From positions 1-63,767 of the forward strand of contig DYGU01000008.1 in the NCBI GenBank assembly GCA_020724525.1: DNA of 63,767 nt, given 5' to 3'. Each line of letters begins with the position of its first letter. Position 1 is the stretch's first letter. The position numbers were made by a program, and so were the translations under genes. Below are positions 1 through 63,767 of this stretch, in pieces. The notes beneath the pieces are model-generated. The model was not told where the DNA came from. It ran no database searches and saw nothing but the letters and a program-made list of their open reading frames with translations. This DNA comes from Dehalococcoides mccartyi. Lineage in GTDB: Bacteria > Chloroflexota > Dehalococcoidia > GIF9 > DYGU01.

Positions 1-59
1 GGGGTAAAAAATAAAAAGGGTGCGCAGGCTTGACAAAACTGTGCGCTCATGGGAGCTAA

Positions 60-1181
60 ATGGCGGAAGCCGCTTTTATCTATGAAGTAACTTTATCTCG
101 TCATATACTTCGAGAAGACCATCCTCTTCGTCCCTCCCGCCTCCAGTATACTTATGAACTTCTGGAAGCTTACAATGCCTTTAATGGAACCACCTCTAAG
201 ATTGTCTCCCCACAACCTGCTGATGAAGCTACCCTCCTTGCTTTTCATACTAAAGACTATATAGAGGTGGTCAAAAGATTGAGTCGTGGCGAAACGGTGT
301 TTAACCAAGCTGCCTATAATTTCAGTGCCTATGGCGATAATCCTCCCTATGAAGGAATGTATGAAGCTTCCATATTTCCAGTGGGGGCTTCCCTTATTGG
401 AGCTCAAATGGTGACAGAGGGGGAAGTTGATGTGGCTTTCAATATATCTGGGGGGCTGCACCACGCGGCACCTAATTATGCCTCAGGATTTTGCGTCTTT
501 AATGATGCTGTCATTGCTATTAAATCTTTCCTCCAGAAAGGACTGAGGGTAGCCTATATAGATATTGACGCTCATCATGGTGACGGTGTCCAGAATGCTT
601 TTTATGGAACCGACCGGGTTCTAACTATCTCCATCCATGAATCAGGAAGATACCTGTTCCCCGGTACTGGCGATGTCACAGAGATTGGAACTGGGGCTGG
701 TAGAGGTTACGCTGTAAACATTCCCCTTTACCCTTTCACCGATGACACTACCTATCTCTGGGCTTTTCGAGAAATAGTGTCACCTTTAGTCAGCCGTTTC
801 AAGCCCGATATTGTTGTCAGTCAGCTGGGCTGTGATACTCATCATTTAGACCCGTTGACTCATTTAATGCTCACTACTGAAGGCTATACTGAAGCAGTGA
901 GGGAAATTAAGAAATTCGCCCCTAAATGGCTTGCCTTAGGTGGTGGTGGCTACGAAATGGGGGTGGTGGCTCGTTCCTGGACTTTAGCTTACGGGATAAT
1001 GACTGAACGGGAATGGTCAGACGACATCGCCGATTCCTATCAGGAAAAGTATGGTCTTAAGAAGTTGCGAGACGAGGACAAACCTCACCTGGATGACAGG
1101 CGTAGAGAGCAAGGGGAAAACTTTGCCCGGCAGAAGGTGGCAGAGCTAAAGCAGTTTGTCTTCCAATACCACGGTCTTTAA
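60..1181 (+). CDS. AcuC-like histone deacetylase family protein
   Basis: Zinc-dependent amidohydrolase of the class I/II histone deacetylase superfamily, which in bacteria removes acyl groups from lysines (AcuC acts on acetyl-CoA synthetase) or from polyamines. The 373-aa product has the family core: a His-His pair in GGLHHA near residue 133 and the metal-binding IDIDAHHGDGVQ block near 168-179, followed by the GGGGYE segment near 298. The ATG at 60 is preceded by GGGAG. The next gene starts 12 bases downstream, so they are probably co-transcribed with the NAD(P)HX repair gene. Substrate cannot be told from sequence. Family call is firm, the AcuC role is inference. Confidence 0.9.
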   Translation: MAEAAFIYEVTLSRHILREDHPLRPSRLQYTYELLEAYNAFNGTTSKIVSPQPADEATLLAFHTKDYIEVVKRLSRGETVFNQAAYNFSAYGDNPPYEGMYEASIFPVGASLIGAQMVTEGEVDVAFNISGGLHHAAPNYASGFCVFNDAVIAIKSFLQKGLRVAYIDIDAHHGDGVQNAFYGTDRVLTISIHESGRYLFPGTGDVTEIGTGAGRGYAVNIPLYPFTDDTTYLWAFREIVSPLVSRFKPDIVVSQLGCDTHHLDPLTHLMLTTEGYTEAVREIKKFAPKWLALGGGGYEMGVVARSWTLAYGIMTEREWSDDIADSYQEKYGLKKLRDEDKPHLDDRRREQGENFARQKVAELKQFVFQYHGL

Positions 1182-1193
1182 GAAAGGACAAGG

Positions 1194-2762
1194 GTGAAGA
1201 TAGTTAGTGTTGACCAGATGCGAGAAATTGAGCGTCGAGCCGCCACAGTCGGGCTGACGGTAGAAGCCCTGATGGAAAATGCCGGGCGAGCCATAGCTGA
1301 GGAAGTGAAGAAAAATGTTGGCAATGTGGCGGGGCAGCGTGTTTTGGTTTTAGTGGGACCGGGGAATAATGGAGGGGATGGTCTGGTAGCCGCTCGTCAT
1401 CTGGATGATTGGGGGGCTGAAGTTAACCTCTACCTGTGCCACCCAAGAGACTCTGGTGATAAGAACCTGAAGCTAACCCAAGACAGGGGCATATTTACTG
1501 TCACCGGTGAGCAAGATAAAAATCTTGACACCTTAACCGGGCTTCTTTCTTCAACAGACATAGTTATCGATGCTGTCTTTGGCACAGGTAAGAGTCGCCC
1601 TGTAGAGGGAATCTTTAAGCAAGCATTGGAAAAGATAATAGAGACCAAAAATAAACGTCCCGGGCTAACTATTTTCGCTGTAGATACACCATCTGGATTG
1701 GATGCTGATACCGGGGCTATTGATGTTGCCTGCCCCGTCGCCGATGTCACCATCACCTTAGGCTATCCTAAGCCAGGGCTGTTTAATTTCCCTGGAGCCG
1801 AAAGGATAGGTAAATTGATTGTCGCTGATATTGGCATACCAACAGCTTTAGCTGAAGACATAGTCACAGAGGCAATCACCCCTGAGTGGGTAAGAAAGGT
1901 ACTCCCCAAACGTCCTCCCAGTGCCAACAAGGGGACTTTTGGTCGGGTACTGGTAATAGCTGGCTCTATTAATTATATAGGGGCTGCTTATCTTGCCTGT
2001 GTGGCAGCCGGGCGAGTTGGTGCTGGTTTAGTGACCCTGGCTACGGCTCAAAGTCTCCAGCCTATTTTAGCTGCTAAACTAACTGAAACAACTTATCTCC
2101 CCTTGCCTGAAGCCGAGCCAGGCATAATTGCTGCTGAGGCAAATGCCGTGGTAAAGCAAGGGCTGGCTAATTACGATATTATAGCTATGGGGTGTGGCTT
2201 AGGGCAAAGCCCCCAGGTCAGTCAGTTCGTTCAGTCCATCCTTTTTGATTTACCTGAAAACCAAATCCCGGTTATCGTCCTCGATGCCGATGCCCTCAAT
2301 ATTTTAGCCAAGACATCCCAATGGTGGCAGAAATTGAAAAGAAATGCTGTTTTAACCCCTCACCCCGGGGAGATGGCACGATTAGCCAGGCTTACGGTAG
2401 AGGGAGTGCAGCGGCAGCGCCTGCAAGTAGCTATCAAAATGGGAGCAGAATGGGGAAAGACCATTGTCCTTAAGGGTGCCTATACGGTAGTAGCGGCTCC
2501 GGATGGGCGAGCTAAAATCTGCCCTATAGCTAATGCCGGTTTAGCCTCCGCCGGGACCGGTGATGTCCTCACCGGTGCCATCGCCGGGTTAATAGCCCAG
2601 GGCTTACCTCTCTTTGAAGCCGCTTCCTGCGGGGTGTATCTTCACGCCGTAGCCGGGGAAAAAGTGAGGGCAGAACTGGGAGATGCCGGTATGTTAGCCA
2701 GCGACCTCCTGCCTGTCCTCCCTGTGATTATCAAGAAGATTAAAGAAGGTTCGTCACAGTGA
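1194..2762 (+). CDS. nnr: Bifunctional NAD(P)H-hydrate epimerase / ADP-dependent dehydratase
   Basis: Repairs damaged (hydrated) NADH and NADPH. The N-terminal YjeF domain (about residues 1-215) epimerises NAD(P)HX and shows the GPGNNGGDG loop near residue 55. The C-terminal ribokinase-like domain (about 230-510) dehydrates S-NAD(P)HX and carries the AGTGDVLTG anion-hole motif near 452. At 522 aa it has the usual length of the fused bacterial enzyme. It starts at GTG 1194 behind an AAGGACAAGG stretch and its stop overlaps the GTG start of the following gene, indicating translational coupling. Confidence 0.93.
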   Translation: MKIVSVDQMREIERRAATVGLTVEALMENAGRAIAEEVKKNVGNVAGQRVLVLVGPGNNGGDGLVAARHLDDWGAEVNLYLCHPRDSGDKNLKLTQDRGIFTVTGEQDKNLDTLTGLLSSTDIVIDAVFGTGKSRPVEGIFKQALEKIIETKNKRPGLTIFAVDTPSGLDADTGAIDVACPVADVTITLGYPKPGLFNFPGAERIGKLIVADIGIPTALAEDIVTEAITPEWVRKVLPKRPPSANKGTFGRVLVIAGSINYIGAAYLACVAAGRVGAGLVTLATAQSLQPILAAKLTETTYLPLPEAEPGIIAAEANAVVKQGLANYDIIAMGCGLGQSPQVSQFVQSILFDLPENQIPVIVLDADALNILAKTSQWWQKLKRNAVLTPHPGEMARLARLTVEGVQRQRLQVAIKMGAEWGKTIVLKGAYTVVAAPDGRAKICPIANAGLASAGTGDVLTGAIAGLIAQGLPLFEAASCGVYLHAVAGEKVRAELGDAGMLASDLLPVLPVIIKKIKEGSSQ

Positions 2763-3787
2763 CTATTGAATTTAAAAGAGATGTTAGCTACTCTAAGCTC
2801 CTCAACCCAGCGGCTAACTTTGAAGAGGAAATCTTCCCTATTGAATTCCGGATTGACCCGTTAACTAAAGAGGTAGCTATTGTTATAGAATACCGGCGAC
2901 CCAAACTAAATAAGCCAGATTTGTCTGGAATAGTTACCATGTCTTTAGAAGGGGACTGCCCTTTTTGTCCTGAGACTATTGACAAACTCACTCCCCGTTT
3001 TTCCTCAGACTTTTTCCCAGAAGGAAGAATTAAAGTTGGCGAAGCTACTGTCTTTCCCAATGCTTTTCCCTATATGCCTTACAGTGCCCTAACGGTACTT
3101 GACCACCAGCATTTTGTCAGCCTGCCTGAATTTAGTGAAGAAATGCTGGCAGATGGATTTTTTGCCAGCCAGATTTATCTTAAGCGAGTTTTAGAGTCCA
3201 ACCCTGAGGCTAAATATTGCTGTATTAACTGGAACTATATGCCACCAGCTTCCAGCAGTCAGGTCCATCCCCACCTTCAGGTCTTAGCTGGACAGTTTCC
3301 GTTGACTTACCATAGGGAGCTACTGGAATGGTCGCAAAAGTATTACTTGGAAACAGGGATAAACTACTGGACAGATTTCATTACTGAAGAGACAAGACTA
3401 AAGGAAAGGTATATCGACGCCATAGGTAATACTCTGTGGTTTACCAGCTTCGCCCCCTGGGCATGGCAATTAGATGTTCTTGTTCTTTTTCAGGAAAGAC
3501 AGTCTGTAATTAGCCTCCCCGCAGAAGATGTAAAAGATTTTTGCCACGGACTCAAGAAAGTTTTCACCTATATGAATGAGCAGAACTTTTACAGCTTTAA
3601 TCTTTGTCTTTATTCGGGCGTATTAGGAGAGGACTATTTCTGGACGCAGGCTCGACTTATCCAGCGAGCTTATTATCCGCCATTAGCTATTTCTGACTGT
3701 GGTAGTCTAAGATTATTACTGGATACTCTAACAGTCCTGCTGCGTCCGGAAACGCTGTGCCAGGAGTTAAGAACTTATTTTGAGTAG
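2759..3787 (+). CDS. GalT-like / HIT-superfamily nucleotidyl transferase-like protein
   Basis: A 342-aa protein resembling galactose-1-phosphate uridylyltransferases. It has a CPFCPE cysteine pair near residue 67 (zinc-site-like) and a HPHLQ motif near residue 170, matching the HPHxQ active site in which the second histidine becomes uridylylated. The first half also shows the conserved VFPNAFPY segment. The substrate is uncertain because nothing else in the window belongs to galactose or nucleotide-sugar metabolism. The GTG start at 2759 overlaps the previous stop. It could be an ADP- or UDP-sugar phosphorylase rather than GalT itself. Confidence 0.7.
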   Translation: MTIEFKRDVSYSKLLNPAANFEEEIFPIEFRIDPLTKEVAIVIEYRRPKLNKPDLSGIVTMSLEGDCPFCPETIDKLTPRFSSDFFPEGRIKVGEATVFPNAFPYMPYSALTVLDHQHFVSLPEFSEEMLADGFFASQIYLKRVLESNPEAKYCCINWNYMPPASSSQVHPHLQVLAGQFPLTYHRELLEWSQKYYLETGINYWTDFITEETRLKERYIDAIGNTLWFTSFAPWAWQLDVLVLFQERQSVISLPAEDVKDFCHGLKKVFTYMNEQNFYSFNLCLYSGVLGEDYFWTQARLIQRAYYPPLAISDCGSLRLLLDTLTVLLRPETLCQELRTYFE

Positions 3788-3791
3788 TAAT

Positions 3792-4559
3792 ATGCTGTTA
3801 GCCATTGATATTGGTAACACTAATATTACCCTGGGGGTTTTTGACGGCAATAAACCGGTAGCCACCTGGCGAATAGCTACCGGTGTTCACCGCATGGCAG
3901 ATGAATATGCCAGCTTGCTCTTGGACATGTTTGACCGTCGGGACATATCTCCCTCTCAGATAAAAGAAGCGGTGATGTGCAGTGTTGTCCCACCCTTAAT
4001 AACCGTCTTTGAGGAAGTCTGCCACCGCTACCTGGGGATTTCTCCCTTAGTAGTGCAAGCCGGGGTGAAGACCGGTGTCCGTATTCTCCTTGATAACCCA
4101 CGGGAAGTAGGCCCCGACCGGGTAGTAAATGCGGCGGCAGCTCATCACCTTTATGGGGGTCCGGTAATTGTTATTGATTTAGGGACTGCCATCACCTTTG
4201 ACACCGTCTCCAAGGAAGGTGATTACCTTGGTGGCGCTATTGCCCCCGGTATTGCTATTGCCACCGAAGCTTTATTTAACCGGACAGCTATGTTACCCCG
4301 GGTAGAGCTGGTTCGTCCTAAAAAAGCTATCGGTAAGAATACTGTAACCGCAATGCAATCGGGAATAGTTTTCGGCTATGTGGCACTGATTGAAGGTATG
4401 GTCAAACGAATATGCCGAGAACTGAAAGGGGAAGCCAAGATAATAGCTACTGGTGGCTATGCCGAACTTTTGGCTCGAGAAACATCAGTGATTCAGGAGG
4501 TTAATCCGGACCTGACCTTAATCGGCTTAAGGCTGATTTATGAGCTGAATAGAAGCTAA
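3792..4559 (+). CDS. coaX: Type III pantothenate kinase
   Basis: Catalyses the first step of coenzyme A synthesis, ATP-dependent phosphorylation of pantothenate. The N-terminal AIDIGNTN phosphate loop, the GPDRVVNAAAA block, VIDLGTAITFD and the GGAIAPGI segment are the ASKHA-fold hallmarks of CoaX. I chose ATG 3792, which gives the canonical MLLAIDIGNT start (255 aa). The frame is open back to a TTG at 3780 overlapping the upstream stop. Directly followed by coaBC, so steps 1, 2 and 3 of CoA synthesis are adjacent. Confidence 0.95.
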   Translation: MLLAIDIGNTNITLGVFDGNKPVATWRIATGVHRMADEYASLLLDMFDRRDISPSQIKEAVMCSVVPPLITVFEEVCHRYLGISPLVVQAGVKTGVRILLDNPREVGPDRVVNAAAAHHLYGGPVIVIDLGTAITFDTVSKEGDYLGGAIAPGIAIATEALFNRTAMLPRVELVRPKKAIGKNTVTAMQSGIVFGYVALIEGMVKRICRELKGEAKIIATGGYAELLARETSVIQEVNPDLTLIGLRLIYELNRS

Positions 4560-4571
4560 AGGTGGGAGAAT

Positions 4572-5768
4572 ATGATTTCAGGTAAGAACATCGTGTTAGG
4601 AGTAACTGGCAGCATTGCTGCCTATAAAGCAGCCGAAATTGCCAGCCAATTGACTCAAGCCGGGGCTAAGGTGAATGTTATTATGACCAAGGCAGCTACT
4701 GAATTCATCACCCCCTTAACCTTTCGCAGTCTTACCGGTAGACCTGTAGTCACTGAAATGTTTGACATAACCTCCGAGATGAGTGTGGAGCATGTAGCTT
4801 TAGCCCAGGCTGCTGATATAGTGGTTATTGCGCCGGCTACAGCTAATATTATTGCTAAAATAGCTGCTGGTATTGCTGATGATATGTTATGCGGCACTGT
4901 CTTAGCCACTAAAGGCCCAGTGATTATCGCCCCGGCTATGAATGTGAATATGTATGAAAACCCGGTCACCCAGGAAAACCTGAGCAAACTTCGAGCGCGT
5001 GGTTTTACCATTGTTGGTCCTGCCTCTGGTTGGCTGGCTTGTGGTGAAACCGGAATGGGACGCCTGGCTGATATTGACGAAATTATAGGCACTATTCGGC
5101 AAGTGTTAGGCAGGAAGGGTGACCTTGCGGGCAAAAGAATTGTGGTCACGGCTGGGGGTACACAAGAACCTCTTGACCCGGTGCGGCATATTTCCAATCG
5201 TTCTTCAGGCAAGATGGGCTATGCCTTAGCTGAGGCGGCACGGGACAGGGGGGCTCAGGTGGTATTAATTACTGCCCCTACCACTTTGCCCAAGCCGGTG
5301 AGAACTGAAGTAATAAATGTCGGCACCGCTCAGGAAATGTATGAAGTGATAGTGATAAAGAAGGCTGTAGCTCAAGCTGATGCCTTAATAATGGCGGCGG
5401 CTGTGGCTGATTACCGCCCGGCAAAAGTGTCTGAGAGCAAAATCAAAAAGGTTACTGACACTTTGACCATGGAATTGGAAAGGACGCCGGATATTTTAGG
5501 GACAGTTGAAGGAAGTTTTATTAAAGTTGGTTTTGCTGCCGAAAGCGAGAACCTGATAGCGAATGCCCGGGCAAAACTGCTTCAAAAAGGACTAGACCTC
5601 ATCGTGGCTAATGACATCACTGCCCCAGATAGTGGCATGGGGGCTGATACTAATCAAGTAGTCATTATCGACCGTGATGGCAAAGTAGATGAATTGCCCC
5701 TGCTACCCAAACGAGAAGTTGCCGACAGGGTTCTGGATAAGGTAGTGGAGCTTTTGAATAAGCGTTGA
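4572..5768 (+). CDS. coaBC: Bifunctional phosphopantothenoylcysteine decarboxylase / phosphopantothenate-cysteine ligase
   Basis: Second and third enzymes of CoA synthesis from phosphopantothenate. The N-terminal flavoprotein CoaC domain (about 1-180) has the active-site histidine in EHVALA, the PAMNVNMYENP motif and the Cys of the ACGETGMGRL flap. The CoaB ligase domain (about 188-398) begins with IVVTAGGTQEPLDPVR and includes SSGKMG and AAAVADYRP. Length (398 aa) is standard. A strong AGGTGGGAG precedes ATG 4572. It forms a tight unit with coaX 12 bases upstream. Confidence 0.97.
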   Translation: MISGKNIVLGVTGSIAAYKAAEIASQLTQAGAKVNVIMTKAATEFITPLTFRSLTGRPVVTEMFDITSEMSVEHVALAQAADIVVIAPATANIIAKIAAGIADDMLCGTVLATKGPVIIAPAMNVNMYENPVTQENLSKLRARGFTIVGPASGWLACGETGMGRLADIDEIIGTIRQVLGRKGDLAGKRIVVTAGGTQEPLDPVRHISNRSSGKMGYALAEAARDRGAQVVLITAPTTLPKPVRTEVINVGTAQEMYEVIVIKKAVAQADALIMAAAVADYRPAKVSESKIKKVTDTLTMELERTPDILGTVEGSFIKVGFAAESENLIANARAKLLQKGLDLIVANDITAPDSGMGADTNQVVIIDRDGKVDELPLLPKREVADRVLDKVVELLNKR

Positions 5769-5832
5769 TCGAACCTTGACAAACCTCACAGTGATATGGA
5801 ACTAAAAAGGTTTAATTTATAAGGAACAAAAT

Positions 5833-6093
5833 ATGGCTAATAACAAAGCTAAAGCGCATTTAGTTTTTCCTGAAGACCTCTTGGAGTCAATAGATAAGTT
5901 GGTTGGCAAAAGGAATAGGAGTAAGTTTGTCGTGGAAGCAGCCAGGAAGGAGTTGAAAAGGATTCAACTCTTACAGGCGTTGTAGGAAGCATCTGGAGCC
6001 TGGAAGGACGAAGACCATCCTGAGCTTAAAGAAAAAGGGACTTATCATTGGGTAAGAGAACAGAGGGAGGAGAGAAGCAAAAGATGCTGCTGA
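5833..6093 (+). pseudogene. Ribbon-helix-helix antitoxin-like gene interrupted by an in-frame amber codon
   Basis: ATG 5833 opens a 50-codon frame (starts MANNKAKAHLVFPEDLLESI) with the amphipathic pattern of CopG/RHH DNA-binding antitoxins, ending at TAG 5983-5985. The same frame stays open past the TAG for 35 more codons and reads ASGAWKDEDHPELKEKG and VREQREERSK, which look like the acidic toxin-binding tail of such antitoxins, before TGA 6091-6093. That second stop overlaps the start of the next gene by 10 bases, a typical coupling arrangement. The TAG therefore appears to be a secondary interruption. Either a pseudogene, a truncated 50-aa regulator, or readthrough. Confidence 0.65.
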
Positions 6094-6992
6094 TAGATGG
6101 TGTCAAATACGAGCTGTGGACGCCACCAAGTGAAGACGAATTTGGGCGGGAGGTCAAAGAGCATGCTAATGATATCTTTGGCGACCAGTCCATATATCTT
6201 GACTTGAAGCAAAAACTAAGGTCGAAATCTGGGATTGGCTCCATACCAGACGGATATGTTATTGTCTTGGGAGAGTCACCTTGCTGGCATATCGTTGAGA
6301 TAGAGTTATCATCTCACCCATTACATGAGCATATAGTTTCGCAAATAGGCAAGTTTATTAGTGGCATAAAAAACCCTAATATTCAGAAGGAGATAGTCAA
6401 TGCGATATATCAAGAAATAGACAGGGACGATTTACTAAAGTTGAAAGTAAGCCGGGCTATTAAGTCTGCTGAAATTTACAAATTCTTGGCTGACCTTATT
6501 TCGAAGACACCTGTGCTGTCGATAATTGTAGAGAAGCACACCAAGGGATTAGACGAAGCTCTGAGCGCTCTTGCTCATCCTCAAATAAGAGTTGTTGGGT
6601 TCCAGACATTTGTTCGAGAGGGCGTTGGCTTGCCAGTCCATGCCCATTTGTTTGAGCCCCTTTATGTCGTCCCCTCTCCGCCTCCTCCTGGAGCGCTTGT
6701 AAGTACTATAGAGGCGGCATCTATAAAGTATCACCTTTTCTATTTTCCAAAAGATAAGCGCCACTTTTTCCCAGGTTATAAGATTCCTTTCATACTCGAA
6801 ACAGATATTGGTGAAATCCAGACAAAGGTCACCTCAGCACCAAAAGGTACCCCAATCGGTGACCCAAAAGCAGGAGCTTACATTAAAGGAAACTTGGTAG
6901 AATGGTACAAATGCCATCCGACTATAAAGGAGAGAGACAAAGTTATCTTTGAAGTCATTGAATCGATGAAGCGTTACCGCCTAAAGGTATAG
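6084..6992 (+). CDS. Hypothetical protein, possible nuclease-fold, coupled to RHH gene
   Basis: Uncharacterised 302-aa protein. I chose ATG 6084 (MLLIDGVKYELW) because it has a GGGAGGAGAG ribosome site and overlaps the end of the upstream RHH frame; an upstream TTG at 6048 is possible. The segment IPDGYVIV ... WHIVEIELSSHPLHEHIVSQIGKF resembles the PD...(D/E)x(K) core of restriction-nuclease folds, but no catalytic lysine is evident, so activity is doubtful. Position after a RHH antitoxin-like gene suggests a toxin-antitoxin or small defence pair. Function not assigned. Confidence 0.6.
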   Translation: MLLIDGVKYELWTPPSEDEFGREVKEHANDIFGDQSIYLDLKQKLRSKSGIGSIPDGYVIVLGESPCWHIVEIELSSHPLHEHIVSQIGKFISGIKNPNIQKEIVNAIYQEIDRDDLLKLKVSRAIKSAEIYKFLADLISKTPVLSIIVEKHTKGLDEALSALAHPQIRVVGFQTFVREGVGLPVHAHLFEPLYVVPSPPPPGALVSTIEAASIKYHLFYFPKDKRHFFPGYKIPFILETDIGEIQTKVTSAPKGTPIGDPKAGAYIKGNLVEWYKCHPTIKERDKVIFEVIESMKRYRLKV

Positions 6993-7032
6993 GGTGAGGC
7001 TTTAGTCTCGCCCAGCGACCCTGAAGGGTCGC
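6992..7032. repeat. Two adjacent hairpins, REP-like or terminator
   Basis: Directly after the stop of the 302-aa gene, GGGTGAG/CTCGCCC (one G-U pair) forms a first stem and GCGACCC-TGAA-GGGTCGC (7015-7032) forms a perfect 7-bp stem with a 4-base loop. There is no following T-run, so it fits a repetitive extragenic palindrome better than a strong intrinsic terminator. Confidence 0.5.
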
Positions 7033-7105
7033 ACCACATTTTAGGAATTAAGGAAGCACTATATTTTGCTAAAATTATATTAGTCTACTAAGCTGAGGAT
7101 ATGAA

Positions 7106-7326
7106 ATGAGGCGAGAGTTTACAGGAGTCATTGAGAAAAGAGGCGACTGGTATATTGGTTATTGGAAGAGCTTCCGGGAGTGAATACTCAAGGGAGGACT
7201 TTGAAAGAAGTCAGGGAAAATCTTCAGGAAGCTCTACGCTTAATCATTGAAGCCAATAGAGAACTGGCAGCAAAAAGCGAAGCAGGTACTTCCGTTATCA
7301 AGGAACCCATCATAATAGAAATGTAA
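7106..7326 (+). pseudogene. HicB-family antitoxin-like protein, frameshifted
   Basis: ATG 7106 begins MRREFTGVIEKRGDWYIGYW, the standard N-terminus of short HicB-like proteins. The frame ends at TGA 7181-7183 after 25 codons. Another frame continues with ELPGVNTQGRTLKEVRENL and ends at TAA 7324, which is the rest of the same domain. One missing base near 7162-7166 explains the break. Intact, the protein would be about 73 aa. No HicA partner lies next to it. The gene sits 31 bases before valS. Confidence 0.75.
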
Positions 7327-7357
7327 ATAATGAACTATAATAAGGGGAAAACAAAAA

Positions 7358-10009
7358 ATGCCTGAAATACCCAAAGTTTATGAGCCTGGGAAAGTTGAGC
7401 AGAAGTGGTATGACTTCTGGCTCAAGCAGGGTTATTTCACACCAAAGATAGACCCCAGCAAGAAGCCTTTTGTCATCATTATGCCACCACCTAATGTTAC
7501 CGGTGAACTTCACTTAGGACATGCCCTTACCGCTACCTTAGAAGACATTATGATTCGGTGGCATCGGATGAAGGGCGAGCCGACCTTATGGCTTCCTGGC
7601 GTTGACCATGCCGGCATTGCCACCCAGGTAGTAGTAGAGCAACAGCTATCTCAGCAGGGATTAAATCGGCACCAACTGGGTAGGGAAAAATTCGTGGAGA
7701 AAGTCTGGGAATGGGTTAAAAAGTGCCGCCAGACCATTACCTATCAGCACCAGAGGTTGGGGGCTTCCTGCGATTGGACTCGGGAGCGGTTTACTCTTGA
7801 TGGAGGACCGAGTCGAGCCGTGGGCACCGCCTTTGTCCGCCTCTATAATAAAGGGCTTATCTACCGCGGTGAGCGAATTATTAACTGGTGTCCCCGTTGC
7901 CAGACAGCCCTCTCTGACTTAGAAGTAAAACATAAAGAAATAAAAGGACACCTTTACTACCTTCACTATCCCCTGGCTGATGGTGATGGTTTCGTCACTG
8001 TGGCTACCACTCGCCCCGAGACTTATCTTGGCGATACCGCTGTAGCCGTAAATCCACAAGATAAACGCTTCAAAGACCTGATAGGTAAGAGGGTAACCCT
8101 GCCTGTTATCAATCGGCTAATACCCATTATCGCTGATAGTGCTGTTGACCTGGCTTTTGGTGCTGGCGCTCTAAAAATAACCCCTGCCCATGACCCTATT
8201 GACTTTGAAGTCGCCGGGCGACACCAATTACCCCTGGTAAACATTTTCTATCCTGACGCTACTTTGAATGAAAATGCCGGTCCCTATAAAGGTCTCGACC
8301 GTTTTACCTGTCGTGACCAGGTATTAGCTGACTTCAAAAAAGCTGGGCTTCTGGAGAAAATTGAGCCTTACCTTCATTCTGTAGGACATTGCGACCGCTG
8401 TCAGACCCTGGTCGAGCCCATGGTCAGTCAGCAATGGTTTGTTAAAACAGCTCCTTTAGCTGAAGCAGCTATTAAAGCCATTACCCAGGGACACATTAAC
8501 ATAATTCCAGAGCACTTTACCAAAACTTACCTTAACTGGATGGATGATATCCGTGATTGGTGCATCAGTCGACAACTGTGGTGGGGACACCGCATTCCTG
8601 TCTGGTATTGTCAGAAATGTGGTGAGCTCACCGTCACTGTGAATGAACCTTCAACCTGTGCCCACTGTGGTTCAGCAGAAATTGTTCAAGACCCCGATGT
8701 CCTGGACACCTGGTTCAGCTCGGCTTTGTGGACTCATTCCACAATGGGCTGGCCCGAGCCTGCAGAAGACCTTAACTATTTCTATCCAACTTCGGTAATG
8801 GAGACCGGCTATGACATTCTTTTCTTCTGGGTAGCCCGGATGATTATGATGGGCTTGGAGGATACTGGCAAAATCCCCTTCCATACTGTTTACCTTCATG
8901 GTCTGGTGCGTGATGAGAAAGGGGAAAAGATGAGTAAGCTTCGGGGAAATGTCCTCAGTCCTACCGACCTTATTAATGAATACGGTACCGATGCCCTCCG
9001 TTTCGCCCTAACCACTGGTAGCTCCCCGGGAAACGATGTCAACTTGAGCCGATACAAGTTAGCCTCAGCTCGCAATTTTGCCAATAAGCTGTGGAATGCC
9101 TCCCGATTCGTCCTTGGCAGTCTTGAAGGAAATCCAGAAGCTGTTAAGCCTATTGCCGAGCCTTTACCTCTGGAAGACAGATGGATTTTAAGCCGGCTTA
9201 ATGGCTCAGTTGCCAGTGTCACCGAGTTAATGACCGGCTTCCAATTCGGAGAAGCCGAAAGACAGATCCATGACTTCTTCTGGGGAGAGTACTGCGATTG
9301 GTATATTGAAATTAGTAAACTCCGTCTCCACCCTTCCTCCCCACCACCATCACCGTTACCTGTGCTGAGGCATGTGATGGAGACCACATTGCGTCTCCTG
9401 CATCCCTTTATGCCTTTTATCACCGAGGAAATCTGGCAGCGCCTGAAACCTTATCCCCCAGGAGTTGGTCAGCAAGTTGAATCTATTGTTATTGCTCCCT
9501 ACCCAATAGCCGATGACAAAGCCCTTGACCCGGAAGCCGAGCAAGGGATGGAGACAGTAATCGAGATTATCCGCTCTATCCGGAATGTCCGAGCTGAGTC
9601 CAAGATAGAACCGGCAAAATGGGTTGAAGCCAGAGTTTATGCTGATAGCCTCCTGCTAGCCATCTCTTCCCAGTTCAAAGCTATCGAGACTTTAGCCCGA
9701 GCCCGCCCTTTGATTATCTTGAAGCGAGAGCGGAGGCAGGAGGAAGCTGAAAAGGCTTTGGTTCTGGTGTTGAAACACGCCGAGGTAGTTCTGCCCTGGG
9801 CAAGGATGATTGACCGACAGGTAGAGAAGGAGCGCCTTCAGAAAGAGATTAACGCAACTCAAGAGCAGATTGCTCGACTTGAAGCACGACTAAAAGACGC
9901 TGAATTTCTGTCTAAAGCCCCACCGTCAGTATTAGACAAAGAACGAAGCCGTCTTGAATCTCACAAAGACAAGTTAGCCAGATTAAAGCAAGAGCTGGCT
10001 CAACTGTAA
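7358..10009 (+). CDS. valS: Valyl-tRNA synthetase
   Basis: Class Ia aminoacyl-tRNA synthetase charging tRNA-Val. Shows PPPNVTGELHLGHAL (HIGH-type motif near residue 50), the CP1 editing domain with TTRPETYLGDTAVAV near residue 216, KMSKLRGN near 524, the anticodon-binding domain, and a C-terminal coiled-coil tRNA-binding arm (about 815-883). Length 883 aa is normal. AAGGGG lies upstream of ATG 7358. No T-box is visible upstream, and the gap to the broken HicB gene is only 31 bases. Confidence 0.98.
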   Translation: MPEIPKVYEPGKVEQKWYDFWLKQGYFTPKIDPSKKPFVIIMPPPNVTGELHLGHALTATLEDIMIRWHRMKGEPTLWLPGVDHAGIATQVVVEQQLSQQGLNRHQLGREKFVEKVWEWVKKCRQTITYQHQRLGASCDWTRERFTLDGGPSRAVGTAFVRLYNKGLIYRGERIINWCPRCQTALSDLEVKHKEIKGHLYYLHYPLADGDGFVTVATTRPETYLGDTAVAVNPQDKRFKDLIGKRVTLPVINRLIPIIADSAVDLAFGAGALKITPAHDPIDFEVAGRHQLPLVNIFYPDATLNENAGPYKGLDRFTCRDQVLADFKKAGLLEKIEPYLHSVGHCDRCQTLVEPMVSQQWFVKTAPLAEAAIKAITQGHINIIPEHFTKTYLNWMDDIRDWCISRQLWWGHRIPVWYCQKCGELTVTVNEPSTCAHCGSAEIVQDPDVLDTWFSSALWTHSTMGWPEPAEDLNYFYPTSVMETGYDILFFWVARMIMMGLEDTGKIPFHTVYLHGLVRDEKGEKMSKLRGNVLSPTDLINEYGTDALRFALTTGSSPGNDVNLSRYKLASARNFANKLWNASRFVLGSLEGNPEAVKPIAEPLPLEDRWILSRLNGSVASVTELMTGFQFGEAERQIHDFFWGEYCDWYIEISKLRLHPSSPPPSPLPVLRHVMETTLRLLHPFMPFITEEIWQRLKPYPPGVGQQVESIVIAPYPIADDKALDPEAEQGMETVIEIIRSIRNVRAESKIEPAKWVEARVYADSLLLAISSQFKAIETLARARPLIILKRERRQEEAEKALVLVLKHAEVVLPWARMIDRQVEKERLQKEINATQEQIARLEARLKDAEFLSKAPPSVLDKERSRLESHKDKLARLKQELAQL

Positions 10010-10033
10010 TGTATGGTGCAACAAAGCGTAAAG

Positions 10034-10080
10034 ACCCTCACCTACCCTCTCCCTTTAAGGGAGAGGAATAAGGTGAGGGT
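10034..10080. repeat. Long imperfect palindrome downstream of valS
   Basis: ACCCTCACC ... CTCTCCC-tttaa-GGGAGAG ... GGTGAGGGT forms a two-tier hairpin 24 bases after the valS stop. It is of the type of dispersed GTGAGGGT/CTCTCCC palindromes found in many genomes and may also help end valS transcription, though there is no T-tract. Confidence 0.6.
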
Positions 10081-10103
10081 AACAAAAGGAAAAGGCAGCT
10101 CGG

Positions 10104-10817
10104 CTAAATCTTTCCTGGAAACCGGCTTCTCTTCGTCCAGTGGCGGTGTAAATGGAGTAAGGCTTTCTTGGTATCACTGGCAACGCGAGCCTTTTCTGAA
10201 CTTTTCAGCCGATATTTGAACAGCCAGTAGGTAAACTCCTTCAGCTCAGTTAAAGTTATAGACTTACGCTGCCGGTATTTTTTCTCCTTTCTAAATTCCT
10301 GGAGGAGTGCCTCCTGGGTAGCCCCGTAGATACGCCGGTAGGCTTCATCCATCACTGTGGCATTTTCCGGTAAGCCTAAGGTCCGGCGTTCCTTGCGGAC
10401 ATCTTCCATAGCCGTCAGAATTAGGGCATCTTCAACTAAAACACCATAAAGATAATTGAGGTAAGCTCGGTATTTAGCTAAACCAATAAGTCCTTTAAAC
10501 TCCTCCCTGGTAAGCTCAATAGGAGGCTGGTCGAAGAAAAGGAGAGCCACTTTCTCTTCTTCTGGAATAAGACTATTTAGTTCTTCACATAGTCGCTCAG
10601 CTAAAAGTAGCCAATCAAAAGCTTCACCAGCAATAAGGTAAGAGTAATGACGCCCCCGGTAGTCTTCCTCAGTGCTTTTCCACCTCCCGATGGCTTCGAG
10701 CAACGCCAGATACCAGTGTTTCCCCTCGGCAATAGCCTGTTTTAGCTGTTGTATTGCTTTCCGGTCCTCCTCTTTCTGTGAGGAGACAAGCGCCATCTCT
10801 TTTTTTGTCTTAGCCAT
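10104..10817 (-). CDS. Conserved hypothetical protein, all-helical
   Basis: A 237-aa soluble protein with high charge and no signal peptide or membrane segment. Predicted largely helical: an N-terminal region rich in Lys/Gln/Glu, then a section with HYSYLIAGEAFDWLLLAERL and a basic C-terminus (KKALLHLHRHWTKRSR). I do not recognise the family. It starts at ATG 10817 and lies downstream of polX on the same strand with a 97-base gap containing a hairpin, so it may be the last gene of that transcription unit or be independent. Confidence 0.75.
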   Translation of the reverse strand: MAKTKKEMALVSSQKEEDRKAIQQLKQAIAEGKHWYLALLEAIGRWKSTEEDYRGRHYSYLIAGEAFDWLLLAERLCEELNSLIPEEEKVALLFFDQPPIELTREEFKGLIGLAKYRAYLNYLYGVLVEDALILTAMEDVRKERRTLGLPENATVMDEAYRRIYGATQEALLQEFRKEKKYRQRKSITLTELKEFTYWLFKYRLKSSEKARVASDTKKALLHLHRHWTKRSRFPGKI

Positions 10818-10862
10818 TTACCAGACTACCTATAAAGGCGCTTCGGCGAGGCTAAAACGCCC

Positions 10863-10883
10863 CACAAAATCGCAGATTTTGTG
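10863..10883. terminator. Perfect hairpin between polX and the downstream gene
   Basis: CACAAAATC-gca-GATTTTGTG is a perfect 9-bp stem with a 3-base loop, 32 bases beyond the polX stop. No clear U-tract follows on either strand, so a terminator role is only likely, not shown. Confidence 0.4.
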
Positions 10884-10914
10884 AGGGCCCCTTGAAGTTA
10901 TCAATAGCCCCTCA

Positions 10915-12633
10915 CTACCGGTGTAAAAAAGCCAATACTTCCTTTAGCGGTGGTGTATTCAATATATGTTCAGGTTCACACCAGCCCCGACGAGCTATCC
11001 CAACCCCAAACTTCATAAACGAGAGTTGGGCTCGGCTGTGGGCATCAGTCCCAAGAATGAGCTTCACTCCCAGTTCCCGAGCCCGGAAAATATGAATATC
11101 CTTCAAGTCCAGCCGCTCGGGCATAGCATTAATTTCCAGGGCTTTATTGTTCTTAATGGCAGCACGGAAAACAGCTTCCAGGTCTATAGCTACCGGCTCT
11201 CTTTCCCCGAGGAGACGACAGGTAGGGTGGGCAATGACATCCACATGGGGATTCTCAATAGCCCCCAGGACTCGCCGGGTCATTTGCTCCTCACTCTGGC
11301 TCATCGCTGAATGCACCGCAGCAATAACAATATCCAGCTCGGCTAAAAGTTCCTCAGGTAAATCAATCTTGCCATCAGCCCTAATATCCACCTCTATGCC
11401 GGTAAGGAGATGGACACCTTCAGGGTGCTCATTCAACTTTCTAATCTCGGCTATTTGCTGCCGCAGCCTTTCCTCATTAAGTCCCCGGGCAATACCCAGG
11501 CCTATGGAATGGTCAGTAATAGCTAAATATTCGTAACCCATTACCTTAGCTGCTGTCGCCAGCTCAGCTATAGAATCATGCCCATCACTCCAGTCACTAT
11601 GGACATGCAGGTCTCCTCTTATATCTGACATCTGTATCAGTCGGGGTAAAGCCCCTTGTTCGGCTATCTCTATTTCGCCCCGGGCTTCTCTGAGTTCTGG
11701 GGAAATATATTGAAGCCCAAGCCGATGGTAAAAGTCCTCTTCATTATCAAATTTTTCCAACTTCTCCGTAGTTCGGTCAGTGATGCCATACTCACTCAGC
11801 TTCAGCCCCTGCTTCATCCCCTTTTCCCTTAAACAGATATTATGCTCCTTACTCCCGGTAAAATACTGGAGCAGGGAACCAAAGGAATCATGCTCCACCA
11901 GCCTTAAGTCCACTTGAAGCCCACCGGGGACAATGACACTGGCTTTAGTCGGACCTTGAGCCAGCACCTCTCGTATTTGAGGCAGTTGAGTAAAGACCTG
12001 AATTACTTCATCCGGGTTATCGGCTGTGCCCATAAGGTCAATATCACCTACCGTTTCCCGGAAGCGGCGCAAGCTGCCGGCAGCAATAAGGTTCTTTACC
12101 CCAGGTATAGGTCGCAGAGCCTCCAGGATTTCTTCCACCATCGGCAAAGCTTCGCCAATGGGTATACGCTGGTCCTTGCGTCTCAAGGCTTGAATCTGGT
12201 GCCGGATGTTCTCAGCTGTCTTATCACCGAGACGGAAAAGTTTAGCTACCTTACCTTCCTGAATCGCCTTTTCCAGCTCATCCACCGTTTTAATCCCGAG
12301 TTCCGAAGTCAACCTCATAGCTGTTTTAGGGCCAACGCCGGGGATATCCAGAAGAGTGCTTATTCCTTCTGGAAATTCAGCTCTTAACTTCTCATAATAT
12401 TCTAACTTTGCCGTGGTCATCAGTTCGGTAATCTTCTTGGCTATGGCTTCCCCCACCCCGGGGATTTTTTGCAAATCCTCCCCTTCCTCCAGCATAATCT
12501 CAATTTCCTTAGGCAGGTGCTCAATAGCCCGAGCCGCCCTTTGATAAGCTCTAATCTTAAACGGGTTCTCTCCTTTAAGTTCTAAGAGGTCAGCAATATC
12601 CTGAAATACCTTAGCAACAGCCGTGTTTTTCAT
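10915..12633 (-). CDS. polX: DNA polymerase/3'-5' exonuclease PolX
   Basis: Family X repair polymerase fused to a PHP exonuclease, acting in gap filling during base excision repair. From the N-terminus: helix-hairpin-helix segments (IPGVGEAIAKKI and IPGVGPKTAMRL, about residues 58-110), the nucleotidyl transferase motif GSLRR...GDIDLM near 187-200, then the PHP domain from DLHVHSDWSDGHDS near 340 with AITDHS, AAVHSA, IAHPTCR and GTDAHS metal ligands. Length 572 aa is typical. Its ATG overlaps the stop of the HEPN gene (ATGA), so it is translated with the toxin-antitoxin pair, which is unusual company. Confidence 0.96.
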   Translation of the reverse strand: MKNTAVAKVFQDIADLLELKGENPFKIRAYQRAARAIEHLPKEIEIMLEEGEDLQKIPGVGEAIAKKITELMTTAKLEYYEKLRAEFPEGISTLLDIPGVGPKTAMRLTSELGIKTVDELEKAIQEGKVAKLFRLGDKTAENIRHQIQALRRKDQRIPIGEALPMVEEILEALRPIPGVKNLIAAGSLRRFRETVGDIDLMGTADNPDEVIQVFTQLPQIREVLAQGPTKASVIVPGGLQVDLRLVEHDSFGSLLQYFTGSKEHNICLREKGMKQGLKLSEYGITDRTTEKLEKFDNEEDFYHRLGLQYISPELREARGEIEIAEQGALPRLIQMSDIRGDLHVHSDWSDGHDSIAELATAAKVMGYEYLAITDHSIGLGIARGLNEERLRQQIAEIRKLNEHPEGVHLLTGIEVDIRADGKIDLPEELLAELDIVIAAVHSAMSQSEEQMTRRVLGAIENPHVDVIAHPTCRLLGEREPVAIDLEAVFRAAIKNNKALEINAMPERLDLKDIHIFRARELGVKLILGTDAHSRAQLSFMKFGVGIARRGWCEPEHILNTPPLKEVLAFLHR

Positions 12634-13055
12634 TTCTTTAACCTTTTTCCCATCTCAGTTATAAAATCTTTTGCCATCTGAAGCAATTGTTTTGCTTCTT
12701 CTTTACTGACCAACCCCACTTCATTGTATATCGTTCGATGGCGTTTCCTTCTGGCACGATCAAAGTAAGTAATCATATCTTTATAGGGTTGTTCAATTGT
12801 GGCTTCCATAAACTCAAAGACTGCCTTGTGCGCTTCGGTGCTCGTTGGACGATATCCTAAGGAAAACATATAGGCTCGGCAAGCCTGAAAGATAGCGTTA
12901 TAGCCAATAGAAAAACACCAATCTAAATCATCTTGAAAAATCTTTTCAGCTACGGATAAATCGCGCTCGGCAATTTCCAGGGATTTCTTAATTTCATCTT
13001 GAGTAGCCTTAAAGCGATGTATTTTTCCTTGTTCCAAAAGCCTGTCAATCGACAT
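12630..13055 (-). CDS. HEPN-domain protein (probable toxin of MNT/HEPN pair)
   Basis: A 141-aa all-helical HEPN protein. It has the family RNase motif R-x5-H (RARRKRH) followed by RTIYNE, where in characterised MNT/HEPN systems a nearby tyrosine is AMPylated by the MNT partner to neutralise the RNase. The start overlaps the upstream nucleotidyltransferase gene by 11 bases, and the stop overlaps the polX start by 4. Known family members act as RNA-degrading toxins in defence or dormancy. Activity here is inferred from the motif. Confidence 0.85.
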   Translation of the reverse strand: MSIDRLLEQGKIHRFKATQDEIKKSLEIAERDLSVAEKIFQDDLDWCFSIGYNAIFQACRAYMFSLGYRPTSTEAHKAVFEFMEATIEQPYKDMITYFDRARRKRHRTIYNEVGLVSKEEAKQLLQMAKDFITEMGKRLKK

Positions 13056-13614
13056 TTAAGGTTCCTTTGATGAGGATTTTTTGCTCTTCAAGGATTCGTT
13101 TCAAGAATGGCTCGCTTTTTTTAATCCTCTCATCAAATTCCTGCCTTGTCATCAAAGTATAATTAATTTCTCGTCCTATCTCTTTTTCAATGTTAGATAT
13201 AGTTTTGTGAAAACTTCTTTCATCAATAGCTCCCACTGCGAGAAGGTCAATATCACTTTGCCTGCCTTCTTCATCTTTTGCCACTGAGCCATAAATGAAA
13301 GCAAAGTTAATGGAGTCAAATTCGTGAAGTTTGTCCTTTAAATAATCTCCGAGACCAATCGTGGCATAAACAATTTTTTTAAGTTCCAGATAAAAGGGAA
13401 ACCCCCTGTTAACTTCAAAGTACTTCAAATTCCCTTCTTTGCAAGATCTTACAAACCCCGCTTTCTCTAAATATCCCAGTTCTCTTCTTACGGCAGTGAT
13501 AGGTTCTTGGACAAGTTTCTCTATCTCCCGAACATAAAATCTCTTTTCGGGATGTAACACAAATAATTTTAACAGCTTCCGCTTAGTTTTTGAGGTTATG
13601 AAATATTCAAGCAT
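13045..13614 (-). CDS. Winged-helix plus MNT-type nucleotidyltransferase (probable antitoxin and repressor)
   Basis: The N-terminal part (about 1-80) is a winged helix-turn-helix (RKLLKLFVLHPEKRFYVREIEKLV). The C-terminal part is a minimal nucleotidyltransferase with GSVAKDEEGRQSDID, an exact G-S-x10-D-x-D motif. The partner downstream is a HEPN protein. I prefer ATG 13614 (MLEYFITSKTKRK, 189 aa) over GTG 13632, because the GTG lies inside a palindromic operator-like site. The fused DNA-binding domain suggests that this antitoxin represses its own promoter. Confidence 0.85.
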   Translation of the reverse strand: MLEYFITSKTKRKLLKLFVLHPEKRFYVREIEKLVQEPITAVRRELGYLEKAGFVRSCKEGNLKYFEVNRGFPFYLELKKIVYATIGLGDYLKDKLHEFDSINFAFIYGSVAKDEEGRQSDIDLLAVGAIDERSFHKTISNIEKEIGREINYTLMTRQEFDERIKKSEPFLKRILEEQKILIKGTLNVD

Positions 13615-13626
13615 TCCAATGTTATT

Positions 13627-13664
13627 GAGCACAATTTATGTTCAATTGTATACTATTTGTGCTC
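13627..13664. promoter_or_regulatory. Operator-like dyad upstream of HTH-MNT gene
   Basis: GAGCACAA (13627-13634) and TTGTGCTC (13657-13664) are perfect inverted arms. A central CAATTG (13643-13648) shares exactly the same centre of symmetry (13645.5). The site lies just upstream of the preferred ATG and could be bound by the winged-helix protein encoded there. On the minus strand TATACAAT within it could serve as a -10 element. Confidence 0.6.
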
Positions 13665-13684
13665 ACACATTAAAGCGGGAGATT

Positions 13685-13888
13685 TTACTTTCGGCCTCGT
13701 AGTTCGTAGGCTATACTTTGTGGTTCAGTAACATGTTCGGATGCGTCCAAAACTTCCACGGAAACAACCTTCCCATCAGCGCTATAATCAATAATTAGTC
13801 CTTCTCGAAGCTCATCACTTTCAGCGACAGGCTCATCTCTGAACAGAAAAATTAGCGTATCACTTTCTGGGTCATAAACCACCTTCAT
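13685..13888 (-). CDS. DUF2283-family small protein
   Basis: A 67-aa protein starting MKVVYDPESDTLIFLF, the signature of DUF2283 (two short repeats, beta-rich). Members often sit next to small antitoxin-like genes and are suspected components of toxin-antitoxin pairs, but no activity is established. I chose ATG 13888, which has GAGGT five bases upstream; the frame is open further to a GTG at 13909. It follows a frameshifted antitoxin-like gene by 7 bases. Confidence 0.8.
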   Translation of the reverse strand: MKVVYDPESDTLIFLFRDEPVAESDELREGLIIDYSADGKVVSVEVLDASEHVTEPQSIAYELRGRK

Positions 13889-13895
13889 ATCTACC

Positions 13896-14095
13896 TCATA
13901 AGAGACCACGAGCCTTCAGCCTCTCCTCTATTTCCTGTAAAGAACTCGTGGCTTCACTTCTCCTCTTAGCTAAGAGACTCAAATCTTCCAGATCCTCTAA
14001 AATTTCTCGATAAAACTCAATATCTAAGATTACCGCTTTTCTTCTACCCTTGGCATCCGATATAAATTTCTCTTTTTTGTTATTTGTTTTGCCAT
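13896..14095 (-). pseudogene. Antitoxin-like gene needing a -1 frameshift at A_AAA_AAG
   Basis: ATG 14095 starts MAKQITKK and the frame then closes after 21 codons. A -1 shift right after codon AAG (14074-14072) continues as EKFISDAKGRRKAVILDIEFY and SSLQEIEERLKARGLL to TGA 13898-13896, the full length and pattern of a short antitoxin-like protein of the kind with FISDxKGxRKAVxLxIxxY. No start codon exists in the second frame upstream. The junction is A_AAA_AAG, a textbook -1 slippery heptamer, but also a six-A run where one base loss is easy. About 67 aa if read through. Confidence 0.7.
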
Positions 14096-14116
14096 CTTTG
14101 CCCCCTTTACACCTCT

Positions 14117-14323
14117 CTACCTTTCAATATACTGCCTAATCCTATCCCTTATCCACTTCCAGTCAGGATTGCCATGATTAAAGAAGGACTTAAAATTGTC
14201 CTTCAGCCATTCATAATAATCATCCTCCACCAAATCTTCTTTCTTAATGCCCTTTGGAATTTTTATCTCCAACTCCTCAAATTCATAGTCAAGAAACTCC
14301 TCAATAACTGCTCTATCAAGCAT
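14117..14323 (-). CDS. Small hypothetical protein coupled to DNA methyltransferase
   Basis: A 68-aa acidic N-terminal half and basic aromatic C-terminal half (DYYEWLKDNFKSFF, WKWIRDRIRQYI). ATG 14323 overlaps the end of the methyltransferase gene by 8 bases and has an excellent AAAGGAGGT site within it. I do not recognise the family. Tight coupling to the restriction-modification genes suggests an accessory part of that system. Confidence 0.7.
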   Translation of the reverse strand: MLDRAVIEEFLDYEFEELEIKIPKGIKKEDLVEDDYYEWLKDNFKSFFNHGNPDWKWIRDRIRQYIER

Positions 14324-15227
14324 CTTTTACCTCCTTTGCATTGTATGAAATGCGTGGTTCCAGTAACCGGCTCACCCGTGCCAGCTTCTTTTTCGGTTTT
14401 CGAATTGGTTCTGTCACTTTAGGCATGAATTGCTCACTTACCTTTACTTTCTTCCCAGTCCTTCCCACAGGGAGAGGAAACTCTTGGAGTATCCGCGCTG
14501 TTTGTAGTCTTTGCTCCGCTATTTCACAATACTTTGGTGAGATATCAATATGAACGAAATGACGCCCCGTTTTATAAGCTACTACTGCCACGGTGCCTGT
14601 CCCGCCGAACATGTCTAAAACTACATTTCCTTTGTATGTATAAAACTTAATAAGGCGATAAATTAGCTCTTCCGGGAAAGGAGTTGGGTGTCCGCGTCTC
14701 TGAGATTCTGGAGGTATGTACCAAAAACCATCGGAAAATCTCATAAATTCATCGCTGGTTATGTCACCACTTTGGGGATCACCTTCCAATGTCCACGAGT
14801 CTTTAGAAAAGACCAATACGTATTCCCAAGAAGGTACAACATGGGGATTTGCCGGGCTTTTCCAGCTACCCCAAGCTGTGCGCCGCCGCATTGTCTGTTT
14901 ATACCAGACGATTTCTGTTCTAAAGATCATCCCAATGTCTCTTAATTGATTGGCAAAATCATGGTGGATGGGGCGGAAGTTCTTAATGCTTGTTGGAGCA
15001 ATATTTAACGCAAATCGCCCGCCTGATACTAATACCCGCTTTGTTTCAAGCCAAACCTTCTTCATCCAATCTAGATACTGCTCATAAGCTAAGTTGTCGT
15101 TGTGGACATCATAGTTAATGCCTAAGTTATAGGGGGGAGAAGTTATTGCCAAATGGACAGTATTGTCTGGGATCTCTCTCATAATTTCCAGACAGTCTCC
15201 ACAAAGAATGCGATCGAGTAATTCCAT
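14316..15227 (-). CDS. Type II DNA methyltransferase, beta class (probable N4-cytosine)
   Basis: Modifies host DNA to protect it from the adjacent endonuclease, using S-adenosylmethionine. The catalytic motif IV TSPPYN is near residue 30 and precedes the SAM-binding motif I FGGTGTVAVVA near residue 210, the order of the beta class. SPPY, instead of DPPY, is usual for N4-cytosine methylation. The region between contains the target-recognition part. Length 303 aa is normal. It lies 12 bases after the endonuclease gene and overlaps a small downstream gene. Confidence 0.92.
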   Translation of the reverse strand: MELLDRILCGDCLEIMREIPDNTVHLAITSPPYNLGINYDVHNDNLAYEQYLDWMKKVWLETKRVLVSGGRFALNIAPTSIKNFRPIHHDFANQLRDIGMIFRTEIVWYKQTMRRRTAWGSWKSPANPHVVPSWEYVLVFSKDSWTLEGDPQSGDITSDEFMRFSDGFWYIPPESQRRGHPTPFPEELIYRLIKFYTYKGNVVLDMFGGTGTVAVVAYKTGRHFVHIDISPKYCEIAEQRLQTARILQEFPLPVGRTGKKVKVSEQFMPKVTEPIRKPKKKLARVSRLLEPRISYNAKEVKDA

Positions 15228-15239
15228 TTGGTCTTACCT

Positions 15240-15950
15240 CTACTTCGGGATTTCGACTTTCCAATGTTGAAGGTCATCAATAAGGTCATCCAGTGGTCGG
15301 ACGCTATGGCAGTACCTTGTATGGTTAGGAATACTTGGGTCATCGAATACAGGAGTGTGTATGTCCAGCTTGAGGTTCTTCTCTTTTAGGATGATATCAC
15401 GACTCAGATTTGGGTCATCGACATCTTTATACTTTTTAATTAAATAAACTCTGTCACTAAAGCTTTCCAGAAGTCTCCTTGTTTCAGTTGACTCCTCACA
15501 GGAGCGCCCCAACTCACTGGCTTTTGGTTTGTATATGTCACGGTCTTCAGTAACAACTACGAAGGGAATATTGGAGCTCAAACGAACTAACAGTCCCCAA
15601 AAAGTTGCTTCAGTATGGCGTGCGTGGAAAGATACTTTACAGTTAATTATTGCTAATAACCTCCATAATTGCCCATCCAGCTCGGGTCTTATCAAAGCGA
15701 ACAAATCTAAGTCAGGATAGTCTTTAAGCTGACTCTGGTCACACCGGCGCTTGACAGGTATTCTTGTAAAGTCCATTATTTGACAAATATTAGAGCGGTT
15801 ATGGATTAACCTTCGCAAAGCAACTTCCCTTGCCCTTGTAGTTACGATACCGTTGCTAATAAGAAAGTGGTTGAGTATTTTTGCAACAATATATTCAAAA
15901 GTGGTTCCGCCAGCTGCTCTAAGTGACTGTGCAACCTGGTCTAGCATCAT
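15240..15950 (-). CDS. Type II restriction endonuclease, PD-(D/E)XK fold
   Basis: A 236-aa protein upstream of a DNA methyltransferase gene. Residues YPDLDLFAL ... INCKVSFHARHTEATFW match a PD...x-C-K-x-S...T-E restriction-nuclease core, similar to the arrangement in CCGG-recognising enzymes such as BsaWI. The similarity to that subgroup is from memory, and the recognition site is not predictable here. It would cleave unmodified invading DNA. It starts at ATG 15950 (or the next ATG) preceded by AGAGG. Transcription order is endonuclease, methyltransferase, small protein. Confidence 0.8.
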   Translation of the reverse strand: MMLDQVAQSLRAAGGTTFEYIVAKILNHFLISNGIVTTRAREVALRRLIHNRSNICQIMDFTRIPVKRRCDQSQLKDYPDLDLFALIRPELDGQLWRLLAIINCKVSFHARHTEATFWGLLVRLSSNIPFVVVTEDRDIYKPKASELGRSCEESTETRRLLESFSDRVYLIKKYKDVDDPNLSRDIILKEKNLKLDIHTPVFDDPSIPNHTRYCHSVRPLDDLIDDLQHWKVEIPK

Positions 15951-16163
15951 TAAAGACCTCTATATTGTTGAATATCATCGCTCGGTGTAATTTTCGTTAA
16001 AACTATAAGCAAACTTCACTCGGAGCTAAGCTTATCCCTTTATAAGAAAAGAACCTGTGACGCTTTCTCAGCTTTGACATAGACTTCCTAAACCGATTTC
16101 TTGCCTGTTTCCGGCAAGGAGATATGCTTAATCAAGCGAATATCAGCATCGGTTAAGTCAGGT

Positions 16164-16220
16164 TACCTCCCGCAATATTTTTTGTTTTTTGCCACTGCCA
16201 TAGGGCAGGGTCATTGGACC
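16164..16220 (-). repeat. Decayed copy of the secA 3' end (copy D)
   Basis: The minus strand reads AATGACCCTGCCCTATGGCA then a GGCAAAAAACAAAAAATATTG stretch (split here) and GCGGGAGGTAA. It aligns with the last 57 bases of secA (codons N-D-P-C-P...G-S-G-K-K...C-G-R-stop) with about two 2-base deletions. It lies downstream of the relE-like gene. The 15951-16163 stretch beside it holds no convincing gene; a short open piece ending LPETGKKSV may be an older remnant. Confidence 0.7.
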
Positions 16221-16237
16221 TCGCTTAGAAGGTTTTA

Positions 16238-16492
16238 TTACCTCCGATAAATTTCTCTCCGGTGTCCGACACGAAGTATCACTATCTCATCGCCTTCAAG
16301 GTCAAAGATAACTCTATAATCCCCAATTCTAAATCTGTAACTTCCCAAGAAGGGGTCAAACATTTTCCTTGCATAACTTAACGGGTCTTCACTATATTTT
16401 ATTAAGGCGTCCTTTATTCTTTGTTTAACTTCTGGTTCCAGGCCGGAAATATCCTTCGCTGCCCTTTTGGTGAAAACAATCCGATATTTCAT
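16238..16492 (-). CDS. RelE/ParE-family toxin
   Basis: An 84-aa basic protein with the complete RelE fold pattern: YRIVFTKRAAKDISGL at the N-terminus, the helical KQRIKDAL section, FLGSYRFRIGDYRVIF, and the C-terminal RVGHRREIY. RelE proteins cleave mRNA in the ribosome; ParE relatives poison gyrase. The RVGHRREIY ending favours RelE-type. It begins immediately after the antitoxin gene (stop at 16493, start at 16492). Confidence 0.9.
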   Translation of the reverse strand: MKYRIVFTKRAAKDISGLEPEVKQRIKDALIKYSEDPLSYARKMFDPFLGSYRFRIGDYRVIFDLEGDEIVILRVGHRREIYRR

Positions 16493-16726
16493 TTAGGGCT
16501 GAACCCGTCCCTTGAATAGCTCTTCATAGGAAACGGTTCTTCCCTCTTTGTAGTCCTTTCTGGCTTCTTTAATACTTTCTAAATACTCTTGACTTGTAGC
16601 AGCTAACAGGTTTTCAATAAAGGACTCCTTATCCTCATCGCTTAATCCTTGTAATGCAGTGACTAAGTCTTTAACAGAAAGGACTACTTTAACCTCAACT
16701 TCTGATAGTTCCTTGATATTACTCAT
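16493..16726 (-). CDS. Antitoxin partner of the RelE-like toxin
   Basis: A 77-aa acidic protein (KELSEVEVKVVLSVKDLVTALQ... then SIKEARKDYKEGRTVSYEEL). The C-terminal EARKDYKEGRTVSYEEL stretch is the toxin-binding type of tail found in RelB/ParD-like antitoxins. The gene abuts the toxin gene, antitoxin first. AAGGAGATG precedes ATG 16726. An N-terminal DNA-binding motif is not clear to me. Confidence 0.8.
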   Translation of the reverse strand: MSNIKELSEVEVKVVLSVKDLVTALQGLSDEDKESFIENLLAATSQEYLESIKEARKDYKEGRTVSYEELFKGRVQP

Positions 16727-16804
16727 ACATCTCCTTCCAACTCCAAACTCTACTTCGCCTTCAAGACAGCTGACAGCCCCAGATTTGTCAAATTATTGGA
16801 GCAT

Positions 16805-16818
16805 TTACCTCCCGCAGC
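16805..16818 (-). repeat. Short copy of the secA 3' end (copy C)
   Basis: The minus strand reads GCTGCGGGAGGTAA, identical to the last codons of secA (C-G-R-stop, with TAA for TAG), starting right after the vapC stop and in the same frame. At 14 bases it could be chance alone, but it sits in the same relative position as longer copies B and D. Confidence 0.5.
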
Positions 16819-16819
16819 T

Positions 16820-17221
16820 TTATTCAATTTCTAATACCTTTAGCCCGGTCTTTTGGGCTATTAAGTCAAAGTGGGTATCACGATGAAGGAGGGAAACATC
16901 TTTCTCTATAGCTAAAAGGGCAATATAGGTATCTGTCAAGGGGACGTTGATGTCATCCCGGAATAGGTTAAAAGAAAATCTGGCTAACCGCTCCCAGAAA
17001 TCGTTTTCTACTGGAAGGTAAATTAAGCCGCTTAATAATTCGTCCAGCATCTCATATTCTGCCTCTGACTTTGTTCCCCTTAATAACTCGGTTTTTATAA
17101 TCCCAGGCAGAAGTATTTTTCCTTCCGAAATTAATTGCGTAACAACTTCTTTTAGCCTGGTTTCACCTTTAGGGCGGAAGGATTCTATCCAGGCAGAAGT
17201 ATCAACTATCACCTCAGTCAT
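16820..17221 (-). CDS. vapC: VapC-type PIN-domain toxin
   Basis: A 133-aa PIN ribonuclease. Acidic Mg-binding residues are visible: D in VIVDTSAWIE (near 7), E in KTELLRG (near 45), and D residues in LTDTYIALLA and LLHRDTHFD. VapC toxins cut tRNA or rRNA. The start overlaps the upstream vapB-like gene by 8 bases. The stop is followed directly by a short copy of the secA end. Confidence 0.92.
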   Translation of the reverse strand: MTEVIVDTSAWIESFRPKGETRLKEVVTQLISEGKILLPGIIKTELLRGTKSEAEYEMLDELLSGLIYLPVENDFWERLARFSFNLFRDDINVPLTDTYIALLAIEKDVSLLHRDTHFDLIAQKTGLKVLEIE

Positions 17222-17417
17222 CGGCTCTCATTCTCTCCAAATCCTGCGCTGTATAGCCAAAGTCATAATTGCCGATGAGCGATTTAAGCCTCTCCCTTCT
17301 CTTTAGGTTAAGATAGGTTTTTATAGCGATAATTATAGCTTCTTTTTTTGTCTTGGCTTCAGTTTCTTTTAATAAATCACGTATTAAGTCATCTTGTATA
17401 TCAATTAATGTTCTCAC
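17214..17417 (-). CDS. vapB: VapB-type antitoxin
   Basis: A 67-aa protein with a ribbon-helix-helix N-terminus (MRTLIDIQDDLIRDLLKETE, KTKKEAIIIAIKTYL) and a C-terminal tail GNYDFGYTAQDLERMRADD typical of VapB proteins that insert into the PIN active site. It overlaps the vapC start. ATG 17417 is preceded by GGGGAGTTGATGTG. Probably autoregulated together with VapC. Confidence 0.9.
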   Translation of the reverse strand: MRTLIDIQDDLIRDLLKETEAKTKKEAIIIAIKTYLNLKRRERLKSLIGNYDFGYTAQDLERMRADD

Positions 17418-17500
17418 ATCAACTCCCCAATATATCCTGGTGTCTCAAATTATTATATCAAAGTGGAAAAAATACTTTATCGGATTGGAGGTAATACTTT

Positions 17501-17560
17501 ACCTCCCGCAGCATTTTTTGTATTTTTTGCCTGAGCCAGAGAGGCAGAGTTACTCCACTT
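17501..17560 (-). repeat. Copy of the secA 3' end (copy B)
   Basis: The 37 bases 17501-17537 are identical to 18100-18136 of the true secA end. The minus strand still encodes [13 protein letters not shown] followed by TAA, as in SecA ([16 protein letters not shown]). Beyond that, similarity continues with transitions into C-L-S for C-P-C. It lies just downstream of the 142-aa protein gene and upstream (on +) of vapB, in a gene-free gap. Confidence 0.85.
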
Positions 17561-17568
17561 GTTACCAT

Positions 17569-17997
17569 TTACCAATACTGTGGCTCCACACTGCTCCTGA
17601 TTTTTCCTTCATTTCTGAACCTCCATAATCCTTTGCCAGGGCTTTCAATGACTATATCTAATTCGTCTATTGCTCTATCGCTAACAAGAACCTCTCGCTC
17701 TATCTCAGAGATGACCAGGGCGCATTTAGCGGGTTTAGAGAGTTTGTCTTGTGTGATGACCTGGGTCTCAACAGCATCAGTTATATAGTACATTCTAACT
17801 ATGCCCCCAGTAGTTTCGAAGGCTTTGACTATTGCGCCTTCTGGAAGCATAGGCCAGAAACTTAGTTCTTCTGCCACCTTTAACGGCACAAGCACCTCAG
17901 GTCCCTCACTTTCAAAGGCTGTATTCAACACTGAGTTGACCTCGATAGCTGACTTATTTTTGACCGAGATGAGCTTCATTTTGACTCTTACTGCCAT
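17569..17997 (-). CDS. Aspartyl-protease-like (clan AA) family protein without the DTG motif
   Basis: A 142-aa protein starting MAVRVKMKLISVKNKS at ATG 17997 with GGAAAGG upstream. The pattern (beta strands, NTAFESEGPEVLVPLKVAEEL, then EREVLVSDRAIDELDIV and a GLWRFRNE ... SVEPQYW ending) matches a small family usually annotated as retropepsin-like. The catalytic D-T/S-G is replaced by N-T-A, so it is unlikely to be a protease. Function unknown. It sits between secA and a duplicated secA tail. Confidence 0.7.
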   Translation of the reverse strand: MAVRVKMKLISVKNKSAIEVNSVLNTAFESEGPEVLVPLKVAEELSFWPMLPEGAIVKAFETTGGIVRMYYITDAVETQVITQDKLSKPAKCALVISEIEREVLVSDRAIDELDIVIESPGKGLWRFRNEGKIRSSVEPQYW

Positions 17998-18094
17998 GCT
18001 TACTACCTTTCCGTTTGGCAAGAAGTTCAAGGGAAATAATTTTTCCTATTCTGGGGACAAATTTAATCATTTTTATCTTGCCAACCCTGCTCAT
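17954..18094 (-). CDS. Possible 46-aa basic protein starting at the secA stop
   Basis: ATG 18094 lies four bases after the secA stop, and the last secA codons (GGGAGGT) form a good ribosome site for it. The product (MSRVGKIKMIKFVPRIGKII... rich in Lys) overlaps the next gene by 44 bases in another frame. No family is recognised. It may be a real coupled peptide or a chance frame. Confidence 0.3.
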   Translation of the reverse strand: MSRVGKIKMIKFVPRIGKIISLELLAKRKGSKHGSKSQNEAHLGQK

Positions 18095-18097
18095 TAG

Positions 18098-20674
18098 CTA
18101 CCTCCCGCAGCATTTTTTGTATTTTTTGCCTGAGCCGCAGGGACAGGGGTCATTGCGACCAACCTTGGTGCCAACTGGAACAGCTACTTTTCGGGGTGGG
18201 GCTTCTCTGACAATGCCAACTTTATAGATAGTATGGACAACATCGTGTCTTATATTAGCCAGAAGGCTTTCAAAAAGTTCATGACCTTTCTTTTTGTAAA
18301 CTATTAGTGGGTCTTGCTGGATATAAAGGCTTACCTCCTGACGCATCCTCTCCATGTCGGTCAGATGCTCCTTCCACAGGTCGTCAATGACCCGGAGCAT
18401 AACCAGCCTCTCCACCAGACGCATATTGTCAGCACCTGTGTCCCGTTCCCGCTCTTGATATAATTTCTCGGCATATTCCGTTAATCTGGCAGTGACTTGC
18501 TTGCGGTTGAGCCTGGATAATGTCCCGGGATTTAATTCAGGGGATGGAGGGAGAATCATAGCCAGGTTTTCCAGTAAGCCTGAGAGGTCAGACTCGGCAT
18601 AATCAGTGACAAAATGGGCTTCTACCAGGTTCTGAATTTCGTCCTTAATCATGGAGAGGATATTGGCTTTGAGGTCAGCACCGCTTAGAATACTCTTTCT
18701 TTCCCCATAAATTACTTCCCGGTGCTTGTTAACGACATCGTCATATTCCACCAGATGTTTGCGGATGTCAAAATGGTAGCCTTCAACACGAACCTGGGCA
18801 TTTTCAATAGCCTTGGTCACCATAGAGTGCTCAATGGGAGTATTTTCGTCAAAACCGGCCCAGTCCATAAAGCCCTTAATACGGTCGCCGCCAAAGCGAC
18901 GGATAATGTCATCTTCTAAGGAGACATAGAAGCGGGAGCTGCCCGGATCGCCCTGCCTGCCAGAGCGTCCCCGGAGCTGGTTATCAATTCTTCTGGCTTC
19001 ATGGCGCTCAGTGCCAATAATATGAAGACCACCAAGCTCAACTACCTTGTTGTGCTCTTTAAGCCATTCTTGATAGTTCCGCCCGGTGGGGTTGCCACCC
19101 AGGATAATGTCGACACCCCGTCCTGCCATATTGGTAGCTACGGTCACAGCTCCAATCCGCCCAGCCTGGGCGATGATACCAGCCTCTTTTTCATGATGCT
19201 TGGCATTGAGCACCTGGTGGGGGATGCCTTTCCGAGTCAAGGAGTCACTTAAGTGCTCTGATTTCTCAATGGAGACAGTGCCAACAAGCACCGGTCGTCC
19301 TTGTTTGTGGAGTTCTTCAATTTCTTTAGCCACAGCTTTGAATTTAGCTTCTTCGTCTTTGTAAATCTGGTCGGGGTGGTCATCCCGAATCATCGGCTTG
19401 TGGGTTGGGATGACAACTACATCAAGTTTGTAAATTTTGTAAAACTCCTCAGCTTCGGTAGCAGCGGTACCGGTCATACCAGCTAATTTCTTATACATAC
19501 GGAAGTAGTTCTGGAAAGTTATAGTGGCTAAGGTCAGACTCTCGGCTTGGACCTTGACCCTTTCTTTGGCTTCAATAGCCTGGTGAAGTCCTTCTGAATA
19601 GCGCCGACCAAACATGAGCCTACCGGTAAATTCATCAACAATGATTACCTGACCATTTTTGACCACATAGTCCCGGTCTCGCTTAAACAAGACCTGGGCT
19701 TTAAGAGCATTGTCCAGGTAGTGAGTTAGAGCATAATTGGCAGGGTCATAAAGACTGGTACCTTTGAGAAGCCCTTCTCTCTTGAGGAGTCGTTCCATTT
19801 TGGTGATGCCAGCTTCGGTGAGGCTAACCGAGCGGGACTTTTCGTCAATAGTGTAGTCCTGCTCTTTAATAAGTTGAGGAACGAGGCGGGCAAAGAGATA
19901 ATATTTCTGAGTGGCTTGTTCAGCTATGCCACTGATAATCAGGGGAGTCCGGGCTTCATCAATGAGAATATTGTCCACCTCATCCACAATGGCATAGTTA
20001 AGGGGACGCTGGACACACTGGGAAAGGTCTAAGACCATATTATCTCTTAAGTAGTCAAAGCCAAACTCATTATTGGTGCCATAGGTTATATCGGCTTCAT
20101 AAGCCTGACGGCGACTTATGGGGCGGAGATGTCTCCAGGCGGGGATGCCTGAATCATAGTCGGGGTCATAAAGAAAGGAGGGGAGAGGATTGTCGGGGGT
20201 CTGACTGTAAATACAAGCCACACTTACCCCTAACAGATGATAAATAGGACCCATCCACTGGCAGTCGCGTTTGGCTAAGTAATCGTTCAGGGTGACCAGG
20301 TGGCAACCGTCTCCGGTAAGGGAATTCAGATAGAGGGGCAGGGTAGCTACCAGAGTCTTACCTTCACCGGTCTTCATTTCGGCAATCTTGCTCTGGTAGA
20401 GAACGATACCCCCCATAAGCTGGACATCAAAATGGCGCTCACCTATAGTCCGCTTAGCGGCTTCTCTAATCACGGCATAGGCTTCAGGCAAAAGCTGGTC
20501 AAGACTTTCACCAGCCTTAAGCCGAGCCTTAAACTGGTTCGTCTTGGCTCGAAGTTCAGCATTCGTGAGCTTGGCTACCTCAGTTTCTAAAGAATTAATT
20601 CGAGCCACCAGAGGCTCAAGGCGCTTTAATTCTTTTTCGTTAGAATTTACGAGACTACTCAGCCACTTAAGCAT
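18098..20674 (-). CDS. secA: Preprotein translocase ATPase SecA
   Basis: Motor of Sec-dependent protein export across the cytoplasmic membrane. NBD1 has MKTGEGKT (Walker A, near residue 102) and the [20 protein letters not shown] region; then the preprotein-crosslinking domain, NBD2 with MAGRGVDI and [10 protein letters not shown], and the helical scaffold. The C-terminus ends in the zinc-binding SEC-C motif [15 protein letters not shown], which binds SecB or ribosomes in other bacteria. Length 858 aa is normal. It follows prs by 11 bases. The 3' coding end is duplicated downstream three times. Confidence 0.98.
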
Positions 20675-20685
20675 TCCTTTCCCCT

Positions 20686-21624
20686 TTACTCAAACATAGC
20701 ACCTATGGACAAGCCAGTATGGATGCGATGGATGGCTTCACCGATTAGGGAGGCTATGGGGAGAACAGTGATCTTGTCGTGTTTCTTGTTAGCGGTGACA
20801 GGTATAGTATCAGTAACTACAACTTCCTTTACGGGGCAGGTGGCTATTTTCTGAATAGCCAAGCCGGAGAAAACGGGATGGGTGCAGCAGGCATAGACTT
20901 CAGTAGCTCCATGTTTCAGAAGAGCGTTTACAGCCCCAACCAGCGAACCTGCGGTATCAATTTCATCATCTACAGTCAGAGCCCTCATTCCGGCTACATC
21001 ACCGATAACATTAAGGGCCTCGGTAGCTCCCACGTTGCCGAGGTGCCTTTTCTCAATAATGGCTAAGGGGGTATTAAGGCGAGCTGCCATGTCTCGAGCC
21101 CGCTTGGATATACCAATGTCTGTAGCTACCACTGCCAGGTTATTCAAAGCTTTCTCTTTCCAGTAGTCACTGAGGATAAAGAGAGCCGTAAGTTCGTCCA
21201 CAGGGATATTGAAGAAACCTTGAATTTGAGCGGCGTGGAGGTCAACAGTGAGCAAGCGGTTAGCACCGGCAGTAGTCAGGAGGTCGGCAATAAGTCGGGC
21301 GGTGATTGGCACTCGAGGCTGGTCCTTCTTATCAGTGCGTCCATAGCCATAATAAGGGACCACAGCAGTGATTCTGCCAGCAGAAGCTCGTTTGAAAGCA
21401 TCAAGCATGATGAGTAGTTCCACCAGGTTTTTATTGACCGGGGAAGATAATGGCTGAATGACGAAAACATCGCGCTCCCGGACATTCTCCAGAATACGGA
21501 CGAAGATATTCTCGTTACTAAACTCAAATACTTCGGCTTTTCCCAGGGGTATGCCCAGATAATCGCAGATAGCCCGGGCTAAAGCTGGATGGGCATTACC
21601 GGTAAAAACCTTGAGTTCATCCAT
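20686..21624 (-). CDS. prs: Ribose-phosphate pyrophosphokinase
   Basis: Makes PRPP from ribose-5-phosphate and ATP, feeding purine, pyrimidine, histidine and tryptophan synthesis (including trpD in this window). Visible features: [13 protein letters not shown] (flexible loop), [14 protein letters not shown] (ATP and metal site) and [13 protein letters not shown] (PRPP loop; DDMIDTAGT is commoner). The usual VSPDAGG segment reads [15 protein letters not shown], a variant form. 312 aa, ATG 21624, AAGGAG upstream. It is translated before secA. Confidence 0.93.
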
Positions 21625-21759
21625 AGCTAACTCCTTACCAGCTTTATAGTCAAATTATACCACGCCAGGGGGATAAGCCTTAAGCGACAGAGAGGTATTT
21701 TTTGACATCGTTCCTTTTGGTCTTTACAATGCTGGGCGAGTTTTTGAGTATGGGGAGTA

Positions 21760-22667
21760 TTGGTGATAAATAATCGCGGTTTACTGGGTTACGTGAAAAG
21801 ATTTGAAGGCAGAAGCAATTCCGAGAGACGAGAAATGCTCCTCAACATATTGAAAACTGAAGGCTATGATTATTTACAGGAGCCATACAAAACCTGGGGT
21901 AGAGACGGGGTAAATGTTGTCCTTGCCTTCGGCAGGGGTGATAAGGATATTCTGGCAACGGCCCATTATGACTGTGCTAAGAATAGTCCGGGGCTAATGA
22001 CAATGCTTCCTCCGTCAGTGTCCTTCTTAATTTAGCCCGAAGACTACGGAAATACAAGCCGAACAACAAACTCAAAATTGTCTTTTTTGGCGATGAAGAA
22101 CCATTGGGGTTGACCTGGCTGGTAGGTTCTACCGCTTATGTAAAAGCTCATGGGATAGACAACCTGATAGGCGTTTATAATTTAGAGCTGTCCGGGTATG
22201 GGAATATAGTAGCTATCTGGCCCGTAGCTGAGAAAGTAGAAGGTAGTCCGGCCCTGAATAACTTGAGACAGACTTTACAGGAAAGGGGTTATGCTTATGG
22301 GGAGGCTGGAGAATTACCTTTCTTTAACAGTGACCATGCCCCCTTCCGCAAAGCTGGTTTCAAGGGGGCTTTTTCCCTTTCGCTCATACCAAGTCGGGAT
22401 GAGGAAGCTATCAGAAAGTTTGCCGAGGCTCGTAGCTCTAAGATTAAGATAATGGTAGGAGCCTGGCTAAGAAAGTTAGGAAAAGAGCCTGATTTCCCCT
22501 TACTCTTCCAGCGTTACCACTCACCGGAAGACAAGTCCATTTATCTGGAAGAAAGGGCATTAGAATTAATGTCCAACGTTATCTACTATGCGGTAACTAA
22601 TCTGGATAGCAGGGTGCCATATCTTACTCAAACCCAGGGACGGGGAAGCGCTGGCAGATGGCTTTGA
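21760..22667 (+). pseudogene. M28-family peptidase-like gene, frameshifted
   Basis: GTG 21760 starts a frame with the zinc ligand segment ATAHYD and stops at 22035. The neighbouring frame carries SGANDNASSVSVLLNLARRL, FFGDEEPLGLTW and NLELSGYGN, then FNSDHAPF, to TGA 22667, i.e. all remaining M28 metal ligands. The switch is one lost base in CCGGGG near 21988-21993. Restored, the protein would be about 302 aa, a metal-dependent aminopeptidase-like enzyme without signal peptide. The 3' end overlaps glyA by 44 bases, tail to tail. Confidence 0.8.
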
Positions 22668-23865
22668 CTTCGGTGTTAACTTCTCTTATCACTTTTTCAT
22701 CATCAGGGTGGGAGAGCACCTTAACTATGAGAGAAGCCACCTGCTTTATTTCTTCAAAGCCAAAACCGCAGCTGGTAACGGCAGGAGTGCCTAATCGGAT
22801 ACCACTGGCTACCTGAGGTGGGCGGGTATCAAAGGGGATAGTATTTCTATTTACCAGAATTCCAGCAGCTTGCAAGGCTTCTTCAGCAGCTTTGCCAGTG
22901 AGTCCGGCAGGGGACAGGTCAACTAAAACAAGATGGGTATCGGTACCACCGGAAATGAGGCGGAGTCCAAGATTTTTAAGTTCAGCGGCTAACACTGAGG
23001 CATTTTCCAGTACTGAACGCTGATAGGTATAGAAATTCGGCTGTAAGGCTTCAAAGAAACACACTGCTTTTGCCGCAATAACATGCATTAATGGTCCGCC
23101 CTGGGTTCCAGGGAAAACGGCGGCATCAATGGCTGACGCCCATCCTTTCTGACACAAGATAAAGCCGCTGCGGGGACCGCGTAGGGTTTTATGGGTTGAA
23201 GAAGTAACTACCTGAGCGTGAGGGACCGGAGAGGGATGCAAATTAGTCGCTACCAGTCCAGCAATATGAGCCATATCAACCATAAGTTTAGCCCCGCATC
23301 TATCGGCAATATGGCGAAAGTGGCCAAAGTCCATTATCCTGGGATAGGCACTGGCACCGGCAACAATGAGTCTCGGTTTATACTTTAGGGCTAACTCCTC
23401 TATTTCATCATAGTCGAGCCTTTCCGTTTCCTGGTTAACTCCATAAGGAACGAACTTATACCATTTTCCAGAAAAATTGACGAAGGCACCGTGAGTCAGA
23501 TGTCCACCATGGCTGAGGCTCATCCCCATAACAGTGTCACCATGCTCTAACAGTGCAAAATAAGCAGCTAAGTTAGCTTGAGTGCCACTATGGGGCTGCA
23601 CATTGGCATGCTCGGCTCTAAACAACTTCTTGGCTCGCTCAATAGCCAGGCTTTCGACAGCATCTATGTTGACACAGCCACTATAGTAACGACGCTGCGG
23701 ATAACCTTCGGCATATTTGTTGGTGAGGAGAGAGCCTTGGGCTTCAAGGACAGCTTTACTGGCATAATTTTCAGCGGCAATTAGGTTTATAGTTTCCCTC
23801 TGCCGTTTCGTTTCCAGTTGTAGAAGATGACTAACTTCGGTGTCTTGTTGGCTTGAGCCAGCCAT
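22624..23865 (-). CDS. glyA: Serine hydroxymethyltransferase
   Basis: PLP enzyme interconverting serine and glycine with tetrahydrofolate, the main source of C1 units. Motifs: [36 protein letters not shown] and the PLP lysine in [13 protein letters not shown]. Length 413 aa is typical. ATG 23865. It is divergent from the hrcA operon, with about 60 bases before the hrcA promoter. Confidence 0.98.
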
Positions 23866-23927
23866 TTAGCAGCATAATACCACCCACTCTGGTTCAGGTC
23901 AACGGGGTGAAATTTTATGGTGTTTCC

Positions 23928-23956
23928 TTGACAAACTTCTGTCAGAGTGGTAAACT
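23928..23956 (+). promoter_or_regulatory. Sigma-70-type promoter of hrcA operon
   Basis: TTGACA (23928-23933), 17-base spacer, TAAACT (23951-23956). The predicted start of transcription falls at about 23963, on the first base of the CIRCE element, so HrcA binding would block initiation. Confidence 0.75.
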
Positions 23957-23962
23957 GCCAAA

Positions 23963-23989
23963 TTAGCAGTCTTAAGTGGAGAGTGCTAA
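23963..23989 (+). promoter_or_regulatory. CIRCE heat-shock operator
   Basis: TTAGCAGTC-N9-GAGTGCTAA, the HrcA-binding inverted repeat with one mismatch from TTAGCACTC in the left arm. It lies between the promoter and the ATG of hrcA, giving HrcA control over its own operon with grpE and dnaK. Confidence 0.95.
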
Positions 23990-23990
23990 A

Positions 23991-25016
23991 ATGCCGAAGA
24001 CATTAATGCCTCGGCGAGAAGCAGTCCTTAAAATAATAGTCAAAGAGTATATTACTCGGGTAACGCCTGTTGCCTCAGAGAGTATTACTCGTAGTCACCT
24101 GGTGGGGGTAAGTCCAGCTACAATTCGTAATGATATGGCTTATCTGGAGGAAGAAGGCTATATCACCCGGCCTCATGTTTCCGCTGGAGCCATACCTTCA
24201 TGCAAGGGTTACCGATATTATGCAGAATCTCTGGGCGAGAATATTGAACTTCCGTTAATGGAACAATACCTCGTTCAAGGTTTTTTGGAGAGGATAGAAA
24301 GGGAGTTCGAGGAGCTGGCAAAAATAGCTTCAGCCCTTCTGGCACGCTTGGTCAGAAGTGCTGCTATAGTCACTACGCCAAAAGCAAACCCATGCCGATT
24401 TAAGCACTTAGAATTGGTAGCATTCCAGGAATATCTGGTGTTATTAATTCTGGTTATGTATCAGGCAAAGCTCAGGCGCTACCTTCTGTCGACTTTGACG
24501 TCGGTAGCTGAAGAGGAGTTAGCCACCGTTACCAACAAGCTCAATAATGCCTATCTTGGCTTAGCCAGTTCAGAAATTCGAGCTAAAAAGTTGGAGCTAT
24601 CTCCCTTAGAACGGGAGGTAACGGATGCCATAATCAACCTGATGGCGATGGAAGACGAAGTTGAGTATGATGAGCCCTATCTTGAGGGGCTCCACCTAAT
24701 GCTCAGCCAGCCCGAATTTATCAAAGGTAACCGGATATTGAATACAATTGGTTTACTGGAAGGGGGAAAATGGCTACGGGCAGTGTTGCCTCGGGAATTG
24801 GGCGAGACAGAAATCAAATTGGTTATTGGGGAGGAGAATGAAGATGAGCTACTCCGGGACTTGAGTTTAGTTTTTACTCGCTATGGTATTCTCGGTGAAG
24901 TTGGAGGTGTTATTGGGGTAATTGGTCCGACACGAATGGACTATGCTCGGGCTATTTCTTCGGTGCGCTACCTATCTGGTGTTCTAAGCAAATTAGTGTC
25001 TGAAGCCTACGGATAA
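23991..25016 (+). CDS. hrcA: Heat-inducible transcription repressor HrcA
   Basis: Represses the heat-shock operon by binding CIRCE, with GroEL as the known folding sensor in Bacillus. N-terminal winged helix (VKEYITRVTPVASESI ... SPATIRNDMAYLEEEGYI) and the following PHVSAGAIPSCKGYRYY segment are classical. I chose ATG 23991 (341 aa); an in-frame GTG at 23976 lies inside the CIRCE arm and is unlikely. First gene of hrcA-grpE-unknown-dnaK. Confidence 0.96.
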   Translation: MPKTLMPRREAVLKIIVKEYITRVTPVASESITRSHLVGVSPATIRNDMAYLEEEGYITRPHVSAGAIPSCKGYRYYAESLGENIELPLMEQYLVQGFLERIEREFEELAKIASALLARLVRSAAIVTTPKANPCRFKHLELVAFQEYLVLLILVMYQAKLRRYLLSTLTSVAEEELATVTNKLNNAYLGLASSEIRAKKLELSPLEREVTDAIINLMAMEDEVEYDEPYLEGLHLMLSQPEFIKGNRILNTIGLLEGGKWLRAVLPRELGETEIKLVIGEENEDELLRDLSLVFTRYGILGEVGGVIGVIGPTRMDYARAISSVRYLSGVLSKLVSEAYG

Positions 25017-25042
25017 AACCATGATTAAAGGAGACAATTAAT

Positions 25043-25603
25043 TTGGAAGAAGAAAAACAACTTAAAGAAACCACCGCCGAGATACTGGAAACTGAAGTGG
25101 TGGAAAACATGGAAACTTTGAAACAAGCCTTAGCTGAGGAAAAAGCCAAAGCCGAGAGATATCTGGCTAACTGGCAAAGAGCCCAGGCTGATTTTATTAA
25201 CTATAAGAAGCGTGCTGAACAGGAGAAAAATGAAGTTACTGATTTTGCCAACGCCGTGCTTATTTTAAACTTATTGCCAGTTCTGGATGACCTGGAACGA
25301 GCTTTTGTTTCCCTTCCGTCCCGATTACAGGAATTGACCTGGATGGATGGTATCAGGCTTATTTATCGTAAGCTCCAGACAATTTTGGAAGCTCAGGGGC
25401 TGACTCGAATTAAAGCTAAAGGAGAGTCCTTTGACCCGAAGCTCCACGAGGCAGTAGTGCGGGAGGAGGGAGAAGAAGGGGTAATTATGGAAGAATTGCA
25501 GAAGGGATACAAATTGAAAGAACGAATCCTTCGCCCAGCTTTAGTTGTAGTGGGTAAGGGGAAGGAAGAAAAGGAAACAATAGCCGAGAACAAAGGGGAA
25601 TAA
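25043..25603 (+). CDS. grpE: Nucleotide exchange factor GrpE
   Basis: Co-chaperone that releases ADP from DnaK. A 186-aa acidic protein with an N-terminal coiled coil (LKQALAEEKAKAERYLANWQ and DFINYKKRAEQEK), a middle LLPVLDDLERAF segment, and the C-terminal beta domain with GESFDPKLHEAV. TTG start at 25043 with AAAGGAGA upstream. Second gene of the CIRCE operon. Confidence 0.97.
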   Translation: MEEEKQLKETTAEILETEVVENMETLKQALAEEKAKAERYLANWQRAQADFINYKKRAEQEKNEVTDFANAVLILNLLPVLDDLERAFVSLPSRLQELTWMDGIRLIYRKLQTILEAQGLTRIKAKGESFDPKLHEAVVREEGEEGVIMEELQKGYKLKERILRPALVVVGKGKEEKETIAENKGE

Positions 25604-25634
25604 GTATTCACAGAGGCGATGAGAAGAAAAAGAA

Positions 25635-25994
25635 ATGGAACCTTTACTGGTAACAGTAGGTATTGTTGGTGGTCTTGTGGCAGTGCTTTTAGGTTTTGTG
25701 ATTCGTGGTACTCTTCTGCTTGGCGGTTTAGTGAAAGGGCAAGAAAATTTGGAGGAAAGGCTGGAAAGGTTTGAGGAAAGGTTGGAGAAAAGGCTAGAAA
25801 GGTTTGAGATGGGGCTGGAAAGACTAAATGGCGAAGTGAGAGATGTTAGAGAAAGGATAGTAAAGGTAGAAGAGGGGCAAAAAAGACTGGAGCAGGGACA
25901 AATAACGCTTGGAGAAGGACAAAACAGACTCAGTAATGAAATAAGAGAAGTTAAGAAAAGCGTAGTAAAGATTGAAGAGATATTGAGGAGATAA
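25635..25994 (+). CDS. Small membrane-anchored coiled-coil protein within heat-shock operon
   Basis: A 119-aa protein: a hydrophobic N-terminal helix (about residues 4-32, [20 protein letters not shown] then LLLGGLV) followed by a long charged coiled coil with heptad-like repeats of [20 protein letters not shown] (about 38-119). No known enzyme motif. It is 31 bases after grpE and 14 before dnaK, so it is co-transcribed and CIRCE-controlled. It could anchor or space DnaK-related complexes at the membrane, which is only inference from position. Confidence 0.8.
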
Positions 25995-26008
25995 AGGGGG
26001 TAATAAAA

Positions 26009-27907
26009 ATGGCTAAAGTAGTAGGTATTGATTTAGGCACTACCTTTAGTGTTATTGCCACTATGGAGGGAGGTGAGCCAGTCATAATCACCAATGCTGA
26101 AGGGGAGAGGCTGACCCCATCTGTTGTGGCTATTAGTAAGACGGGGGAGCGGCTGGTTGGGCTGTTAGCCAAGCGTCAGGCTATAGTTAATCCCGAGAAC
26201 ACCATTTACAGCATAAAGCGCCTTATGGGACGCAAATTTAGTGAGCCAACAGTCGGGTATGATATTAAAAGGCTTCCTTACAAAATCGTCGAAGCCCGCA
26301 ATGGTGATGCCTGGGTAGTTATGGGTGGCAAGGAATACAGCCCCCCGGAAATTTCGGCTATGATTTTGCAGAAGTTAAAAATTGACGCCGAGGCTTACCT
26401 CGGGGAAAAGATTACTGACGCTGTGATTACCGTACCAGCTTATTTTAACGACAGTCAGCGCCAGGCAACTAAGGACGCCGGCGCCATTGCCGGGTTTAAT
26501 GTGCTACGCATTATTAATGAGCCTACAGCTTCTTCTTTGGCTTACGGACTGGATAAAAGGAAGGATGAGACTATTGCTGTCTATGACCTCGGTGGCGGTA
26601 CCTTCGATATTTCTATTCTGGAACTTGGCGAGGGCACCTTTCAGGTAAAATCAACCAGCGGTGATACCCACCTCGGTGGTGATGATATTGACCAGAAGAT
26701 TATGGACTGGCTATGTGACGAATTTAAGAAGGAGACCGGTATTGACCTGAGACAGGACCGGATGGCACTACAACGGCTGAAAGATGCCTCTGAAAAAGCC
26801 AAACGAGAACTGTCAACGGTAACTCAGACAGAAATTAACTTGCCCTTTATCACCGCTGATGCCACAGGACCAAAACACATGAATATTACCTTGACCCGAG
26901 CTAAACTGGAGCAATTAGCCCTGGACCTACTGGAGAAGACTGTTGGTCCCTGTCGTCAGGCTTTGTCTGATGCTGGTTTGACACCAGCTCAGATAGATGA
27001 AGTGGTCCTGGTTGGGGGGCAGACCAGAATGCCCAGAGTTCAGGATTTGGTAAGGCAGTTTTTTGGCAAAGAACCCATAAAAGGCATTAATCCCGACGAG
27101 GCGGTAGCTTTGGGCGCCGCTATCCAGGCAGGTGTACTGAAAGGAGAGGTTAGGGAGGTGTTACTTCTTGATGTCACACCCCTAACTTTGGGAATAGAGA
27201 CTTTGGGGGGAATCGCCACTCCCCTTATTTCACGCAACACCACTATACCTACCAGCAAGAGCCAAATTTTCACTACCGCTACTGACAACCAGCCCAGCGT
27301 TGAAATCCATGTATTACAAGGGGAACGTCCTATGGCAGCGGACAACCGGACTTTGGGACGCTTCATCCTCGATGGTATTTTGCCAGCACCGCGGGGGGTA
27401 CCCCAGATAGAGGTAACTTTCGATATTGACGCCAATGGTATTCTCAATGCCCGAGCTCAAGACAAGGGTACTGGCAGAGAACAAAAGATTACTATTACCG
27501 CCTCCAGCGGTCTGGGTAAGGAAGAAGTAGAAAGGATGAAGCGGGAAGCCGAGTCTTTTGCTGCTGAGGATGCCCGCAAGAAAGAAGAAGCCGAGACCCG
27601 CAACGCTGCCGATTCTCTGGTCTACACTGCTGAGCGCACACTTCGAGAACAGGGAGATAAGATACCCTCAGATTTGAGACAGCAGGTAGAGGGGAAAATA
27701 GCCGCTGTCCGCTCAGCTCTTCAGGGAAAAGACATCAACTATATTCGTAGTACCATGCGGGAACTTTCTGAAGTGATGCAGCGCATCGGTGCTACTATTT
27801 ATCAGCAAACTGGTACACCACCCCCACCACCGGGAGGTGGCGGAGAAACCCCTGGCGGTCGGGGTCCTGAAGAAGGCACTGTGGAGGGTGAATTTAGGGA
27901 AGTATAA
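26009..27907 (+). CDS. dnaK: Chaperone DnaK (Hsp70)
   Basis: ATP-driven folding chaperone working with GrpE and DnaJ. Starts [15 protein letters not shown], with [33 protein letters not shown] and [13 protein letters not shown] in the ATPase domain, then the linker [15 protein letters not shown] and substrate domain. The C-terminus has a Pro/Gly-rich tail ([14 protein letters not shown]) ending in EGEFREV rather than the usual EEVK-type end. 632 aa. ATG 26009 with AAAGGGGG. No dnaJ follows. Confidence 0.98.
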
Positions 27908-27948
27908 AGACTTATTCGCCTTCAGCTGTTAAAGCGATTATGCCCAGC

Positions 27949-28460
27949 TCATCTATTGGGGCGAATTTTCCCATAATTAATATAAACCATTTCCCCTTTG
28001 ATAAAAGCGGCGGTGGTGGGGTCTTGGGGATGAGAGAAAATTTTTTGTGTTTCCCCTACTTCAACTATTCTGCCGTTAACAAGGAAAGCCGACCTTGTCT
28101 AAGGCTCCCCGGACTTTTTGCCAGCTATCTTTGCAGTGGCGCAGCTTTAAACCATAAGCCACATTAGCCTCAACGGAGGTAGTCAAAAGTATCGGGTCCT
28201 GGAAGACAGTTGTTATCTGGCGGCGAAGGGGTAGAGGCGGCTGACTGTTATTGCTAAACTTTTGCCCTTTGAAGTAAATAGCCCCTGATGTTGGTGATTC
28301 CAGAAAATTGAGCAAGCGAAGCAAGGTGCTCTTCCCCCCCATTGTGACCCATAATGCAGAATATTTCCTCTTTATAAATCTCCAGAGCGTCAATATGGCA
28401 GGCTTCTCTTGTGCCGTAAACTTTAACCACTCCTTCCAGTCGGTAAATAGTGTCTGCCAT
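27949..28460 (-). pseudogene. Tungstate ABC transporter ATPase (TupC-like), degraded
   Basis: ATG 28460 opens MADTIYRLEGVVKVYG and reaches FCIMGHNGG, then loses frame inside the Walker A (seven G bases at 28334-28340 on the complement, where eight would restore GGKSTLLRLL). The second frame continues with SPTSGAIYFKGQKF and FQDPILLTTSVEANVAYGL, ends at about 28079, and is fused to a C-terminal piece (FLVNGRIVEVGETQKIF ... FIKGEMVY) lacking the ABC signature, Walker B and switch regions. Cannot be a functional ATPase. Confidence 0.85.
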
Positions 28461-29153
28461 TTATGCCAGCCTCCCTTGAAAGCGGAGCATAGCCAGGTTA
28501 ATGATGAAGCAGATGGCAAGCAAAATTGTGCCCAAAGCTATGGCTAAGTTGAAGACTCCCATCCGAGTCAGTTGAACAATGGCTGTAGTCAGGACGCGGG
28601 TATGTCCTTCAATATTGCCCCCGACTATCATTACTGCGCCCACCTCAGAAATAATAGCGCCGAAGCCGGCAACAATGGAAACAATGACCCCAATTCTGGC
28701 TTCTTGGAGAATAGTTATAGTAGCCTGCCACTTGGTAGCCCCTAGGCTTGCTAATTGTTGTTTTAATATAGGATTGACACTCATCACTGCTGCCATAATA
28801 AACCCGGCAACTAAAGGAAAGGAAATGATAGTCTGGGCTAAAATCATAGCCGGAGGGTTAAACAGCCAGCCCAGCCCCCCTAAAGGTCCGCTCCGAGATA
28901 AGAGTAGATAGACAAAAAGCCCGATAACCACCGGGGGAAACCCCATGCCGGTATAGACTAAAGCAATAAGTGGTCGCCTTCCCCAGAAGTGTGACAACCC
29001 GAGCCAACTGCCGAGGGGAAGCCTGATGGTAGTAGCCAAAATGAGAGTTGCCCCTGATACCTTGAGGGAGAGAAGGGCAATCTCCCTTATTGCCGGGTCA
29101 CCACTAATAATCAGGTGAAAAGCTTGGACTAACCCCTGCCAGATTTCGCTAAT
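28461..29153 (-). CDS. tupB: Tungstate/molybdate ABC transporter permease (TupB-like), non-standard start
   Basis: Inner-membrane permease with at least five hydrophobic segments and the EAA-type loop (ASLGATKWQATITILQEARIG). The frame remains open upstream of a TTG at 29039 to give the expected N-terminus (SEIWQGLVQAFHLIISGD ... LLSLKVSGATLILATTI). There is no ATG, GTG or TTG there, but an ATT at 29153 sits 9 bases after AAAGGAG. So the gene either uses ATT or has lost its ATG by a single G-to-T change. About 230 aa with the ATT start. No internal stop. It lies between damaged tupA and tupC. Confidence 0.7.
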   Translation of the reverse strand: MSEIWQGLVQAFHLIISGDPAIREIALLSLKVSGATLILATTIRLPLGSWLGLSHFWGRRPLIALVYTGMGFPPVVIGLFVYLLLSRSGPLGGLGWLFNPPAMILAQTIISFPLVAGFIMAAVMSVNPILKQQLASLGATKWQATITILQEARIGVIVSIVAGFGAIISEVGAVMIVGGNIEGHTRVLTTAIVQLTRMGVFNLAIALGTILLAICFIINLAMLRFQGRLA

Positions 29154-29178
29154 GGTGTTTATCTCCTTTTAGACCAGA

Positions 29179-30085
29179 CTACTTTTGCCGAGCTTGCCAC
29201 TCCTCACTATTGGGAAAGAAAAGGGACTGTCCATATTTGTCCTTGCCAAACTCAGCAAGCCTTTTTTGAGTTTCATAGTCACATAAATAATTGATAAGCT
29301 TTATAGCTAAGTTATATTGAACGCGGGGGTGTTTCTGGGGACTGACGGCAATGACGCTATAAGGGTTAAATAGCCTTTCATCACCCTCTAGCAGAATAAT
29401 CAGGCTTAGTCCCTTTTGCGACAGGAATGTCCCCCCGGTCGGAAAGAGTATAAGCCTGTTTTTTATTAGTCACATTGAGAGCCTCCCCCATACCCTGTCC
29501 CAGGGACTGATAACGCCCCTCGAACTCTCCAGTTTTACCTTCTATCACCCACTGGTAACGCTGTCCAGCCGGGAGTGGCATAATTCCGGTTTCCTTCCAG
29601 ATGGCTTTTTCTGTGGTATGAGTTCCGGATTCATCACCTCGGGATATGAAAAACGCGCCTTCTGTTTGGGCAAGCCTGATAAAAGCCTGGACTACCTCTT
29701 TCATTCCCTCGATTCGTGCCGGGTCAGATTTGGGACCGACGATAACGAAATCGTTATACATTACCTGTCGCCGGTTTGTGCCATAGCCATCCTTAATAAA
29801 TTTCTCTTCTTTCTCCGTGTCATGTACCAAGATAGCATCCACATCGCCCCTTTCCCTGAGCTTAATAGCCTGCCCGGTGCCTACAGCTACCACTTTTACT
29901 TTAACATTATTTTCCTTTTCAAAAGCAGGCAAAATGTAATCAAGAAGTCCAGAATCGGCGGTACTGGTCGTAGTAGCCAAAGTCAGAGTTCGGTGTTGAG
30001 GTGAACAGCCTATTAGTAGACTAAGAATTAAAATTAAAGATGGAAGGTTGAAGAATTTAACCGGAGGGATAAACGGCCCTTTCAA
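29179..30085 (-). pseudogene. Tungstate-binding lipoprotein (TupA-like), frameshifted
   Basis: Periplasmic-type substrate-binding protein. TTG 30085 has a strong GGAAAGGAG site and gives a lipoprotein signal (LILILSLLIGC) followed by LTLATTTSTADSGLLDYILP, the hallmark of TupA, and SRGDESGTHTTEKAIW. The frame shifts in a run of six G (complement of 29431-29436; five restores it), after which the other frame reads LSLIILLEGDERLFNPYSVI to a stop at 29179. About 300 aa if corrected. The shift may be real or a homopolymer error. Confidence 0.85.
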
Positions 30086-30090
30086 TTGCT

Positions 30091-30186
30091 CTCCTTTCCA
30101 AACACGGGAGGCACCACCGTTTCCAGTGATACCCATAGCGACCTGAGTCCGTGGAATGCCCTTTAGGACTCAAGGTTCGGAAAGCT
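30091..30186 (-). promoter_or_regulatory. Moco/tungsten-cofactor (Moco RNA family) riboswitch
   Basis: The minus-strand leader of tupA has the signature CACTGGAAACGGTGGTGCCTCCC (as CACTGGAAAC and GGTGGTGCCTCCC) together with CCGAACC, AGGTCGC and a GAGTCC/GGACTC hairpin, which I recognise as the Moco RNA motif. An outer stem CTTTCC (30179-30184) with GGAAAG (30094-30099) would overlap the AAAGGAG ribosome site of tupA, so ligand binding is likely to reduce translation. In known cases such RNAs control molybdate or tungstate uptake and cofactor genes. Confidence 0.85.
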
Positions 30187-30281
30187 TAAAAGCCAGTTTA
30201 GCATGGCTGAAGTTTTGGGTCAAGCCAATGTACTGTGAATGTTTATTAACAGTATATTGTCACTCTGAGCCAATAGCGAAC

Positions 30282-30310
30282 TTGACAAACAAAATATTTT
30301 GTGCTATTTT
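30282..30310 (+). promoter_or_regulatory. Promoter of the aromatic (aro) operon
   Basis: TTGACA (30282-30287), 17-base spacer, TATTTT (30305-30310). It lies 34 bases upstream of the leader peptide start codon and precedes all attenuator parts. Confidence 0.75.
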
Positions 30311-30343
30311 TATTTCACTTTTAAGCGAGTTAAAGGTAGAAAA

Positions 30344-30445
30344 ATGTCAATTGGCAGTGCTCTCCAAGGTTTGTTTAGCAGATATTACTTCTATATTTTG
30401 GTTCCGGCGAAGACGCTTGGGGGGCTCTGCCATGAAGAATACTAA
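30344..30445 (+). CDS. Aromatic leader peptide controlling aro operon
   Basis: A 33-codon frame starting at ATG 30344 with an AAAGGTAG site. It reads MSIGSALQGLF-S-R-Y-Y-F-Y-ILVPAK and ends HEEY-TAA. Four of five codons at positions 13-17 include Tyr-Tyr-Phe-Tyr, and Phe11 precedes them: a dense Phe/Tyr control region as in pheA and aro leader peptides. Stalling there would leave the downstream GCTTGGGGGG (30415-30424) free to pair with CCCTCCAAGC (30481-30490). The stop at 30443-30445 puts a finishing ribosome over that segment's neighbourhood. Confidence 0.85.
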   Translation: MSIGSALQGLFSRYYFYILVPAKTLGGLCHEEY

Positions 30446-30471
30446 TTCATAATATCCATAAACAAAGTTAA

Positions 30472-30508
30472 AAGGAAGAACCCTCCAAGCGGGGGGTTCT
30501 TCCTTTTT
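30472..30508 (+). terminator. Attenuator terminator of the aro operon
   Basis: A 13-bp stem GGAAGAACCCTCC (30474-30486), loop AAGC, GGGGGGTTCTTCC (30491-30503), followed by TTTTT: a strong intrinsic terminator placed 29 bases after the leader stop and before aroF. The alternative pairing of 30415-30424 with 30481-30490 (10 bp, one G-U) removes the left arm, giving an antiterminator. Confidence 0.92.
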
Positions 30509-30536
30509 AAGAAAAATATAGTACGGAGGTGAAAAA

Positions 30537-31622
30537 GTGATAATAATGAAAACTGAAGCCACCGAGAAGCAAATAGACCGGGTAGTAAAAGAAATAAGGA
30601 AGTATGGTCTGAGGGCTGATGTTTCACGGGGGGAATTCAAGACAGTAATTGGATTAATTGGGGATGAGAGAAAAATACCCTTTGACCATTTTGCGGCTCT
30701 TCCCGGGGTAAAGGAGGTGATTAAAATTGAAATTCCCTACAAGCTCATTAGCCGAGAATATCACAAGTTTTTTGAAGGGTTAGAGAGTGGTACTAAGGTA
30801 GTAGAGATAGGAAACGTTAGGATAGGGAATAATGAGCTAATAGTTATGGCGGGGCCTTGTGCCGTTGAGAGTAAAAAACAACTGTTTAGAATCGCCGAGG
30901 GGGTGAAGAAAGCTGGGACTCATATCCTAAGAGGTGGTGTTTTTAAACCCAGGAGTTCAGTTCATTCTTTTCAGGGACTTGGGGCAATAGACTGGGAAAC
31001 AGCAGAAAAAGCGTTGATGTGGTTGAAAGAGACGGGGGAAGAGTTTGAACTTCCAGTAGTGACCGAGGTAAGAGGAGAAGCCTACGTTGATTTAGTGGCA
31101 GAATATGCTGACATCCTTCAGATAGGTGCAAGAAACATGTATAACCAAGACCTTCTCACCACGGTAGCGAGAAAGAAGAAACCCGTCTTACTAAAGAGAC
31201 ATTTTGGTGCCAGTATTGAGGAATTTTTGTCTTTTGCCGAATACATTGCTGCCGAGGGCAATAAAGATATCATTTTATGCGAACGGGGAATAGTACCGGT
31301 AGGTAAGGGCAGAGAATATACCAGGTATACCCTCGACCTGGCTGCCATCCCCGCAATTCGAAAAGAAACTTATTTACCTATTATCGCTGACCCCAGTCAT
31401 GGAACAGGTCGTAGGAACCTTATCTTCAATATGAGCTGTGCTGCTGTAGCTGCTGGGGCTCACGGATTGATGATTGAAGTACATTATAATCCTTTGGAAG
31501 CATTAGTTGATGGTCAACAGGCAATCACCCCCGACGAGCTTGAAAACATAATTAAAGCGTGTCGAGAAATTAGCCAAATAATCGGGTCTAAAATGAATGA
31601 AAGTCAGACTGATATTAGATGA
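30537..31622 (+). CDS. aroF: 3-deoxy-7-phosphoheptulonate (DAHP) synthase, AroA-I-beta type
   Basis: First shikimate pathway enzyme: PEP plus erythrose-4-phosphate to DAHP. The N-terminal ferredoxin-like regulatory domain (about 1-70, with a KLISREY linker) is typical of the I-beta class; the barrel has MAGPCAVES, RGGVFKPRSSVHSFQGLG, LLKRHFGAS and IADPSHGTGRR. 361 aa. GTG start at 30537 with GGAGGT six bases upstream; an ATG at 30546 is an alternative. First gene after the attenuator. Confidence 0.96.
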   Translation: MIIMKTEATEKQIDRVVKEIRKYGLRADVSRGEFKTVIGLIGDERKIPFDHFAALPGVKEVIKIEIPYKLISREYHKFFEGLESGTKVVEIGNVRIGNNELIVMAGPCAVESKKQLFRIAEGVKKAGTHILRGGVFKPRSSVHSFQGLGAIDWETAEKALMWLKETGEEFELPVVTEVRGEAYVDLVAEYADILQIGARNMYNQDLLTTVARKKKPVLLKRHFGASIEEFLSFAEYIAAEGNKDIILCERGIVPVGKGREYTRYTLDLAAIPAIRKETYLPIIADPSHGTGRRNLIFNMSCAAVAAGAHGLMIEVHYNPLEALVDGQQAITPDELENIIKACREISQIIGSKMNESQTDIR

Positions 31623-32707
31623 GAAAAATTAAGGTAAGGCTCGGCAATAATAGTTATGAAATCTATATAGGCTCAGGCATACTTTCCAAAGTGGGATACT
31701 GGCTTAAAGAAAAAGGCTTTATTGGTAAAATAGTAATTATCACCAATCCCATAGCGAAAGAGCTGCATGGTGATACTTTACAGGAGGCACTCATCCGAGA
31801 AAACTTCGATGTTGTTCTTTTGTTGGTTCCTGATGGGGAAGAACAGAAATCTTTAGAAACTGCCGCCAGACTATATGAGGAGCTATCCAATTTTGGTGCT
31901 GAAAGACTAACACCTATTTTAGCTTTAGGTGGTGGAGTTATTGGTGACTTAGCTGGATTCGTGGCTGCCACTTACTTGCGCGGTGTGCCTCTTGTTCAAA
32001 TACCGACTACCTTGCTTGCCCAAGTTGACAGCAGTATTGGTGGTAAAGTAGCTATAGACTACAATAAATTGAAAAATAGGATCGGGGCATTCTACCAACC
32101 GAAGTTAGTAGTCACAGACATCACTACCTTACAAACTCTTCCTGCTCAAGAAATTAGTGACGGCTTAGCCGAGACCATAAAGTACGCAGTGATTCGGGAT
32201 AAACAGTTTTTCACCTATCTTGAGCAGAACCTTGACAAGATAAAATCACTGGATAATGTAGCTCTGGAGGAGGTTATTTTTAAGTCAGCTAAGATTAAGG
32301 CTGAAATAGTCGAGAAAGATGAAAAAGACTTAGGTCTGAGGAATATCTTGAATTATGGTCACACCGTAGGGCACGCTATTGAAACAGCATCAGATTTTAA
32401 AGTGAGACACGGTCAGGCAGTGGCTATCGGTATGGTAACTGAAGGAAGGATATCTAACATGCTTGGTATACTTAGTAGAAGTGACTTGATTAGGCTGAGG
32501 AACCTTATCAAAAAAGCAGACTTACCAGTAGAAATTTCCAATCTTAATGTAAATAAGGTAATACAGGCGATTAAACACGACAAGAAGATTTTTAAAGGCA
32601 AAATAAGATTTATCCTACCGAAGTCTATAGGGAGTGTGTTTATCTCAGACGAGGTAACTCTCGAGTTAATTGAACGGGTTTTGGTAGGTAGGTATGAAGA
32701 AGCCTAA
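31619..32707 (+). CDS. aroB: 3-dehydroquinate synthase
   Basis: NAD-dependent cyclisation of DAHP to 3-dehydroquinate. Motifs: PDGEEQKS, GGGVIGDLAGFVAATYLRGV, PTTLLAQVDSSIGGK and NYGHTVGHAIE with metal-binding histidines. 362 aa. ATG 31619 overlaps the aroF stop by 4 bases (ATGA). Second gene of the operon. Confidence 0.97.
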   Translation: MRKIKVRLGNNSYEIYIGSGILSKVGYWLKEKGFIGKIVIITNPIAKELHGDTLQEALIRENFDVVLLLVPDGEEQKSLETAARLYEELSNFGAERLTPILALGGGVIGDLAGFVAATYLRGVPLVQIPTTLLAQVDSSIGGKVAIDYNKLKNRIGAFYQPKLVVTDITTLQTLPAQEISDGLAETIKYAVIRDKQFFTYLEQNLDKIKSLDNVALEEVIFKSAKIKAEIVEKDEKDLGLRNILNYGHTVGHAIETASDFKVRHGQAVAIGMVTEGRISNMLGILSRSDLIRLRNLIKKADLPVEISNLNVNKVIQAIKHDKKIFKGKIRFILPKSIGSVFISDEVTLELIERVLVGRYEEA

Positions 32708-33353
32708 GATTTGTGCTGTCACGGTAGACAACAATTTAGCTATGGTGAGAGAAGTCGAGAACTTTGTCGATTTATTTGAAGTTCGCATAGATCTTGTCGG
32801 CGATGGCTGGCAAGAATTAGCCAAGAAACTAAACAAACCGTGGATAGCTTCTAATAGAAATGAGGGTGAAGGTGGGCAATGGAGGAAGAGTGAAGGGGAA
32901 AGAATAGAAGAGCTTCTCTTGGCCAGTGGGTTAGGGGCGGACCTGATTGATATTGAATTGGGGACGATAAATTTAGCTGAAACCATACGTCTAATTAAGA
33001 GGCAGGCAAAATGCCTTCTATCCTTTCATGATTTGAAAGGGACGCCACCTCTTGGTCAGCTGAAAGAAATAGTTCAATACCAATTAGCTGTTGGTGCCGA
33101 TATATGCAAAGTGATTACTACGGCTCAAAAGTTTGACGACAATTTTACTGTCTTACAGCTAATCTCCGAATTCCCTGACATAGAAATAATTTCCTTTGCC
33201 ATGGGCCCTTTGGGGTTAGTAAGCAGAATTCTTTGCCCACTGGTTGGGGGTAGCTTTACCTACGCATCAATTGGAGAAGGCAAGGAGTCTGCCTCCGGCC
33301 AGATACCGGTAATGGATTTATACCAAATCTACACATTGCTAAAAAGATGCTAA
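32694..33353 (+). CDS. aroD: Type I 3-dehydroquinate dehydratase
   Basis: Schiff-base dehydratase converting 3-dehydroquinate to 3-dehydroshikimate. The 219-aa product shows VDLFEVRIDL near the N-terminus, SFHDLKGTPP near 105, and the catalytic lysine in DICKVITTAQ near 140. It overlaps the end of aroB by 14 bases. It is shorter than the 250-aa enterobacterial form but within range. Confidence 0.94.
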   Translation: MKKPKICAVTVDNNLAMVREVENFVDLFEVRIDLVGDGWQELAKKLNKPWIASNRNEGEGGQWRKSEGERIEELLLASGLGADLIDIELGTINLAETIRLIKRQAKCLLSFHDLKGTPPLGQLKEIVQYQLAVGADICKVITTAQKFDDNFTVLQLISEFPDIEIISFAMGPLGLVSRILCPLVGGSFTYASIGEGKESASGQIPVMDLYQIYTLLKRC

Positions 33354-34219
33354 ACTGGTCAATATCAGGAAAAACAAAACTTTGTGGAGTGATTGGCGAC
33401 CCTATAGAGCATAGTATGTCTCCAGTAATGTATAACGCAGCCTTCATAGAATTGAGGCTAAATTACATATATGTTCCTTTTAAGGTAAGGAAAGAGGACT
33501 TAAGTAAAGCTATAGAAGGTGTGAGAGCACTAAACATCAAAGGGCTTAACGTTACTATTCCGCACAAGATTGCTGTCACCCAATTTTTAGATGAGCTGGA
33601 TCCTCTGGCAGAGAACATAGGCGCAGTTAACACGATTGTTAATAATGATGGCATTCTGAAGGGCTATAATACAGATGCCTTGGGGTTTCTACAAACTTTA
33701 CTCGAAAAGGGGATTGAACTAAAAGGAGAAAAGGTGGTCATCCTTGGGGCTGGTGGAGCTTCAAGGGCAATTTCTTTCCTCTTAGCACAGAGAGGCGCTA
33801 ATTTGCTCATCTTGAATAGGACGCTGGATAAAGCAAAGGAATGCGCAGACAGAGTTTCTAATGTTTTCCAAAGAGAAGTTAAAGCTTTGGCACTTAATAG
33901 ACAAAATCTAATAAGAGCTCTGAAGGAGGCTGATATCTTGGTCAATACTACTAACGTGGGTATGAGTCCCAATACCGAGACAACATTAGTTACATCTGAC
34001 TTGATTAAACCTCACCTCATTGTCTTTGACATAGTGTATAATCCTATTAAAACGAAGTTACTAATGGAAGCTGACAAAGCTGGGGCGCAAACTATATCAG
34101 GAGCTGAAATGTTGGTCTGGCAAGGGGCTTTAGCCTTTGAGAAGTGGACTACGCTTAAGGCTCCTATTGAGCTAATGAGGAAAAAAGTAATCAACGAACT
34201 TGAACGGCGTGAAAACTAA
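33347..34219 (+). CDS. aroE: Shikimate dehydrogenase
   Basis: NADPH-dependent reduction of 3-dehydroshikimate to shikimate. Substrate site SMSPVMYNAAF and catalytic lysine in NVTIPHK near residue 70; Rossmann motif GAGGASRA near 132; LVNTTNVGM and MLVWQGALAFE near the C-terminus. 290 aa. ATG 33347 overlaps the aroD end by 7 bases. Confidence 0.96.
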   Translation: MLNWSISGKTKLCGVIGDPIEHSMSPVMYNAAFIELRLNYIYVPFKVRKEDLSKAIEGVRALNIKGLNVTIPHKIAVTQFLDELDPLAENIGAVNTIVNNDGILKGYNTDALGFLQTLLEKGIELKGEKVVILGAGGASRAISFLLAQRGANLLILNRTLDKAKECADRVSNVFQREVKALALNRQNLIRALKEADILVNTTNVGMSPNTETTLVTSDLIKPHLIVFDIVYNPIKTKLLMEADKAGAQTISGAEMLVWQGALAFEKWTTLKAPIELMRKKVINELERREN

Positions 34220-34745
34220 CATAGCTCTGATAGGTTTCATGGGGGTGGGGAAAACAGCTGTGGGGAAGGCTTTAGCCGAAAGGCTAAATTGGAAATTCAT
34301 TGAGATGGATTTGCTGATTGAGCGCAAAGCAGGTAAAACCATAGCGGAGATATTTCGTCAGGATGGTGAAATAGCTTTTCGTGAACTTGAAATTGATGTT
34401 ACCAAGGAAGTCTCGCAAGGGGACAATAGGATTATCGCCTGCGGCGGTGGGATAGTCCTCAACCAAATAAACATTGACAGGTTGAAGCAGAAATCTGTGA
34501 TAATTTACCTCACTGCATCTCCAATAGTTATTTTGAAGCGAATACAAAACAGCGGGGACGAAAGACCGCTGCTTAAAACACCTGACAAAACTTTGAAAAT
34601 TCGAGAGCTTTTAAAAATCAGAAAGCCCCTTTATGAGCAGGTAGCAGACATCAAGGTAGATACCTCTAGGCTTAATACTGACTCTGTTGTCGGAGAAGTA
34701 ATAAGCAAGCTGAAAGAACATGAAAGTTTCAATTTGTCAAAGTGA
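34200..34745 (+). CDS. aroK: Shikimate kinase
   Basis: Phosphorylates shikimate at the 3-hydroxyl. P-loop GFMGVGKTAVGKAL near residue 12, shikimate-binding DLLIERKAG and FRELE, ACGGG, and the lid segment SGDERPLL. The 181-aa frame begins at TTG 34200 within aroE; GTG 34209 (giving MKTNIALIGFMG) is equally possible, and neither has a clear ribosome site, so translation probably depends on coupling to aroE. Confidence 0.95.
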   Translation: MNGVKTNIALIGFMGVGKTAVGKALAERLNWKFIEMDLLIERKAGKTIAEIFRQDGEIAFRELEIDVTKEVSQGDNRIIACGGGIVLNQINIDRLKQKSVIIYLTASPIVILKRIQNSGDERPLLKTPDKTLKIRELLKIRKPLYEQVADIKVDTSRLNTDSVVGEVISKLKEHESFNLSK

Positions 34746-35988
34746 AGTAAAAGGAAGGGTAAAGGCACCTTATTCTAAGAGTTACACTATTCGAGGCTTG
34801 GTATGTGCTGCTTTAGCCAGAGGTCAAAGTAAGATTATAAATCCTCTGATTTCAGATGATACTCAAGTGTCTCTAAATGTGTTGAACAAGGTTGGAATCC
34901 AAGTTCATCAAAAAGGGAACCACTGGCAGGTCATCGGAGGTGATTTTCATGAACCGGCTGAAGAGCTCTTTTGTGGTGAATCAGCAGCGACTTTAAGGTT
35001 TATGACTGCTATCTGTTCACTAATTTCCGGAAAATCCCGACTCACTGCTGGACACTCCCTTTCGAAAAGACCAGTCGGTCTCTTAGTCCAAGCCCTTAGG
35101 CAGTTAGAGGTAAATTGCTCCTGTTATGATAATGAAGTCCCGGTGATAGTTGAGGGGGGTAGACTAAGGGGTGGGGTGGTTGAATTGCCGGGCAATATTA
35201 GCTCTCAGTTCGTATCAGCATTATTGTTTATATCGCCTTTCGCTGCTGAGGGTGTCAAAATTAAATTAACTACACCATTAGAATCAAGACCCTTCATATT
35301 GATGACCTTAGATTGTCTGGAAAAGTTCGGGATAAAAGTAAAGTCCTCCCCAGACCTCAGGGAATTTGAAGTTGGGAAACAAACTTATAAGCCAACGGAA
35401 TTTGTGGTGGAAGGAGATTGGTCATCGGCTTCATACCTGTTAGCCTTGGGGGCTGGTGCTGGAGAGGTAAAAGTGGAGAACCTGAATTCAGAAAGTTCAC
35501 AAGGCGACAAGGTGATACTAACCCTTTTAAAAAACATGGGTGCTTTGGTTGAAACAGACCGAGATTCGATAACGGTAAAGAAATCAACGTTGAATGCCAT
35601 ACGAGCTGACCTTTCGGACTGTATAGACCTTCTACCAACAATGACAGCTCTGGCAGCAGTGGCAGAAGGAGTAAGCGAATTTACTGGAATTGAAAGGGCG
35701 CGAATAAAGGAATCCGACAGAGTTTCCGCATTACGGGAAGGGTTGGAAAGAATGGGCATAAAAGTTAGTGAAAGAAAAGATAAGTTGACTATTGTTGGTG
35801 CCAGCCCCAAAGGCGCGACTATAGATGTAAAGGGAGACCACAGAATTGCCATGGCTTTCGGTGTCCTTGGTGCCCTATCCGGGGGAAAGACAATAATAAA
35901 TAATGCTGAATGTGTTTCAAAGACATTTCCAGAGTTCTGGGATGTATTAAGAAACGTTGGAGTTGAGGTGGAAACAAATGGGAAATAG
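34720..35988 (+). CDS. aroA: 3-phosphoshikimate 1-carboxyvinyltransferase (EPSP synthase)
   Basis: Transfers enolpyruvyl from PEP to shikimate-3-phosphate. [10 protein letters not shown] near the N-terminus holds the substrate Lys/Ser; [10 protein letters not shown] near 87, [13 protein letters not shown], and [36 protein letters not shown] follow in order. 422 aa, normal length. Overlaps aroK by 26 bases. The first active-site loop has E-S-A-A-T-L-R in place of the commoner NAGTxxR, as in class II-type enzymes, which are often glyphosate tolerant. Confidence 0.95.
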
Positions 35989-37069
35989 TTTAGGCAAGCT
36001 CTTTGTAGTGACCAGCTTTGGCGAAAGTCACGGTATATGTGTAGGTACCATCATAGAAGGGTGTCCCGCAGGTCTACCAATCACGGTTGAAGATATTCAA
36101 AGGGAGGTAGATAAAAGAAAACCGCAAACAAGTATAGCTGCTACACAAAGAATAGAGGAAGACAAAGTCGAGATTCTGTCTGGTGTCTTTAACGGAATTA
36201 CTACCGGCGCTCCTATCTGCCTGTTGATATGGAATAAAGATATTGATTCGAGTGAGTATGAAAAAATGAAAATCACCCCCAGACCTGGTCACGCCGATTA
36301 TACTGCCTTCATGAAATATGGGGGATTCAATGACTTCCGAGGCGGGGGCAGGTTCTCAGGAAGAATCACCCTTACTTTTGTCACGGCTGGTGCTATTGCC
36401 AAGAAGTTACTCAATCTTAGGGGCATTGAAGTCCTGGCTCATGCTGTTGAGATAGGTGGAGTAAAAGCCAAACCGAAGGGATTTGATGAAATAAGAGAGA
36501 GCGTTGGAAAAAACCCGCTCAAGTGCGCTGACGCGGAAGCTATTGAAGCGATGGCTAAAGCTATTGAAAGAGCTAAAGAGGAAGGTGATAGTATTGGAGG
36601 TGTAATAGAGGGCATTGCCCTCAATGTGCCTGTTGGTTTAGGAGAACCGGTCTTTGATACACTGGAGGGAGACTTAGCTAAAGCTCTTTTTGCTATTCCA
36701 GCTGTTAAAGGGGTCGAGTTCGGCTCAGGTTTCTCAGCCGCACAGAAAAAGGGGTCAGAAAATAATGATGTGTTTATTATTAAGAATGACAAGATAGTTG
36801 CTACTACCAACAACGCTGGTGGCATTCTCGGTGGGATAAGTAATGGTATGCCAATAGTCGTCCGAGTTGCGATTAAGCCAGTATCTTCCATACGTAAGAT
36901 CCAGGAGACCATTGACATTAAAACGGGGGAAAAAGTCAATCTGTTGCTTGGGGGAAGACACGATGTTTGTATTGTTCCGAGGGCAGTTGTTGTTGTTGAA
37001 GCGATGATAGCAGTAACTCTTTGTGACTTTGCTATGAGAGCTGAATTGCTTCCGAGGGTAATAAAATGA
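35978..37069 (+). CDS. aroC: Chorismate synthase
   Basis: Final common step: EPSP to chorismate, needing reduced flavin. Motifs: [49 protein letters not shown] and [18 protein letters not shown] chose ATG 35978 ([19 protein letters not shown], 363 aa), which has GAGGTGG upstream; a TTG at 35957 would extend into aroA unnecessarily. Overlaps the aroA end by 11 bases. Confidence 0.97.
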
Positions 37070-38133
37070 GTTTAGAAAATTTAAGAAGAAAAATAGATGA
37101 AATCGATGTGGAGATAGTCAAACTCATTGTTGAGCGTATAAGAATTACCCAAGAAATAGGCAAGGAGAAAAAGGAAAAAGGTAAGGAGATTGAGGATAGG
37201 GAGCGAGAGCAAATAGTCTTGGAAAATGTGAGAAGTATTGCCCGAGAAAAAAGAGTGAGCCAGGAAGATATCGAAGGCATTTACAAGCAAATAATGACAG
37301 TATGCAAAAGGATGCAAGGTATTGAAGTTGCTTTTCAAGGCGAAATTGGTGCTTATAGTGAGGAGGCAGCCTTTTGCTTTTTTGGCTCTTCAATTCAACT
37401 CAGACCTTGTGAGAGCTTGGATGAAGTCTTCAAAGTCGTGCAAGATGGTTACGCGCCTTATGGGGTTGTTCCTATAGAGAATTCTTTGGAAGGAAGTATA
37501 AGTCGGACATATGATTTGCTCTTAGACTCAGATGTTAAGGTATACGGTGAAATAGAGCTCAGAATTACCCATTGCTTAATAGCCGGTCCGCAAGCGCGGC
37601 TGGATTTGATAAGAGAGGTTTACTCCCATCCACAGGCTTTGGCTCAGTGTCAGAATTTTTTAAAACATTTGAATTGTAAATTAATCCCTACCTATGATAC
37701 TGCTGGCAGTGTGAAGATGATAAAGGAGAAAGGGATTACAGACGGAGCTGCTGTTGCCAGTGAGCGAGCTGCTGAAATTTACGGGATGAAAGTCCTTGCC
37801 AGGGAGATAGAGGACAATCCCAAAAATTTCACCAGATTTTTTGTTTTATCCAAACACGATTCTCCACCTACAGGAAATGATAAAACATCTGTAGTTTTCT
37901 CAGTGAAGCACAAACCGGGGGCGCTGTATAAAGCCCTTGCTGAATTTGCGGTTAGGGGCATTAACTTAACCAAGATTGAGTCCCGACCAACAAGACAAAA
38001 GCCGTGGGAGTACAATTTCTATCTGGATTTTGAAGGTAACCGGGATGACCCAGTAGTTCAACAAGCTTTAGAGGGCTTGGAAACAACTTCCCTCTTTGTA
38101 AAGGTGTTAGGTTCGTATCCTAAAGCCAAGTGA
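37066..38133 (+). CDS. pheA: Bifunctional chorismate mutase / prephenate dehydratase (P-protein)
   Basis: Converts chorismate to prephenate and then phenylpyruvate. AroQ-type mutase helix bundle (about 1-85: [20 protein letters not shown]), prephenate dehydratase domain (about 90-270) with [10 protein letters not shown] and the catalytic TRFFVLS, then an ACT domain (about 280-350) with KPGALYKAL and [17 protein letters not shown], the phenylalanine feedback site. 355 aa. ATG 37066 overlaps the aroC stop. Confidence 0.96.
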
Positions 38134-38154
38134 AGGCAATACCGGAGTGACATA

Positions 38155-39027
38155 GTGAAAAAAATAGCAATAATTGGTGGTTCTGGGAAAATGGGGCAAT
38201 GGTTTGCCAACTTCTTGCTCAAAGACGGCAAGAAGGTAATAATCACTGGACGAGACCAAAGAAAGCTTCTGGAAGTTAAGCAACAACTGGGGGCAGAGGT
38301 GGCTACTAATATCGAGGCGGTTAAAAGTGCCGACATAGTTCTGCTCTCAGTACCGATAGATAATTTTGAAGAAGTTGTTAAAGAAATTTGCCCCTATACA
38401 CGTTCGGAACAAGTTATTCTTGATATAACATCCATCAAAGTTTTCCCTGTTGAAACCATGCACAAGTATATAAAAGTGGGATTAGTGCTGGGGATGCATC
38501 CGATGTTTGGTCCTGGGGCGAAAGATATTAAAGGTCAAAACTTTGTCTTGACACCAAGTAACGAGGACGAAAAGGCTCTTGCTCGTAAAGTGGCAAAATA
38601 TTTAAAAATTAGAGGTGCCAGAACTATCTTTATGACTCCTCATAAACATGATGAACTGATGACCATTATTCTTGGGCTGTCCCATTTTATTGCTATCGTT
38701 TCTGCTGATACGTTGCTGAGTATTGATACACTAAAACAGACTAAAACCATTGGCGGGGTTACTTATAAGGTTTTACTGACATTGGTGGGGGCTGTTATTT
38801 CGGAAGCCCCAGAATTTTATGCCTCTTTGCAGATGAGTTTGCCCAGTATGAGGGAAATTGAGGAGCTTTTCCAAAGAAAGGCAAAATTATGGGCAGATTT
38901 AGTAAAGAATAGAGACAAGCAAAAATTCGTAAAAAGAATGAATAGCTTGAAAAACAGACTTGAGAAAGGCATTCCCGATTTTAATAAAGCCTATGAAAAT
39001 CTTTACCAGATTGTGGAAAGGCTATAG
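38155..39027 (+). CDS. tyrA: Prephenate dehydrogenase
   Basis: Oxidative decarboxylation of prephenate to 4-hydroxyphenylpyruvate for tyrosine. Rossmann motif IIGGSGKMGQWFANFL at the N-terminus, then SVPIDNFEEV, LDITSIK, GMHPMFGPGA and the helical dimer domain. 290 aa, no ACT domain visible. GTG start at 38155 with CCGGAGTGA upstream. Last gene of the operon, 72 bases from the convergent trpA end. Confidence 0.92.
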   Translation: MKKIAIIGGSGKMGQWFANFLLKDGKKVIITGRDQRKLLEVKQQLGAEVATNIEAVKSADIVLLSVPIDNFEEVVKEICPYTRSEQVILDITSIKVFPVETMHKYIKVGLVLGMHPMFGPGAKDIKGQNFVLTPSNEDEKALARKVAKYLKIRGARTIFMTPHKHDELMTIILGLSHFIAIVSADTLLSIDTLKQTKTIGGVTYKVLLTLVGAVISEAPEFYASLQMSLPSMREIEELFQRKAKLWADLVKNRDKQKFVKRMNSLKNRLEKGIPDFNKAYENLYQIVERL

Positions 39028-39099
39028 AAATAGCTAAAGTTTTCCGATTAGAACAAGATTCCTCAGATCACAACTTATGTTGCTCAGTTTGCTTTAAAT

Positions 39100-39885
39100 T
39101 TAGCGCTCTTTATCAATGGCACTCCTGATTTCTTTTATAAAATCTTGGAGCAGTATCAGTGATTCGCTTCCAGCTTCCATAAGCTGAATTATGCGGCTGC
39201 CTATAATCACCCCGTCGGCTATTTTAGCTACCTGCCTGGCTTGCTCTGAAGTAGATATTCCAAATCCAACACAGAGAGGTTGCTTAGTTATCTTTCTCAC
39301 CCTTGCCACAAATGCCTCCAAATTCGCGGGTAGTCTATCTCTAACCCCAGTAAGTCCGGTTACCGTGACCAGGTAGATAAATTGCCGAGACTTCTCAGCT
39401 ACAAGCTTGATACGCTCTTTGGTGCTGGTCGGAGCTAAGAGGTAAATAAGATCGAGACCATATCTTCGGGTGGCAATTTCTAACTCTAAGCCCTCCTCCG
39501 GAGGTAAATCGGGAATAATCAGTCCATCAACACCCGAGTCAGCACAGGCAGCACAGAATTCTTTAATGCCATAATTAAAGACCGGATTGAAGTAAGTCAT
39601 AAACACTAATGGTATTTTAACTTTTCGGCTTAACTCCTTAGCTACCTCAAGGCAGAGTTTTGGGTTGACTCCATTTTGTAGAGCGTGAAAGCTGGCTTTT
39701 TGGATAGTGACACCATCAGCCAGAGGGTCAGAGAAGGGAATCCCAAGCTCTATAATGTCACAGCCACTGTCAGCGAGAAGTGGTGCCACCATTAGGGTTG
39801 TTTCAATATTAGGATAGCCGATGGTGATATACGGGATGAGAGCCTTATGACTTTGTTGAGCAAAGACAGAGGCAATACGGCTCAC
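39100..39885 (-). CDS. trpA: Tryptophan synthase alpha chain
   Basis: Cleaves indole-3-glycerol phosphate to indole and glyceraldehyde-3-phosphate. The catalytic Glu and Asp lie in [15 protein letters not shown] near residue 45-60; [26 protein letters not shown] and VGFGIS complete the barrel. 261 aa. Its start overlaps the trpB stop by 4 bases, favouring equimolar alpha2-beta2 assembly. Last gene of trpEGDCFBA. Confidence 0.97.
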
Positions 39886-41069
39886 AGTTTCACCCCCAGT
39901 GCCTCAGCTACTATATTCATATCTTTATCCCCTCGACCGGAGAGATTGACCACGATAATGTGCTGCTTATCCAGGGAGCTGGCTATCTTGGCTGCATAAA
40001 AGATAGCATGGGCTGGTTCAAGAGCTGGGGCAATACCTTCCGTCCGGCACAGGAGTTGGAAGCCCTCCAGTGCCTCCTCATCAGTTGCTGAAACATAAGT
40101 GATGCGTCCGACATCCTTGTAATAGCTGAGTTCAGGTCCTACCCCAGGGTAATCCAGTCCGGCTGAGATGCTGTGCGTCTCTTGTATCTGCCCATTATCA
40201 TCCTGAAGAATATAAGATTTTGCCCCATGGAGGACTCCTACTCTTCCTCCAATCAGTGAGGCAGCATGTTTGCCAGTCTCCAGCCCTTTACCTGCTGCCT
40301 CTACCCCAATAAGCTTGACCTCGGTATCATTAATAAAGGGGTGGAAGATGCCAATAGCATTACTGCCGCCACCTACACAAGTAACTATATAGTCGGGGAG
40401 GCATTTACACCTATCTAAAATCTGTTGTTTGGTTTCCTTACCTATGACAGATTGGAAATCACGCACCATCAAAGGATAGGGATGGGGACCGACGGTGGAA
40501 CCAAGAAGATAGTAAGTATTCTTGACATTGGTTACCCAGTCCCTTATTGCTTCGTTGACAGCGTCTTTTAGAGTTCGGCTACCTGTAGTCACAAGTCTTA
40601 CTTCTGCCCCCAGTAACTTCATGCGAAATACATTAAGCGACTGACGATGCATATCTTCTTCACCCATGTAAATGATACACACAAGTCTCAGCATGGCACA
40701 CACCGCAGCAGTAGCTACTCCATGCTGCCCGGCACCAGTTTCAGCAATAACCCTTCGCTTTCTCATTCTTTGTGCTAAGAGACCTTGCCCTAAGGCATTG
40801 TTGATCTTATGGGCTCCGGTATGAGCTAAATCTTCTCGCTTTAAAAATATCTGCCCACCACCACAATGTTTAGTAAGCCTTTCCGCAAAATAGAGTGGCG
40901 TTGGACGTCCCGAATAATCGCGAGACAACAAATCGAACTCAACCCAGAATGCTGGATCGTTTCTGGTTTCCTCATAAGCTGACTCCAGCTCATCTAAAGC
41001 TCGTACAAGGACCTCAGGCACAAACCGACCGCCATAGGCTCCGAAATACCCTCTCTTATCAGGGAGCAA
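39882..41069 (-). CDS. trpB: Tryptophan synthase beta chain
   Basis: PLP enzyme joining indole and serine to give tryptophan. PLP lysine in [15 protein letters not shown] near residue 90, [19 protein letters not shown] phosphate loop and [15 protein letters not shown]. 395 aa. TTG start at 41069 behind GGAGGT with 5-base spacing. The alternative beta2 form (TrpB2) is excluded by the length and motifs. Confidence 0.97.
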
Positions 41070-41116
41070 TAATTACCTCCTTCCCGGCTAAATGCGAACT
41101 TTATTGATAAATCTTC

Positions 41117-41788
41117 TTAATATTCTAACGAGAGAGTACTCCTGTCTGCTTTTCTTACTGCCTCAACAAAAGCTCTAATTTTTGAAGCGTCTTTTTTACC
41201 ATCGCTCTCTACACCTGTGGAGACATCAACTCCCCAAGGCTGAACCTCTTTGACCAGTTGACTAACATTTGCTGGAGTAAGTCCCCCAGCGATAATTACT
41301 GGAAACTTTATCGATATCTCCTTGGCTAATTGCCAGTTAAAAGCTTGCCCGGTCCCGCCATAAACGTTTCCAACTTTTGAATCCAGAAGACAGATGAGGC
41401 TCTGATGGTTGGACAGGTGGTAGCCCATCTCTATATCAGTAAGGATTTCCTTCGTTGTCGTGTTGGGTAGTACATGAATGACTTTGATGATTGGTCGTTC
41501 AATCTCCCGGCAATAGTACCAGGTTTCATCACCACTAAGCTGCACCCAATCCAATTGGCAATAGTCAGCGATGTAGTTAACTTCCCGAGCTATTGAATTC
41601 ACGAAAACGCCGACTATAGCCGGGCGAGGTCTGAGACCGTGTATCGTTTCAACTATCTGCAACGCCTTTTGGGGGGATACTTGACGCTTACTTGAGGCAA
41701 AGACCAGCCCCAAGAAATCGGCACCAACTTCAGCTGCTACCAGGGCATTCTCCACCCGAGATAAGCCGCAAATTTTTACTTTGGTCAC
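41117..41788 (-). CDS. trpF: Phosphoribosylanthranilate isomerase
   Basis: Amadori rearrangement in tryptophan synthesis. General-base cysteine in [13 protein letters not shown] at the N-terminus and the catalytic Asp region [10 protein letters not shown] near the C-terminus, with [11 protein letters not shown]. 223 aa. ATG 41788 overlaps the trpC stop by 4 bases. Confidence 0.96.
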
Positions 41789-42561
41789 AGTAGCTCCTTT
41801 ATCTTCGCTGCGATGTCCCTCGCCAATATTAGAGACTCGCCCACAAGAGCCGCATCAACACCCCATTGTCTCAGCTTTTCCATATCACTGTGGTCTTTTA
41901 TACCGCTTTCACTGACCACTATTCGATCTTGTGGGATAAGGGGGCGTAAATTTTTGGTGGTAGCAAGGTCTACAGTAAATGTATTGAGGTTCCGGTTATT
42001 AATGCCGATGATCTTAGCTTCGCTCCGTAGAGCAATTTCAAGCTCAACTTCGTTATGTACCTCCACTAAACAGCTCATGCCCAATTCATGGGTTAGCTGA
42101 AGTAGCTCCTTTAGCTTCTCCGGTGTTAAAATAGACACGATAAGTAGTAAGCTATCAGCGCCATAAGCCCGGGATTCGTAGATATGGTAGGGATCATAGA
42201 GAAAGTCCTTCCGGAGTAGAGGCAGTCTCCTGTTTCGCAGTGCGTTCTTTATGGCCTTTAGGTAGTTGAGGTTACCTTGAAAGTATTTAGCTTCGGTTAC
42301 CACTGAAATGGCTGAAGCACCATTATTAGCGTAGATTTGGGCTATCTCCACCGGGTTAAAATCGGGACGAAGAATGCCCATTGATGGTGACGCTTTCTTG
42401 ACCTCCGCAATAAGCTGGACACCGTCGCCACGGAGAGCCGAAGTAAAGTCGAGCGGCGGAGACTGTTCTGATGCTATCCTTCGTACCTCTTCCAAAGGGA
42501 AAACACGTTTTCTTACTTTGAGTTCTACTAGACTATCAGATATTATCTGTTTTAAAATCAT
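41785..42561 (-). CDS. trpC: Indole-3-glycerol phosphate synthase
   Basis: Ring closure of CdRP to indole-3-glycerol phosphate. Catalytic lysines in [13 protein letters not shown] near residue 50 and [15 protein letters not shown] near 115; [10 protein letters not shown] and VSESGIK follow. 258 aa, stand-alone (not fused to trpF). The trpD stop lies 7 bases upstream. Confidence 0.97.
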
Positions 42562-42568
42562 TAGATGC

Positions 42569-43597
42569 TCACCAATTCAAGCTTTGACTAAACTCGATTA
42601 GCTGTTCTAATTTCGCTAAAGCACGGCCGCTGTCTATTGCCTCTCGAGCTATCTCCACACCTTCTTCGAGTGATTGCACCCTATCTCCAGCAAGTAGGGC
42701 TGCTGCTGCATTCATTAATACTATGTCTCGTCTTGGTCCCTTCTTACCTGTTAACACGCGCTGCATTATCTCCGCATTCTCAACTGGTGTGCCCCCTTTC
42801 ACTGTCTTTACTGGTGCCCTCTTAAAGCCAAAATGCTCGGGGGACACACAATAAGGAAAAGCAATATGGAGTTCGTCACCTGCCTTGACCTCCCATATCA
42901 TAGACCTCCCTGTGACTGAGATTTCATCTATTCCATTCAACCCGTGTACTACCAAAGCGTGCTTGGCTCCCAGGTGATAGAGGGCGAAGGCAATCTTCTC
43001 TGCCAACTCCTTATCGGGAACGCCAACGACTTGATATTCTGCCCTAGCCGGGTTAGTCAGTGGACCGATGGTATTAAACACAGTGCGGATTCCGATCTCA
43101 CGCCTGGGAGCAGCAACATATTTCATGGCTGGATGGAATAACGGGGCAAACATAAAGCCTATCCCTACTTCTTTGAGACACTTCTGCACCTGTTCTGGAT
43201 TGAGGTTGATTCTGACACCTAAAGCCTCAAGGACGTCAGCACTGCCACACTGGCTACTCATAGCCCGGTTACCATGCTTGGCTACTTTGATACCAGCCCC
43301 GACAGCGACAAAGGCAGCTACCGTAGAGATATTAAAAGTGTGCAGACCATCACCCCCAGTCCCACATGTGTCTACTACCGGTTCATCAATAGCGACAGGA
43401 ACAACTTTGGACCTCATTGTCTTAGCCAATCCAACAATTTCATCAACAGTTTCCCCTTTGAGCCTGAGCGCCGTGACGAAGGCACCAAATTGAGCTGGAG
43501 TAACTTCACCGTCCACGATCTCTTCCATCACCTGTGCTGCTTCCTCCATAGAAAGCGAATGTCCTGATACCAGTAAAGCAATGGCTTCCTTAATCAT
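42569..43597 (-). CDS. trpD: Anthranilate phosphoribosyltransferase
   Basis: Joins anthranilate with PRPP (made by Prs at 20.7 kb). PRPP loop DTCGTGGDGLHTFNIST near residue 78, KHGNRAMSSQCGSADVLEALG and TIGPLTNPA. 342 aa, not fused to trpG. ATG 43597 overlaps the trpG end by 8 bases. Confidence 0.97.
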   Translation of the reverse strand: MIKEAIALLVSGHSLSMEEAAQVMEEIVDGEVTPAQFGAFVTALRLKGETVDEIVGLAKTMRSKVVPVAIDEPVVDTCGTGGDGLHTFNISTVAAFVAVGAGIKVAKHGNRAMSSQCGSADVLEALGVRINLNPEQVQKCLKEVGIGFMFAPLFHPAMKYVAAPRREIGIRTVFNTIGPLTNPARAEYQVVGVPDKELAEKIAFALYHLGAKHALVVHGLNGIDEISVTGRSMIWEVKAGDELHIAFPYCVSPEHFGFKRAPVKTVKGGTPVENAEIMQRVLTGKKGPRRDIVLMNAAAALLAGDRVQSLEEGVEIAREAIDSGRALAKLEQLIEFSQSLNW

Positions 43598-44162
43598 TGT
43601 TTTCTCCTAAAAAATTTCTTAATATGTCTTTACCCACTTGAGTCATAAATGATTCGGGGTGAAACTGGATACCTTCTACTGGGTGCTGGTGGTGCCGTAG
43701 ACCCATAATTGTGCCATCAGTAGTCCAGGCAGTTACCTGAAGGCAGTCAGGGAGTCTATCAGATAACACTACCAGCGAGTGATAACGGATAGCCGAGAAG
43801 GGGTTGGGAAGCCCAGCAAGCACTCCTTGGCTATTGTGATATATTAAAGATGACTTGCCATGCCTGATCTCCTTAGCTCGCCCAATGGAAGCACCATAGC
43901 TATAACCAATACATTGGTGCCCTAAACAGACCCCGAGTATCGGCAATTTGGGACCAAAATAACGGATGATCTCGTTGGATATCCCAGCTCGCAGCGGTGT
44001 CGAGGGGCCGGGTGAGATAACTATCCGCTTAGGCTTCATCTTGTTAATTTCCTCAAGAGCGAGCTTATTGTTGCGGACTACCAGTACTTCCTCGCCCAAC
44101 TCACTTAAATACTGGAAGAGGTTATAGGTGAAGCTGTCGTAGTTATCAATCAGTAACAGCAT
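43590..44162 (-). CDS. trpG: Anthranilate synthase component II (glutamine amidotransferase)
   Basis: Supplies ammonia from glutamine to TrpE. Oxyanion-hole SPGPSTP, nucleophile in GVCLGHQCIGYSYG near residue 80, and the His-Glu pair in GIQFHPESFMT near the C-terminus. 190 aa. It may also serve p-aminobenzoate synthesis, since no separate pabA is in the window. Follows trpE by 12 bases. Confidence 0.95.
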   Translation of the reverse strand: MLLLIDNYDSFTYNLFQYLSELGEEVLVVRNNKLALEEINKMKPKRIVISPGPSTPLRAGISNEIIRYFGPKLPILGVCLGHQCIGYSYGASIGRAKEIRHGKSSLIYHNSQGVLAGLPNPFSAIRYHSLVVLSDRLPDCLQVTAWTTDGTIMGLRHHQHPVEGIQFHPESFMTQVGKDILRNFLGENND

Positions 44163-44174
44163 GATTCCTCTTGA

Positions 44175-45617
44175 CTATCGGTCTGCACTCTCAGCTTGGG
44201 TGATAGCTTTGAGTAGCGCCCGAGCTTTGTTCACAGTTTCTTCAAATTCCTGCTCAGGCACGCTATCGTAAACGATTCCACACCCTGCTTGCACATAGGC
44301 AATACCTTTCGTCATCACTATAGTCCTTATAGTAATAGCCATGTCCATGTTGTTTGAGAAAGAGAAGTAGCCGACAGCCCCAGCGTATGGTCCCCTTTTT
44401 TCAGGCTCAAGCTCAGCGATTATTTCCATAGCCCGAATTTTTGGAGCACCCGATACAGTGCCCGCAGGAAAGCAAGCTCGCAGGGCATCAAAGACAGTCA
44501 TGTCTCGCCGCAGCTTACCCTGTACATGAGTAACTAAATGCATAACATGGGAGTAGCGCTCGACATCCATTAGTTCACTAACCTTAACTGTGCCAGGCTC
44601 ACTCACACGCCCGATATCGTTGCGTCCCAAGTCTACCAGCATAATGTGCTCAGCGCACTCCTTTTCATCACCACGTAGTTCCTGCTCCAGCAAAGTATCC
44701 TCAACCGGGTCTTTTCCTCGGGGTCTGGTTCCAGCCAGCGGGCGGGTCATTACCATACCATCCTCTACCCTCACCAGAATCTCGGGGGAAGCACCAATAA
44801 TGTAAAAGCCGGTAAGGTCAAGAAAGAACATATATGGGGAGGGATTGATAGTACGTAGGGCTCTATAGATCTCAAAGGGAGCGACATCAGTAGGTTGGGT
44901 CAAGCGTTGGGACAGCACCACCTGAATAACCTCACCAGCAATGATATACTCCTTTATTCTAAGTATGTTGGCTTCAAACTCCTCTTTAGAGAAATTGGAG
45001 GAAAGGTTATAGGTGCTTGTAGGCTTAACCAGATTTTTCATGCCGTGTCTTGGTTGGAGTGGTTGGCTCAATCTTTCCACCAAGTTATCGATCTTGTCCA
45101 CTGCCTTTTGATAGGCTTCCTCTGTGTCTTCGTCGAGATGAGCAAGGCTCAAAACTTTAATCTTATGAGTAACATGGTCAAAGACAAGTATAGTATCTAC
45201 GAACATAAATAGTGATTCAGGTAATCCTAAGGGATCGGAGGCTGGGGATGGTAACCCCTCGAAGCGAGTGGCTGTTTCGTAGGCAAGATAGCCCACCGCG
45301 CCGCCACAGAACCTGGGAAGACCGTTTACTGGTATTGTCTTATACTTGTTCAATTCCTCAGCAATGAGGGGAAGAGGATCAATCCTATCTTCTCCTTTAG
45401 TAGTTAACACCCGGTACGGCTCGGTACCTATAAAGCTATAGCGAGCTAGTCGTTGACCCCCCTCAACACTTTCCAGAAGGAAAGAATAGCCACCGCGATT
45501 AACTTTTAAGAAGGCAGACACAGGTGTCTCCAGGTCGGCAACAATTTCACAATAAATAGGTATTAGATTACCATCCTTCTTATACTTCTTGACTTCTTCC
45601 AATGTTGGATAATACAT
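44175..45617 (-). CDS. trpE: Anthranilate synthase component I
   Basis: Makes anthranilate from chorismate, the committed tryptophan step. N-terminal feedback site with [10 protein letters not shown], and the chorismate-binding core with [68 protein letters not shown] chose ATG 45617 ([16 protein letters not shown], 480 aa) with AAGGAGG upstream; the frame is open further to 45695 but that part overlaps the T-box terminator. First gene of the operon. Confidence 0.97.
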
Positions 45618-45644
45618 ACAACCTCCTTCGGCATCGCCACAAAA

Positions 45645-45935
45645 ATAAAATCCCCTCACCCATAGGGGCGAGGGGATTATCCTTCGCGGTGCCACCCTAC
45701 TTGATTGCCAGCTTTAGGCAACCATCTCTTTCAGGTATGGCTTCAGCATTTTAAAGCGATACCCTAAGCTCTGCTAACGGTGCTCACTCCGTCGAAGCCT
45801 ACTCAGAGAAAACCCTTTCGGTTCGCAGCTCCCGAGTCCATTCAGCCTCTGCGCCAGCACTGGCTCTCACCTTACCCAGCTCTCTGGGCTTCGCTGGAGG
45901 CATACTAGTCTCGTTCTCAGCCTTTTGCTTTTCTG
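45645..45935 (-). promoter_or_regulatory. T-box riboswitch (Trp specifier) of the trp operon
   Basis: On the minus strand the T-box sequence AGGGTGGCACCGCG (45698-45685) is exact. It is followed by the terminator hairpin AATCCCCTCGCCC...GGTGAGGGGATT and TTTTATTTTT (45678-45641). In the upstream stem I the GAATGGAC specifier region places UGG (Trp) at 45840-45838. Uncharged tRNA-Trp would pair and favour the antiterminator, allowing trpE expression. The 5' limit of stem I (about 45915-45935) is approximate. Confidence 0.93.
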
Positions 45936-45998
45936 TTGTATTAGTTAAGCTAAATTCTACAAAATCTATCAATCCTTTGTCAAGCGAGCTCACTGAGG

Positions 45999-47139
45999 CT
46001 AAAATCGCCTCCCTATTAATTCTCGAGCCAAGATTAGCTTCATAATTTCGGTGCTGCCGTAAGCCAACTCAAATCCCACAGCGTTTCTGAAGCGCAGTCC
46101 CAGGGGAAGTTCCTGGCTGTAGCCATAATGTCCGTGAATCAGCATCATATCATGTATGGCATTTACAGCTACCTGGGGGCAAACCATTTGCACATGGCAG
46201 CTTCTTTTGTATGAGGGAGTCCCTGGTCTTTTCGCCACAGGGCTTGATAGCAAAGTAGCCGGGCGGCTTCAATCAAGGTAGCGTGTTCGGCAATTTTGAA
46301 AGAAACTCCTTGAAAATTGGCTATAGGCTGACCGAAGGTAGTCCGCTGCTTGACATAGGTGATGGCATCATCTAAAGAAGCCTCGGCTGCTCCCAGAACC
46401 CCCAGCACCAGGCATACCCGGCTCATGTCAAGGTACTGCATTATCAGGCTGAAGCCTTGACCCTCTTCTCCAATTAGGTAATTTGCTGGCACTCGCACGT
46501 CCTGAAGGGAGATGGTTGCCCGGGCTACAGACTCCCAGCCCAGGTCAGGGATGCGAGCTCGGGTTACTCCGGGAAAATTGAGGGGAACCAAAACAAGCTG
46601 ATACCCCTCCTCCCAGCTTTAGGGTTGGTTTTAGCCATAACTACCGTTACATCGGCTTGCATGCCCAAAGTAGTGGAATTTTTATCGGCGTTAAGGATAT
46701 AGGAGTTTCTATCTCTTACTGCTGTTGCCTGAATAGCGGCTAAATCCGAACCAGCTTCAGGCTCCGTTAATCCCAGACACCCCACCTTTTCGCCCCTGGC
46801 AATGAGGGGAAGCCATTCTTGTCGTACTTCCTCAGCTCCGTGTCCCAGGACAAAATTCATCAGGGCACTTAAAATTACAAATAAGCAAGCATCGCTATCG
46901 GCTCTGCCCGACTCCTCCATGGCTATGCCCAGAGTTATGGCATCAGCTCCTTGCCCACCGTATTGGGCTGGGATAGTTATGCCCAGGAGTCCGACATCAG
47001 CAATCTTTTTAACTAATTCTTTGGGGTAAGAGGCTTGCCTGGCTCTTTCCCGAACGCCCGGGAGAAGTTCCTTTTGTCCAAATCTGCGCACCTCCAGGCA
47101 AAACATATTTTGAGCCTCGGTAAACAAAAATTCAGCCAC
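45999..47139 (-). pseudogene. Acyl-CoA dehydrogenase, two frameshifts
   Basis: Three consecutive frames reconstruct one FAD-dependent acyl-CoA dehydrogenase of about 380 aa. Piece 1 (from ATG 47139): MAEFLFTEAQNMF, PAQYGGQGADAI, LGLTEPEAGSDLAAI. Piece 2 (to 46169): DLGWESVARATISLQDV, GFSLIMQYLDMSR, TYVKQRTTFGQPIANFQG. Piece 3 (to 45999): HGHYGYSQELPLGLRFRN, YGSTEIMKLILAREL. Frame changes near 46,600 and 46,190. The usual WITNG segment is replaced by NSTTLGMQ, so active-site drift is also present. Formerly first enzyme of a beta-oxidation-type cluster. Confidence 0.88.
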
Positions 47140-47193
47140 TTCTACTCCTTTCCAGTATCCTGGCGGCTAATTATATCAAAAAATATACTTACA

Positions 47194-47223
47194 TTGACCA
47201 AAGCCTTACCCCTTTGTTAGAAT
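47194..47223 (+). promoter_or_regulatory. Probable promoter of the hydratase/dehydrogenase unit
   Basis: TTGACC (47194-47199), 18-base spacer, TAGAAT (47218-47223), about 30 bases before the hydratase remnant start. It would still drive the intact 3-hydroxyacyl-CoA dehydrogenase gene downstream. Confidence 0.5.
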
Positions 47224-47254
47224 GGACGCGGCTCAATAAATTAAAGGAGGTTAC

Positions 47255-47626
47255 TATGCCTATTGAGTATAAAAAAGAGGGCAGAATTGCTATCTTTACT
47301 TTAAATTCGCCCGGAAGCATTGAACGCTATGGGCCCGACAAGTGCCAGGGAGTTAAGTCAGGCTTTAATTGACTTCGGTGGCGATAGTGAACTTTGGGTA
47401 GACATTATTACTGGGGTTAGGGAGAGGGCTTTTAGCCCTGTGTGAGCCAGGACCGCTGGCGGTAAGAGCCGCTAAACGAGCGATGATCCAAGGAACAAGT
47501 GTTGGACTTCAAGAGGGGCTCCAGTTAGAGACGATGCTCGTAGACTTTTGTTTATCTACAGAGGATTTTGAAGAAGGGACAAAGGCTTTCGTTGAAAAAA
47601 GAAAGCCCCAATTTAAAGCAAAGTAA
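47255..47626 (+). pseudogene. Enoyl-CoA hydratase remnant with internal deletion
   Basis: AAAGGAGG precedes ATG 47255, which opens MPIEYKKEGRIAIFTLNSP, the usual crotonase N-terminus. After about 35 codons the frame breaks. The crotonase core (oxyanion-hole and catalytic Glu parts) is missing, and a C-terminal piece in another frame reads PLAVRAAKRAMIQG and STEDFEEGTKAFVEKRKPQF to TAA 47624. The intact gene would be near 780 bases; about 370 remain. Confidence 0.85.
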
Positions 47627-47644
47627 CAGGCAAAGGAGATAAAA

Positions 47645-48496
47645 ATGGAAATTAAAAAGGTCGGCGTTGTTGGCTGCGGGTTGATGGGAGCTGGCATTAC
47701 CAAGGTCTGTGCCCAATCAGGCTACCAGACGGTAGTTTCCGAAATTAACCAGCAACTTCTGGACAAAGGATTGGGGGTGGTCAAAAGTTCTTTAGCCAAG
47801 GGGGTGGAGAAAGGGAAACTCACCGAAACCGATATGCAGGCTACCTTAGACCGCCTCAAGGGGACATTGTCTGTGGATGACTTCAAAGACTGTGACTTCA
47901 TAATTGAGGCGGTTATTGAAAATATGGAACTTAAAAAGAAAGTCTTTGCTGATTTGGATAGAGTCTGTCCTAAGCACACCATCCTGTCTACCAATACCTC
48001 TTGTTTATCTATTATTGATATAGCTATGGCAACGAAACGACCGGACAAGGTGCTGGGAATGCACTTCTTTAACCCGGTACCTATTATGAGACTTCTGGAG
48101 ATAGTTAAGACGGTAGTTACCAGTGAGGAAACCCTCAATTCAGCCAAAGCTTTCGGACAAACTCTAGGTAAGACTATTGTTATTGCCCAGGATGCCCCCG
48201 GGTTCATTGTTAGCCGGCTTCTTATACCGTATATGTTGGACTCCATCCGGATGCTGGAAACTGGCTATGCTACTAAAGAAGACATTGACCAGGCAGTGAA
48301 GCTTGGTTTGAATTTCCCTATGGGTCCCTTTGAGCTTGGTGACCTGGTTGGACTGGATACTACCTATTTTATTGCCTGTGCTATGTATGATGAACTCAAA
48401 GACCCTAGGTTTGCGCCACCAATACTACTCAAGAAGATGGTAACTGCCGGATATCTGGGTCGTAAGACGGGTAAAGGATTTTATGATTACAAATAG
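47645..48496 (+). CDS. 3-hydroxyacyl-CoA (3-hydroxybutyryl-CoA) dehydrogenase
   Basis: NAD-dependent oxidoreductase interconverting 3-hydroxyacyl-CoA and 3-oxoacyl-CoA. Rossmann motif [38 protein letters not shown], the catalytic [11 protein letters not shown], and [12 protein letters not shown] in the C-terminal domain. 283 aa, full length and uninterrupted, unlike its neighbours. ATG 47645 with GGAGATAAAA. It either still serves another pathway or has simply not yet decayed. Confidence 0.95.
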
Positions 48497-48508
48497 CCGA
48501 GGTGAAAA

Positions 48509-49670
48509 ATGTATATAAAGAAACGCAAATTGGGTAGAGGGGTAGCCATAGTTGGTGCCGGAATGTGTAAATTCGGGGACACACAAAGACAAGACAGTAA
48601 GAGACCTGTTTGTGGAAGCCTTTACTGAGATGAAGGCTTCCGTGGATAGGGGCTTAGATGTTAAGGATATTGAAGCCCTTTATGTGGGCACAGCTATGAC
48701 CGAATTTTTCGAGTGGCAGGGACATACAGCACCAATTATGGCAAGCTGGGTAGGTATGGTGCCAAACCCGGCAACTCGGATTGAGGATGCCTGTGCTACC
48801 AGTGGGGTAGCCGTAAGGGAGGGGGTAATTGCTGTTGCCTCTGGTATATATGATGTCGTCCTCGTTGGTGGTGTGGAACGAATGACGGCAGCGTCTACAG
48901 AATATGTAACCGAAATCTTAGCTGCTGGAGGTGATGCTTTCTACGAAGCGGCGGTAGGCTTTACTTTCCCCGGACTTTATGCGGCTATAGCTACCGCTCA
49001 TATGCATAAATATGGGACTAAACTCGAGCATTTTATGAAAGTGGCTACAAAGAACCATAATAATGGAGCCCTAAACCCAAAAGCTCAATTTAACGCTTCT
49101 ATAAGGGATATTATGAGTATGCGGACAGCCCGAGCTAAGGAAAAAGGTCAGCCAGTACCCGCTTGGAAGGACGAAATGGAATTTCTAAATGACCCTCAGT
49201 CTAATCCCATAGTTGCCTGGCCTATGAGGCTTTTTGATTGTTCGCCCATTACGGACGGTGCTGCTTGTGTTCTCCTTGTTGCCGAGGAGATAGCCAAAAA
49301 ATTTACCGATAATCCTATCTATATTATTGGCACTGGGCAGGGTAGCGACCATGCCTTACATGAAAGAGCCGACTTGACTTCTTTCCTGTCGGCTAAAATA
49401 GCTGCCCAGCAGGCTTACGAAATGGCAGGAGTAACCCCCGAGGATATTCAATTAGCCGAGGTCCACGATTGCTTCACCATTGCTGAAATCATTGCCACAG
49501 AAGACCTGGGTTTCTTCAAGTCTGGCGTAGGGGCTAAAGCTGTGGAAGAAGGGTTGACAGCTCGGAATGGGTCTAAACCCGTTAATACTTCAGGAGGACT
49601 AAAAGCTAAAGGGCACCCAGTGCCGGAAATGCCAAACTTTATATTTGCCACCAAGACCCTTGTGTCTTAA
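48509..49670 (+). pseudogene. Thiolase-like (acetyl-CoA acetyltransferase) gene, frameshifted and 3' truncated
   Basis: ATG 48509 with GAGGTG opens MYIKKRKLGRGVAIVGAGMCKFGD, the expected start, but shifts frame at GGGGAC near 48575. The other frame carries THKDKTVRDLFVEAF, EDACATSGVAVREGV (nucleophile Cys), VGGVERMTAAST, EVHDCFTIAEI and NTSGGLKAKGHPV. It then departs into MPNFIFATKTLVS instead of the GATG and final Cys/His region. About 40 C-terminal residues are lost by a deletion that joins it to the DUF35 gene. Confidence 0.85.
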
Positions 49671-49965
49671 GTGTAGCGATGGCGAAATGGAATGTCAGGA
49701 GATAAAAGGGAAAGGCGAACTGGCGGCTTTCACTGTTATTGTGGTTGTCCCAGCTAAGATGGTTGCTCAGGGCTATGGTAGGGATAACCCTTATTGTACC
49801 GGGATTGTGGAACTGGAAGAAGGTCCCAAGATTAGTGCCCTGATTATAGGTGCTGACCCGAGGCGTGGTGAAGTCAGAGTTGGTATGTCGCTTACTGTGG
49901 ATTTTGTGGATTTTATAGAGATGGGGGAGGAGAAAAAGACAATATTGGCTTTCAGACCAGCTTGA
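49645..49965 (+). pseudogene. DUF35 / OB-fold zinc protein, 5' truncated
   Basis: Encodes LPPRPLCLKCSDGEMECQEI, KGKGELAAFTVIVV, then YGRDNPYCTGIVELEEG and a C-terminal OB-fold, the companion protein usually paired with SCP2-type thiolases. The N-terminal helix and first CxxC of the rubredoxin-like zinc ribbon are missing; only the second (CLKC) remains. It has no ribosome site of its own: the frame emerges from the thiolase deletion junction. An expressed 106-aa piece from 49645 cannot be ruled out. Confidence 0.7.
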
Positions 49966-49978
49966 ATGTTCTTAAAGG

Positions 49979-50158
49979 CTACTTCCCTTTCTTCTGATAA
50001 TCAGGACACCAGACAGCGTTAGGACGCTCGGGGTAGTGGCAGGCACTTCTCCAGTTCCATTTACAACTGTCGCACAGGAAGATGTTCATCCCCAGGGTTT
50101 TCTTGAGGCGAATTTTGGCTTTGTCTATCCAAGTTGGTCCGACTTTAGTTTTAGCCAT
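49979..50158 (-). CDS. Small cysteine-rich protein (zinc-ribbon-like)
   Basis: A 59-aa basic protein from ATG 50158 (MAKTKVGPTWIDKAKIRLKK). The C-terminal half CDSCKWNWRSACHYPERPNAVWCPDY has four cysteines (CxxC...C...C), fitting a zinc or iron-sulfur site; the PERPNAxxCPDY ending recurs in small proteins of unknown role in anaerobes. I discard the longer frame to 50254 because it runs into the tRNA gene. Confidence 0.65.
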   Translation of the reverse strand: MAKTKVGPTWIDKAKIRLKKTLGMNIFLCDSCKWNWRSACHYPERPNAVWCPDYQKKGK

Positions 50159-50213
50159 TAGAAAAGGCAAAAACAGCTCACAAGCTTCGCTGAATAACAA
50201 AGCAATCTTTTTG

Positions 50214-50286
50214 TGGAGCTGAGGGGATTCGAACCCCTGGCCTCCTCCGTGCAAAGGAGGCGCTCTCCCAACTAAGCTACAGCCCC
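50214..50286 (-). tRNA. tRNA-Ala (TGC)
   Basis: Cloverleaf on the minus strand: acceptor GGGGCTG/CAGCTCC, D arm GCTTAGTTGGGAGAGC, anticodon stem CCTCC-TTTGCAC-GGAGG with anticodon TGC, T arm AGGGG-TTCGAAT-CCCCT, discriminator A. 73 bases; CCA is not encoded. Confidence 0.97.
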
Positions 50287-50322
50287 ATTATTAGTAGCAT
50301 AAAGACTGTCTAAATTGGCTAC

Positions 50323-50397
50323 CTATTTCTTCTTGGGGCCAGCTTTTTTGGTTGGTTTGCCAGCCTTCTTAGCATGAGCAGCGCAAGTGGTGCACAT
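50323..50397 (-). CDS. 24-aa Cys/Lys-rich micropeptide
   Basis: ATG 50397 has an excellent ribosome site (AAAGGAG, 9-base spacing) and encodes MCTTCAAHAKKAGKPTKKAG then PKKK and a TAG stop. CxxC plus histidine at the N-terminus could bind a metal, and the Lys/Pro/Gly tail resembles nucleic-acid-binding tails. It stands alone between tRNA-Ala and a degraded region. Too short for automatic callers; coding status rests on the ribosome site and composition. Confidence 0.5.
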   Translation of the reverse strand: MCTTCAAHAKKAGKPTKKAGPKKK

Positions 50398-50542
50398 AGT
50401 TTTTAACTCCTTTCTTATATTGAAGCTCAGGGCAGCTTTTTTATTAAGAAAAAACGCCTACTGCTTCTAAGGGGATATTATACTCTTATAGCAAATCAAA
50501 AAACAAGACGCTGTTTAGCAATTGCCACGTTGTCAAAACAAG

Positions 50543-50970
50543 TTATAAGGTTTCTTTCTTCTCTCTAAATTTCCAGTAGTTAATAACCTTGGCAAGTGCC
50601 CTGGCGGCGCGGTCAAAACTATGGTAAACAGGGATGCCAGCTTTAGTCAGCATTTTTTCTGCTGCCATCCGCTTTACCTCATACATACCACCCGGCAGTG
50701 ATACTATTACTAAGCGTTTCCTATTGATGCGTTGGAAATTTACCAGAGTCTCGTTTATGCCTATATCGGCCATTTCATCTATGGTATTTACCATTGTAAC
50801 TCCTGCCTGTTATAACCAGCAACCAAGAGATGGTGAACGGCTAAACCGCCTACTTTCTTTTCTCGGGAGGCTCTGACTATGGCAATAAACCGGGGATTAA
50901 AAATAGCCTCAAATTCCTGTCGCCTTTCGCTATTTAAAGATTGCTGTCCATGAATAAGGTGTTTTCCCAT
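50543..50970 (-). pseudogene. ADP-forming acyl-CoA synthetase remnant
   Basis: The upper piece (from ATG 50970) ends in FEAIFNPRFIAIVRASREKKVGG and AVHHLLVAGYN, the N-terminal CoA-binding domain start (usually SIAIVGAS). The lower piece, in another frame, contains NFQRINRKRLVIVSLPGGMYE, IPVYHSFDRAARALAKVI and YWKFREKK, which belong to the end of the ligase domain. The region between, several hundred codons, is deleted. Non-functional. Confidence 0.75.
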
Positions 50971-51191
50971 TTTATCAGTGCTGGTAGATACCGTCTATAG
51001 CTGTGCTATCACTAACATAGCTATCGCAATCTTACCCAGGAGGCGACATTATCTCTCAAGGGGATAATCAAAGAAGAAAAATAAGAATTATCTATAATGT
51101 GCCGAGTAGTGGAGCTTGGTGGATGATAGAAAGAACTTTTAGTCTTGTCTTCAGCTTCACCATCTAACCCTTTTCTCCCACAGCATTCAAG

Positions 51192-51903
51192 TCAGTATTT
51201 CTTCAAGACTTTTTACTAACTCAGATAGTTCAGAATCCAATACATTAGGGGTGTATATTGTTAAACAACCCAATGATTAATTTTACAAGTTAGGGAACGG
51301 CGAGTAGACTTTAAGGGAGGAGTTGTGAAAGTAAGGTCAGCCAATGCGGAGGCAAAGCTCAGTAATTGAATAAATAGCTCTGATGCTTCAAGATGAGGTG
51401 AGTTTAACACTACTTGCCTAAATTTTACTGAATCACCTTTGATTTCATACATTGTTGCCCGTTTTATTTCTCCGGGGATTGGATGAGTGTCTCTTAAGAG
51501 CCAGTCTTTCAAGTGGATAAAGTCTTCTTTTTTAAGGTCTATAGGTTCGATAACCGAAGCTTGTTCAGTAGTAACATCCGAAAGAAGAGAAGTAGCTGTT
51601 CTTGCTAAGCCAAATCTTAAAACTAACTGGAATAAAAGGTAAAGGCAGAGAGCCTGTAGCTATGAATTTACGGGCTTGGAATTCGCCCGAAAAAGTGAAG
51701 ATATAATAGTCTCCTCTTTCCTCTTCTAAGCTTAGCTTTTCATTTTTAACAAGCTTTGTTAAGACTTCTATCCTCTTCTTGGCAAAACCTTCTACTTGTT
51801 GCCAGCAGCCATTAAGAGCGCCCTCAGCTATCTTGTCTGTTTCAACAATCCAAAGATTTTTATATTTGTCTGAATATGTGAAGATAATACAATTCTTTAT
51901 CAT
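51192..51903 (-). pseudogene. Unknown protein gene with two frameshifts
   Basis: From ATG 51903 a frame reads MIKNCIIFTYSDKYKNLWIV and FSGEFQARKFIATGSLPLPF. Near 51,610 it continues in another frame (LARTATSLLSDVTTEQASV, then LKDWLLRDTHPIPGEIKRAT), and near 51,270 in a third (IYTPNVLDSELSELVKSLEE) to a stop at 51192. Together about 235 codons. I do not recognise the family. It directly follows the broken helicase-nuclease gene, so was probably its operon partner. Confidence 0.55.
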
Positions 51904-53937
51904 TTAACTTACCCACCCAGGCCTTGGCTCAATAATTAGGGAGTTATTTCGGCATCTCTCAAGTAAGATATCAAAATCTCTGTGCCCGCGGAAGGTTGAA
52001 AAGGAGAAGAGGATTATCAGTTTAGCCATAGGACGTGAGCAGGAAACATAAGTTTGAGCCCGTAACTCAGGTTCAGCTAAGAAACCTATCCATCCAGAAG
52101 GATTCTTTCGGGCTAAGGAAATTATTACACAGGGATACTCCCTACCCTGCACCTGGAAAACCGCCATGCATCGTTCTTGCAAAGAATCTGTAAGTAGCCT
52201 CGAACTGTACCAATTTGTGCTGATTAAGGAGAAAGAATAGCTGGTAAAAGTGACTGACGTTGAGAAGTCGAAAAAGATTGGGCTATTGTTTTAGCTATTC
52301 GAGCTGCCAATAAAGCTTCTGACAGAAAATATTTTGAACCCCCAGGCTAACTTCCTCCATTCCAGGTAAAGAGTTGGTATTTATGATGACGGTAGGATAG
52401 CTCGGGTCCAGCATAGCCTGAAACTCTGAAGGACATCTATTTCTATCCCATTTATAACCAAGATCAATAAGAGTTCTTTTGCGAATATCATCGGATGTTT
52501 CTAAAGGGTAAGTATTAAGTGCTTCTCGCAAAGCATTCACCACCTCACAGATTGTTTCATGCATCCGGTATTGGAGACTAAGCTGATGAGGCTGATAATT
52601 TCTCCTTCTCCCGAATCCTTGAGTCAAAATAAAGATGCCAATATTTGGTCTCAGCAGAGGCTGAGAGGTAATAACTGGTAGCTGGTTGGTTCATAACAAG
52701 CCTATTCTCGCGAACTTCCGAGAGTCTTGCATCCACTCGCAGCCCGCAGAAAAGGGTGCCGAAAAGAACTATAGTGCAGCGGTCGTAACCTCGAACAGAA
52801 TTCGGTTCTCTGCCAATAACCTCTAACTCAATTTCGCCTCCCCTGAAAGAAGTAGCTTGAGCTTCTAAAATTAAGCCTCGTTCTCTCAGCTCTTGTTTAT
52901 TTAGCATCTGGATTGGTAGTGCCAAAGATGGCCTTCCCATATTTGCTCCCAAAGAAGTTACTGAAACCAAGGCTTAAAGGTTCTCTTAATCTCAGGACGA
53001 CATTGAGGATAAGGGGAAATTTTTAAGCTAGGAGGACAATTTTGTCTACCATGATGGTTGCATGCGGAGTGAGGAATTTCAGGGCTGCATTGCCTATTAT
53101 TAAAAACTTCCTGGGAAACCCTTGGAGAACGTGAGCGACAAATATCATTAATCCAAGCATATCCGTCGTGGGAATTGCCTACAAAAGCGGCATCTTCAGG
53201 ATTCGGATTTGGAAATTCAAAATCCCGGAAAGGCGTTTCAACTACAAGAGTAAAGTCGAAGAACGAAAAATCTCTCCACTGTATAGGTAATTCTTCGTCT
53301 TTTAGTTCGGAAAGAATTCGCCATAACAACCATACTTGATAATCTTTTTAATAAAGGCGGTTGACCTGTCCGAGGTAGAACCTCGAATCGTCCTCTCAAT
53401 AACCCTTTTACAGGATAAGTCAAGCTCGTCAATTCTTCCTCTTAAGGGATAATGTCGGAGACCTCTATCTTTTGGGAATGGAATTCTGGGATCGGCTACC
53501 GAGATTTCAAAGAAAAATCGCTGACCTGACGAAATACTTTGCAATTCTCCTTTACTGAGTTTACGACTAACCCATGGTTGAATATAAAGGCGCCAAATAT
53601 CTTGAGCCTCATTTAGAGAAAAACCTCTGCTTTGAGCCAAGTTTGAATATCGGGAATAAATTATCCGTTGCTGGGTCGCTAAGTCTAATCCGGAAAGGTC
53701 GAGCCCTCCATTTCTTATCACGGTTTTTAAGGAGGCAACAAACCGGTGGAATAAATCACCACGCCTTTGCACCGGATAGGATTCTATAAAAGGGTTATCT
53801 ATGCCGTGAAGCAAATCATGATAGATTGCGACAGGACATAAAGCAGCATTAATTAAATTTGTAACAGTGGGAAAGACAACAAAACGAGGTTCTCCGGAGG
53901 GGAATTCCCTTTCTAAAAGTATTGCTTCGTCCGGATA
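51904..53937 (-). pseudogene. Dna2-like nuclease-helicase remnant
   Basis: Several overlapping frames in order: FVVFPTVTNLINAALCPVAI (cysteine of a Cas4/AddB-like Fe-S nuclease), HYPLRGRIDELDL (nuclease core), a Cys-rich stretch (ICRSRSPRV ... QCSPEI ... CNHHGRQNCPP ... YPQC), GYDRCTIVLFGTL and LRVDARLSEVRENRLVM, then LSLQYRMHETICEVVN (helicase motif IV) and QVQGREYPCVIIS with TYVSCSRPMAKLIIL (motifs V-VI). At least four frame changes. The stretch for Walker A and DEAD box is absent, so the ATPase is lost. No start codon is preserved at the 5' end. Confidence 0.75.
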
Positions 53938-53974
53938 CTACCATCTTGGCAAAGGCTCACGCCTTACAGTTATC

Positions 53975-54546
53975 CTAAAGCACCTCAGGCAGTCTAAAGA
54001 TATCGGCAGCCCATATGATGCCCTTTGTCACTAAAGTTTCGACTTTGTCTTCTATTGCTTCAGTTAGTTTCTCTTTGTTTTCTCCTAAAATCTTGCCCAG
54101 TGTTTGTTCCATAGCCTCGTTCAGTTTCAGAGAAATCTCATCTGTTGCGGGGAGTAATCCTTTTGATTCCAAGAAATAAAGACAAAACCAAAAGAAGGCA
54201 AAATTTTTAATCGTCTTCTCATCAAAAGCTCGCTTTATTTCTTCCCATCTTAATATCTCTTTGATTCGTTGAAATTCGTCTTCACTGAGTTCGCCAGGAA
54301 ATGAAACTTCATCAGCAAGTTCCCCTTCAAAGAATTGCGGGATCTCTAGTGCGCTTTCCCCTCTTCCAAATTCACTTGCGATGTTCGCTGCTAGCTTGAA
54401 GGAAGCTTGTGGAGTTTTGATTAACCAATCTTTGGGGCTGAACCCGGCCTTCAGGATTACTATGAAGCTTTTCACTAATTTGGACGAGAATTTCTTGAAA
54501 CCTTTCTCAATTTCTCCTCGTCATGCTCGATTACTTTCCAGTCCAT
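53975..54546 (-). pseudogene. Hypothetical helical protein gene, single frameshift
   Basis: ATG 54546 (GATTTAAGGA upstream) reads MDWKVIEHDEEKLRK, then loses one G near 54,506 and continues as GFKKFSSKLVKSFIVILKAG and on through FFWFCLYFLESKGLLPATDE to a stop at 53975; about 189 codons in all. An internal GTG at 54475 could start a 166-aa product. No family recognised. It lies upstream of the nuclease-helicase remnant on the same strand. Confidence 0.55.
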
Positions 54547-54623
54547 TCCTTAAATCTCTCAGAAGGATTTATAGAGCTTTTCATTCAACTTATTTGGTAT
54601 GGCTTCTTTCTATAAAGTGTCCC

Positions 54624-54973
54624 TTAAAAATTTGCTCCAAGCCACTTCACCCAAGGAAATTTTCCTTGAAGGGAGTTAATTAGCATCTCATCTGCAGTCC
54701 AAAATTCGCAATTATGTAGTTTAGCTAATGCTAAATAGGCAGCATCATAAAGCGTAGCAAGCCTTAATTCTTTGGTGATTTCCCAGGCCTCTCTGAGCAA
54801 TGTCTCTGGCATCAAAACAGTGAAGCTACTTCAAAAGGGAAAAAGGCTGGGGCTATACGTGTGATGTCCTTTTCAATCCATCTTTGCCACAAAGAAGTTG
54901 CCTGGTCGCTATAGGGCTCGTGAACTAATAGCTTTACGGCTAAACTGGCATCGATGCATACTTTAAAAGACAT
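54624..54973 (-). pseudogene. VapC-like PIN toxin, internal deletion
   Basis: ATG 54973 starts MSFKVCIDASLAVKLLVHEP with the first PIN aspartate, runs to FFPFEVASLF and stops at about 54,817. A second frame continues with EAWEITKELRLATLYDAAYLA and CEFWTADEMLINSL, the C-terminal half. A few codons near the conserved Glu are lost. The start overlaps the preceding antitoxin-like gene by 11 bases. Confidence 0.8.
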
Positions 54974-55361
54974 GCTGAGCTCGTTCCTCTCTTAAAGCCC
55001 GGATTTCTTCTACCGAACTAGGTAAAAGTTTACCTAATCTATTCTCAATCTTAGCCCGCAGTGCTTCAGCTTCTTTAAGTACAAATAACTGCTGTTGTTT
55101 ATCACCAGTAACCGCTTCTTTTACCATCTTTACTCCTATATCTGTTCTTTTGATTACTAAGGGTAGATCCTTCCGCCTAATCCTAATATTTCTATCCCCT
55201 ACCTTATAGGCTGGCAGCTTTCTGTCCTTAACCCAACGCCATACTGTCCCTTTGCTTACTCCCAATATCCTGGCTGCCTCTCGAATTGTATAGAATGAAC
55301 CCAATTCTTCTAATTCCATAGCACTATCGCTCTCTTCGCCCCCCTTTTCTAATAGTGACAA
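54963..55361 (-). CDS. Excisionase/MerR-type HTH antitoxin-like protein
   Basis: A 132-aa protein with a helix-turn-helix of the excisionase kind (FYTIREAARILGVSKGTVWRW then DRKLPAYKVGDRNIRIRRKDL) and a long charged C-terminal helix ending LREERAQHVF, as in antitoxins paired with PIN toxins. The start may instead be the ATG 14 codons downstream (MELEELGSFYTIREAA). Its PIN partner is broken, so it may now act only as an orphan DNA-binding protein. Confidence 0.8.
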   Translation of the reverse strand: MSLLEKGGEESDSAMELEELGSFYTIREAARILGVSKGTVWRWVKDRKLPAYKVGDRNIRIRRKDLPLVIKRTDIGVKMVKEAVTGDKQQQLFVLKEAEALRAKIENRLGKLLPSSVEEIRALREERAQHVF

Positions 55362-55582
55362 TAGTTTATCGGATCTAATAGAGATTGTCTATCATCATCG
55401 GTCTAATAAAGCATCATCTAATTCAAAAACTATTCACGTTGTAAAGAATAACGTTGTGGCTCGCACAATGAAGCGACTAAAGTTGTTCCGGAGACTTTCA
55501 GAAGTGAGCAAGATGCCTATTTCGAATCCGCCACCCTTGAAGGAGGTGCAAAGCTGATGTTCAATGTGGAAAATAATTTTGG

Positions 55583-55656
55583 TGGGCGATTGTGGATTTG
55601 AACCACAGACCCCGGTCTTATCAGGACCGTGCTCTAACCTGCTGAGCTAATCGCCC
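55583..55656 (-). tRNA. tRNA-Ile (GAT)
   Basis: Minus-strand cloverleaf: acceptor GGGCGAT/ATCGCCC, D arm GCTCAGCAGGTTAGAGC, anticodon stem GGTCC-TGATAAG-region with anticodon GAT, T arm TGTGG-TTCAAAT-CCACA, discriminator A. 74 bases, no encoded CCA. It is transcribed away from the 16S gene, whereas in many bacteria tRNA-Ile lies inside the rRNA operon. Confidence 0.96.
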
Positions 55657-55957
55657 ATGCTTAGAAAAGTATAATCTTACCCGGGGTGAGGTGTCAAGGC
55701 AGCCAATCAGGCTCTTAAGGACTTTGAGGAAGGCTTCAGGGGGTGGAGTTAACTCTATTTGCTGGGACAGCCTCGAGTGCCTTCAGTACACTGGTAAAAG
55801 ATGAAACCTTGAAGAGATTGCATTTTGGCCTTATACTGAATTTGTCGCCTGCGGAGTTATAAGCATCGGAACTTGGCTATACCGTATCGTGCCTTTCTAA
55901 AGCTTGCCAATGTGTAGCAAATTTTCAAAAATGTGTGGTAAACTTGGCAAGAAAACC
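55657..55957. other. Gene-free region between tRNA-Ile and the 16S promoter
   Basis: About 300 bases with no convincing coding frame on either strand. It presumably holds the upstream activating region for rRNA transcription; A/T-rich stretches near 55,920-55,955 (ATTTTCAAAAA) could act as an UP element. Nothing else is recognised. Confidence 0.5.
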
Positions 55958-55986
55958 TTGACAAAATGTAAAGGTTCTGTCATAAT
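55958..55986 (+). promoter_or_regulatory. 16S rRNA promoter
   Basis: TTGACA (55958-55963), 17-base spacer, CATAAT (55981-55986), about 25 bases upstream of the processing stem and 54 before the mature 16S end. A near-consensus sigma-70 promoter. Confidence 0.85.
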
Positions 55987-56017
55987 AAATTACAATTAGT
56001 TTTTGGCACCTTAACAA

Positions 56018-56036
56018 CTGGATAGTGGAAGGAAGG
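56018..56036 (+). other. 5' strand of 16S precursor processing stem
   Basis: CTGGATAGTGGAAGGAAGG is perfectly complementary over 19 bases to 57619-57637 downstream of the gene, forming the long duplex cut by RNase III when pre-16S is released. Confidence 0.9.
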
Positions 56037-56039
56037 TTT

Positions 56040-57557
<1,518 letters not shown>

Positions 57558-57618
57558 TAGGGAGTTAAACCTCCTAGGTCGGTCAATAGGCTTAGTCCTA
57601 TTGCTAAACAAGAAGTTC

Positions 57619-57637
57619 CCTTCCTTCCACTATCCAG
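57619..57637 (+). other. 3' strand of 16S precursor processing stem
   Basis: CCTTCCTTCCACTATCCAG pairs perfectly with 56018-56036. Its presence directly after the 16S gene shows that the precursor is processed as a single-gene transcript. Confidence 0.9.
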
Positions 57638-57673
57638 GGGTTAAGGCTTTTTGTTTTGTCATAACGGCAGTGC

Positions 57674-57702
57674 TTGCATGTTTTTAAAGATTGTGTTATA
57701 GT
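57674..57702 (+). promoter_or_regulatory. Promoter of the nusA-infB operon
   Basis: TTGCAT (57674-57679), 17-base spacer, TATAGT (57697-57702), located after the 16S processing stem and about 90 bases before nusA. Confidence 0.65.
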
Positions 57703-57729
57703 AGCAAAAGGAAAGAGAAAGTATTGAGG

Positions 57730-57756
57730 AAGTGGGAACAAATTCCCACTTTTTTA
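57730..57756 (+). terminator. Intrinsic terminator or attenuator ahead of nusA
   Basis: AAGTGGGAA-CAAA-TTCCCACTT is a perfect 9-bp stem followed by TTTT. It lies downstream of the predicted nusA promoter and upstream of its start codon, so it can both stop 16S readthrough and act as an attenuator for nusA, whose product modulates termination. Confidence 0.85.
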
Positions 57757-57793
57757 TTAATTTGGAGGATAGACAGGTTGAAAGGAGAATTCG

Positions 57794-59206
57794 GTGAAAA
57801 CTGAATTTATGGTTGCTATAAGACAAATCTCGGCTGAGAAGAACCTGCCTAAGGAGAAGGTATTAGAAGCCTTAGAATTGGCACTTGCCTCAGCCTATAA
57901 GAAGGATACTTTTGCCCCAAGCCAGGATGTTTTGGTGAGGATAAATCCTACTACTGGGGAAGTGAAAGTTTATCTCCGCAAACTTGTGGTTGAGTCTGTC
58001 AATGACCAACGCTATGAAATATCCCTGGATGAGGCTAAAAAATTTAAGAAAGATGCTCAGGTTGGTGATACGGTAGAAATAGAGTCTACCCCTCCTAATG
58101 CCGGGCGTATCGCCGCCCAAGTAGCCAAACAAGTTATGTTACAACGGTTGCATGAAGCCGAACACCGTGCTATTTACGAAGAATTTATCGGCAAGGAAGG
58201 TGACATTGTTACTGGGGTGGTGCAACGCATAGACCAAAAGCAGATTTACATAGATTTGGGCAGAGCCGAGGCAATACTTCCGGCGAGTGAACAAGTGCTC
58301 ACGGAACGCTATCGGTTGGGACAACGATTGAAATTATATCTTTTGGAGGTGGCTCGGACCCATAGGGGTCCTCAAATTATTGTCTCTCGGTCTCATCGCA
58401 ATTTATTGCGCCGACTTCTGGAGTTAGAGATACCCGAGCTTGGTGAAGGCATCGTGGAGATAAAATCTGTGGCTCGCGAGGCTGGGCACAGGAGTAAAGT
58501 AGCGGTAGTGGCTCGCCAGGAAGGTGTTGATCCTGTAGGCTCTTGTGTTGGTCTGAGAGGTATCAGGATACAAAATGTAGTGAATGAACTCAATGGAGAG
58601 AAAATAGACATAGTCCCGTGGCATCCCGGCTCGGCAGTATTTATTGCTGATGCTCTTAGTCCAGCTCAAGTACTAAGTGTTAATTTTGATGAGACTCACG
58701 GGGCGGCTACTGTTATTGTTCCTGACAAACAACTTTCTTTGGCTATAGGTAAAGAAGGTCAAAATGCTCGACTTGCAGCTAAACTCACAGGTTGGCGGAT
58801 TGACATTAAGAGTGTCTCAGCTGCGGAAAAAGAAAAAGCAGCTTTGGAAGCTGTAAGTGCGGCTTTGACGACACCTGTGGTAGGGGGGACAGTTACTGAG
58901 TTTGAGTCTCTGGCAGCTGCGCCGGATAAGGAAGTTGTGACGGAAGAAGTACCGTTAGCGGTCACTGGTGATGAGTTTGTTTTGCCTGCTGAAGTTTCAA
59001 CAGTTGAGCCAGCTGGTGAAAAAGGGCAGATTCGTTTTGCCGAAGAGATACTGTTACCTAAGTCAATGAAGGTAGACAGGAAGAAAGAGAAGGAGATAGC
59101 AGCTAAGAAAGAGTTGGACAGAGAGAAGAGAGCACCCAAACTTAAGAAAGAGCGTCAAGAGTTACTAAGTTATTTAGAAGAGGAGGAACTTGAGCCAGAA
59201 GTTTAA
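57794..59206 (+). CDS. nusA: Transcription termination/antitermination factor NusA
   Basis: Binds RNA polymerase and nascent RNA, modulating pausing, termination and rRNA antitermination. N-terminal polymerase-binding domain (about 1-130), S1 domain (about 135-200, EGDIVTGVVQRIDQKQIYIDLG), KH1 with GVDPVGSCVGLRGIRIQNVV and KH2 with LAIGKEGQNARLAAKLTGW. The C-terminal 120 residues are variable, ending in a Lys/Glu-rich tail. 470 aa. GTG start at 57794 with GGAGAATTCG. The usual upstream rimP gene is absent. Confidence 0.96.
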   Translation: MKTEFMVAIRQISAEKNLPKEKVLEALELALASAYKKDTFAPSQDVLVRINPTTGEVKVYLRKLVVESVNDQRYEISLDEAKKFKKDAQVGDTVEIESTPPNAGRIAAQVAKQVMLQRLHEAEHRAIYEEFIGKEGDIVTGVVQRIDQKQIYIDLGRAEAILPASEQVLTERYRLGQRLKLYLLEVARTHRGPQIIVSRSHRNLLRRLLELEIPELGEGIVEIKSVAREAGHRSKVAVVARQEGVDPVGSCVGLRGIRIQNVVNELNGEKIDIVPWHPGSAVFIADALSPAQVLSVNFDETHGAATVIVPDKQLSLAIGKEGQNARLAAKLTGWRIDIKSVSAAEKEKAALEAVSAALTTPVVGGTVTEFESLAAAPDKEVVTEEVPLAVTGDEFVLPAEVSTVEPAGEKGQIRFAEEILLPKSMKVDRKKEKEIAAKKELDREKRAPKLKKERQELLSYLEEEELEPEV

Positions 59207-59507
59207 GGGACAGTTACTCCGACGTCGGCACGTACCTCAGCGCACCTGTGTAGCTTGTCGCGAGACCAAATCTAAAAAAGAACTTATTCGTGTTGTTCGT
59301 ACCCCCGATGGTAGTGTGAAAGTGGCTATTTCAGGTAAGGAGTCTGGTCGTGGTGCCTATTTATGCCTAAGATGGGAGTGTTGGGAGTTAGGGATAAAGA
59401 AGAATCGTTTGGAGCACGCTTTGCGGGCAAAGATAAGTTTAGAAGATCGCCAGCGGTTATTGGAAGATGGTGCTAATTTGTTAAAGAGGTGCTTTGTTGA
59501 AAGCTAA
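59190..59507 (+). CDS. ylxR: YlxR-family RNA-binding protein (RnpM-like)
   Basis: A 105-aa basic protein with [18 protein letters not shown] and [26 protein letters not shown], the YlxR signature. In some firmicutes it binds RNase P RNA. TTG start at 59190 behind GAGGAGGAAC, overlapping the nusA end by 17 bases; its own end overlaps infB by 14. It belongs to the conserved nusA-ylxR-infB order. Confidence 0.93.
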
Positions 59508-61302
59508 AAGTTTCAAACCAGTAGCAGAGTCTGAGGGGAAAAATGTTGAGGGTGTTCCTGGACGAGCTGAAAGTTCGGTTATCCTTCCTTCGGCACTGAG
59601 TGTTAAACAGCTGGCTGACCTTTTGGGTGTAAGTGTGGTTGAGGTTATTAAGCAACTGATGAAAAGAGGTATTATGGCTACTGTAAATCAAGTCATTGAT
59701 TTTGACACCGCCGCAGCAATAGCGGCAGTGTTTGACTTTGAAGCTCAGAGTGAGGTAAGAACCACTATGGTAAGGGCTTTGCGTGTGGGTGAAGGTAGGG
59801 CTGTCCCATGTTCACCTGTAATTACTATTATGGGACACGTGGATCATGGCAAGACAAGCCTTCTTGATGCCATTCGCCAGACTAATGTAACTGCCACTGA
59901 AGCTGGAGCTATCACTCAACATATTGGAGCGTATCAAGTAGAAGTTGATGGGCGTAGGATCACTTTTTTGGATACACCAGGGCATGAAGCTTTTACGGCT
60001 ATGAGAGCGCGGGGTGCCCAAGTGACTGACATTGCGGTGTTAGTAGTAGCTGCCGATGACGGGGTAATGCCTCAGACTGTGGAAGCTATCAACCACGCTC
60101 GAGCGGCGGGCGTACCTATAGTAGTGGCTATCAACAAGATTGATAAGCCCAATGCTAATCCGGAGCGAGTGAAGCAACAGCTTGCTGATTTAAACCTGGT
60201 TGTTGAAGAATGGGGAGGTGATGTGGTCTGTGTTCCTGTTTCAGCAAAGAAAAAGCAGGGGATTTCTGACTTACTGGAAAATTTGTTATTGGTGGCTGAT
60301 ATTTTAGAGCTTAAGGCTGAGCCTGATCGCCCTGCAGAAGGAGTGGTAATTGAAGCCAAACTAGATAAAAGCAAAGGGCCCTTAGCTACCCTCTTGATCC
60401 AGACAGGTACCCTCAATTTAGGTGATACTTTAGTGATAGGCAGTACCTGGGGCAAGGTTAAAGCTATGTTTAATGACCAGGGGAAGCGAATTAAGAAAGC
60501 TGAGCCGGCGACTCCAGTGGAAGTTCTGGGTATAAATGCAGTACCCCAGGCGGGGGGGGCGTTTCAGGTGGTTGGCGATGAGCGCCAAGCGCGGCTAATT
60601 GTAGAGCAACGGGAAAGTGCTAAACGACAAGAACCAGTAGTTGCTGCTAAATCTGTGACCCTCAGCAATTTCCTGTCTCAGGTTAGCGCTGGACAGGTTA
60701 AAGAACTGAATATTATCCTTAAAACCGATGTTCAGGGTAGCATTGAGCCAATAAGGGGTTCTCTGGAGCGCCTGGGGACAGAAGAAATTAAGGTTAAAGT
60801 AATTCATTCAGGCAGTGGCAGCATTACGGAAAGCGACGTGCTATTAGCCTTGGCATCGAAGGGAATAATCATTGGTTTTAACACGAAGCCGGAATCAGGA
60901 GCACGCCGTTTAGCTGATTTGGAAGGGGTTAGTATTCGTATTTATGATGTTATTTATGACCTGGTTGAGGACATAGACAAAGCCTTAAAGGGCATGATAG
61001 AACCAACTTATATTGAGATTGTAGAAGGACAGGCAGAAGTCCTTGCCACTTTCCCCAGTGGCAGAAAGGGGAAAGTAGCTGGAGTTCGGGTTAAAGAAGG
61101 CAAAATAAGTCGAGATTCCTTAGCTCGAATATTACGCCGTAATGAAATAGTCTGTGAATCTCGTGTCAGTAGCTTGAGACGCTTCAAGGAAGATGTTAAA
61201 GAAGTATCTGCAGGTCTTGAATGTGGTGTGGGGATAGAAGGGTTTATAGATTTCGAGATTGGTGATATTGTTCAGCTCTATCATAAAGAGAAATTAGCTT
61301 AG
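59494..61302 (+). CDS. infB: Translation initiation factor IF-2
   Basis: GTPase that brings initiator tRNA to the ribosome. IF2N domain ([20 protein letters not shown]) at about 35-85, then GTPase motifs GHVDHGKTS (G1), DTPGHEAF (G3), NKIDKPNA (G4) and the C-terminal beta barrel/C1-C2 domains. At 602 aa it is short: it lacks the long N-terminal extension of E. coli IF2 (890 aa), a common state in Chloroflexota. TTG start at 59494, coupled to ylxR. Confidence 0.97.
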
Positions 61303-61334
61303 AGTGGAAATTTCCTTCCCCTCGATAATTTCCG

Positions 61335-61436
61335 GTCATTGGGAGTGAAGCGTGGCAATCTCAAGGATTGCGGAGCTTGCTCCGAAGCCTAAGCGAGGAA
61401 TCTCGGTCCGAGTTTGCTTCGGCTCGGGACATGCCT
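61335..61436. repeat. REP-like palindromic element between infB and rbfA
   Basis: The 197-base gap between infB and rbfA contains GTCATTGGGAGTGAAGCGTG-GCAATCTC, resembling the widespread GTCATTGCGAGxGAAGCGTGGCAATCTC repeat family. Within it CGGAGC-TT-GCTCCG (61371-61384) and CCGAG...CTCGG form hairpins. No coding frame of note. It may reduce readthrough into rbfA or be a mobile repeat insertion. Confidence 0.7.
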
Positions 61437-61499
61437 AGCAATGATAGTTTGAGTTAGTAAACACTCTCAAAAATAGATTTTGATTGGGGTGGTGATGTT

Positions 61500-61865
61500 A
61501 TGACTCGACGCACAGAGCGCCTGAGTAGTCTCCTTCGTCAAGAAATTAGTGAATTATTACGGTCTCAAGTTAACGACCCGAGATTGAGCAGTTTAATTTC
61601 TGTAACTAAAGTTTTGGTTTCACCAGATTTGAGACAGGCTAAAGTCCTGGTAAGTGTTTTGGGGACTGAAGCGCAGAAGAACGAAGTATTATCCGGTTTT
61701 ACTGCTGCCTCAGGATTCCTGCGGTGGAAACTCGCCCAGCGGTTGACATTAAGACGGATTCCGGAGCTAAGTTTTGGTGCTGATGACTCTATTGAGCAAG
61801 GAGCCAAGGTACTCAAGTTGATAAACCAACTAACCGATGTTAGTCGTGGTGAGAATGAGCATTGA
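61500..61865 (+). CDS. rbfA: Ribosome-binding factor A
   Basis: KH-like factor needed for late 16S 5'-end maturation. The 121-aa product shows TERLSSLLRQEISELLRSQVNDPRL, VLVSPDLRQAKVLVSVLG and RRIPELSFGADDSIEQGAKV, all typical. ATG 61500 with GGTGGTGATG. It overlaps truB by 11 bases. Confidence 0.96.
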   Translation: MTRRTERLSSLLRQEISELLRSQVNDPRLSSLISVTKVLVSPDLRQAKVLVSVLGTEAQKNEVLSGFTAASGFLRWKLAQRLTLRRIPELSFGADDSIEQGAKVLKLINQLTDVSRGENEH

Positions 61866-62748
61866 CGGAATTCTTATTGTTAACAAACCCAAAAGTAAGA
61901 CCTCTTATGATATAGTTGCTTGGCTTAAGCGACTAAGTGGTGAGAGGCGTGTTGGGCATGCCGGTACCCTTGATCCTATAGCTACGGGTGTGCTTCCTGT
62001 CTGTTTTGGGCAGAGTACCAAAATAGTCCAATTTTTGATTGATTTTACTAAAACCTATTTTACTGAAATTCAATTAGGTGTAACCACCGATACTTACGAT
62101 AGTGAGGGGAAAGTCCTCAAACAAGGCAGCATAACTGGTATTACCAGAGAAAAAGTAGAGGAAGTTTTAGCTTCCTTCCGAGGTGTTATTGAGCAAACAC
62201 CCCCTGTTTATAGTGCTTTGAAAGACCGTGGTAAGCGTTACTACCAACTGGCTCGAGCTGGCATTCCAGTATCGGTAAAAGTTAGGCGAGTTGAAATCAT
62301 TTCTGTAGAACTTTTGGAGTGGTCACCACCATTCTTAGTAATTGTAGTCGAATGTGGTAAAGGCACTTATATACGTTCATTGGCTCATAAGTTAGGGCAG
62401 CTTCTTAGTTGTGGTGCTTGTGTTACCAACCTCACCCGGTTAAGTTACGGTCCCTTCAGTATTGATGAGGCATTGTCTATGTCTGAAATTGAAAGTGCCT
62501 TTGAGACGAACTCATGGGCAGAGCTTCTATTTCCCATGGATAGTGTGTTCCTTACCTGGCCAGCAATTACAGTTGATGAGAAGCAGGAACTGGCAGTAAG
62601 AAATGGTAGTCCTCTTTCTCCGGGTGACAAATTAGCACCTTCTTCTGAATATTGTCGGGTTTATAGTAGGGATGGGGACTTTATAGCTATTTTACGTTTC
62701 GCCTCTGATTCAGGCCTGTGGTGTCCGGTAAAGGTCTTCGCTTGTTGA
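61855..62748 (+). CDS. truB: tRNA pseudouridine(55) synthase
   Basis: Makes pseudouridine 55 in the T loop of tRNAs. Motifs: GILIVNKPKSKTSYDIV, RVGHAGTLDPIATGVL with the catalytic Asp, KTYFTEIQLGVTTDTYD, YSALKDRGKRYYQLAR and GTYIRSLAHKLG. Ends with a PUA-like domain. I chose ATG 61855 (MSIDGILIVNK, 297 aa) instead of the upstream ATG 61837, because it gives the canonical N-terminus. Last gene of the operon. Confidence 0.96.
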   Translation: MSIDGILIVNKPKSKTSYDIVAWLKRLSGERRVGHAGTLDPIATGVLPVCFGQSTKIVQFLIDFTKTYFTEIQLGVTTDTYDSEGKVLKQGSITGITREKVEEVLASFRGVIEQTPPVYSALKDRGKRYYQLARAGIPVSVKVRRVEIISVELLEWSPPFLVIVVECGKGTYIRSLAHKLGQLLSCGACVTNLTRLSYGPFSIDEALSMSEIESAFETNSWAELLFPMDSVFLTWPAITVDEKQELAVRNGSPLSPGDKLAPSSEYCRVYSRDGDFIAILRFASDSGLWCPVKVFAC

Positions 62749-62773
62749 CAGGCACAAAATCCCCCCAAAAGTC

Positions 62774-62802
62774 TTGACATCCTATATATAATAGGATATG
62801 GT
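62774..62802 (+). promoter_or_regulatory. Promoter with palindromic spacer, zinc-ribbon gene
   Basis: TTGACA (62774-62779), 17-base spacer, TATGGT (62797-62802). The spacer is a dyad: ATCCTA (62779-62784), seven bases, TAGGAT (62792-62797), exactly bridging -35 and -10, the position of a repressor operator. Confidence 0.65.
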
Positions 62803-62830
62803 TTAACTTTAGTGAAAGGAGGTGATTTCA

Positions 62831-62971
62831 ATGCAGGCATATTGTTTTAAGTGTCGGAAAAAGGTGGAAATAAGGAATCCGCAGAATGTTGTTTTGAAGA
62901 ATAAGAGACCGGCGACACGGGGTGTCTGTCCTAATTGCGGAACCAAAGTGTTCTGCATTGGCAAGAGCTAA
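62831..62971 (+). CDS. DUF5679-type small zinc-ribbon protein
   Basis: A 46-aa protein: MQAYCFKCRKKVEIRN, a basic middle, then GVCPNCGTKVFCIGKS. Two CxxC pairs form a rubredoxin-like zinc site. This is the compact family found widely in Chloroflexota and archaea, of unknown function. The AAAGGAGGTG ribosome site is strong and the gene has its own promoter. Confidence 0.88.
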   Translation: MQAYCFKCRKKVEIRNPQNVVLKNKRPATRGVCPNCGTKVFCIGKS

Positions 62972-62990
62972 TTAAGTTAGTGTGCTTTAG

Positions 62991-63668
62991 TCAGGGGTTA
63001 GCTTGGAGGCGCTTATTTAGCTTTTGTAGCAGCAGTAGCGGATTTTCTGTCAAAACTGAATGGCATTGTTGTTTTGTTAAACCAGAGGCAGAGGCTGTAG
63101 TGAAGGCAGTAGCTGCTGCAAGTAAATCATGGTTGTCATGAGCATCGGAATTGACCAATAGCTTAGCCCCTGTTTTTTGAGCAATAGTGGCGATGTGACT
63201 GTTAGTTAAATTATGTCCGTGTCGGCTGGTAAGCTCTAAAAAGACATTGTTTTGAGCGGCTAAAAGAGCTTCCTCTGGGGTGATTAAGCCTGGATGGGCC
63301 AGAATATCAACATGAGGGCATTGGACGGCAGCGAGGTTGGTTCCCTTTTCGACAGGCTCTGTAGTAGTTTCACCATGGACTATTACTAACTTTGCCCCTA
63401 ATTCTTTAGCCTTGCTGGCAACTTCAGCAATAGCTTGTGGAGGGAGATGAGTGAGTTCTATACCCCGGAAGGCTAAAATCTTCCAATAGTCTCTGGCTAA
63501 AGCACAGTCATCACTTATTTCCTTGATTATACGCTGAAGAGAACCAAGGGCTACATGGTCGGTCAGGGCAATAGCAGTGTAGCCTCTGACAAAGGCACGG
63601 TGTATTAGTTCAATGGGTGACAGGGTGCCATCACTAAGAAAGGTATGGGTATGAAAGTCATAGAGCAT
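62991..63668 (-). CDS. PHP-domain phosphoesterase
   Basis: A metal-dependent hydrolase of the PHP family. Start MLYDFHTHTFLSDG (ATG 63668; an ATG 12 bases earlier is also in frame) gives HxH metal ligands, followed by AIALTDHV, RGIELTHL, VIVHGET, ILAHPG, LELTSRHGH and VNSDAH. 225 aa. It resembles stand-alone PHP proteins related to histidinol phosphatase, but no his genes are nearby, so the substrate is unknown. Converges with the zinc-ribbon gene, 19 bases between stops. Confidence 0.88.
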   Translation of the reverse strand: MLYDFHTHTFLSDGTLSPIELIHRAFVRGYTAIALTDHVALGSLQRIIKEISDDCALARDYWKILAFRGIELTHLPPQAIAEVASKAKELGAKLVIVHGETTTEPVEKGTNLAAVQCPHVDILAHPGLITPEEALLAAQNNVFLELTSRHGHNLTNSHIATIAQKTGAKLLVNSDAHDNHDLLAAATAFTTASASGLTKQQCHSVLTENPLLLLQKLNKRLQANP

Positions 63669-63725
63669 AATGTACACCATAGCATAAAAAGTCTACTTCG
63701 GGCAAGAGGGGCAAAGGAGAATTAA

Positions 63726-63767
63726 ATGAGCGCACAGTGCACCTGTAAAATAAGAAAAAAGGAGGTG
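63726..63767 (+). CDS. Possible start of a gene running off the window
   Basis: ATG 63726 has AAAGGAG 6 bases upstream and opens MSAQCTCKIRKKEV to the window end. Too short to identify. The AAAAAAGGAGGTG at the very end could alternatively be the ribosome site of the next gene. Confidence 0.35.
   Translation, partial: MSAQCTCKIRKKEV

Follow-up and report, generated by a model that had tools for sequence, protein, structure and literature searches.

A predicted leader-peptide attenuator for tyrosine and phenylalanine ahead of the aro operon of Dehalococcoides mccartyi, and its relatives in Dehalococcoidia

The stretch of Dehalococcoides mccartyi DNA analysed here, 63,767 nucleotides in length and hereafter called the window, very probably carries, ahead of a nine-gene shikimate-Phe-Tyr operon, a transcription attenuator of the classical ribosome-mediated kind, by which the charging of tRNA-Tyr and tRNA-Phe is sensed. 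The parts of this element, their conservation, the covariation of its antiterminator and its folding switch were obtained from the sequence and from comparison with related loci. The preliminary description of the region had proposed an attenuation of the aro operon that is relieved by Tyr or Phe starvation, and the comparative tests reported below support this proposal.

Organization of the leader region and the operon

Direct reading of the window, together with a promoter scan, recovered the promoter, the 33-codon leader with its Phe11 and Tyr-Tyr-Phe-Tyr codons, the antiterminator strand complementary to 30481-30490 and the 13-bp terminator with its T5 tail, all at the places where they had been described before; the distance between the stall site and the antiterminator strand, given earlier as about 20 bases, is 20 nt. 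Two protector strands that were absent from the preliminary description complete, on the predicted pairing, a classical 1-2-3-4 attenuator. The features are, in order:

30282-30310 (+), sigma-70-type promoter TTGACA-17-TATTTT (-35 TTGACA at 30282-30287, 17-nt spacer, -10 TATTTT at 30305-30310), by direct reading and scan
30344-30445 (+), leader peptide ORF MSIGSALQGLFSRYYFYILVPAKTLGGLCHEEY, 33 codons, from ATG at 30344 to the stop TAA ending at 30445
30360-30368 (+), strand 1, distal protector CTCTCCAAG, which pairs with strand 2, by folding and 1:2 complementarity
30374-30394 (+), sensor codons Phe11 (30374-30376) and Tyr14-Tyr15-Phe16-Tyr17 (30383-30394), by direct reading
30402-30409 (+), strand 1', proximal protector TTCCGGCG, in a local hairpin with CGCTTGGGG directly after the sensor codons
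30415-30424 (+), strand 2, antiterminator 5' strand GCTTGGGGGG, 20 nt past the last sensor codon
30474-30490 (+), strand 3, terminator 5' arm (30474-30486) and loop AAGC (30487-30490), within which CCCTCCAAGC (30481-30490) is the partner of strand 2
30491-30508 (+), strand 4, terminator 3' arm (30491-30503) and T5 tail (30504-30508), by direct reading and folding
30525-30529 (+), Shine-Dalgarno sequence GGAGG of aroF (GTG start at 30537), by direct reading
30537-39027 (+), operon aroF, aroB, aroD, aroE, aroK, aroA, aroC, pheA, tyrA, by NCBIfam matches and coordinates

The 13-bp terminator had a folding energy of -28 kcal/mol (z -5.95) and, with its U tract, lies ahead of the first structural gene. 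The segment 30355-30430 folded as one hairpin of -23.7 kcal/mol, and each of the two protector strands can pair with strand 2. Since the attenuator has such a protector (1:2) strand, untranslated RNA should terminate too. The nine genes of the proposed aro operon were confirmed by NCBIfam, with the pheA product assigned as chorismate mutase/prephenate dehydratase.

A Moco/tungsten riboswitch (RF01055, 67.8 bits, window 30075-30194, minus strand) adjoins the aro leader and opens a gene that runs away from it; the product of this gene reads like a tungstate/molybdate-binding protein. At 30280-30540, several Rfam families (ohsC, NrrF and others) gave matches below their gathering score, which were taken as chance hairpin matches. 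The window genome also has T-boxes, at 45661-45927 (minus strand) ahead of the trp operon and at G000:C22:16716-16974 ahead of a trpB-like gene. A second copy of the switch is found in the same genome (G000:C2:63827-63957, minus strand, locus L143/L221; E 1.1e-13 with the model R2 described below), where it precedes a PLP aminotransferase gene broken into two frames. The V-Y-Y-F-F frame of this copy lacks a start codon, and there is a repeat immediately upstream; the copy is probably the remnant of an attenuator-gene unit that has decayed, or else it reflects an assembly error.

Conservation of the leader in related aroF loci

One scan of genome contigs yielded 80 related aroF loci, mostly from Dehalococcoidia metagenome-assembled genomes (MAGs), and the comparison set comprised 70 aroF upstream regions, namely the window and 69 relatives, nearly all of the latter being MAGs. 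A short ORF with a run of Tyr, Phe or Trp codons, rich in codons for the amino acids that the operon makes, was present in 69 of the 70 regions (for instance MVNCISARYFYAYYYFTPGHQSGGQCSIPENR or MLIYIVSRGWYYTYFTFPGRTRCAWEALV), with its translation predicted. The sole leaderless region (L100) came from an archaeal bin, and on a cursory look no comparable conserved leader was seen in the bathyarchaeotal aroF relatives (L101-L106). The preliminary description would have been contradicted by relatives lacking the leader frame or its Phe and Tyr codons; 69 of the 70 regions keep a Tyr/Phe-rich leader, and its spacing from a covarying antiterminator is almost fixed.

An in-frame octamer with a Tyr/Phe score of at least 5 was found in 88.6% of the 70 regions, as against 0.9% of dinucleotide shuffles. 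Across the loci the sensor codons were TAT (149), TAC (109), TTT (106), TTC (35) and TGG (29), and as both synonymous codons are used, it is the amino acid that is kept and not the nucleotide. The exact sequence TTGAC stood at promoter distance in 65 of 69 loci, and a Shine-Dalgarno-like sequence preceded only 24 of 69 leaders. The predicted transcription start lay at most 5 nt from the leader ATG at 18 of 66 loci (e.g. L032, L035, L038 and L099), so that translation of these 18 leader peptides may begin on leaderless mRNA. The gap between the final aromatic codon and strand 2 had a median length of 16 nt (IQR 14-17), which would bring strand 2 to the border of the region covered by a stalled ribosome; the sensor codons are thus placed so that stalling would free it.

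Alternative pairing, covariation and folding

Each of the 69 leader-bearing loci has a terminator together with an upstream strand that can pair with the terminator's 5' arm and loop. The pairings 1:2, 2:3 and 3:4 are mutually exclusive, the 2:3 pairing being strongly supported and the 1:2 pairing modestly. The 2:3 duplex had a mean energy of -19.6 kcal/mol when both strands were taken from their own locus, compared with -15.7 kcal/mol for strands from different loci and -10.2 kcal/mol for shuffled strand-2 regions. None of 10,000 permutations was as good (the best permuted mean was -17.0 kcal/mol). Complementarity of strands 1 and 2 was likewise stronger when both came from one species than when they came from two (permutation p<1e-4).

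The automatic RNAalifold consensus contained the terminator core only, and we therefore counted the antiterminator explicitly, as ten pairs in 66 sequences aligned by plain MAFFT. Of the antiterminator cells in this alignment 87.1% were paired, compared with 79.5% after shuffling, and double changes occupied 65 cells versus 23 in shuffles. The covariation score was 0.348, against 0.214 +/- 0.013 for shuffled alignments, and was reached by 0 of 500 shuffles; covariation among related aroF leaders, which had been put forward as a check on the attenuator proposal, was thereby found. When the partner strand was slid by 1-3 columns as a control, at most 63.1% of cells were paired and the score was at most 0.186. 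Pairs 58/147 and 59/146, which occur as UA, CG and GC, were among the best covarying, and because they use bases of the terminator loop, the terminator stem cannot account for them. Covariation of the local protector hairpin across 37 sequences was modest and weaker than that of the antiterminator (78.4% paired; score 0.221 against 0.185 +/- 0.014, reached by 4 of 500 shuffles).

Partition-function folds were calculated for RNA ending at strand 3, with or without a ribosome on the sensor codons. In the window, the expected number of antiterminator pairs was 12.7 with the ribosome in place and 0.005 in the free RNA. Across the loci, the antiterminator formed in 99% of cases upon stalling; by folding alone, about 62% of loci favoured it without a ribosome as well, so kinetics and a ribosome at the stop codon must act there. 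For a ribosome placed at the stop codon the calculation necessarily yields zero, and this value carries no evidential weight. The position of the stop codon varied across loci, and the idea that a distant stop codon needs a stronger protector was rejected (Spearman -0.14, p 0.27).

Proposed mechanism

From this arrangement we infer translation of the leader, ribosome stalling, termination in vivo and a response to starvation. With Tyr and Phe plentiful, the ribosome would pass the aromatic codons and strand 1 would hold strand 2, leaving strands 3 and 4 to form the intrinsic terminator, so that transcription would stop near 30508, before aroF. A shortage of charged tRNA-Tyr or tRNA-Phe would make the ribosome stall at codons 11-17 and cover the protector; strand 2 (30415-30424), lying just past the leading edge of the ribosome, could then pair with strand 3 (30481-30490), no terminator would form and the whole operon would be transcribed. 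The preliminary description had likened the region to enterobacterial pheA/trp attenuation, and all features of that logic that can be tested on sequence were found here.

An attenuator family with exchanged sensor codons

To search further genomes we used a covariance model of the relatives' leaders (R1) and a second one from which the aromatic columns were left out (R2), the E-values of both being rough. Within the order, R1 had matches in 35 of 84 genomes, and within the class in 70 of 393; R2 matched 17 of the 301 genomes taken from the phylum, and 16 of these belong to Dehalococcoidia. The window itself, which is among the training sequences, scored 77 bits with R1 (E 1.4e-13) and 57.4 bits with R2 (E 4.8e-14). 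Judged by these models, the window element is a member of a class-wide attenuator family in Dehalococcoidia. The single R2 match outside the class (L263, G571:C8:572-666, minus strand, E 1.1e-5) has a Leu/Val/Ile-rich ORF, MSRLVLSIVLAVLPLCGTDRARSGGGG.

A complete, single-contig Dehalococcoides-like genome of 1,469,720 bp (G176) has the leader MLNVKSFKNYYYFTKTSLLGR ahead of an aroF-to-tyrA operon arranged as in the window. In the same genome, MRYTGYAYFYFMFTGRTLCALSGAVDK heads an operon with genes for two AMP-binding ligases and for a liv-type ABC transporter, and three T-boxes are present, in agreement with PMC2494555. The model search also placed leaders ahead of some of the DAHP synthases of about 50% identity, a second type of DAHP synthase, hisC-like aminotransferases, an ABC permease gene with an SNF-family symporter gene behind it and, in pure poly-Phe form, acyl-CoA ligases. 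Leaders before AMP-binding CoA ligase genes, several of them pure poly-Phe, were seen at L126, L128, L131, L137, L139, L207, L213, L216 and L217; in the larger regions (L213, L216 and L217) the ligase gene stands first in an operon for a liv-type ABC transporter, which in some cases includes another ligase. Operons of this kind with poly-Phe leaders could serve Phe salvage from aryl acids. Five further Tyr/Phe leaders (L157, L172, L185, L189 and L196) stand before genes that are not obviously biosynthetic, among them those for a CaiB-type CoA transferase, a double-cubane/2-hydroxyacyl-CoA-dehydratase-like protein, a possible dehydrogenase and a possible solute-binding protein.

In other members the sensor codons are different. 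Leaders with a WWW run precede trpE, as identified by NCBIfam, at L246 and L247 (G004 and G020); these switches are weak R2 matches (E 0.005-0.007) outside its training set. Leaders ahead of ilvB, with ...GLILISIIIIV... and ...GLILSILIIV..., are rich in Ile, Leu and Val, and both sequences are part of the R2 training set, while the ilvE leader ...VVLVTIVVAAAILIV... was matched from outside that set (E 7.6e-9). The predicted sensor codons therefore match the genes they would control: YYFY for aro, WWW for trpE and Ile/Leu/Val for ilvB and ilvE. At another locus (L249, G037:C40:2357-2460) an ilvE-like gene is preceded by a similar switch with a Met/Thr-rich leader, MAIRMITTLATGAMMMRPMLTHGRTLPYSK, which perhaps senses Met or Thr.

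The only T-box found in G004 precedes a trpB-like gene, and trpE of that genome has the WWW leader. At L246 and L247 trpE thus stands behind a WWW leader, whereas the trp operon of the window genome stands behind a T-box. On this comparison, T-box and predicted leader peptide are exchanged for trp genes inside one order. Whether all these elements descend from one re-usable attenuator RNA ancestral in Dehalococcoidia is, in our judgement, an evenly balanced question. Under such a common origin, protector, antiterminator and terminator would have been kept and only the sensor codons exchanged (Tyr/Phe, WWW or Ile/Leu/Val), with swaps against T-boxes for trp genes; the Tyr/Phe-codon versions would comprise those of the aro operons, DAHP-synthase paralogues, transporters and acyl-CoA-ligase operons, and the ligase/ABC-transporter operons may be induced by starvation for Phe or Tyr and serve Phe/Tyr salvage from aryl acids.

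The exchange of sensor residues with the downstream pathway bears on the possibility that the leader RNA is itself a riboswitch or T-box, sensing Tyr, Phe or uncharged tRNA directly, with the small ORF being incidental. A terminator/antiterminator layout is common to such devices, and T-boxes do serve the trp operon and the trpB-like gene in the same genome; however, no T-box or riboswitch family matched at 30280-30540, the T-box of the window (RF00230) being found only at 45661-45927, and what is conserved is not an aptamer but Tyr/Phe codons with both of their synonyms, so that we regard direct sensing as very unlikely. We give hardly any credit to an arrest peptide of the TnaC type, in which the nascent leader peptide would sense free Tyr, Phe or another ligand in the ribosome. 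The C-terminal leader motifs that recur, GRTRCAWEALV and GRAGL, might be read as such a peptide, but their coding sequence is the RNA strand needed for pairing (GCGCUUGGGAGG) and they vary from clade to clade, and the aromatic run is free in order and length. An attenuator that acts constitutively or according to growth rate, without specificity for an amino acid, and whose aromatic codons merely reflect U-rich sequence near the promoter, would account for TTT/TAT-rich, and hence AT-rich, stretches, but is highly improbable in view of the excess of in-frame octamers over shuffles, the use of both T and C at the wobble position and the WWW and Ile/Leu/Val-rich leaders that occupy the same slot in the trpE and ilvB attenuators. 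Ribosome-mediated attenuation through Tyr and Phe codons is thus the reading we prefer.

Significance and comparison with known systems

Most reports of leader-peptide attenuation concern Proteobacteria and Actinobacteria, and the Firmicutes contribute isolated cases. A family across one class of Chloroflexota, including complete Dehalococcoides-like genomes, widens this phylogenetic range and provides a candidate regulator of amino-acid biosynthesis for dechlorinating bacteria, which grow slowly, and for bacteria of the subsurface. The similar scaffolds with Tyr/Phe, Trp or Ile/Leu/Val codons, and the interchange of T-box and leader peptide, make a natural series for studying the evolution of switches, and the sensor codons predict substrates of uncharacterised transporters and CoA ligases.

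According to a survey of 2010, no case had been demonstrated outside Proteobacteria and Actinobacteria before its own find in Firmicutes (PMC2965389), and in a survey of non-coding RNAs in 50 genomes the motif reported for Dehalococcoides was an rdhA motif and not an aro leader (PMC11109978). The preliminary description had considered such attenuation undescribed in Chloroflexota. In the literature searched we found no leader-peptide attenuator from this phylum, where the genome-wide survey of Lopatovskaya et al. (2010) could hold a prediction, and to that extent the claim stands; leader-peptide attenuation of DAHP-synthase operons as such is already known or proposed elsewhere (PMC11802643, PMC8632094).

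The T-box leaders of trp genes known in Dehalococcoides (PMC2494555) likewise control aromatic amino-acid genes by tRNA charging in the same class, but they bind tRNA directly and without a leader peptide, unlike the window leader. With enterobacterial pheL-pheA (RF01859) the window shares the 1-2-3-4 logic, the aromatic codons and the intrinsic terminator, and differs in sequence and operon; its leader scored 23.5 bits with the Rfam Phe_leader model, below the gathering threshold of 55, and no Rfam family covers the switch. By function, the closest systems are aroR-aroF of Corynebacterium glutamicum and the candidate uORFC-13-1 of Acholeplasma, both likened to the window by description. The latter is an upstream ORF before aroF with at least one Phe codon and an apparent terminator, known from 24 representatives in the genus Acholeplasma and environmental sequences (PMC8632094); the window, too, has an upstream ORF and a terminator before aroF. 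In the actinobacterial system, described by Neshat et al. (2014) and summarised in PMC11802643, a leader peptide with Phe-Tyr-Phe precedes a DAHP-synthase operon and stalling at the Phe/Tyr codons raises transcription, Phe limitation being effective and Tyr limitation not, whereas the window leader is dominated by Tyr and its operon runs through tyrA. The mechanism proposed here is accordingly classical, and what appears new is limited to the attenuator family and the phylum in which it is found.
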